In this document: piece by piece, positions 1 through 32,544 of the stretch | Position numbering within the stretch: the stretch's first letter is position 1 | Layout: each line of letters opens with the position of its first letter | From: Gemmatimonadota bacterium | Lineage (GTDB): Bacteria; Gemmatimonadota; Gemmatimonadetes; Longimicrobiales; Gaopeijiaceae | Assembly: GCA_028874985.1 (NCBI GenBank) | Contig: JAPPGI010000213.1 | Location: forward strand, 1 to 32,544 | Direction: 5' to 3' | Length of the DNA stretch: 32,544 nt | Position numbers and translations under genes: made by a program | The notes under the pieces: model-generated | Database searches by the model: none | The model's input: the letters and a program-made list of their open reading frames with translations, nothing else | Told to the model about the DNA's origin: nothing

Positions 1-53
1 CGCCCTATGATTCAGCTTCGGATCCTCCCCACCCACCACGACAGGTGAAGAGC

Positions 54-281
54 CTATTTTTCACGAGGCGATAAAGCAACAAGAAAAGTCTCAAATAGAG
101 ATACTAAACGTGCTAAATGAGATTCTATCTTGTCTAAAGAGACTTGAACATCTTTATCAACGGGCAACTTTAATGACTGTAGATCAGAACGTATCCGTTG
201 AAGATCAAGCCTGACCCCATGAAATGGAGTTTTTGTTGTATAAGGGGTTCTTAATACACAATCTTTCCCTTGGTTACTCAT
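54..281 (-). CDS. Small hypothetical protein in AT-rich edge segment
   Basis: A 75-residue reading frame that I do not recognise. It begins MSNQGKDC and ends LVALSPREK. The C-terminal half (about residues 26-70) has regularly spaced leucine and isoleucine, as in an amphipathic helix or short coiled coil (LDLQRIRSDL, LDKIESHL). The ATG lies 15 bases after the permease stop on the same strand. A GAGGGG stretch sits about 9-13 bases before it, which is a weak ribosome binding site. Base composition is the main oddity: 61-290 is about 37% GC by hand count, against about 70% in the rest of the window, with AT-ending codons. It is therefore probably foreign or a remnant of inserted DNA. Bases 1-53 after its stop hold no complete gene. 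It may not be a real gene. Confidence 0.35.
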   Translation of the reverse strand: MSNQGKDCVLRTPYTTKTPFHGVRLDLQRIRSDLQSLKLPVDKDVQVSLDKIESHLARLVSLFETFLVALSPREK

Positions 282-295
282 TGGATATGGTCCCC

Positions 296-1216
296 TCACC
301 GCGGCCACGGCAGCGCCAGCCCCTCGGGCGCCCGCGACCTCCCGAACCACCCCGCCAGAGCCGCCAGGCTGAGCACGTAGGGCAGCGCCAGGAACAGCGG
401 ATACGGCAGGTCCGCGTCCCACGCCTGCAGCGCGAACTGGAGCGCCTCGGCCCCGCCGAAGAAGAGCGCCGCCGCCACGATCCCCCACGGGTTCCACCGC
501 CCCAGCACCACCACCGCGATCGCGATGAACCCCTTCCCGGCCGACATGCCCTCGGCGAACGTCCCCGTGTGGACGAGGCTCAGGTGCGCGCCCGCCAGCC
601 CCGCCATCAACCCGCCGAAGGCCACCGCGAGCAACCGCATCCCGACCACCGGCACCCCCGCCGCGTGCGCCGCCTCGGGCGACTCGCCGGCCGCGCGGAG
701 CGCCAGTCCCCAGCGGGTCCGGAACAGGAACCAGGCCAGCACCGGCACCATCGGGTAGACCAGGTACGCCGTCACCGCCTGGTCGAAGAAGGCGGGACCG
801 GCGAGCGGGATCCGCGACAGCAGCGGCACCTCCCACGCCGGAACCGTGGGCAGGTCGAGCGCGACCCCGGTCACCCCGAAACGGCTCTGGAACACCGCCC
901 CCGTGAAGCCCAGGCTGCCGAGCGTCACCGCCGTCCCCGTGATGATCTGGTCGGTCCCCAGCCGCACCGAGAACAGCCCGAAGACCAGCGCGGCCGACCC
1001 ACCCGACAGGGCGCCCGCGAGCAGCCCGGCCCAGGGTCCCGCCGCCAGCGAGCCCAGAGCCCCGCCGAGCGCGCCCCAGATCACCGAGCCCTCGAGCCCG
1101 ATGTTGATCACCCCCGCCCGCTCCGACACCGCTTCGCCGAGAGCGGCCAGCGCCAACGGCACCCCGAGTCCGACTGCAGCGACGAGGAAGGAGGAGAGGG
1201 CGGCGATGTCAGTCAC
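296..1216 (-). CDS. BMP-type ABC importer permease, second subunit
   Basis: Integral membrane permease of an ABC importer of the BMP/nucleoside class (NupQ/YufQ-like), 306 residues. It has many hydrophobic segments and the family hallmark NIGLEG near residue 30 (SERAGVINIGLEGSV). The start is GTG at 1216. Its first eight bases overlap the end of the preceding permease (GTGACTGA), and a GGAGG lies five bases before it. A longer in-frame extension upstream exists but is arginine-rich and runs antisense to nothing functional, so I reject it. With the paired permease it should form the transmembrane channel. The substrate is inferred from family only; purine nucleosides are typical, but simple sugars or other nucleobase-like solutes are possible. 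Confidence 0.88.
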   Translation of the reverse strand: MTDIAALSSFLVAAVGLGVPLALAALGEAVSERAGVINIGLEGSVIWGALGGALGSLAAGPWAGLLAGALSGGSAALVFGLFSVRLGTDQIITGTAVTLGSLGFTGAVFQSRFGVTGVALDLPTVPAWEVPLLSRIPLAGPAFFDQAVTAYLVYPMVPVLAWFLFRTRWGLALRAAGESPEAAHAAGVPVVGMRLLAVAFGGLMAGLAGAHLSLVHTGTFAEGMSAGKGFIAIAVVVLGRWNPWGIVAAALFFGGAEALQFALQAWDADLPYPLFLALPYVLSLAALAGWFGRSRAPEGLALPWPR

Positions 1217-2249
1217 GGGAACCTCCGCCGGCCAGGACCTGCCAGCTCCTGTCCACGGTGAGCACGGCCAGGATGACCAGCGCCTCGATCCCCCGGACCC
1301 AGACCTCCGGCACGCCCGCCTCGCGCTGCATGGCCCCGCCCCCCGCACTCAGCGCCCCGAAGACGATCGCCGTGACCACCACCGCGAGCGGGTTGAGGCG
1401 CGCCAGCAGCGCCACCGCGATGGCGGTGTATCCCCACCCGGGCGACAGCCCCTCGTACATGCGGTGCGTGACGCCCGCGACCTGGATCCACCCCGCGAGT
1501 CCCGCGATCGCCCCCGACGTCAGGAACGCCAGCCACACGACCGGCCCGGCCCGGAACCTGCCGCTCACCTCGGCCGCGCGCGGCGACGCCCCCACCGCCC
1601 GGAGCCGGAAGCCGCCCGGCGTGCGCGTCAGGTAGAGCCAGAGCGCCACCGCGATCACGATGCCGAGCAGGAAGCCCAGGTGCAGGCGCGTGTCGGGAAG
1701 CAGCGCCGGGAGCCGCGCCGCCAGCGGGATCTCGTCGGTCTGGTTGAAGACGCCGCGCGGCTCCTGCAGGGGTCCCTGCACGAGGAACTGGGCGAGGAAG
1801 ACGGCCACGAAGTTCATGAGCAGGGTGGTGATGACCTCTCCCACGCCCATCCGGGTCTTCATCGCCGCGGGGACGGCCGCCCAGAGTGCGCCCGCGGCGG
1901 CGGCCGCGGCGAGGGTGGCCGGGAGGACGAGGAGGGGGCTGTGCACGGGCAGGAGGATGGCGACGGCCACCCCGGCGAGCGCCCCGGCGTGGAGCTGTCC
2001 CTCGGCGCCGATGTTCCACACTCGGGCCTTGAAGGCGAGGGCGACGGCCAGTCCCGTGAGCAGCAGGGGGGTCGCGCGCACCAGCGTGAAGGAGAAGAAG
2101 CGGTCCCAGGTGCCGAAGGCGCCCCGCAGGAGGGCGGCGAAGACCGCGCCGGGCGAATGGCCGCCGAGCGCGAGGAGGGCGGCCGCGACGGCCAGGGTGG
2201 CCGCGAGGGCGGCGGTGGCGGTGAGGACGGGGGTGAGGGTGCGGTTCAC
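1209..2249 (-). CDS. BMP-type ABC importer permease, first subunit
   Basis: Permease of 346 residues (NupP/YufP-like). It starts with a hydrophobic segment (about residues 6-28) and carries the family hallmark WNIGAEGQ near residues 75-82. GVGEVITTLLMNF near the middle fits the cytoplasmic loop that contacts the ATPase. The GTG start at 2249 overlaps the ATPase stop as GTGA, so translation is probably coupled. A much longer frame continues upstream to 2717, but that part is an arginine/glycine-rich shadow of the ATPase gene. The product pairs with the next permease (eight-base overlap) in the inner membrane. Confidence 0.88.
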   Translation of the reverse strand: MNRTLTPVLTATAALAATLAVAAALLALGGHSPGAVFAALLRGAFGTWDRFFSFTLVRATPLLLTGLAVALAFKARVWNIGAEGQLHAGALAGVAVAILLPVHSPLLVLPATLAAAAAAGALWAAVPAAMKTRMGVGEVITTLLMNFVAVFLAQFLVQGPLQEPRGVFNQTDEIPLAARLPALLPDTRLHLGFLLGIVIAVALWLYLTRTPGGFRLRAVGASPRAAEVSGRFRAGPVVWLAFLTSGAIAGLAGWIQVAGVTHRMYEGLSPGWGYTAIAVALLARLNPLAVVVTAIVFGALSAGGGAMQREAGVPEVWVRGIEALVILAVLTVDRSWQVLAGGGSRD

Positions 2250-3802
2250 CGGGGACCGCCGCCCTGCTGGGCGCCCAGCATCAGTTCGCCGATGGCCGTG
2301 CGGGTGTGCCTGTCGCGCGGGACCGGGATGAGCCGTCCCCGCACCATCACGGCGATGCGGTGCGAGAGCTCCAGGATCTCGTCCAGGTCGGCGGAGATCA
2401 GGACGATTCCGGGGGGGCGCTTCGGGGCTGCGGGGGGCCGCCGGGTGGTTTGGTGCTCGCGGGCGCCCGCCGACGGGGTTGTTGCCAGCCCGGCGATCCG
2501 GGCGCGTACGGCCACGGTGGCCTTCACGTCGAGCCCGCGGGTGGGCGACTCGGCCACGAGCATCTCGGCGCTGCGCAGGAACTCCCGCCCGGCGACGACC
2601 CGCTGCTGGTTCCCCCCCGAGAGCGTCCCGGCGGTGGTCTCCGGCGACTCTGCGCGCACGTCCATCTCGCGCATCAGCGACCCGGCCGTCTCCTCCACCC
2701 CCGCCCAGTCGAACCACGGGCCCCTGCGGTACGCCGCCTTCCCGTGGAGCGCGAAGGCCACGTTTTCGATGATTGTGAAATCGTTCACAAGCCCTTCCTC
2801 CCCCCGGTCCTGGGGGATCCAGCCCACTTCGCGCGGCAGGGTCGCGGTGCCCTTGTCGGGGGTTCGGATGCCGGCAAGCACCGCCGCGAGGGTGCGCTGG
2901 CCGTTGCCGTCGACCCCGGCTATGCCCAGGATCTCGCCCGGGCGGACGGCCAGGTCAACGTCGCGCAGCAAGGGGGTCCCGCCGCTTCGCACGGTCACGC
3001 CCTCGAGGGTTGCCACGGGTTCCGGTTCCAGCCCGCGCGGACCGCGCCCGGGCGGATGCTCCCGTCCGGGCCGGCCAACGGGCTCACCCACCATCGCCTC
3101 CGCCAGCCCCGCCGCCGTCACCTTCCCGGCTTCCTCCGTCAACACCCTCCGCCCACGCCTCAACACCGTCACCCTGTCCGCGACGGCCAGCACCTCGTCC
3201 AGCTTGTGCGCCACCAGCACGATTCCCGTCCCGGCTTCGGCCACCCGCCTCAGCACGGCGAAGAGCCCCTCGACCTCCCGGGGCGCCAGCACGGCGGTGG
3301 GCTCGTCCAGCAACAGCACCCCGGTCTCGCTCATCAGCGCCTTCAGGACCTCGATCCTCTGGCGCTCCCCCACACCCAGCCCCGCCACCGGCGCGTCCAG
3401 CTCGACCTCCAGTTTCAGCTCCCGCGCGCGCGCCCTCACCAGGGCACGGTAGTCCGGCGCCTCCGTGCCCCTGCCCGTCCACGCCCCGGCGTTGAACAGG
3501 GCGATGTTCTCCAGCCCGGTGAAGCGCGGCACGAGCGAGAAGTGCTGGTGCACCATGGCGACGCCCAGCGCCCGGGCCTCGCGGGCGCTTCGGAGCGCGA
3601 CGGAACGGCCGCCGATCTCGACGCCGCCGGCGTCCGGGGCCAGGAGACCGGCCAGGATCCGGGCCAGCGTGGTCTTCCCGGCCCCGTTCTCGCCCAGCAG
3701 GCCGTGGATCTCACCGGGTGCGAGCTCGAAGTCGACCTCGCCGAGCGCGGTCACCGCCCCGAACCGCCTGGTGACTCCCCGAAGCCGCGCCGCGGCGGTC
3801 AC
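2246..3802 (-). CDS. BMP-type ABC importer, duplicated ATPase
   Basis: A 518-residue protein with two fused ABC ATPase domains (NupO/YufO, sugar/nucleoside class). Domain 1 has Walker A GENGAGKTT (37-45), a degenerate signature GVGERQR (143-149) and Walker B VLLLDEP (162-168). Domain 2 has a P-loop without the lysine (GVDGNGQRT, 296-304), a clean signature LSGGNQQR (394-401) and a Walker B-like MLVAESPTRGLD (414-425). Loss of the second P-loop lysine is usual in this family. The start is GTG at 3802, with GGAGG about nine bases upstream. An oddity is a proline/arginine-rich stretch of about 24 residues (441-464) between the D-loop helix and the GIVLISADLDE strand, where relatives have a short turn. 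The product energises uptake through the two permeases encoded downstream. Confidence 0.9.
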   Translation of the reverse strand: MTAAARLRGVTRRFGAVTALGEVDFELAPGEIHGLLGENGAGKTTLARILAGLLAPDAGGVEIGGRSVALRSAREARALGVAMVHQHFSLVPRFTGLENIALFNAGAWTGRGTEAPDYRALVRARARELKLEVELDAPVAGLGVGERQRIEVLKALMSETGVLLLDEPTAVLAPREVEGLFAVLRRVAEAGTGIVLVAHKLDEVLAVADRVTVLRRGRRVLTEEAGKVTAAGLAEAMVGEPVGRPGREHPPGRGPRGLEPEPVATLEGVTVRSGGTPLLRDVDLAVRPGEILGIAGVDGNGQRTLAAVLAGIRTPDKGTATLPREVGWIPQDRGEEGLVNDFTIIENVAFALHGKAAYRRGPWFDWAGVEETAGSLMREMDVRAESPETTAGTLSGGNQQRVVAGREFLRSAEMLVAESPTRGLDVKATVAVRARIAGLATTPSAGAREHQTTRRPPAAPKRPPGIVLISADLDEILELSHRIAVMVRGRLIPVPRDRHTRTAIGELMLGAQQGGGPR

Positions 3803-3854
3803 GGGCTGCAGCCTCCGCTCCCGGCGGGCCGGGCGCCCGCTGCCGACATGCCGG

Positions 3855-4901
3855 TCAGGGGGAGGGCGGATCGTCGTCCTCGGGCTCCAGGTATTCGATG
3901 CGCGGCACCTCCAGCTCGCCGGCGATGATCGCCTGCCGCGCCTCGTCTATGCGGGCCAGCGCCTCGGGCGGGATCACCCCCTCCTGCGCTGGGTTGGGGA
4001 CGAACTCCACCGCGCCGACGCGCAGTCCCGCGTACTCGGCCACGCCGCCCAGGGTCCCGTCCCGCCAGGCTGTCGCCGTCCTGAGGAACATGGCCGGGAT
4101 GTTGATCACCGCGCTGCCCACGATCACGTCGGGGGCCACGTCGTTCTGGTCGCGGTTCATGCCGAAGGCCCACGCCTCGCTTCCCCCTTCGCGGGCTTCG
4201 CGCACAGCCTGGAAGAAGCCGAAGCTGGCGGCGTCCAGGTTGTGGATCAGCACGTCGGCGCCCTGGCGCAGCTGGGCGGCCGCGGCCTCCTTGGCGGCGG
4301 AGGGGTCGTACCAGTCGCCGGTGAAGGTCTCCAGCACGGCCGCGTCGGCGCGCACCGCCTTCACGCCCGCCTCGAAGGCCACGAAGGTGCCCTTCGCCGT
4401 GGGGATCTCGACGCCCCCGACCATGCCCACGATCCCGGCCGCGGTGACGGCCCCCGCGGCCATCCCGGCCAGGTAGGACGCCTCGTTTAGGTGGAAGAGC
4501 AGCGGCACCACGTTCGCCGACGGCCGCGACCCCCCGGAGACCACGAAGGTGACGTCCGGGTACTGTTCGCCCGCCCGGCTCGCCGCGTCCTGGTACTCGA
4601 AGCCGTGCCCGAAGATGAGGCCGTAGCCGTCTTCCGCGTACGAGATGAAGGCCTCGTCGAACTCGGCGGGGGTGCGGGTCTGCTGGTGGGAGACCTCGAA
4701 GCCGAGGGAGTCGCCGATGAGCTGCAGGCCCTCGTAGGCGCCGGCGTGCCAGCCCGCGTCGCTGACCGGGCCGGAGGTGAGGAGGGCGACGTGGGGGGTG
4801 GGGGGGTCGGTCGCCGGGACGTCGTCCTGCTTGCGGTCGACGTTGCATGCGAGGGTGGCGAGGAGGGCGAGGAGGGTGGCGGTGGTGGGGGGGTGGTTCA
4901 T
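3855..4901 (-). CDS. BMP-family substrate-binding lipoprotein
   Basis: Solute-binding protein of the BMP/Med (PnrA-like) family, 348 residues, first gene of the importer operon. The N-terminus is a short signal ending LLATLAC, with Cys19 as the likely lipidated residue; threonine at -3 is not the classic lipobox leucine. Family features follow in order: VALLTSGPVSDAGW (38-51), a GLIFGHGFEY segment near 95-104, the SYLAGMAAG helix near 143 and a TFTGDWYDP segment near 190-200. The C-terminus is an acidic/proline tail (EPEDDDPPSP). The start is ATG at 4901, with AGGA about ten bases upstream. The 52-base gap to the ATPase implies one transcript. Ligand unknown; nucleosides are the family norm. 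Confidence 0.9.
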   Translation of the reverse strand: MNHPPTTATLLALLATLACNVDRKQDDVPATDPPTPHVALLTSGPVSDAGWHAGAYEGLQLIGDSLGFEVSHQQTRTPAEFDEAFISYAEDGYGLIFGHGFEYQDAASRAGEQYPDVTFVVSGGSRPSANVVPLLFHLNEASYLAGMAAGAVTAAGIVGMVGGVEIPTAKGTFVAFEAGVKAVRADAAVLETFTGDWYDPSAAKEAAAAQLRQGADVLIHNLDAASFGFFQAVREAREGGSEAWAFGMNRDQNDVAPDVIVGSAVINIPAMFLRTATAWRDGTLGGVAEYAGLRVGAVEFVPNPAQEGVIPPEALARIDEARQAIIAGELEVPRIEYLEPEDDDPPSP

Positions 4902-5407
4902 GGTGCGTGGTCCTGATGGGGGAGGGGGGGTGGGCGACCACGGGGATCGGACCGGATGGTGGGAAAGATACCATGGCGGGCGGGTTGGTGGAGTTGCAGG
5001 CGACGTGCTCCCCGGGGATGGACCATCGGTATGTCCGCCGGGTCACATCCCGCCTGACGGGAAGCGACCGGCAGGCCACCGGGCATCCTGCACAATCGGG
5101 AAGGCCTTCTGTCCCCCGACCACCGCAAGCCGTTGCGACAACCGACGTTAGGTCCATCGGGGATGGGAGGTTATCTTTTCCGGTTCCGACTGCCGGCCAA
5201 CCGCGGCATCCGAATCCCAGACCAGCCCGTAGTGGGGGTTGACACGACGATGGCTTTCGAGTGTACCCCGACGCTTAGAGTGGAAAGCGCTCGACCGGTC
5301 TCCTTCCCGGAGTGTCCGTCACGGCCTGACGCCCACTCCCGGCGCTCTCGCGCCCGCGGCCGCTCCATTCGACGCCCGGCGGCCACGGACACTGCGAGGA
5401 GCAGGTG
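4902..5407. other. Divergent intergenic region
   Basis: About 500 bases lie between the divergent importer operon and the P450 operon, and should hold promoters for both. I see no convincing gene. The first 80 bases are a G-rich run. On the minus strand TATCTT (4970 to 4965) could be a -10 box for the importer, but it lacks a good -35. No purine-riboswitch-like structure was recognised. Confidence 0.6.
5239..5267 (+). promoter_or_regulatory. Candidate sigma-70-like promoter for the P450 operon
   Basis: A perfect -35 hexamer TTGACA (5239-5244) is followed by a 17-base spacer and a weak -10, TGTACC (5262-5267). It lies about 140 bases before the GPP34-P450 start on the same strand. The -35 and spacing are good. 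The -10 matches the consensus poorly. Confidence 0.35.
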
Positions 5408-7486
5408 GTGAGTCCAGCCACGCCGCCGCCCATGAAGGCGGCGTGGAGGTCGCGGTCGGCGCTCAGATTCGCCGAAGAACTGATTCTCCTTCTGCTCGAC
5501 AAGGACACCGGGGCGCTCACCCCGGTTCCGGATCGGTCGCTGCGGTGCGCGCTGGCCGGGGCCGTGCTGATGGACTTGGCGCTGGAGGACCGCATCGACA
5601 CCGATCCCGGGCGCCTCTTCCTGGTCGATTCGACCCCGGTCGGCGATGACCTGCTCGATCCCTGCCTGAGATTGATCGCTCGCACCACCGAGACCCGGGA
5701 CACGGCCCACTGGATCGACCGCCTGGCCGAAGCGGCGCATGCGGACCAGGTGCGGAGGAGGGCGTTCGACCGTCTGGTTGAGCGGGGCATCGTGGAGCCG
5801 GAGACGGAGGGACTGTTCTCGGTGACGCGCAGGGTCGTCCGCTCGCGCCGGTATCCACACGTGGACGGCGAAGCCGAGCGTGAAGTCGAGCTGCGCGTCA
5901 TGACCGTTCTCTTCTCCGAGGAGATCCCGGCGCCCCGGGATGTCATGTTGATCGCGCTCGTGAACGCATGCGGGATCTTCGGACGGTTGCTCTCGCCCGT
6001 GGAAATGGCCGAGGTCGGGAACCGACTCGAACTCATCTGCAAGATGGATCTGATCGCCCGAACGGTCTTTGCGGCAATACGCAAGGCCGGCGGTCCCGGC
6101 GTCGAGTCCGTTCGCGGGCGGCGCGGCCCGGACATGGGCTCTCCCGCGGATAGAGCGCGGGCGCTGGCCGCCATCCCCCTGGCCGACGGGGGCGGACTGC
6201 CGCTGGTGGGCAACGCGTTCAGCCTGACGGGAGATCCGATACGCTACCTCGCCCGGCAGTACAGGGAGCTTGGCCCGGTCTTTCGTCTCCGGGCATTGTC
6301 GCACCGCTTTACGGTCCTCGCCGGGCCCGAGGCCAACCTGTTCCTCCAGCGCCACGGCAGGCTGCACCTTCGCAACGTCGACTTCTACGGCACCCTCGCG
6401 TGGGCGCTCGGTGGCCACCGGCAGGTCCTCGGGATGGACGGCGCCGAGCATTTCCGCCTCCGCAAGGTCCTGGCGAGAGGCTATTCGCGCCGGTACGCGC
6501 TCGACCGAATGGATGAAGCGGTCGGAATCGTGGCGCGCGACATGGACGATCTGCCCCAACGAACGCCGGTGGCGGCGTTGCCGATTCTGCAGCGCGTCAT
6601 CAGCAAACAGATAGGAACTCTCTGCACCGGTGTACGGCCGGACGAGTATCTGGACGACCTCGTCAAGTACGTTGACACGATGCTGGCCGTCCTCACGCTG
6701 CGCCGCCCGCGGTTCATGCTGCGCACACCGGGCATGCGCCGTGCGTGGACCCGGTTGGAGGCCTTGTGTGAGCTCATCCTGAAGTCGGCCGAAGCCGAGG
6801 GAGACCGCGAGCCGGATCTCGTCGACGATGTGCTGGCCCTGCACCGGGCCGATCCGCAGTTCCTGCCCGAAACGGATCTCGCACCGGCCTGCCTCGGACC
6901 GTTCATCGCCGGCCTGCACACCGAGGCGAGTGTCGCCACATGCATGCTGTACGAGCTGCTCAGGCACCCCGCAACGATGGCGCGGATGCAACGGGAAGCG
7001 GACGACCTCTTCGCCGCCGGCGGCCCCACGGCCCGGAAACTCCAGGCGATGGACGTCACTCACCGCGTGGGGATGGAGACCCTGCGGCTCTATCGAGTCG
7101 CACCCGTTCAGGTGCGGACGGTCGTCAACGCCTTCGAATTCGCCGGGTTTCCGATTCCGGCCGGCACGATGGTCATGTTCGCCACCACCATACCCCATGT
7201 CCTGCCGGAACATTTCCCCGAACCGGAGCGGTTCGACATCGGCCGCTACGCGCCGGAACGTGCCGAACACAGAGTGCCGGGAGTGTACGCGCCCTTCGGG
7301 ATGGGGACCCACAGGTGCCTGGGCAGCGGCTTCGCGGAGGTCAGCCTGACCCTGACCCTGGCGACCATGCTCCACCGGGCCGAGATCACGATGCATCCGC
7401 CGAACTACACGCTGAAGATGGGCTATTCGCCGCTGCCGGCCCCGAAATCCGGCTTCAAGATCGTCATTGCCCGCCGCCGGCGATGA
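5408..7486 (+). CDS. GPP34 (GOLPH3-like) domain fused to CYP51-like cytochrome P450
   Basis: A fusion of about 692 residues. Residues ~18-226 look like the GPP34/GOLPH3 family, all helical: FAEELILLLLDKDTG at 22-36, LVERGIVEP at 124-132, PRDVMLIALVNACGIF at 177-192, then a final helix ending VFAAIRK. The remainder is a complete P450: PLVGN (266-270), I-helix AGLHT (502-506), ExxR as ETLR (558-561) and heme loop FGMGTHRCLG (631-640) with ligand Cys638. Histidine before the I-helix threonine is typical of CYP51 (AGxHT). A linker at ~227-255 joins the halves. GTG codons at 5405 and 5408 are both possible; AGGAG at 5397-5401 gives better spacing to 5408 (residues are numbered from the 5405 codon). 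In eukaryotes GOLPH3 binds phosphoinositide membranes and retains enzymes, so a membrane-tethering role is inferred. The substrate is unknown, and no redox partner is nearby. Confidence 0.85.
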   Translation: MSPATPPPMKAAWRSRSALRFAEELILLLLDKDTGALTPVPDRSLRCALAGAVLMDLALEDRIDTDPGRLFLVDSTPVGDDLLDPCLRLIARTTETRDTAHWIDRLAEAAHADQVRRRAFDRLVERGIVEPETEGLFSVTRRVVRSRRYPHVDGEAEREVELRVMTVLFSEEIPAPRDVMLIALVNACGIFGRLLSPVEMAEVGNRLELICKMDLIARTVFAAIRKAGGPGVESVRGRRGPDMGSPADRARALAAIPLADGGGLPLVGNAFSLTGDPIRYLARQYRELGPVFRLRALSHRFTVLAGPEANLFLQRHGRLHLRNVDFYGTLAWALGGHRQVLGMDGAEHFRLRKVLARGYSRRYALDRMDEAVGIVARDMDDLPQRTPVAALPILQRVISKQIGTLCTGVRPDEYLDDLVKYVDTMLAVLTLRRPRFMLRTPGMRRAWTRLEALCELILKSAEAEGDREPDLVDDVLALHRADPQFLPETDLAPACLGPFIAGLHTEASVATCMLYELLRHPATMARMQREADDLFAAGGPTARKLQAMDVTHRVGMETLRLYRVAPVQVRTVVNAFEFAGFPIPAGTMVMFATTIPHVLPEHFPEPERFDIGRYAPERAEHRVPGVYAPFGMGTHRCLGSGFAEVSLTLTLATMLHRAEITMHPPNYTLKMGYSPLPAPKSGFKIVIARRRR

Positions 7487-8634
7487 CCACCCGCCGCCAC
7501 CCGACGGGAACCACGCAACCGGCCGACTCCGGCAAAGCTCACCCGCACCTGTTCGCGACCTCGCCGCTCTCGCTGTGGTGGAGTCTCCTACGCGAATACG
7601 GCGGCGTGCGGCCGCGGTACCGGGGCAGGTTGGCGGGGATACTGGCGACGAGCGCCCTTACGGCGCCGCTGCGCCTGGCCGAGAGGCTTCGCTACGGCCG
7701 CCGGGTGGCGCGGACGGAGATCCGCCGGGCACCGGTCTTCATTCAGGGCTTTGCCCGCTCCGGCACCACCCACCTTCACAACCTGATGGCGCACGATCCC
7801 GGTCTGGGGTACGTGTCGACCCTTCATGCTTCCGCCGCCCCCTTCTTCCTGATCTCGCGCGGTTGGCTGGATCGGCTGATCGCCGGACGGCTCCCGTCGA
7901 AACGCCCAATGGACAATGTTGCGGTCTCCCTCGACCTCCCGCAGGAGGAGGAACTGGCCCTTGCGGCCGCGTCCCGGCTGTCGTCCGTGCATCTTCTCTC
8001 GTTTCCGGGCCGGGCGGGCGAAATCGTGGCGAAGATGGGCGCCATGCGGCTGACCGAGGCGGAGATGCGGGAGTGGACGGGCTGCTATCTGCACGTGCTG
8101 CGCAAGGCCACGCTGGCTTCGGACGGACGCAGGCTGGTGCTCAAGACGCCGGCCAACCTCGGTCGGACCGACCGCCTGCTGCGACTGTTTCCCGCCGCGA
8201 AGTTCGTCTTCGTCGTGCGCAATCCGTATGTCGTCTTCGCTTCCACGATGAAGCTCTACCGCACCTTGATTCCCATGTACCGCCTCCAGGACGTGGACTG
8301 GGACGTTGTCGAGGCCTCGGTGTTTTCCAACTACGTTGACATGACCCGCCGGTACATGCGCGACAGGACTTCGATCCCGAAGGGGAACCTGATCGAAGTA
8401 CGATTCGAGGACATCGAGGCGGATGCCATGGGCGTCCTGGAACGCGTCTATGGGACGTTGGGCCTGCCGCGCTGGGAACGGGCGCGGAAGCCCGTCGCGG
8501 AATACCTGGGGACCCTGTCCGGCTACCGCAAGAACCGCTACCGGTTCGATCGGTCCATGATCGACAAGGTGGACCGGGAGTGGGGGTTCGCCGTGCGTGA
8601 ATGGGGCTACGAGCCGCCGAACGTGAATGACTGA
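7483..8634 (+). CDS. PAPS-dependent sulfotransferase
   Basis: A 383-residue sulfotransferase (Sulfotransfer_3-like). The 5'-phosphosulfate loop is FARSGTTHL (90-98), and the 3'-phosphate region is KTPANLGR (221-228) followed by FVFVVRNPYVVFAST (241-255). These are the two hallmark PAPS-binding motifs, so transfer of sulfate from PAPS to a hydroxyl or amine is expected. The ATG overlaps the P450 stop as ATGA, so it is translated with the P450 and probably acts on the same molecule: oxidation followed by sulfation is a plausible order. No signal peptide is seen, so it should be cytoplasmic or membrane-associated. The acceptor is unknown. A longer frame upstream reads through the P450 gene and is a shadow. 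Confidence 0.88.
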   Translation: MTTRRHPTGTTQPADSGKAHPHLFATSPLSLWWSLLREYGGVRPRYRGRLAGILATSALTAPLRLAERLRYGRRVARTEIRRAPVFIQGFARSGTTHLHNLMAHDPGLGYVSTLHASAAPFFLISRGWLDRLIAGRLPSKRPMDNVAVSLDLPQEEELALAAASRLSSVHLLSFPGRAGEIVAKMGAMRLTEAEMREWTGCYLHVLRKATLASDGRRLVLKTPANLGRTDRLLRLFPAAKFVFVVRNPYVVFASTMKLYRTLIPMYRLQDVDWDVVEASVFSNYVDMTRRYMRDRTSIPKGNLIEVRFEDIEADAMGVLERVYGTLGLPRWERARKPVAEYLGTLSGYRKNRYRFDRSMIDKVDREWGFAVREWGYEPPNVND

Positions 8635-8893
8635 CGGCGGCGCGGGGCCGACACCCGGCAACGCGGTGCCGACACCCGCCGGACGCTTCAACCACCTGGA
8701 TGCCGTCCGTGCGGCTGCGATGATATCCGTGGTCACGGTGCATTCACTGATGTCGCTTGCCCTCGGTTTTCCGTGGATCGTGACCGACGCGGAGCGAGGC
8801 CTTTTCGGGTCGACGCCGTGGCCGAAGAGCGGCAATGACCGGTTCCCGCTCTCCGACCCTGAGTCGCCGGACCCCGCGGCCGAGCTCAGATAG
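8627..8893 (+). pseudogene. Truncated membrane acyltransferase (5' remnant)
   Basis: An 88-codon frame whose residues ~21-58 (RFNHLDAVRAAAMISVVT, then a VHSLMSLALGFPW segment) look like the first transmembrane segment of acyltransferase-3 / OPG-succinyltransferase-like proteins, which are normally ~350-400 residues. After about residue 60 the similarity stops and the rest is low-complexity. The ATG lies eight bases before the sulfotransferase stop (ATGAATGACTGA context), so this was probably the third gene of the P450-sulfotransferase operon. The last eight bases overlap the tail of the decayed nuclease gene on the other strand, marking the junction near 8800-8890. A new short product cannot be excluded. 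Confidence 0.55.
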
Positions 8894-9810
8894 GGCCGGC
8901 AGATCCTGTGTCGATGGCGAGCGCCTCCGCCGTCTCCCGTACTCGCCGGAGCAATTCCTCGGCGGTCTCGCACTCGATCACTGCGTCGGCGACGAGTCCG
9001 AGATCTTCCTGGTCGGAGAGCCTCGCCAGCATCGGCCCGGAGCTGTTCGGCGGTCCGGGGACCGAACCTGCGCCTGACCATCCGGTGGACCAGTTGGCGC
9101 TCCCGCTGGATCGATGCTCGCCTCTCCCGCTCGATGCCCTTCTGCAGCCACTGTTGGTCCCGCTCCTCGCCCCACTTCCGGGCCCGCTCGATCAACGTCA
9201 TCGTTCCTTTCTCCTCTCTTCTCCTTCGCAGTGTTCGCTGGAGCTTCTCACCCTTCGGACCGTGCCGCAGCGTCAATACCCGTTCGATCCACGCCCAGAA
9301 GGCGGCGTCCAGTTCCGGCTCCCCGACCGCCGCGAGCCAGTCCGCCAGCGCAACGATCAGCGGCTCCAGCCGCTCCGCCGTAGGAGCCTGCTCGAACCTC
9401 GCGATCATGGCGAGCACGTTGTACGGCGGCAGCGAGGCCGGATCCTGCGTCCGAATTTCGATGAGAAGATACCGGAGCCGCGGACGGTATCCAAGCGGTT
9501 CGCCGGGCACCGGGCCGAGCAGGTCGCCGATATCGGTCGGCCCGGTCCAGCACCGCTCTCCGTTGTAGATGACCACGGGCAGCACGAAGGGGTACTCGCC
9601 ACCAGGCCCGATATCCTCCATGCCGAGCCGCATCCAGATCGTGGCGGTGTAGTCCATCATGCGCAGGGCCATGCGGCGGTCGACGGTGGACTGGAACTCC
9701 AGCAGGATCAGGATGTGGACCCAGCCACGGTCGGGGAGTAACGGTCGCGAGGGGCAAGGGGCGGAGGCATGGTTGGATGGGACTGACTTGTAGGGCGGCT
9801 TCCGGACCAT
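8886..9810 (-). pseudogene. Decayed Rpn-family (PDDEXK) nuclease/transposase-like gene
   Basis: Rpn (YhgA-like, recombination-promoting nuclease) sequence. The start is probably ATG at 9810 (MVRKPPYKSVPSNH, like the family N-terminus PYKxxFSHP). About 60-70 residues are then missing before GWVHILILLEFQST, the conserved nuclease core. The LPVVIYNGERCWT and RLRYLLIEI segments follow normally. At ~9033 one extra base shifts the frame inside LRA-MLARLS. The expected C-terminus (MLARLSDQEDLGLVADA, then ECETAEELLRR) continues in another frame to a TGA at 8886. With an internal deletion plus a frameshift it is very likely non-functional. Intact members cut DNA and raise RecA-independent recombination. 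Confidence 0.7.
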
Positions 9811-9956
9811 GCGAGCCGGGCTGTTCCAGGCCTGCCGAGGCGCGCACGGTCTCAGCCGGGAACCCCCTCGACTGCATGGTAGTAGAGACCTTGCGGCTGC
9901 GCGGCCCACCCACCGCGACCACGACTGCGCTTCTGGTGGCCCGTCGGCGGGAATCG

Positions 9957-9962
9957 TACAAT
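9957..9962 (+). promoter_or_regulatory. Candidate -10 box for the SNF transporter gene
   Basis: TACAAT matches the -10 consensus in five of six positions, about 47 bases before the transporter ATG. No good -35 is seen at 16-18 bases upstream, so this is tentative. Confidence 0.25.
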
Positions 9963-10008
9963 ACGGGGCGCACTTCCCGTCCCACCCCAACCCGAACTGG
10001 ACCAACCC

Positions 10009-11433
10009 ATGAGCCAGCGCCGCGACCACTGGAGCTCCAACGCAGGCCTCGTCCTCGCCGCCACCGGCAGCGCGATCGGCCTCGGCAACCTCTGGAAATT
10101 CCCCTTCATCACCTGGGAGAACAACGGTGGTGCCTTCGTCCTCGTCTACCTGATCTGCATCGCCGCAGTCGGGCTGCCGATCATGATGGCCGAGCTGCTG
10201 ATTGGGCGCCGGAGCCAGAAGAGCGCGGTGGGGGCGCTCAAGGAGGCCGTCGCGTCCAAGTGGCCGGGCGGCCGCTGGCTGGGTGGGGTGGTGGGGTTCT
10301 GGGGCGTGCTGGCGGGGTTCATCCTGCTCAGCTACTACACCGTCATCGCGGGGTGGTCGCTCTTCTACTTCGTCAAGACGATGGGGTGGACCTTCGGCGG
10401 ATACCCGGCGGGCATGTCGGCGGGGGACCTTTTCACCGGACAGGCCCTGAACACCGGCCTGCAGCTGCTCCTCTCGCTGGGCTTCAGCGTGGCGACCATA
10501 GCCATCGTCTACTTCGGCGTCAGCAAGGGGATCGAACGGATCGCGAGGATCTTCCTGCCGATCCTCTTCGGCATCCTGCTGCTCATGCTGGTCAGCGCGC
10601 TCAGCATGAGCGGCGCCGGCGAGGCGCTGGCCCACATCTTCCGTCCGAATTTCGCCGAACTTGAGAGGGGGGCGGTCCTGGAGGCGCTCGGGCACTCCTT
10701 CTTCACCCTGTCGCTCGGGATGGGGGCGATGATCACCTACGGGTCCTACATCTCCCGCAAGCATTCGGTGGTCAAGGCCTCGGGAGCGATCGTCGCGCTC
10801 GACACGTTGATCGCGCTGATCGCCACCGTGGTCATGTTCTCGGTGATCTTCTCGGTGGCCGGGATGCGCGACGAGGTCGGCGGCTCGACGGTGGGGATGC
10901 TCTTCATCTCGCTGCCCGAGCTCTTCTACAGCGAAGTGCCCTTCGGCGTGGTGCTCGGACCGCTCTTCTACGTGCTCGTGGCGCTGGCGGCGCTGACGTC
11001 CACGATCTCGCTCCTCGAGGTGGTGTCCGCGTACCTGATCGACCAGCGCGGGATCACGCGCAAGAAGGCGACCACCGGCGCCGGGGCGGCGATCTTCCTG
11101 TTCACCACCTTCGCCGTACTGTCGATTCCGGGGCTTCTGGGAGTCTCCACGGAGGGCTTCTTTTCCGGCATTGAGATCTTTGCTGGCAAGGTGGGCTGGT
11201 TCGCCACCGCCGACCACTTCGTGTCGAACTGGATGCTCCCCACCGGCGGCTTCTTCATCACGCTGGCGGCGGGCTGGTTCATGACCCGCGAGTCGACCCG
11301 CGGCGAGCTGGCCGATGGCAGCGAGCCGCGCTGGTTCCACTACGGCGCATGGCGCTTCTTCATCCGTTGGGTGGCGCCGATCGCGGTGGCGGCGATCATC
11401 GTGTTCGTGATTCGCGGAACGGACTTCAGCTGA
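10009..11433 (+). CDS. Sodium-dependent SNF-family (NSS) transporter
   Basis: A 474-residue neurotransmitter:sodium symporter family protein. The first transmembrane segment carries the diagnostic GSAIGLGNLWKFPF with an unwound centre and then ENNGGAFVLVY, which form the sodium and substrate sites. About eleven hydrophobic segments follow; the number fits short bacterial members such as MhsT. Bacterial relatives carry amino acids or similar zwitterions with sodium, but the substrate cannot be read from this sequence. The ATG at 10009 has no clear Shine-Dalgarno. The gene ends 55 bases before the aconitase-like gene on the same strand, so co-transcription is possible. Confidence 0.92.
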   Translation: MSQRRDHWSSNAGLVLAATGSAIGLGNLWKFPFITWENNGGAFVLVYLICIAAVGLPIMMAELLIGRRSQKSAVGALKEAVASKWPGGRWLGGVVGFWGVLAGFILLSYYTVIAGWSLFYFVKTMGWTFGGYPAGMSAGDLFTGQALNTGLQLLLSLGFSVATIAIVYFGVSKGIERIARIFLPILFGILLLMLVSALSMSGAGEALAHIFRPNFAELERGAVLEALGHSFFTLSLGMGAMITYGSYISRKHSVVKASGAIVALDTLIALIATVVMFSVIFSVAGMRDEVGGSTVGMLFISLPELFYSEVPFGVVLGPLFYVLVALAALTSTISLLEVVSAYLIDQRGITRKKATTGAGAAIFLFTTFAVLSIPGLLGVSTEGFFSGIEIFAGKVGWFATADHFVSNWMLPTGGFFITLAAGWFMTRESTRGELADGSEPRWFHYGAWRFFIRWVAPIAVAAIIVFVIRGTDFS

Positions 11434-11488
11434 TGGATGCCGGCGCTTCCGGATTGCATTGCGGTAGCGCTGCGGAGGGCAAGCGCGG

Positions 11489-13699
11489 GTGAGCGACAAG
11501 GGACAATTGCCGGACGCTTGTCCGCCACTTGAGGGTCGAAGTGGCGGACAAAGTCCCTCCGGCGTCCCCCAGGTCCGGAAACGCCCGTCCGAGATCTCCT
11601 TCGGCGGCCGCGTCCTCTTCCTCGCGGACGACGCCGAACTGATCCGGCGGCAGCTCCACGATGGATTGGACCCGGAGTTGACGCCCGACCTCAAGGCCCT
11701 GCTCCGCGACCAGATCAGCACCGACGAGATCACGCCCGCCTACATCTGCTTTTTCTACGACGAGACGCTCGGCGAGTTCCCGTACCTGGGGCTGGAAGTG
11801 GCGAGCGTAAACGGCGGAGCCGAAGCGCCCATCGAACGCGGCACCGTGAAGGCGGGCGGCTTCGTGTGTTCGGTGGCGGGGAAGCGGCGGGGCAAGGGGT
11901 CGAGCCGCGAACAGAGCCCGTACGCGGAGTTGATGGCGGGGATACGGGTCGTCGTCAGCGAGAGCATCGAGCGCATCTACAACGAGAACTGCCAGAACCT
12001 GGGCATTCTCACCACGACCGACTTCGGCCTCATCGACCGGATCCGCTCCGGGGAGCCGATCCCTCTGAGCGAGTTCACGGCGGGGACGGACGACATCACG
12101 CGGCAGATCATCGAGTACGGGGGGCTGTTCGAGTTCAACATGGCGCGGCTGGCGGGCCAGGTGACGCTCCCGCCGCCGCGGGCGGAGGGAGGGAATCCCG
12201 CAGGCGGCACGGGGATGCCGCCGGCCGTCGCGCCGAACGGGCGGCCGGACGACGCCCGTCGCGCTTCTTCCCCCCACCCCATGACCCTCGGCGAGAAGAT
12301 CTTCGCGCGGAAATGGGTCGTGGACGCCGCCGAAGGTCGCATCGGCACCGCGTCGACCGAACCGGGCGAGGCCGGCTTCTTCCGCACCGACATCCGGTTT
12401 TCACACGAGTACGTGACCCCGATGGCCGCCATCTTCTTCGAGCAGAAGCTGGGGGCCGACGCCAAGGTCCTTGACCCGGACTCGATCCTCTTCTTCCGCG
12501 ATCACCTGACCTTTCTGCACAAGGTGATGAGCCAGGAGCGGATCGAGCAGGGGCTGCTGGCGGTCGCCAACGAGCTGGAGGTCAAGCAGCGGGAGTTTTC
12601 GGAGAAGCAGGGGATCCGGTTGTACGGGGAGCAGCAGGGCCACGTGATGGGGTCCGAGGCGATCTGCCACTCGAAGATCCTGGAGGACTACGCCGAGCCC
12701 GGTATGCTCATCATCGGGACCGATTCGCACACGCCGCACGCGGGCGCGGTCGGGGCGCTGGCCTTCGGGGTGGGCACCACGGCGATCTTCAACTCGTGGA
12801 TCACGAAGGACGTGCGGGCGCGGATCCCGCCGTCGTTCAAGGTGGTGGTGGACGGGACGCTGCCTGCGAACTGCACCGCGAAGGACCTCATGCTGGAGAT
12901 CCTGCGGCATCCGTACGTGCGCGACGGGCACGCGATCGGGCAGATCGTCGAGTACGCGGGGCCGGTCGTGGAGCGCCTGAGCGTGGACGAGCGCGCCACG
13001 ATGACGAACATGGCGGCCGAGGTGGGAGCCTTCACCGGGCTGGTCGCGGCGGACGAGCGGACGGTCGAGTTCCTCGTGCAGGAGAGGGGGATGGACGAGG
13101 GGCGCGCGCGGGCGCTGGTGGAAGGGGTGTACAGCGACCCGGGCGCCGGGTACGTCAAGGTGATCGAGATCGACGCTTCGCGGCTGCGGCCGATGGTGGC
13201 GCTGCCGGGGGATCCGGGGAACGGGCTCTACATCGACGAGCTGGCGGAGCCGGTGGAGATCGAGATCGCGTATGCGGGGTCGTGCACGGCGGGCAAGAAG
13301 GAGGACATGGACATGTACGCCCGGGTCTTCCGCGAGGCGTGGGAGGGGGAGGGGCGGGGGGTGCATCCGGGGGTGAAGTGCTACATCCAGTGTGGGTCGA
13401 TGGACGTGCGGGAGTACGCGCGGGAACGGGGGTATCTGGATCTGTTCAGCGCGATCGGGGCCGAGTTCATCGAGCCGGGATGCGGCGCGTGCATCGCGGC
13501 CGGGCCGGGGATCACGCGCACCGCCGAGCAGGTGTCGGTGTCGTCGCAGAACCGGAACTTCCCGGGGCGCAGCGGGCCGGGGCGGCTTTATCTGGTGTCG
13601 CCCTATTCGGTGGCCGCGTCGGCGGTGGCGGGTCGGGTGGTGGGGTGGGGGCGGGGGGGGTCTAACCTGACTCGTATCGGAAAGCGGGGTGGGAAATGA
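11489..13699 (+). CDS. Aconitase-family hydratase with N-terminal swivel domain
   Basis: A 736-residue 4Fe-4S hydro-lyase with domains in AcnB-like order. The LeuD-like swivel domain comes first (~40-225: ISTDEITPA at 76-84, GSSRE at 137-141, YNENCQNLGIL at 164-174). The three-domain catalytic part follows (~265-715: DSHT at 412-415, then ALAFGVGTT). Cluster ligands are Cys599 (GSCTAGK), Cys665 and Cys668 (GCGAC), with SSQNRNFPGR at 685-694. AcnB's HEAT domain is absent. The closest reaction class is aconitate or isopropylmalate-type dehydration; the exact substrate is unknown. The GTG start has GGAGG about 11 bases upstream. Residues 2-30 carry an inverted repeat and look unlike a protein fold, so the true start may differ, although I see no ATG/GTG between there and residue 40. 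The stop overlaps the next gene as ATGA. Confidence 0.85.
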   Translation: MSDKGQLPDACPPLEGRSGGQSPSGVPQVRKRPSEISFGGRVLFLADDAELIRRQLHDGLDPELTPDLKALLRDQISTDEITPAYICFFYDETLGEFPYLGLEVASVNGGAEAPIERGTVKAGGFVCSVAGKRRGKGSSREQSPYAELMAGIRVVVSESIERIYNENCQNLGILTTTDFGLIDRIRSGEPIPLSEFTAGTDDITRQIIEYGGLFEFNMARLAGQVTLPPPRAEGGNPAGGTGMPPAVAPNGRPDDARRASSPHPMTLGEKIFARKWVVDAAEGRIGTASTEPGEAGFFRTDIRFSHEYVTPMAAIFFEQKLGADAKVLDPDSILFFRDHLTFLHKVMSQERIEQGLLAVANELEVKQREFSEKQGIRLYGEQQGHVMGSEAICHSKILEDYAEPGMLIIGTDSHTPHAGAVGALAFGVGTTAIFNSWITKDVRARIPPSFKVVVDGTLPANCTAKDLMLEILRHPYVRDGHAIGQIVEYAGPVVERLSVDERATMTNMAAEVGAFTGLVAADERTVEFLVQERGMDEGRARALVEGVYSDPGAGYVKVIEIDASRLRPMVALPGDPGNGLYIDELAEPVEIEIAYAGSCTAGKKEDMDMYARVFREAWEGEGRGVHPGVKCYIQCGSMDVREYARERGYLDLFSAIGAEFIEPGCGACIAAGPGITRTAEQVSVSSQNRNFPGRSGPGRLYLVSPYSVAASAVAGRVVGWGRGGSNLTRIGKRGGK
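11518..11551. repeat. Perfect 13-base inverted repeat inside the aconitase-like gene start
   Basis: Arms TTGTCCGCCACTT (11518-11530) and its exact complement (11539-11551) flank an 8-base loop. Further complementary pieces lie outside: GGGAC at 11500-11504 with GTCCC at 11553-11557, and a GGACGC/GCGTCC pair beyond. It sits 29 bases after the GTG start, so it could fold in the mRNA and block early translation, or it may be a dispersed palindromic element. Confidence 0.7.
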
Positions 13700-14826
13700 G
13701 GTCATTCCAGGTTGTCGTGTTGTTGACGCTGGCCGTTGCGCTTTCGGCAGCAGCCCCGGTCACCGGCGGCGCCCAGACGATCGTGGAGATCGACGACCGC
13801 ATCGCCTGCCCGAATTGCTTCATCGAGGCGGGCCCGTCCATGACGCTCGCCGCCCCCGCGGATCGCTTTTCGTTCACGAGTTTCCCCGGCATCAACGTCG
13901 CCCGCGACAGACAGGGGAATTACATCACGGCTCCGGTTGTGGGTGACGCGCTGGTGGCGGTTTTCGGCCCGGACGGCGGGTACAGGGCATCGTACGGAAG
14001 GATCGGAAGGGGACCGGGTGAATTCGCATCCGACTATCCGCTGATTGTCGAGGTCGGAGAAGACGATGTCCTGTACGCGGTCGATCCGGTTCAAGTCCAC
14101 ACGCTCGCACCGCTGGCCGCAAGCCGCCTGAACCAGGTTCGCCTCCCCTTCCAGGTGACGGACGTGGTGGCCCTCGGGGACGCTATCGCGGTTCAGGCCA
14201 CGGTGCGCACGGAGGCTGGAACCATCACGGTCCAGATTCTCCGGCCCGACGGGACGGTGGAGACGAGCATCGGAGCGACCGGGGCGGACGGAGAGCCGTT
14301 GCAGCCGGGCATGGTCCGGCGCGTCCTGGGGCGGTCGAACGATGGCACCGATTTCTGGAGTGCCCACGTCCTGCGGTACCGCATGTCCAGGTACGGGCGT
14401 GATGGAGAGGAGAGGACACGCATCGACCGCGTCTCCGATTGGTTCCCGCCGCGTTCCACCATCGAGCCGGGAGCCCCGTTCCAGGTACCCGCAAACCCGG
14501 GCGTATCGGGCATTCACCAGGATGGGGACGGGCTGCTCTGGGTCGTGACCACGCGGGCCCCGCGTTCCTTCAAGCCGCTTGGCGGTGGACGGGCATCAGG
14601 CTCCGAGATGCCGCTGAGTTCCTACATGGACATGAATCGATTCCTACACACCACGGTGGAGGTGCTAGATCCGGTCGCAGGGGAACTCGTTTCCAGCCGT
14701 GACTTCGATGAGTTCGTCCAATTGGTGAGTACGCCGGGCGACGACGTGTTCGTGTTCGCGCTTCGCCCCGATGCGCTCGGCAGCTTCGATTGCGTGGTGA
14801 CGCCGCTGAAGCTGCGGCGGGAGTGA
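13696..14826 (+). CDS. Secreted six-bladed beta-propeller-like protein
   Basis: A 376-residue exported protein. It has a signal peptide (residues 1-26, cleavage likely after GGAQ) followed by repeats of short beta blades. NHL/6-bladed type sequences include VFGPDGGYRASYGRIGRG (~90-107) followed by PGEF, and a GISGI-like QDGDGLLWV strand near 275. Such propellers are abundant in Gemmatimonadota and Bacteroidota and mostly uncharacterised; binding of a ligand or protein partner is the usual guess. Two cysteines (CPNC, ~34-37) follow the signal and could form a disulfide. The ATG overlaps the aconitase stop (ATGA), an odd pairing of a cytoplasmic enzyme with an exported protein. Confidence 0.75.
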   Translation: MRSFQVVVLLTLAVALSAAAPVTGGAQTIVEIDDRIACPNCFIEAGPSMTLAAPADRFSFTSFPGINVARDRQGNYITAPVVGDALVAVFGPDGGYRASYGRIGRGPGEFASDYPLIVEVGEDDVLYAVDPVQVHTLAPLAASRLNQVRLPFQVTDVVALGDAIAVQATVRTEAGTITVQILRPDGTVETSIGATGADGEPLQPGMVRRVLGRSNDGTDFWSAHVLRYRMSRYGRDGEERTRIDRVSDWFPPRSTIEPGAPFQVPANPGVSGIHQDGDGLLWVVTTRAPRSFKPLGGGRASGSEMPLSSYMDMNRFLHTTVEVLDPVAGELVSSRDFDEFVQLVSTPGDDVFVFALRPDALGSFDCVVTPLKLRRE

Positions 14827-14865
14827 ACGCAGAGTAGTCCGGGCTTCCGGGTCATCGTCGGGAGG

Positions 14866-15282
14866 TCACTCGACCGTCGGCACCTTGACCCCCAACCCAA
14901 GCGCGGCGCTGGCCAGCGCACGATCCAGCGTAGCCAGCGGCAACCGCATCCGCACCGCCAACTCCAGGTACATGGCGTCGTAGACGGACAGCCAGCGTTC
15001 GTGCGCAAGCTCGAGGACGCTCCCCCAGACGCGGGAGGTGGAGACCGGCTCGATCGCGATCGGCAGGGCTTCCAGATTGGTCCGAATCCGTGCCCAATCC
15101 TCCGTGCGGATGCGGCCTCGGCCGGTGGCGACACGGAGAACGTTGCCGACCTCGATCGGCCAGATGGCCGGCACGAACGCCCGCCCCGCGAGCAGGGAAT
15201 CGCGCAGGAGGCCGGTTTCCTCCGTGGCCTCGTCCGGGAACACCCACGCCATGGTGACCGAGCAGTCGAGGACGAACGCCAT
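14866..15282 (-). CDS. vapC: VapC-type PIN-domain toxin
   Basis: A 138-residue PIN-domain ribonuclease. Likely metal-binding acids are Asp6 (FVLDCSV), Glu44 (PIEVGN), Asp102 (YDAMYLELA) and Asp120 (LATLD), spaced as in VapC toxins. These cleave specific RNAs (often tRNA or rRNA loops) when released from their antitoxin. The ATG shares one base with the antitoxin stop (TGATG), so expression is coupled. All acids are present, so it is likely active. The RNA target cannot be predicted. Confidence 0.88.
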   Translation of the reverse strand: MAFVLDCSVTMAWVFPDEATEETGLLRDSLLAGRAFVPAIWPIEVGNVLRVATGRGRIRTEDWARIRTNLEALPIAIEPVSTSRVWGSVLELAHERWLSVYDAMYLELAVRMRLPLATLDRALASAALGLGVKVPTVE

Positions 15283-15533
15283 CAGCGCTTGCGGCCCTCT
15301 TCGATCAGATCCCGGACCGAAAATCGACCGAGACTGTGGGTGGCTTGAAAGGCCTTCAGGTCCTCGATGGCGGCCTGGACCCTGGTGGTGTCTCGAGGCC
15401 GAAAGGGGATCAGTTCGGCGACGGGGCGGTTGTGCCTGGTGATGACGAACCGCTCCCCGGCCTGCACGCGCCGCAGGAGTCGGGGCAGATGCGTCTTGGC
15501 TTCGAAGGCGCCTATTCTGGACACGGCGGCCAC
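15282..15533 (-). CDS. Phd/YefM-type antitoxin
   Basis: An 83-residue antitoxin. The N-terminal half has the Phd/YefM DNA-binding fold (FEAKTHLPRLLRRVQAGERF, then VITRHNRPVAELIP). The C-terminal helix region (~50-83, FSVRDLIEEGRKR) would mask the toxin. It starts with GTG at 15533. The TGA overlaps the toxin ATG by one base. By family precedent it represses its own promoter, helped by the toxin; the palindrome over the upstream -10 box fits this. Confidence 0.87.
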   Translation of the reverse strand: MAAVSRIGAFEAKTHLPRLLRRVQAGERFVITRHNRPVAELIPFRPRDTTRVQAAIEDLKAFQATHSLGRFSVRDLIEEGRKR

Positions 15534-15571
15534 TCTTTCGGAAGAGGTATCTTGACCTACAGACCAGATGC

Positions 15572-15600
15572 AGACTAGTCTATTTGGTGAATTGAGTCAA
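15572..15600 (-). promoter_or_regulatory. Promoter with overlapping palindromic operator for the Phd/VapC module
   Basis: Reading the minus strand, -35 TTGACT (15600-15595), a 17-base spacer and -10 TAGTCT (15577-15572) lie about 40 bases before the antitoxin start. The -10 is the right half of a perfect 10-base palindrome, AGACTAGTCT (15572-15581). A Phd-type repressor bound there would block polymerase. The operator role is inferred. Confidence 0.5.
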
Positions 15601-16398
15601 GCAAACTGAACTTCTTTCCCGATGTTTGGGGATTTCAGCCGCGAACCCTCGGGCGGCCTTCCAGTGCCGCCCTGAGTTGTCCGGCATCCGGCCTCTGGTA
15701 GCACCCGCCCCATCCCCGCCGCGAAGGCGGGATTGCGCCGCGGGTGTTCGACTGTACAGGACGCTCGGAAAGGGAACGGAGTCAATCGAGCAGGGGCGTC
15801 CCAATCGAGCATGCGGCTGTCCCTTGATTTGCCGCGGCGGTGGGCGTGCGGTTTGACCGGGGGGTCCGGCCCTCCCCGGCATCGCGGGTTCCCCAACACC
15901 CAACCGCCTGTTGCCGCCCCCCGCTTCGTCGACTCGGCGGTCCCGCCGGCGCTGGAGGCGGTGGCGTGATCAGGCGCCCGCCCGTCGCCGCGGCGAAACC
16001 CGGGACGCGAGCATGTCGGAACGGGACAGGCCACCGGCGGAATTCGTGCCGCCCCCCCAAGGCGGGTACGGCGTCTCGCACGAGACGGTGCGGCGGGTGC
16101 CATCAACCGCGGCGCAATGCCGACTTCCGCCTGGCAGCCGACCGGCAGTTCACCACGGACGACGCACGCGTCAAGCTCAAGCGCCTCTATCCGACGAGTG
16201 ATGTGTGACGCTAGGTGGCTGCGGGGCGCAGGGGGGGACTAGCGGCGGGTTGGCCGACACCCGAAAGCCCGGCCGAAATCGCGAAGGGCAACGTGTCCGA
16301 CGCTGGGCGGAGCGTGCTACGGGGCAACCGGAGCCCGCGCCCGAGGGTCATAGTCGTTGTTCGCATCGAATCTCGATCTCTCAATCTGGAGAACGCCC
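15601..16398. other. Gene-poor stretch with possible transposase scraps
   Basis: About 800 bases with no gene I can support; the open frames are arginine/proline-rich shadows. Two scraps in different plus-strand frames resemble transposase pieces: GYGVSHETVRRV (about 16066-16101) and LAADRQFTTDDARVKLKRLY (about 16126-16190) followed by a stop at 16208. The second recalls the C-terminal tail of IS630-like transposases. Both are weak, from memory of family patterns. The region probably records an old insertion that decayed. Confidence 0.35.
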
Positions 16399-17331
16399 AT
16401 GAAAACACGGCTACGCACATCCATTCCAAGCCGCCTGGACTCGCAGGTGACCGACAAGATCGCCCTCGGGCTCAGGCTGGGCCTGGGCAGCGTGTTCATC
16501 GCCGGTGGCTGGTGGAAGCTCGCGCGCGCCATCGACCCGCTTCGGTCCGAAGCGTTCGTCGACCGGTACATGGCCAGCAACGGGTACATCAACTCGTTCT
16601 TCGACCAGTACCTCTTCGCCGATCCCGGCGCACTGCTCACCCCGCTGGCCTTCCTCACGATCCTGTCGGCTTTCGAGTTCGCCGCGGGAATCGCCCTCCT
16701 GGCCGGCGCCTTCGTTCGGGCCATCAGCCTGACGTTCGCCTTCATGCTCTGGACCTTCGTGCTCGCCCTTCCAGTAGTCACGGCGCCCGGATTCGATGCC
16801 GACGCCCCGTCATACTTCTCTCCGGCCCTGCTCGTCCAGATCAGGGACATCGGACTGTCGGGCATGTGCCTCGTGCTGTTCAATCTCGGTTCGGGCGCCT
16901 GGTCGGCGGATCAGCGGCTGCTCGGCCGCGGCGCTCCGCCCACCGAGGTGAATTGGAATGTGCTGGGGCTGGTGCTGCGCCTGTCGGTCGCCGTGGTGTT
17001 CCTCGTGGGTGGCCTATTCGCCGGCTACGACCACATCAAGACCTTCGTCGCGGTTCCCCTTCTGCTGGTCGCCGTGGGCGTCATGATCGCCAGCGGACAT
17101 CTCACAAGGGCTGCGGCGGTCGCCGCCTTCGCGATCGTCGCTTGGTACTGCCTCGGGAAACTGGACCCGGCGATGTCCGCTTGGGACTACGTCAATTCGG
17201 TCAAGCGGGAGATGGCCTACCTGGTGGCCATCGGTGTGCTCATCTTCTTCGGGGGCGGCAGGGCATTCCGGCCGTCGGGGCTGATCCGGTCGCCGATGCG
17301 CTCGATTCTGGGCCACCCACAGCGAGCTTGA
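16399..17331 (+). CDS. DoxD/DoxX-like membrane protein
   Basis: A 310-residue integral membrane protein. The first ~165 residues look like the DoxD (thiosulfate:quinone oxidoreductase small subunit) / DoxX family: LRLGLGSVFIAGGWWKL (~23-39), YMASNGYINSFFDQYLF, then several hydrophobic helices and ALLVQIRDIGLSG. A second set of four or so hydrophobic segments follows (~185-300), possibly an internal repeat. Function in this family is often respiratory or redox-linked but poorly defined. ATG at 16399 has GGAGA eight bases upstream, so I prefer it to an in-frame ATG 42 bases earlier. No partner subunit (DoxA) is seen nearby. Confidence 0.6.
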   Translation: MKTRLRTSIPSRLDSQVTDKIALGLRLGLGSVFIAGGWWKLARAIDPLRSEAFVDRYMASNGYINSFFDQYLFADPGALLTPLAFLTILSAFEFAAGIALLAGAFVRAISLTFAFMLWTFVLALPVVTAPGFDADAPSYFSPALLVQIRDIGLSGMCLVLFNLGSGAWSADQRLLGRGAPPTEVNWNVLGLVLRLSVAVVFLVGGLFAGYDHIKTFVAVPLLLVAVGVMIASGHLTRAAAVAAFAIVAWYCLGKLDPAMSAWDYVNSVKREMAYLVAIGVLIFFGGGRAFRPSGLIRSPMRSILGHPQRA

Positions 17332-17578
17332 TGGTGTGTACGCGCCCGGAGCGGCTCGCCTTCGGCGACTGCGGCGCGGGCGCGCGCGATTCGTCATTGC
17401 GCTGCCACCCTGGTGTCCGGGGCGGGCCATCGCGACATCGTGCGTGCGGCCGCCGTCGCTATCCGGGCGGGCGTCGTCGGGACGGCCGGGCTCCGCATGG
17501 CAAGGATCGGGTCGATTTCAGCATCAGGAGTGTTCACGTTACGGGAGTCCCCATCCACGATGATTCTCGGAGTTCCGC

Positions 17579-18454
17579 ATGAACACGACCGACTACGACC
17601 GAATCGCGGCGGCCATTCGCTATCTGACCAGGCATCGCAAGCGCCAGCCGGAACTCGCGGAATTGGCGGCGCACATCGGTCTGAGCCAAAGCCATCTGCA
17701 TCGTCTGTTCTCGCGCTGGGCCGGCGTCACGCCAAAGCGCTTTCTCGAATTCCTTACCGTTCAGCACGCGAAGAAGCTACTCGACGGCTCGGAGTCCGTG
17801 CTCGCGACGGCCCATGGTAGCGGGCTCTCCGGGCCCGGCAGGCTGCACGATCACTTCGTAACCGTGGAGGCCGTCACGCCGGGAGAGTATCGGAGCAGGG
17901 GCGCGGGGCTGACGATTCGCTTCGGAATCGGCGAATCACCGTTCGGGCCTGTGTTCGTCGCCTGGACCGAGCGCGGTGTCTGCCGGGTCGGGTTTGTTGC
18001 CGGCGGGGGTGTTTCCGCCGAGAAGGAGGCTCTCCGCCAGGCCTGGGGGCGGGCGTCGCTCGAAGGCGACGAATTGAGGGCGACAGCACTGGCGCGGTCC
18101 ATCTTCTCGGCGCCCTTCGAAGCCGAGAGTCCCCCGCTGACCGTCCATGTGCGCGGGACCAACTTCCAACTGGCCGTCTGGCGCGCCCTGCTGCGCATAC
18201 CTCCCGGGCAGGTCGTCACCTACGGTCGCGTGGCCGAAGAGGTTTGTAGCGCGCAAGCCGCTCGGGCGACGGGGAGCGCGGTTGGCGGCAACCCGATCGC
18301 CTTCCTCATTCCGTGCCACCGCGTGATCCGCGCGGGCGGGATCACGGGCAACTACGCCGGGGGCGCCACGCGGAAACGCTGCATGCTGGCATGGGAGGCG
18401 AGTCGGCAATCCATCGGCGGCGCCGAGATGGAGCAGGCCGGAGGCGCGCCATGA
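17579..18454 (+). CDS. AraC-type HTH fused to O6-methylguanine-DNA methyltransferase
   Basis: A 291-residue protein with Ada-like parts. An AraC-type helix-turn-helix region is at ~5-105 (LAAHIGLSQSHLHRLF, ending VTPGEYR). The methyltransferase N-domain is at ~110-185, and the catalytic Ogt domain at ~190-275 carries FLIPCHRVI with acceptor Cys246. It should repair O6-alkylguanine by suicidal alkyl transfer and may also regulate transcription. The Ada N-terminal zinc/methyl-phosphotriester domain is missing, as in many AdaA-less forms. A GGAG lies six bases before the ATG. The stop overlaps the ATG of a truncated decarboxylase fragment. The 247 bases upstream hold no gene I can support. Confidence 0.9.
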   Translation: MNTTDYDRIAAAIRYLTRHRKRQPELAELAAHIGLSQSHLHRLFSRWAGVTPKRFLEFLTVQHAKKLLDGSESVLATAHGSGLSGPGRLHDHFVTVEAVTPGEYRSRGAGLTIRFGIGESPFGPVFVAWTERGVCRVGFVAGGGVSAEKEALRQAWGRASLEGDELRATALARSIFSAPFEAESPPLTVHVRGTNFQLAVWRALLRIPPGQVVTYGRVAEEVCSAQAARATGSAVGGNPIAFLIPCHRVIRAGGITGNYAGGATRKRCMLAWEASRQSIGGAEMEQAGGAP

Positions 18455-18663
18455 CGCGTCTGCTTCCGACCGACGGGGAACAACAGCCCCGCGCGCCAAC
18501 CACGACCTGCGAGGAGCCCGCGCTGCGTGGATGCGCCGCCGGCCGCTTCCACGGGTGGGTCATCGGTGGCGCACATCCGGCGGCGCTGGCGGTGGACCGG
18601 ATGGTGTCCACCTGGGATCAGAACGCGGCGTTGGCGGCTTGCTCCCCTGCCGAAGCCTCGTAG
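18451..18663 (+). pseudogene. Truncated PLP-dependent decarboxylase/aminotransferase remnant
   Basis: A 70-codon frame whose second half (FHGWVIGGAHPAALAVD, then STWDQNAALAACSPAE) closely resembles the N-terminal third of group II PLP decarboxylases (HPRFxGWVxGGxxPAAxxAD...WDQN). Intact proteins are ~450-500 residues with a PLP lysine; here a stop follows directly and no later part is found downstream. The N-terminal ~30 residues are also shorter than expected. The ATG overlaps the methyltransferase stop (ATGA), so it was probably a co-transcribed gene that lost most of its length. Confidence 0.6.
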
Positions 18664-18741
18664 AGGGCATCGGCTCCGGCTTTGGGAACATGCGGAGTGT
18701 GGTCACGGGGCAGACGCGGACCGGAGGAACGGCACGGACTG

Positions 18742-19207
18742 CTAACCCTCCGCCTCCGGGTGCACTCTGCCCAGGTACATGAACCCCTCCGAGTCGTTGC
18801 CGGTGAATTCGCAGTCGTCATCGGTGCCGAGAGCCGTCCCGTTCAGCACGAGGTCGCCACCGGGCGACACATGGCCGTGGTAGGTGTTCCAGACACCAGC
18901 CGCTGTTGAAGCCCACTTCCAGCGTGATGGGTTCGCCGAGACTCACGGTCCCGCCGAACTCATAGTCGTTGTCGTACCAGATGGTCTCCTCGTCCGACAG
19001 GACGACCCCGGAGATCAAGCCGGTGCCGTAGATGGAGTCGCCCGCCTGCTCGACGGTCATATCCAGCACCGACATGACGGCCAGGCCGTCCGCTCGCCAG
19101 ACGCCCGTACCCACGTACTGGCCGACAAGGTCGGGGGCCGTGTCCGGGGCGGTCGAGTCGGTGCATGCCAGCAGGGACGCCAGCAGGACCATGCCCGTTG
19201 TTCTCAT
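18742..19207 (-). pseudogene. Frameshifted small lipoprotein
   Basis: It starts with ATG at 19207, preceded by GGAG at a good distance, and encodes MRTTGMVLLASLLACTDSTA: a lipoprotein signal with LLAC and Cys18 lipidated. A lipocalin-like or beta-rich body follows (YVGTGVWRADG, SIYGTGLISG, TVSLGEPITLEVGFNSG). Near 18896-18908 the frame breaks. The natural continuation (GVWNTYHGHVSPGGDLVLNG, later DSEGFMYLGRVHPEAEG) is in another frame and ends at TAG 18744-18742. The 466-base span is not a multiple of three, consistent with one indel. It is either a real pseudogene or a sequencing/assembly error. The original product would be a ~155-residue lipoprotein of unknown role. Confidence 0.6.
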
Positions 19208-19356
19208 TGGTTTCTTCTCCGTTGTACCCACTGGTAGCAGGAGCAGTGAAACGGCAGATCGATGGACCAGCCGATCGGCAGTTCGGAAGGGCATCCCGGG
19301 CTAGGCGACCTGAAAAGGGTCACCGATTGTGTGGCGGAACGCCATGAGAACCGAAC

Positions 19357-19382
19357 GGTACGCTACCTCCCAAGGTAGTACC
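19357..19382. repeat. Strong hairpin downstream of the small ORF
   Basis: CTACCT (19363-19368) pairs with AGGTAG (19373-19378) around CCCA. GGTA (19357-19360) and TACC (19379-19382) extend the stem past a two-base bulge. It lies 37 bases past the stop of the minus-strand small ORF. No T-tract follows, so termination is uncertain. Confidence 0.4.
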
Positions 19383-19418
19383 GTCGGGGCCACGATGCCG
19401 GTTATCACCGGACATCGT

Positions 19419-19607
19419 TCATTTCAGCCCGTCGTAGAACCGTGGGACGGTGTGCGCCATCGTCTCCATCCGTTCGACCTGCTCCGGCGTCGTGGACTCG
19501 TCGCGGGGCAGTTCGGGGTGATTCACGAGGTAGATCGGGATGGGATTCACCGACGGATCCGCCAGCGACTCTGTGGCGGTAGTCACCGATTGTCTGCGGG
19601 TCATCAT
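19419..19607 (-). CDS. Small hypothetical protein with strong ribosome site
   Basis: A 62-residue frame starting MMTRRQSVTTATESL and ending ETMAHTVPRFYDGLK. I do not recognise it. The best evidence that it is translated is AAGGAG seven bases before a double ATG (19607 and 19604). The frame is polar with no membrane segment; IPIYLVNHPELPRDES in the middle reads like a beta-strand plus loop. The frame continues upstream without a stop, so a longer form is possible, but the Shine-Dalgarno favours this start. A candidate promoter and a leader hairpin lie about 80-155 bases upstream. Confidence 0.45.
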   Translation of the reverse strand: MMTRRQSVTTATESLADPSVNPIPIYLVNHPELPRDESTTPEQVERMETMAHTVPRFYDGLK

Positions 19608-19689
19608 CCCGACGCTCCTTTTCCGAGCGGTTCGCCGCCCATGGTTGCCGCCCGAGTCTTCGGCATCGCCAGCCTGCTCCTTTACGACG

Positions 19690-19764
19690 CTCGCATCGAT
19701 CAATGCGAGTTTCGGTTGCCCTGCGGACCCGGTCATTGTACCTGTAACGTGGTCCGCCCTGCAA
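19690..19764 (-). promoter_or_regulatory. Candidate promoter and leader hairpin for the small ORF
   Basis: On the minus strand, TTGCAG (19764-19759), an 18-base spacer and TACAAT (19740-19735) form a plausible promoter with a good -10. Within the implied leader, CTCGCAT (19690-19696) and ATGCGAG (19703-19709) form a 7-base hairpin with a 6-base loop. The distance to the start is about 125 bases, which leaves room for an attenuation or regulatory leader. No known riboswitch class is recognised. Confidence 0.3.
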
Positions 19765-19829
19765 CGCCGGATTGGGAATTGTGAAGGTGGAGATCACTGA
19801 GAAGGCTTGGTGCGTACCTCTAATATGAT

Positions 19830-19858
19830 TTCGACATGTCCAGAACAGGAAGTAATAT
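19830..19858 (+). promoter_or_regulatory. Candidate promoter for the potassium channel gene
   Basis: TAATAT (19853-19858) lies in an unusually AT-rich patch, with a weak TTCGAC (19830-19835) 17 bases upstream. A second possible -35, TTGACA, sits at 19887-19892, but it lacks a recognisable -10. Confidence 0.25.
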
Positions 19859-19944
19859 GGTCTTATTGTGAACCAGAGATGGCTGGTTGACACCACGCCT
19901 TGCCCTGGCTCACTGCCCACACCATCCGCCGACGAGGTCCTCCC

Positions 19945-20700
19945 ATGAATCTGCGACACATGGTGCAGAGGTCGGACACGGTCGCCGGTCGCTGGTTCGA
20001 CCGCTCCGTGCTCCTGCTGATCGTCGCCTCGGTCGTCCTGATGTCCCTGTCGACGGTGCCCGGCCTCCCGCCGGCCTTGAGGACGGCCCTTGGCGCGGCC
20101 GAGTTCGTCATCATCGTGCTCTTCACCGTCGAGTACGGTCTCCGGATCGTCACGGCCGACAACCGATGGAGGTTTGTCCGCAGCTTCTACGGGATCATCG
20201 ACCTGACGGCTCTGGTGACGTTCTACCTGACCCTGGCCTGGGTCGGAATGATGGACCTCCGCGCGGTCCGCGCACTGCGTCTGCTGCGAGTGTTCCGCGC
20301 ATTCGAGTTCCGTCGCTACATCGTCGCGACGGCGCGCATCGGCAGGGCCTTGAAGTACGCGCGCGACGAAGCGGTGGTCTTTCTGTTCGCCACGCTGGTC
20401 CTGCTGTACATCGCCGCGATGGGCATCAACCACTTCGAGTCGCAGGCGCAACCGGAGAAGTTCGATTCGGTGTTCCACAGTCTGTGGTGGGCCGTCGTCA
20501 CCCTCACGACCGTCGGTTACGGCGACGCGTATCCGATCACGCTGGGGGGCAGGCTGTGGACGTTCGTGGTGCTGCTGCTGGGAATGGGCATCGTGGCCGT
20601 CCCCGCGGGGCTGATCGCATCGGGGCTGTTGAGGGCCATCGAGGAGGAGCGCGCGGAGGCTCGCCGGACCGAGGAACAGGTTGGAGGCACGCCGGAATGA
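19945..20700 (+). CDS. Voltage-gated potassium channel (six-helix, Kv-like)
   Basis: A 251-residue channel subunit. Helices S1-S3 are at ~20-100, an arginine-rich S4 at ~106-124 (RAVRALRLLRVFRAFEFRR), S5 at ~143-162, a pore helix with the selectivity filter TTVGYGD (188-194), S6 at ~203-228, then a charged helix (AIEEERAEARRTEE). Four copies should form a voltage-sensing potassium pore like KvAP. ATG at 19945 is preceded by GAGG at good spacing; the in-frame ATG at 19900 adds a polar extension and is less likely. No cytoplasmic RCK or cyclic-nucleotide domain is present. It converges on selD with a 50-base gap that contains a short GGCGG/CCGCC hairpin (20731-20746). Confidence 0.93.
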   Translation: MNLRHMVQRSDTVAGRWFDRSVLLLIVASVVLMSLSTVPGLPPALRTALGAAEFVIIVLFTVEYGLRIVTADNRWRFVRSFYGIIDLTALVTFYLTLAWVGMMDLRAVRALRLLRVFRAFEFRRYIVATARIGRALKYARDEAVVFLFATLVLLYIAAMGINHFESQAQPEKFDSVFHSLWWAVVTLTTVGYGDAYPITLGGRLWTFVVLLLGMGIVAVPAGLIASGLLRAIEEERAEARRTEEQVGGTPE

Positions 20701-20750
20701 CCAGTCATGGGACTAGTCATTTCTCAGTAAGGCGGCAACCCCCGCCGGCG

Positions 20751-21815
20751 TCACCCGGCGACGACGACTCGCCCCGCCGCCCCCCCCGTCACCTCCCCCA
20801 CGACGACGGCGGCATCTCCCGCGCGATCCAGCGTCCACAGCAGCCCGGCCGTCCGCTCCGGCGGACACGCGATCAACAACCCCCCCGAGGTCTGCGCGTC
20901 CGCCAGCAACAGCTGAACCGTCTCGGACACCTCGCCCTCGACCGCAACGCTCCCGGCCCCGTCCGCCCGGTTCCGCCGAGTCCCCCCCGGCACGAACCCC
21001 GCCTCCACCAGCCCCCCCACCCCCTCCAGCATCGGCACCCTGCCGGCCTCGATCCGCGCCGCCACCCCGGAGGCGCGAGCCATGATCCCCAGATGCCCCG
21101 TCAGCCCGTACCCGGTCACATCCGTGGCGGCATGCGCGCCGACCTCCATGGCCGCCTCCGCCGCCCCGCGGTTCAGCCTCGCCATCGATTCGACGGCCGC
21201 CGCCAGCAACCCCGGCGGACACTTCCCCGCCTTGACCGCCGTGGCCACGATCCCCGTACCGATCGGCTTGGTCAGCACCAGGTGGTCCCCGGGTCGTGCC
21301 CCGTCGTTGGCGAGCATCGCGTCCGGGTCGACATCCCCCACCGCGACCATCCCGTACTTGGGCTCGGCGTCGTCGATGGAGTGGCCGCCCAGCACCGGGA
21401 TTCCCGCCTCGGCGGCCTTCTCGGCGCCGCCCCGGACGATCTCCTCGGCCAGGCCCTCGTCCAGCAACCCGCGCGGAAAGGAGAGCAGGTTGAGCGCGAA
21501 GAGCGGCCGCCCCCCCATGGCGTAGACGTCCGAGAGCGCGTTGGCGGCCGCGATCCGGCCGAAGTCGTACGGGTCGTCGACTATGGGTGTGAAAAAGTCG
21601 AGGGTGACCACCAGGGCCCGGCCGTCGGCGAGACGGTACACGGCGGCGTCGTCCCCGGTGCTGGCGTCGACGAGCACGCGGGGGTCGGCGGAGGGGAGGA
21701 GGGGGCGCAGGACCTGCGCCAGCTCGGCCTGGCCGAGTTTACACGCTCACCCGGCGCCGTGGGACAGGGTGCTGAGCCTGATCCGCGGTTTCTGGTCGTG
21801 AGGTTCGGTGGTCAT
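20751..21815 (-). CDS. selD: Selenide, water dikinase with in-frame UGA selenocysteine
   Basis: SelD makes selenophosphate from selenide and ATP for selenocysteine and seleno-tRNA synthesis. The full frame is 354 residues from ATG 21815 (MTTEPHDQKPRIRLSTLSHG) if TGA at 21749-21747 (codon 23) is read as selenocysteine: the active site is then SHGAG-U-ACKL, matching the family GAG(C/U)xCK with Lys26 as the essential lysine. Normal SelD features follow: TGDDAAVY (52-59), ALSDVYAMGG, VLGGHSI and ATDVTGYGLTGHLG. Without readthrough only a fragment from GTG 21677 lacking the active site remains. A hairpin just after the UGA fits a bacterial SECIS. The rest of the machinery (SelA, SelB, selC tRNA) must lie outside the window. 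Confidence 0.9.
21716..21746 (-). promoter_or_regulatory. Putative bacterial SECIS hairpin in selD mRNA
   Basis: Directly 3' of the selD UGA in the mRNA, CUCGGC and GCCGAG form a perfect 6-bp stem around a CAG loop. An outer GCGU/GCGC stem is possible. The apical loop starts 15 bases after the UGA, at the edge of the range usual for bacterial SECIS elements, and contains a G. SelB binding is inferred, not shown. Confidence 0.6.
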
Positions 21816-21821
21816 GGATCA

Positions 21822-21902
21822 AGCTAACACGGCATCCGGGGGGCAGTGGGGGACGAGGAGCCGTCAGCAGTCTCCCGGCGTCAGGATGGGCCGTTCGGCG
21901 AG
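21822..21902. repeat. 81-base direct repeat, copy 1
   Basis: It aligns without gaps to copy 2 (22432-22512) at 64 of 81 positions by hand. A central block, GGGGACGAGGAGCCGTCAGC plus AGTC, is identical. On the minus strand it reads ERPILTPGDC then stop, the same protein end as the 796-residue gene (ERPILAPGDC), with mostly synonymous differences. It is therefore the orphan 3' tail of a paralogue, not a fresh target duplication. Confidence 0.75.
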
Positions 21903-22011
21903 AAACTCTGACCATACACGGGGAGGGGATACCGGAGCTTCGCAGGTCCGGCAAGCCGATCGAGGCCGTCGATCTCCAGGACGTTCTGGATGCGCACCGG
22001 CGCAAATCCCC

Positions 22012-22437
22012 ATGACGGGCCGCCTGATCGCGGTGGCCAACGGCCGGCTTCTCGGCGAGATCACGCGTGACACCGGAGGGCGGCTCAGCTTCACATACGA
22101 CGCTGCGTGGCGCTCCGACGACACGGCATACCCGCCGTCCCTCTCGATGCCGCTGACAGCCTCGGGGCACGGTCGCGACAGGATCGAACCATGGCTTTGG
22201 GGGCTCCTCCCCGACAACGAGAACGTGCTGGCCCGTTGGGCGAGGAGGTTCCAGGTGTCGGGGCGCAGCGTGTTCTCGCTGCTGAGTGCGACCGGAGAGG
22301 ACTGCCCGGGGGCGGTTCAGTTCGCCCGGCCGGAGCGTGCCGGTCGTCTCCTGGGATCGGGACCCCGTGAGGTCGTCTGGTTGACGACCGCGAACGTCGA
22401 GGCGCGTCTGCGTACTCTGCGGAACGACAACAGCTAA
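22012..22437 (+). pseudogene. HipA toxin N-terminal fragment
   Basis: A 141-codon frame matching the N-terminal (Couple_hipA) domain of HipA kinases: RLIAVANGRLLGEITRD, PPSLSMPLTASG, PWLWGLLPDNENVLARWARR, then GEDCPGAVQF. HipA proteins are normally ~400-440 residues and phosphorylate GltX through a C-terminal kinase domain, which is absent: the frame stops where copy 2 of the 81-base repeat begins. The ATG overlaps the stop of a short upstream frame (LRRSGKPIEAVDLQDVLDAH, then RRKSP), perhaps the end of the partner antitoxin, as ATGA. Almost certainly kinase-dead; some organisms encode this domain as a separate protein, so a residual binding role is conceivable. Confidence 0.7.
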
Positions 22438-22512
22438 CACGCCTGCTGGGGGGGACGTGGGGACGAGGAGCCGTCAGCAGTCCCCCGGAGCGAGAATGGG
22501 GCGCTCGCCCAG
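22432..22512. repeat. 81-base direct repeat, copy 2 (3' end of the 796-residue gene)
   Basis: The partner of copy 1. It contains the last 13 codons of the repeat-protein gene on the minus strand plus 42 bases beyond its stop, and its plus-strand side provides the stop codon of the HipA fragment. The two copies bracket about 530 bases that contain only the HipA fragment and its upstream scrap. Confidence 0.75.
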
Positions 22513-24864
22513 TGCGGCCCGGGCATGGTCGCGCATCTCCCTTGCGTCGTCCGGGTCGGTAACGCCGAGCGCGGCCAGCGCCTCCGGGCCCGCTGACAGG
22601 CCCTCTACAAGCGCGACCAGCCCCGGGTCGTCGATGACGGCAGCAAGAAGGATCGCGTTCCTCACGATCCAGAAACGATGATGCGGTCTCGCCGTAGCGA
22701 ACCCTCCCATGGCCGAGCCGTCGAGATACCCCCGCGCCCGGGCGACGATCTCTTCCACGAGTTCGTCGGGAATGTCGCGGGTCAGATCGTTGCCCATGAG
22801 AAGAACTGCCAGGTCGTAGAGCCCCGCGCTGACCCGTCGCGGCGGTGCGCCGGGCTCGGCAATGACTGCGAGGATCTCGCGGGCGATCGCGATGAGGGTC
22901 TCGCGCGCAACCTCGACCGAGGCGCTCCCCACCATGTGGGTGTTGCAGGTGAAACCCCAGCCGCTGCGTGCGAGCGCCGGGATGCTCCGGGGGTCCTCCA
23001 GCCCGCCGACGGCATAGACGAGGTTTGACCGGAGCGCGACAACAGGCGAAGTGGACCAGGACCCTTCATCGACCGGGACGCCGTTGAGGTGCTCCAGCGC
23101 GGCGATCATGGCGAGGCGGAGGTCTTCGCCTGCGTCCCCCCGGAGGCGGCGGGCGAACTGGACCGCGTGTACCTGCTCCGGGCCGTACGCGCCCGCGGGA
23201 ATCGCGCGGATTGCCGCCAGCGCGGTGGCGGAGTCGTAGCTCCTGCGGAGACCCTCCTCCAGCTGCGACAGCACGAAGTACCACTCGTGTTCGTTCACGG
23301 CCACCCGGGCGTGTTCCCAGGCCTTGACCATGGCCGACCGAAGTGCCTCCGACACGAGGTCCGGATCGATCAGGGAGGCGAGCTGCGCGGCGTCGATCTG
23401 GGAAACGGTTGGCCTGGCGCGGAGCGGGACGGTCATCAGCTCGGCCGCGATCTCGTCCTCTGACATCGCAGGCGGTGTCCAGCCGACCTTCGGGCGCAGG
23501 ATCGAGAAGAGCGTATTGGCGCCCCTGGGCGAGACGCCGGCCCGAACCATCTCCGCCGGGTCGGCCGCGAAGGCGTGCACCCTGCGCAGTGAAGCCGAGT
23601 CGCCGAGCGCGACCGCAAGATCGATCGCGGTGCCGAGTACGCTGCCCCAGGGATCGGTGATCCGCCTGGCGCGCAGGGTCTCCCCGGTCAGGAAGCCCTC
23701 CAGGGCCGCGGCGACGGCTTCTCGGGTCTCGGCCGCAAGATCGTGCTTCCTTGCGATCCAACGCAGATCCGAGAGGAGCGCGGCGATCCGGTCGCGACCG
23801 GCGGCGGTGTCGGCGATGGCGGCCAGGACGGTCGGTACCGCGGCCTCGCCGAAGGGCTCCAGTGACAATCCGTCAACGGGCGCACGCACCAGCAGGTCCA
23901 AAGTGGCCGGATCTCCCATGTCGCGCACGGCCCAGGCCAATGTTCGATGCAGGTAGAAATGTCCGGCCGGTCTCCCGCGCTCCACTGCCCGCAGCGAATC
24001 CAGGCCGGCCCGGTGCCCGATGACCTCGAGCCGGTTGCGTTCCCGCACGCGTCGGTTCTCGACTTCGTTCACGTACGCCAGCGCTTCGAGCAGCGCCGTG
24101 CGCAGCCCCGGATCCGTAACCCCCGTGGAATCCGTTCCGGCGGTGGGGCGCCGCCAGTAGCGGCCGTGGAATGGAAGCCGGCCGAAAACGACGACATGAA
24201 CCGCGGCCGCCTGCTCCGGACGTTCGGTCCCGGTGGTGATGGAGCGAATGAACTGCGCAAGCTTGTCCGCGGAATGCTGATTCGCCCACGCGGCCGCCAC
24301 CTCGTCGCGGACACCGTGCATCGGGTAGTGGTCCCCCCAGACCGATGTGAAGGCTTCGGCCATGGCCGCCCGCAAGTCCTCTCCGGCCTCACCCGCGTCG
24401 AGCCGGTTGGCCAGGCGTGCCGCCACCCTCTGCCGGGCCGTGGGAGACCCCGTCGCGGACGGAATCTCACGCATCGCGGCCGTGAGGTCCGCCTGCGACC
24501 AGACCGCGCCGAGCGCCTCTTCCAGCATGGCTCCCAGCCTCATCAGTACGCTGTCTTCGACCTGGATTGCCTCGGCTCCGATCGACAGCGCCAGGGCCCG
24601 CGTCATGGCTTCTCGCAACTCCTCGCCAAGCTGCTCCGGCGGGATCCGGGCCGCCGCGGCCACCGCCGCGGCCGGCCCCACCGCCTCCTCACCCGCCCGT
24701 ATGGTGCGGATCACGGCCGCAAGCGAATCCTGGGCTGGCGCCCGGTAAGCTCGTTCCTTCGGCGGCCCTTCGGGCGTCCGGCCCTGCGGCGCACTTCCAC
24801 ACGCCCCGTTGGCCGCCAGGATCGCTGCCGCGACCGGGCCCCGAACCCTCGTGAAGCACCTCAT
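22474..24864 (-). CDS. Large exported repeat protein, unknown function
   Basis: A 796-residue protein with an N-terminal signal (VAAAILAANGAC, Cys22 possibly lipidated though the lipobox is poor) and an all-helical body. Recurrent motifs of the type GEDLRxAMxxALE appear near residues 79-91 (GEELREAMTRAL), 159-171 (GEDLRAAMAEAF), ~516-528 (SEALRSAMVKAW) and ~590-602 (GEDLRLAMIAAL), suggesting a HEAT/TPR-like solenoid with four related units. No catalytic motif is recognised. It ends ERPILAPGDC, and a second copy of this tail lies 610 bases further on, so a paralogue once stood next to it. ATG at 24864 has GGGGGA about five bases upstream. It is divergent from the SirB1-like gene. Role unknown; protein binding at the cell surface or periplasm is a guess from the fold. 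Confidence 0.7.
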   Translation of the reverse strand: MRCFTRVRGPVAAAILAANGACGSAPQGRTPEGPPKERAYRAPAQDSLAAVIRTIRAGEEAVGPAAAVAAAARIPPEQLGEELREAMTRALALSIGAEAIQVEDSVLMRLGAMLEEALGAVWSQADLTAAMREIPSATGSPTARQRVAARLANRLDAGEAGEDLRAAMAEAFTSVWGDHYPMHGVRDEVAAAWANQHSADKLAQFIRSITTGTERPEQAAAVHVVVFGRLPFHGRYWRRPTAGTDSTGVTDPGLRTALLEALAYVNEVENRRVRERNRLEVIGHRAGLDSLRAVERGRPAGHFYLHRTLAWAVRDMGDPATLDLLVRAPVDGLSLEPFGEAAVPTVLAAIADTAAGRDRIAALLSDLRWIARKHDLAAETREAVAAALEGFLTGETLRARRITDPWGSVLGTAIDLAVALGDSASLRRVHAFAADPAEMVRAGVSPRGANTLFSILRPKVGWTPPAMSEDEIAAELMTVPLRARPTVSQIDAAQLASLIDPDLVSEALRSAMVKAWEHARVAVNEHEWYFVLSQLEEGLRRSYDSATALAAIRAIPAGAYGPEQVHAVQFARRLRGDAGEDLRLAMIAALEHLNGVPVDEGSWSTSPVVALRSNLVYAVGGLEDPRSIPALARSGWGFTCNTHMVGSASVEVARETLIAIAREILAVIAEPGAPPRRVSAGLYDLAVLLMGNDLTRDIPDELVEEIVARARGYLDGSAMGGFATARPHHRFWIVRNAILLAAVIDDPGLVALVEGLSAGPEALAALGVTDPDDAREMRDHARAALGERPILAPGDC

Positions 24865-24983
24865 GTCGTCCCCCGCGTTCGCACCCGAAAGATGCCCGTG
24901 TCACCGTTCCGGGTGTACGTTATCGGCATGACGAAGGCACCGACAAGGACCGGGGACGATACCGTGAACACCGGCTTCGCCAG

Positions 24984-25835
24984 ATGAGCGCGCCCGCCTG
25001 GTCGACGCGCCGGGAGTTCAGCCGCGAGGTGGAACGGCCGGACGAGGAGATGAACCTCGCCCGGGCCGCTCTCCTGGTGGCGCGGGAGGAGTACGTGCAG
25101 TTGCCGGTCGACCGATACCTCCTGCGCCTGGACCTGCACGCTGAGGAGACCCGGGACCGCCTCGGCTCCGAGAGCGTCCCGCCGGTGGTGCTGGCCGAGG
25201 CGATCCGGCATCTCTTCGTGGTGCGCAAGCTGCGCGGAAACCGGGAGCGGTACCACGACCCGCGCAACTCCTTTCTGAACGACGTGCTCGACCGCGGGCT
25301 GGGCATTCCCCTGACGCTCGGGATCGTGCTGCTCGAGGTGGGGTGGCGGCTGGGGCTGCCCGTGGAGGGGGTGAACTTTCCCGGCCACTTCCTGGTGCGC
25401 TACCGGGGCGAAGCGAAACAGTTTCTGATCGATCCCTTCCACGGGGGGATGATGCGCACCCGCAAGGAGGTGGGGCAGATCCTGGCCCGGCAGCAGCGGA
25501 CACCGGTCCCGCTCGACGACCGGCTCCTCAGGACGGCCACCAAACGGGACATGATCGTGCGCCTGCTCCTCAACCTGAAGGGCATCTGCCACCGCTGCGG
25601 TGACGACGCGCGGGCGCTGGCCGCGGTCGAGCGGATACTGGTCGTGTCTCCCACCGCGCGCCGGCAGATCCGCGACCGGGGCTTCCTCCTGGCCCGCCTG
25701 GGGCGGGACGACGAGGCGGTGGCCCAGCTCGAGACCTACTTGGCCTTCGCGCCCAACGCGGGCGATGTCGAGCGCGTCGAGGCGCTGGTCCGCGACCTCA
25801 AGGCCGGGGGCCGTCCGCTACCGGGATCTTCCTGA
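24984..25835 (+). CDS. SirB1-family transglutaminase-like/TPR protein
   Basis: A 283-residue protein. The central part (~70-180) has SirB1-family features: YHDPRNSFLNDVLDRGLGIP (~91-110), LTLGIVLLEVGWRLG, VEGVNFPGHFLVR and FLIDPFHGG. The C-terminal ~80 residues look like two TPR-type helical pairs (RALAAVERILVVSPTARRQI, then FLLARLGRDDEAVAQLETYL). In the family the transglutaminase-like fold often lacks a full catalytic triad, and the cellular role is unclear. ATG at 24984 lacks a clear Shine-Dalgarno. It ends 12 bases before the YgfZ-like gene, so they are probably co-transcribed. Confidence 0.82.
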   Translation: MSAPAWSTRREFSREVERPDEEMNLARAALLVAREEYVQLPVDRYLLRLDLHAEETRDRLGSESVPPVVLAEAIRHLFVVRKLRGNRERYHDPRNSFLNDVLDRGLGIPLTLGIVLLEVGWRLGLPVEGVNFPGHFLVRYRGEAKQFLIDPFHGGMMRTRKEVGQILARQQRTPVPLDDRLLRTATKRDMIVRLLLNLKGICHRCGDDARALAAVERILVVSPTARRQIRDRGFLLARLGRDDEAVAQLETYLAFAPNAGDVERVEALVRDLKAGGRPLPGSS

Positions 25836-25847
25836 GCGATCCGGCCG

Positions 25848-26921
25848 ATGGGCGACCTGTTCGAGCTTCTCCGCGCGAGGGGCGCGATCTTCGCGGGGCG
25901 GGAGGGAAACCGGACGCCGCGCCACTTCGGCGACCCGCGGGCCGAGTACCACGCGGCGACGGACTCGTGCGGGGTCGTTCACCGTGCGGACCGGCGGCTT
26001 CTGCGCGTTCACGGCCGTGCGCCCCGGCAGATGCTGCACGGGATCCTCACGAACCGGATTCCGGAGCCGCCGGCGGAGGTGGGCGCCGCGCTCGCGGGTG
26101 AGGCGGTCTACGGCGCGATCCTCACGCCTAAGGGCCGGATGGTGACCGATCTGGTGACCCTCTGGTTGGGGGCTGGCGAGGGGGAGGGGCTGGGGCTGGA
26201 TGTCGCCACGGGCGGGCACGAGGCCGTGCTGGAGCACTTCAAACGCTTCCTCCCCCCGCGTTTCGCCCGGGTCGACGATCTGTGCGATCGAACGGGGCTG
26301 CTCACGGTGCTGGGTCCGGGGGCGGACTCGGTGGTCGAGGGCGCGTTCGGGCAGGCTCCGGCGGCGGGATACGCGCTGCTCGGGGGCGGGCCGGCAGGCG
26401 ACGGCGTGTTGTTGGCTCGCGGGGTGGAGCAGGTGCCTTCGTGGAACGTCTGGGCTCCGTTGGGGCGGATGGCCGACTGCTGGCGCCGGTTGGAAGAGGC
26501 AGGGGCGGCGCCGGTTGGGCAGGGGGTCTGGGAAACGGTGCGCATCGAGGGGGGCCTGCCTGCGTTCGGGACCGACATGGACGAGACGACGATTCCGGTG
26601 GAGGCGGGCCTGTTGGACCGGGCCTTCGACCACGACAAGGGCTGCTACACCGGGCAGGAGGTGATCGTGAGGATCCGGCACCGCGGACGGGTCAACTGGC
26701 ACCTGCGGGCGCTGCGTTTCGGAGACGCCGCGCCGGTGCCGGGCGACAAGCTCTTCGAGGCCGGCGGCACCAGGGCGAGGGGCCGGGTGACTTCCGTTGC
26801 GCAGTCGCCGCGGTTCGGTCAGACGGTCGGGCTGGGGTACGTGCGGCGCGAGGTGGAGCCGCCGGCGGAGCTGCGGCTGGGGAGCGGGGCGGGCCCGGAG
26901 GTCGGAGTCGAGAGGTGCTGA
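25848..26921 (+). CDS. ygfZ: YgfZ/GcvT-domain folate-binding Fe-S repair protein
   Basis: A 357-residue GcvT-fold protein with the YgfZ signature KGCYTGQEVIVRIRHRG (~264-280), including the conserved cysteine. Upstream parts match the tetrahydrofolate-binding barrel (LLRVHGRAPRQMLHGILTN, then AILTPKGRMVTDLV). YgfZ (IBA57 family) uses folate to help maintain a subset of 4Fe-4S enzymes. An aconitase-type Fe-S enzyme is also encoded in this window, although 12 kb away. Glycine cleavage T-protein is the alternative, but the KGCYTGQE motif and the absence of gcvH/gcvP favour YgfZ. The 180 bases after its stop hold no gene until the RHH antitoxin. Confidence 0.88.
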   Translation: MGDLFELLRARGAIFAGREGNRTPRHFGDPRAEYHAATDSCGVVHRADRRLLRVHGRAPRQMLHGILTNRIPEPPAEVGAALAGEAVYGAILTPKGRMVTDLVTLWLGAGEGEGLGLDVATGGHEAVLEHFKRFLPPRFARVDDLCDRTGLLTVLGPGADSVVEGAFGQAPAAGYALLGGGPAGDGVLLARGVEQVPSWNVWAPLGRMADCWRRLEEAGAAPVGQGVWETVRIEGGLPAFGTDMDETTIPVEAGLLDRAFDHDKGCYTGQEVIVRIRHRGRVNWHLRALRFGDAAPVPGDKLFEAGGTRARGRVTSVAQSPRFGQTVGLGYVRREVEPPAELRLGSGAGPEVGVERC

Positions 26922-27018
26922 GCCCCGCCGGTTGCGGGGGACGGATGTGGCCTCCCGGTCCGGCGGCCGCGGTCGGGGCGGCGTCGTGGCCTTCAGTCGG
27001 CCTACGTGCATCGAACCG

Positions 27019-27089
27019 TTGACTCCGGGACTTGTCTGAATGACATTGGAGTGGATCGGATGCAAGTGAATGTAACCAATGCGATGTCA
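27019..27089 (+). promoter_or_regulatory. Promoter and inverted repeats before the RHH/RelE module
   Basis: TTGACT (27019-27024) with GACATT (27042-27047) 17 bases later is a plausible promoter. TGACATTGG (27041-27049), overlapping the -10, is mirrored downstream by CCAATG (27076-27081) and ATGTCA (27084-27089). Inverted half-sites around the start region are what a ribbon-helix-helix autorepressor would use. Confidence 0.4.
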
Positions 27090-27103
27090 GGCTGAGGTCC
27101 TTG

Positions 27104-27328
27104 ATGATGAACCAGATCACCGCCCGAGTCCCCCGTGAACTCATCCAGGCAATCGACGCGGCGGCAACGCAACTGAACCGCAGCCGGGCGGCCGTGGTGC
27201 GCCAGGCGCTGGAGCGGTACGTGGAGGACTTCGACAATCTCGCGGTCACCCTGGAGCGGCTTCGCGATCCCTGCGACCCCGTTCTCGACTGGCACGAGAT
27301 TCGGCGTGAGCTACTCGATTCGGATTAA
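27104..27328 (+). CDS. Ribbon-helix-helix antitoxin
   Basis: A 74-residue CopG/RHH-type protein. The beta strand ITARVPRELIQAIDAAATQL and helix AAVVRQALERYVEDF form the DNA-binding fold. The C-terminal part (LRDPCDPVLDWHEIRRELLD) would wrap the toxin. Three consecutive possible starts exist (TTG 27101, ATG 27104, ATG 27107). GAGG at 27094-27097 suits the ATGs. The stop lies 23 bases inside the toxin frame, so the pair is translationally linked. Confidence 0.85.
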   Translation: MMNQITARVPRELIQAIDAAATQLNRSRAAVVRQALERYVEDFDNLAVTLERLRDPCDPVLDWHEIRRELLDSD

Positions 27329-27560
27329 GCGGAGCGCGGTCACGGAGCTGGCGCGGATCGCCAAACGCGACCGTATCCGGATCGTACATGCCATCGACCG
27401 CCTTGGAGAGGAACCCCTGGCGGGCGGTGTCCTGAAAGGGAAACTGAGGGGCTTGCGGCGGATCAGGGTCGGGCGCTACCGGGTCGTGTACGAGATTCGG
27501 GAGGATGCACTGGTAGTGCTGGTCGTACGTGTCGCACACCGGAGGAAGGCGTACCGGTAG
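27306..27560 (+). CDS. RelE-family toxin
   Basis: An 84-residue RelE/ParE-superfamily toxin. SYSIRIKRSAVTELARI (2-18), GGVLKGKLRGLRRIRVGRYR (~40-59), VVYEIREDALVVLVVRVAHR and the final RKAYR match RelE, with the basic residues and terminal tyrosine/arginine that act in ribosome-dependent mRNA cleavage. The GTG start overlaps the antitoxin gene by 23 bases. It ends four bases from the convergent helical-protein gene. A ParE-like gyrase-directed member is less likely given the RVGxYRVxY core. Confidence 0.85.
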   Translation: MSYSIRIKRSAVTELARIAKRDRIRIVHAIDRLGEEPLAGGVLKGKLRGLRRIRVGRYRVVYEIREDALVVLVVRVAHRRKAYR

Positions 27561-27564
27561 CGGA

Positions 27565-27936
27565 TCAAGCGTCGCCGCCGACCGACGCCCGCCGCCGGTA
27601 GTGCAGCATCCGGGCCGCGTACGCGAAGCCGAAGAAGTACCTGCGCAGACCTTCCGCCGAGCCGGTTGGCGCATCGGGGTCGAAGAAGAGGCGGCAGAAC
27701 TCCTCGCGGGCACGCAGAATCTCCTGGCAGCGGTGGCCGTGCCAACGGGGGTCCGAGGCGGTTAGGTCGAAGAGTTCGAGTGCCCGGTCGAGTGCGCCTT
27801 CGAAACGGGTGGTCCGTCCCTCCTGGTGAGCACGGATGGCACGCTCAACCTCGCTGCCCACGTTCCCGAGCTGCTCGACCAGTTCGAGCCGCGCCCACGC
27901 GCCGTCGGCCGCCCGCCTGTGAATCGTGCGCTCCAT
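27565..27936 (-). CDS. Small helical protein paired with DUF5674
   Basis: A 123-residue, largely helical, charged protein with no signal. Motif-like segments are LVEQLGNVGSEVERAIRAHQ (~19-38), FEGALDRALELFDLT (~45-59), DPRWHGHRCQEILRAREEFC (~62-81) and YFFGFAYAARM near the C-terminus. I recognise the pattern as a conserved partner found next to DUF5674 genes in other genomes (from memory, not searched). It lies seven bases after the DUF5674 stop and is surely co-expressed with it. Function unknown. The two-gene arrangement, the size and the TA neighbours allow a toxin-antitoxin or small defence role, but no nuclease or kinase motif is visible. Confidence 0.7.
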   Translation of the reverse strand: MERTIHRRAADGAWARLELVEQLGNVGSEVERAIRAHQEGRTTRFEGALDRALELFDLTASDPRWHGHRCQEILRAREEFCRLFFDPDAPTGSAEGLRRYFFGFAYAARMLHYRRRASVGGDA

Positions 27937-27943
27937 GACGGGC

Positions 27944-28282
27944 CTACGCGTCGGTGATCAGGGACGCCACGACCCGCCGGATCCGGGCACGCATGCGCTC
28001 GTCGTCAACCCCGCGAGACCGGTTCCCGTCACGCGGCCGAATGTTGATCATGGAGTCGAACTCGATCCAGTCCCGGCCCTTTTCGTCCGGGTGGAGATTG
28101 ATTCCCCAGAGGTCCCGCTGCCTGGAACCACCGGCCAGGAGAAGGGCCTCATCGTCCGCGTGCAGGTCTCCGCCGACGGCCATCACGCCGCGTGACAGGT
28201 CGACCACGGCCTTGATCCAGTCACCGAACTGGTTCTCCGCCATCCGGGCGAGGTCCGCGCGGGAGACGGGCCGCGAGACCAC
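27944..28282 (-). CDS. DUF5674 family protein
   Basis: A 112-residue protein with the DUF5674 pattern: PVSRADLARMAENQFGDWIK (~5-24), AVVDLSRGVMAVGGDLHADD, EALLLAGGSRQRDLWGIN and IEFDSMINIRPRDGNRSRGV, ending RIRRVVASLI. The last motif (WIEFDSMINIRP...GNRSR) is strongly conserved in the family as I know it, but no biochemical role is established. GTG at 28282 aligns best with family starts; TTG at 28297 would add five residues. First gene of the pair with the helical protein. Confidence 0.75.
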   Translation of the reverse strand: MVSRPVSRADLARMAENQFGDWIKAVVDLSRGVMAVGGDLHADDEALLLAGGSRQRDLWGINLHPDEKGRDWIEFDSMINIRPRDGNRSRGVDDERMRARIRRVVASLITDA

Positions 28283-28297
28283 CCGTCCGGTGTTCAA

Positions 28298-28665
28298 GTT
28301 GCCGTTTCCCGGGAGGCGGCCGCCACCGGGCTACCTCGCGCCCGCGGCCACCGGAAGCGCGGTCGCACCGGCATGCTCGCAGCAACGAGAATCGACTGCG
28401 GACCAATGGTCCTGTTCATGGGCGACGGCCTCCCGTTGTTGCAACCTCACAGGTAGTCTCTTCCCGCGGAGGATCCCGGGGTCCTCGTACGATAGCTCCT
28501 GCCGGTCCCTGACAGCACCCCTGACAGCAGTGCGCCCGTTCCGATGCCGGTGGGCCGCCGGCGGGCCTGCCCGGGCGCGGACAGCTTGCAGTTTGAGGAG
28601 CGCCGGAGGAAGTTGGGACATTCCCGAACCTTCTCGACCGCACGACGCGCACACCCCGGAACAAG
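28298..28665. other. Intergenic region with short palindrome and tandem repeat
   Basis: About 370 bases between the divergent DUF5674 cassette and the peptidase gene. I see no gene. A 13-base palindrome, GGACCA-A-TGGTCC (28400-28412), lies 118 bases before the DUF5674 start and could be an operator. CCCTGACAGCA occurs twice in tandem (28507-28517, 28519-28529). Confidence 0.5.
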
Positions 28666-30747
28666 ATGCCCAGGTCCAGTCGCCCAAGCCCTCCGAGCCC
28701 CACCCTCCCCGTCCCCACAACCACACGCGCGACGAGCACGTTCGCCACCGCCCTCCTCCTCACCCTCGCCGCCGCCACCCCCGCCCACCCGCAGTCGCGC
28801 TTCGAGCCCATGGACGTCTTCCAGCTCGAGTACGCCGCCGACCCGCGGATCTCGCCCGACGGCGCCCGGGTCGTCTACGTGCGCACCTCGATGGACATCA
28901 TGAAGGACCGGAAGCGCTCGGAGCTGTGGATCGTGGGCGCCGACGGCACCGGGCACCGCCGCCTCGCCTACGGGAGCTCTCCCCGCTGGTCCCCCGACGG
29001 CACGCGCCTCGCGTACACCTCCGGCGGCCAGATCCACCTGCGCTGGATGGACACCGGCGAGACCGCGACGCTCACCCAGCTGACCGAGTCGCCCGGCGGG
29101 CTCGGCTGGTCCCCGGACGGACGCCACCTCGCCTTCAACATGCTCGTGCCGCATCCGCCGCCCCGCCTGGCCCCGCCGCCCAGGCCCCCCGCGGGCGCCG
29201 AGTGGGCGCCGCCGCCGATCATGGAGGACCGCTTCAGGAACCGCCGGGACGGGGTCGGGTACCTCGACTTCGGGTACGACCACATCTTCGTCGTGCCCGT
29301 CGAGGGCGGGACGCCGCGGCAGATCACCTCGGGCGACTTCCAGCACTCCAGCGCGGCGGCTTGGACGCCCGGCGGCAACCACCTCGTCTTCTCGGCGAAC
29401 CGCAACGAGGGCCGGGAGCACGACCACCGGAACTCGGAGCTGTACATCGTGTCGTTGCCGACCGGTGAGATCCGCGCGCTGACCGACCGGCCCGGCCCCG
29501 ATCACAGCCCGGAGGTTTCGCCGGACGGGCGCCACATCGCCTTCGTCGGGTACGAGGACCGCACGCGCACCTACCAGGTCAGCCGGCTTCAAGTCATCAA
29601 CCTGGACGGAACCGGCCACCGCGTCGTCACCGGCGCCCTCGACCGCAGCGTCTCGAGTCCCGTATGGGCGGCGGATGGAAGCGGCATCTACTTCAGGTAC
29701 GACGACCGGGGGAACTCGAAGGTCGCCTTCACCACCCTGGACGGCGACGTCACCGTCCTTGCCGGCGACCTGGGCGGGACCTCGTACGGGCGCCCCTACG
29801 GTGGCGGCTCCTTCTCGGTCGCGAACGACGGCACCTTCGCGCTCAACCAGACCCGCCCCGACATGCCGGGCGAGGTCGCGGTGGGGAGGCGAGGCGGCGC
29901 GCGGGCCCGCACGGTCACCGCCCTCAACGAGGACCTCCTCGCCGGCAAGACACTCGGCGAAGTCGAGGAGATCTGGTGGGAGTCGTCCTTCGACGGCCGT
30001 CCCATCCACGGGTGGATCGTCAAGCCCCCGGACTTCGACCGGAACCGCCGCTACCCGTTCATCCTGGAGATCCACGGCGGGCCGATCTCCAACTACGGCG
30101 ACCGCTTCTCGGCCGAGATCCAGCTCATGGCGTCGGCGGGCTACGTCGTGCTCTACGCGAACCCGCGCGGCAGCACCGGCTACGGCGAGGAGTTCGGCGA
30201 CCTGCTCTACCACAACTACCCCGGAGAGGACTACGACGACCTCATCTCCGGGGTCGACGCGGTCATCGAGCGCGGCTACGTCGACGAGAACAACCTGTTC
30301 GTGACCGGGGGCAGCGCGGGCGGGATCATGACCGCGTGGATCGTCGGCAGGACCGACCGCTTCCGGGCCGCGGCGGCGCAGAAGCCCGTCGTCAACTGGA
30401 TCAGCAAGACGCTGGTCGCGGACAACTGGTACGGCTACTACCACAGCCGCTACGAGGGTCTGCCGTGGGAGAACCCGGAGCCGTACTGGAAGTTCTCTCC
30501 GATATCGCTGGCCGGGAACGTGACCACGCCCACTCTGTTCATCACCGGTGAGGAGGACCTGCGGACGCCGCTGTCGGAGTCGTACCAGATGTTCCACGCG
30601 CTCAAGATGCGCGGCATCGACACGGCGGTGATCCGGCTGCCGGGCGCGTGGCACGACATGAGCCGGCGGCCGAGCCAGCTGATGGCCAAGGTGGCGAATG
30701 TGCTGGCGTGGTTCGAGAAGTACCGGGTGAAACCGCCGGCGAGCTGA
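28666..30747 (+). CDS. Secreted S9-family (prolyl oligopeptidase-like) peptidase
   Basis: A 693-residue exported serine peptidase. A proline-rich start leads into a signal segment (~24-40, ending PAHPQS). A TolB/WD-type beta-propeller follows (~45-420), with repeated ISPDG, WSPDG and VSPDG blades. Then the alpha/beta-hydrolase domain (~440-690): nucleophile Ser550 in TGGSAGG, Asp631 (GEEDLRTP) and His663 (GAWHDMS). The family cleaves short peptides, releasing dipeptides or acyl-amino acids, in the periplasm. A low-complexity PHPPPRLAPPPRPPAG loop (162-177) interrupts the propeller. It lies six bases before the DUF1801 gene. Such peptidases are abundant in Gemmatimonadota. Confidence 0.92.
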   Translation: MPRSSRPSPPSPTLPVPTTTRATSTFATALLLTLAAATPAHPQSRFEPMDVFQLEYAADPRISPDGARVVYVRTSMDIMKDRKRSELWIVGADGTGHRRLAYGSSPRWSPDGTRLAYTSGGQIHLRWMDTGETATLTQLTESPGGLGWSPDGRHLAFNMLVPHPPPRLAPPPRPPAGAEWAPPPIMEDRFRNRRDGVGYLDFGYDHIFVVPVEGGTPRQITSGDFQHSSAAAWTPGGNHLVFSANRNEGREHDHRNSELYIVSLPTGEIRALTDRPGPDHSPEVSPDGRHIAFVGYEDRTRTYQVSRLQVINLDGTGHRVVTGALDRSVSSPVWAADGSGIYFRYDDRGNSKVAFTTLDGDVTVLAGDLGGTSYGRPYGGGSFSVANDGTFALNQTRPDMPGEVAVGRRGGARARTVTALNEDLLAGKTLGEVEEIWWESSFDGRPIHGWIVKPPDFDRNRRYPFILEIHGGPISNYGDRFSAEIQLMASAGYVVLYANPRGSTGYGEEFGDLLYHNYPGEDYDDLISGVDAVIERGYVDENNLFVTGGSAGGIMTAWIVGRTDRFRAAAAQKPVVNWISKTLVADNWYGYYHSRYEGLPWENPEPYWKFSPISLAGNVTTPTLFITGEEDLRTPLSESYQMFHALKMRGIDTAVIRLPGAWHDMSRRPSQLMAKVANVLAWFEKYRVKPPAS

Positions 30748-30753
30748 TTTCGG

Positions 30754-31164
30754 ATGCCGAAGCCGAGGCTTCTCTCGGGCGGGAATCCGCAGATTCCGAA
30801 GGGTGACGGGGACGGGCCGGTGCAGGCGTACGTCGCGGCCATGCCGGGGTGGAAGCGCGAGGTGGGGCGCTCGCTCGACGCGCTTGTGGAGCGCAGCGTA
30901 CCCGGAGTGCGCAAGGCGGTGAGGTGGAACTCGCCCTTCTACGGTGTGGAGGGGCGGGGGTGGTTCCTTTCGTTTCACTGTTTCACGAAATACGTCAAGG
31001 TGACCTTTCTGAATGGAGCGTCGCTGCGTCCTCTCCCGCCGGTGAAGTCGAAGCACGAGCAGGTTCGGTACTTCCACATCCACGAGGGGGACGGGGTTGA
31101 CGAGGAGCCGGTGGGGAGGTGGATCACACAGGCGGCGGGGTTGCCGGGAGAGGGACTGTTCTAG
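30754..31164 (+). CDS. DUF1801 family protein
   Basis: A 136-residue protein with the DUF1801 (YdhG-like) pattern: VQAYVAAMPGWKREVGRSLD (~23-42), RKAVRWNSPFYGVEGRGWF and then CFTKYVKVTFLNGASLRPLP. Members are small cytoplasmic proteins; one has been linked to iron handling, and most are unknown. It starts six bases after the peptidase stop, so it is probably in the same transcript. The 150 bases after it hold a short CGTCC/GGACG hairpin and no gene. Confidence 0.8.
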   Translation: MPKPRLLSGGNPQIPKGDGDGPVQAYVAAMPGWKREVGRSLDALVERSVPGVRKAVRWNSPFYGVEGRGWFLSFHCFTKYVKVTFLNGASLRPLPPVKSKHEQVRYFHIHEGDGVDEEPVGRWITQAAGLPGEGLF

Positions 31165-31314
31165 TGTCGTGTCCCGTGGACAGGATCCCGCCGGCGAATC
31201 CTCGGCGTCCGAAAAGGACGAACCCGGCGTCGCATCAATTCGGAGTCTTTCGGCTGGTTCACCCGTAGTGTAAGCTGTCGACGCGTTCCCGCCATGCACC
31301 AAGCGAGACACCAG

Positions 31315-32544
31315 ATGCTCCACACGCGAACCGCGCTCATCGTCACGGCCCTCTCCGTGGCCGCCTGCACCGGAGCCCCGCCTCCCATCACCGAACTGGC
31401 CGTCGACACCCTCGCCGACGGTACCGTCCTCGTATCCAATCCTCCGCACGGGCTCTGGGACGCGAACCCGGAGACGCGCTGGCGCCTGGTCGAGAGCCTG
31501 CGGATCGGCGGCGCCACGGAGGGTGGACCGGATGCGTTCGGACGGGCCACCTCCGTTGCGGTTGATACTCTGGACCGCCTATGGATCGTGGACTCGCAGG
31601 CCAACGAGGTCAGGGTCTTCGACGGGGAGGGCAGGTTCGTGCGGACCATCGGCGGCCCTGGCGAGGGACCAGCCGAATTCATGGGGCTGCGCAGCGTGGG
31701 GCGTGGTCCGGACGGCGAGATGTGGGCCGCGGACCATCGTCTTGAACGCTACGAGATCTTCGACACCGCAGGCACGAGGATCGGGGGACAACGATTCATG
31801 ACCCGGTTCGGCGGCGGATGGAGAAACGGGCTTTTCCTGGCATATGACGGGCCGGAGGACTCGGACCGATACGTCTACCGGGTCTATCGTCGCGGTGCCA
31901 CGGGCCGCCTCGGGCCCGACGGGCGGGTCTTCGAACTGCCGGAAGATCCGCCGGATCCACCCATGATCGAGTTCAAGGAGGGTGGCACCACCTTGCTCCG
32001 GCCGGCACCGTTCAGCCCACACCGCTGGTGGACTTTCGGCCCGGACCTCAACATCTGGTGGTCCGACGGGGTTGAAATGGGTGGCCGCTATGAGCTTCGC
32101 GAAATCGACCTGGAGACCGGCCGCACGTTGCGCAGGGTTCTGCGGCAGTACGAGCCCGTCCCGATATCCGAGGACGTGCGGGTCGCCGCGATCCAGACGG
32201 ACCTGGAGAGTGTGCGGCACAATCACAACATGCCGGGTGCCGAGCGCCCCCCCCCGGAAGCCATGAGCGTGGTGCCACGGGTCTATCCGCCCTTCGAGAG
32301 GTTCTCCCGGTCCAGGGAGGGCACGCTATGGGTCCGCCGCATGCTGGGGGACGGAGTGTTCGGATTTGACGTCTTCGACAGCGAGGGCCGCTACCTCGGG
32401 CAGCCGGAGTTGCCTGCCGGGCTGGCCAACATACGGGTCCAGCGGGTCGACGGTGAGCGGATGTACGTGATCGATACGGATGAAATGGGGGTGATTATGC
32501 ACTTGACGCACGGGGAATATCCTGTGAACTTGGTTCCATGGATG
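31315..32544 (+). CDS. Six-bladed beta-propeller lipoprotein (3' end beyond window)
   Basis: Open from ATG 31315 to the window end (410 codons, no stop), so the gene is partial. It has a lipoprotein signal ending SVAAC, Cys18 lipidated. NHL/6-bladed propeller blades follow: TSVAVDTLDRLWIVDSQANE (~79-98), VRVFDGEGRFVRTIGGPGEG (~99-118) then PAEF, SVGRGPDGEMWAADH, and later LREIDLETGR and FDVFDSEGRYLGQPELP near 350-365. This is the commonest style of exported propeller in Gemmatimonadota; ligand unknown. An in-frame ATG at 31294 is the alternative start, but 31315 has a better upstream GCGAG and puts the signal at a normal distance. It is missed by simple ORF calling because it lacks a stop in the window. 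Confidence 0.82.
   Translation, partial: MLHTRTALIVTALSVAACTGAPPPITELAVDTLADGTVLVSNPPHGLWDANPETRWRLVESLRIGGATEGGPDAFGRATSVAVDTLDRLWIVDSQANEVRVFDGEGRFVRTIGGPGEGPAEFMGLRSVGRGPDGEMWAADHRLERYEIFDTAGTRIGGQRFMTRFGGGWRNGLFLAYDGPEDSDRYVYRVYRRGATGRLGPDGRVFELPEDPPDPPMIEFKEGGTTLLRPAPFSPHRWWTFGPDLNIWWSDGVEMGGRYELREIDLETGRTLRRVLRQYEPVPISEDVRVAAIQTDLESVRHNHNMPGAERPPPEAMSVVPRVYPPFERFSRSREGTLWVRRMLGDGVFGFDVFDSEGRYLGQPELPAGLANIRVQRVDGERMYVIDTDEMGVIMHLTHGEYPVNLVPWM

Follow-up and report, generated by a model that had tools for sequence, protein, structure and literature searches.

The window, i.e., the whole stretch of 32,544 nucleotides that was analysed, is one contig (C89) of a Gemmatimonadota draft genome of 4.25 Mb (230 contigs, 95% complete). 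It carries on its minus strand (21815-20751) the selD gene for selenide, water dikinase (selenophosphate synthetase, SelD), a frame of 354 residues excluding the stop. The start of this frame translates as MTTEPHDQKPRIRLSTLSHGAG-U-ACKLGQAELAQVLRPLLP..., where U denotes an internal TGA at codon 23 (21749-21747, minus strand) within the motif SHGAG-U-ACKL. The terminal stop (20753-20751) is likewise TGA, and another in-frame TGA shuts the frame two codons ahead of the ATG at 21815, such that this ATG is the natural start of selD. Standard ORF calling (table 11) reports merely 308 aa for the gene, starting from a GTG at 21677 (20751-21677, minus strand) and missing the catalytic loop. This shorter ORF is an annotation artefact.

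The assignment to the SelD family is clear. The product matches TIGR00476 as a full-length family domain with 386 bits (NCBIfam cut-off 125) and is also covered by both Pfam AIRS and AIRS_C. The comparison with a solved selenide, water dikinase (PDB 3u0o) yields an E-value of 7.5e-79 and aligns its SHGAGCGCKI under SHGAG-U-ACKL, i.e., the TGA falls on the catalytic Cys and is followed by the xCK/xSK pattern. An alignment with Sec- and Cys-type SelD proteins also puts the codon at the catalytic Cys/selenocysteine (Sec) position. The first-pass annotation had located an in-frame TGA at the catalytic site of SelD and an ATG 22 codons above it; the former is correct and corresponds to codon 23, and the latter is exact.

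Three further frames, on the plus strand of the window, stand out. Directly upstream of selD and in divergent orientation to it, positions 21808-22437 encode a HipA N-terminal domain (PF13657); the frame stops at 22437 without a kinase domain and resembles either a fragment or a HipS-like partner that stands alone. An unusual combination of a GPP34 (Golgi phosphoprotein 3) domain and a cytochrome P450 shares one open frame at 5405-7486, followed by a sulfotransferase. Finally, an aconitase-family protein (11489-13699) shows the Aconitase_C match ahead of the catalytic-domain match, which reverses the usual order.

Conservation of the TGA codon and its replacement by cysteine

SelD was searched for in 98 genomes that share the genus, family, order or class of the window's genome, and was found in 66 of them. 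The gene contains exactly one in-frame TGA in 59 genomes and none in the remaining 7. Residue 23 is encoded by TGA in all 59 TGA-type genes and by TGC in 7/7 others. Extending the comparison across phyla (110 loci), only three codons are observed at the catalytic position, namely TGA (70), TGC (26) and TGT (14). That is, the UGA is kept in orthologs and Cys codons are its sole replacement.

In a single genome, the same picture could arise from a sequencing error or from a selD gene that is dying by nonsense mutation, given that the assembly is a draft of 230 contigs and that a single base separates TGA from TGC/TGT. Conservation already refutes this explanation, to which we attach next to no probability: the identical TGA occurs in 59 genomes with an intact downstream frame, including the single- or two-contig assemblies G001, G021, G026, G044 and G047, and in a dying gene neither the TGA nor a stem-loop supported by synonymous codon choice (see below) would persist across families.

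The same data bear on whether the TGA terminates translation, with a restart at the GTG at 21677 that would yield a SelD of 308 aa. The corresponding ORF is long and open and the greater part of the ATP-binding region is located downstream, but the short form would be devoid of the catalytic Cys/Sec and Lys. Furthermore, the region surrounding the TGA, which precedes the GTG, shows protein-level conservation across phyla, and LSHGAG-U-ACKL belongs to its best-conserved parts. We thus deem such a restart extremely improbable.

The presence of TGA in selD goes along with the presence of Sec genes. SelA is present in 58/59 TGA-SelD genomes (Fisher p 3e-15, 98 genomes, related genomes treated as independent) and tRNA-Sec in 54/59 (p 1e-11, same genomes and treatment), where only tRNA matches well above the level of Ser/Leu tRNAs were counted. 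The lone TGA-SelD genome without SelA (G024) is fragmented and 88% complete, and tRNA-Sec is present there. In five genomes (G014, G052, G064, G074, G085), some of which are incomplete, SelA and tRNA-Sec were found but SelD was not; either the assembly lacks the gene or these genomes rely on another selenium donor. As a side observation, a contig labelled Vicinamibacteraceae (L116) encodes a SelD start that is 97% identical to that of the window over 156 residues, and it is probably a mis-binned Gemmatimonadota contig.

With regard to the Cys-type genes, the protein tree places the TGC-encoded SelD of G066 and G078, which belong to one genus, within the Sec clade on well-supported branches. 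Given this nesting, a Sec-to-Cys replacement in this genus is the simplest reading. The nesting is unaffected by one tree row (L073) that is labelled Sec though its codon is TGT; the 7 label changes on the tree are an unreliable count. Replacements of this kind in SelD form an already documented category (PMC13188914). In G078 (L174), a relic of the stem discussed below is well paired (0.875) and SelA is present. In G066 (L175), the stem is decayed (0.375) and SelA is not detectable, while a tRNA-Sec match remains. The genus thereby offers a clean natural comparison of Sec replaced by Cys.

A predicted bSECIS stem-loop downstream of the UGA

A predicted bacterial SECIS element (bSECIS) is located 33 nt after the UGA (21704-21720, minus strand). 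Its stem of 7 bp pairs 21720-21714 with 21710-21704 and encloses the apical loop GUC (21713-21711); the element, GGCGCAG-GUC-CUGCGCC, folds at -12.1 kcal/mol and conforms to all four constraints published for bSECIS elements (PMC13188914). Neither the whole window nor a 181-base segment surrounding the UGA gives a SECIS match in Rfam. The local fold surpasses shuffled sequences by a small margin (z about -1.6), i.e., single-sequence folding does not discriminate. The argument for a SECIS is therefore comparative, not energetic.

To this end, we assessed the stem pairing among homologs (8-pair version of the stem). Across the 35 distinct TGA sequences from Gemmatimonadota it amounts to 95%, compared to a mean of 58% when synonymous codons are redrawn, and 0/500 redraws reach the observed value. 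When codons are swapped among close Gemmatimonadota relatives, 96/500 replicates reach the observed pairing, so this control is uninformative. For 25 TGA sequences from other phyla the pairing is 72%, which is reached by 0/500 replicates in either synonymous control. Here, one stem position shows the compensatory pairs G-C, C-G, U-A and A-U. The 40 Cys-type sequences, in contrast, pair to 49% with no clear excess over the control. The loop starts with GU in nearly all TGA genes, and those TGA homologs that are most distant have a displaced or weaker stem. Judged from these comparisons, the stem-loop is held by synonymous codon choice and covaries in TGA-type but not in Cys-type genes.

Selenocysteine machinery and further TGA-coded genes

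The first-pass annotation had proposed that SelD is itself a selenoprotein and that the organism decodes UGA as Sec, and had named selA, selB and selC as the genes to look for, taking their absence as a refutation. All three are present in the genome, so the proposal withstands this check: selA is found on contig C129 (E-value 4e-127), selB on contig C48 as a full-length ORF of 638 aa (307 bits, cut-off 242), and a covariance model places tRNA-Sec at positions 1-91 of contig C47 with 71.1 bits (gathering score 47). The latter's anticodon loop, CTTCAAA, contains the anticodon UCA. The tRNA gene abuts the very start of its contig, where its first base was apparently lost, and ARAGORN calls no tRNA-Sec at this contig end. 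The three components that define the bacterial Sec trait, namely SelA, SelB and tRNA-Sec(UCA), are thus combined in one genome. Along with the conserved TGA, the bSECIS and the further TGA-coded genes described below, this machinery supports the earlier proposal.

These findings also bear on a decoding of the UGA as some other residue, e.g., Trp under a reassigned code, or a low-level read-through without Sec. SelD's own stop is TGA, the aligned residue in other sequences is always Cys and never Trp, and tRNA-Sec(UCA), SelA and SelB are all at hand, which leaves this explanation with a negligible probability.

We also considered whether SelD serves selenouridine synthesis or is the only selenoprotein. 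For the former, no match to tRNA 2-selenouridine synthase (SelU/YbbB, TIGR03167) was obtained in the own genome or in 11 relatives, while one control genome scored above the cut-off, and the candidate was rejected. The latter was rejected given the TGA-coded genes for a formate dehydrogenase and two peroxiredoxin (Prx)-like proteins. In four relatives, a search with the molybdopterin family identified a formate dehydrogenase alpha subunit (FdhA) that contains one TGA. In the own genome, the gene is split over two contig ends (C87, L164, positions 1-269; C63, L165, positions 6-962), and ...NHIDNCSRA-U-HAPTVAGLAA lies at the C87 edge, while the gene is intact in relatives. A NuoE/NuoF-like subunit is apparently encoded upstream of FdhA in G021 (L166).

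The AhpC/TSA search revealed two Prx-like genes with one TGA apiece on contig C179 (L169), namely RTRG-U-TVQ at 4541-4939 and FYRGHW-U-PYC at 14297-14698. Both are conserved in the two single-contig relatives G021 and G001; this conservation and their spacing of about 10 kb suggest a selenoprotein locus. A pairwise scan of the contig for shared in-frame TGAs was swamped by shadow frames, and the Prx-like pair alone was retained from it. SelD would thus be one of at least four TGA-coded selenoproteins of the genome, besides FdhA and the Prx-like pair. The presence of these further genes in turn argues that UGA is decoded as Sec and that SelD is not its sole client.

Proposed role and comparison with known systems

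Taken together, the in-frame UGA of selD is almost certainly read as selenocysteine. We are highly confident that the locus is best explained by a Sec-containing selenophosphate synthetase, in which SelB- and stem-loop-directed Sec at residue 23 would feed the synthesis of the protein itself. In the proposed mechanism, SelB carrying Sec-tRNA(UCA) would bind the stem-loop 33 nt past the UGA and thereby direct Sec insertion at residue 23 of SelD. The full-length protein, with Sec23 and the neighbouring Cys25 and Lys26, would then produce selenophosphate from selenide and ATP, which SelA would turn into Sec-tRNA. This would supply SelD itself as well as the formate dehydrogenase and the two peroxiredoxin-like selenoproteins. 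Insertion and catalysis, and with them a circular reliance of SelD on what it produces, are expected by homology; that SelB acts at the bSECIS and that SelD makes its own Sec donor would be in accordance with what is established for the family.

Since SelD would require Sec to be made in full length and a competing selenouridine pathway was not found, the conserved UGA might act in this lineage as a selenium-dependent positive-feedback switch. Below a selenium threshold, the stop at codon 23 would shut down the whole selenoprotein programme. UGA is strongly conserved throughout Gemmatimonadota even though Cys would do; this accords with such a switch but does not show it, and we consider the idea unlikely.

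The finding is mainly an annotation correction, as standard ORF calling truncates selD, which was previously missed. Beyond this, it presents the Gemmatimonadota lineage as a genuine Sec-decoding group in which Sec-SelD is fixed through several families and is accompanied by Sec forms of a formate dehydrogenase and of peroxiredoxin-like proteins. What is new here is a known kind of selenoprotein in a group for which no earlier report was found. Gemmatimonadota are not mentioned in the main text of any selenium survey examined, and a full-text literature search returned no paper evidently on selenoproteins of this group, as judged by titles and abstracts; since many journals lay outside the search, the evidence for a true absence is weak.

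SelD proteins with Sec form a textbook family, and SelD has long been known as its own client. In a reference set of prokaryotes, 19% of SelD genes are of the Sec type, always with Sec at the same position (PMC4561486), and Sec-SelD ranks among the commonest selenoproteins of marine metagenomes (PMC2398784). The latter also commonly contain Ndh-SelD fusions of the Cys type (PMC2398784). Such fusions share the SelD domain with the protein of the window but are longer and show CGGC/CKGC at the site, while the window encodes the unfused Sec form. Two distant Cys-type SelD sequences among the searched genomes, located in open frames of 859 aa (G033, L179) and 927 aa (G038, L180), are probably Ndh-SelD fusions. 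Cys-type SelD proteins, e.g., PDB 3u0o, agree with the window's SelD in family, as judged by sequence, and in the catalytic loop but differ in having Cys at the catalytic position and in not needing a bSECIS. The closest correspondence is to known Sec-SelD/SPS2 proteins, with which the window's SelD shares the same single Sec position, the flanking motif, the length and the single-domain architecture; the sole difference is the lineage (Gemmatimonadota), and nothing structural sets it apart.
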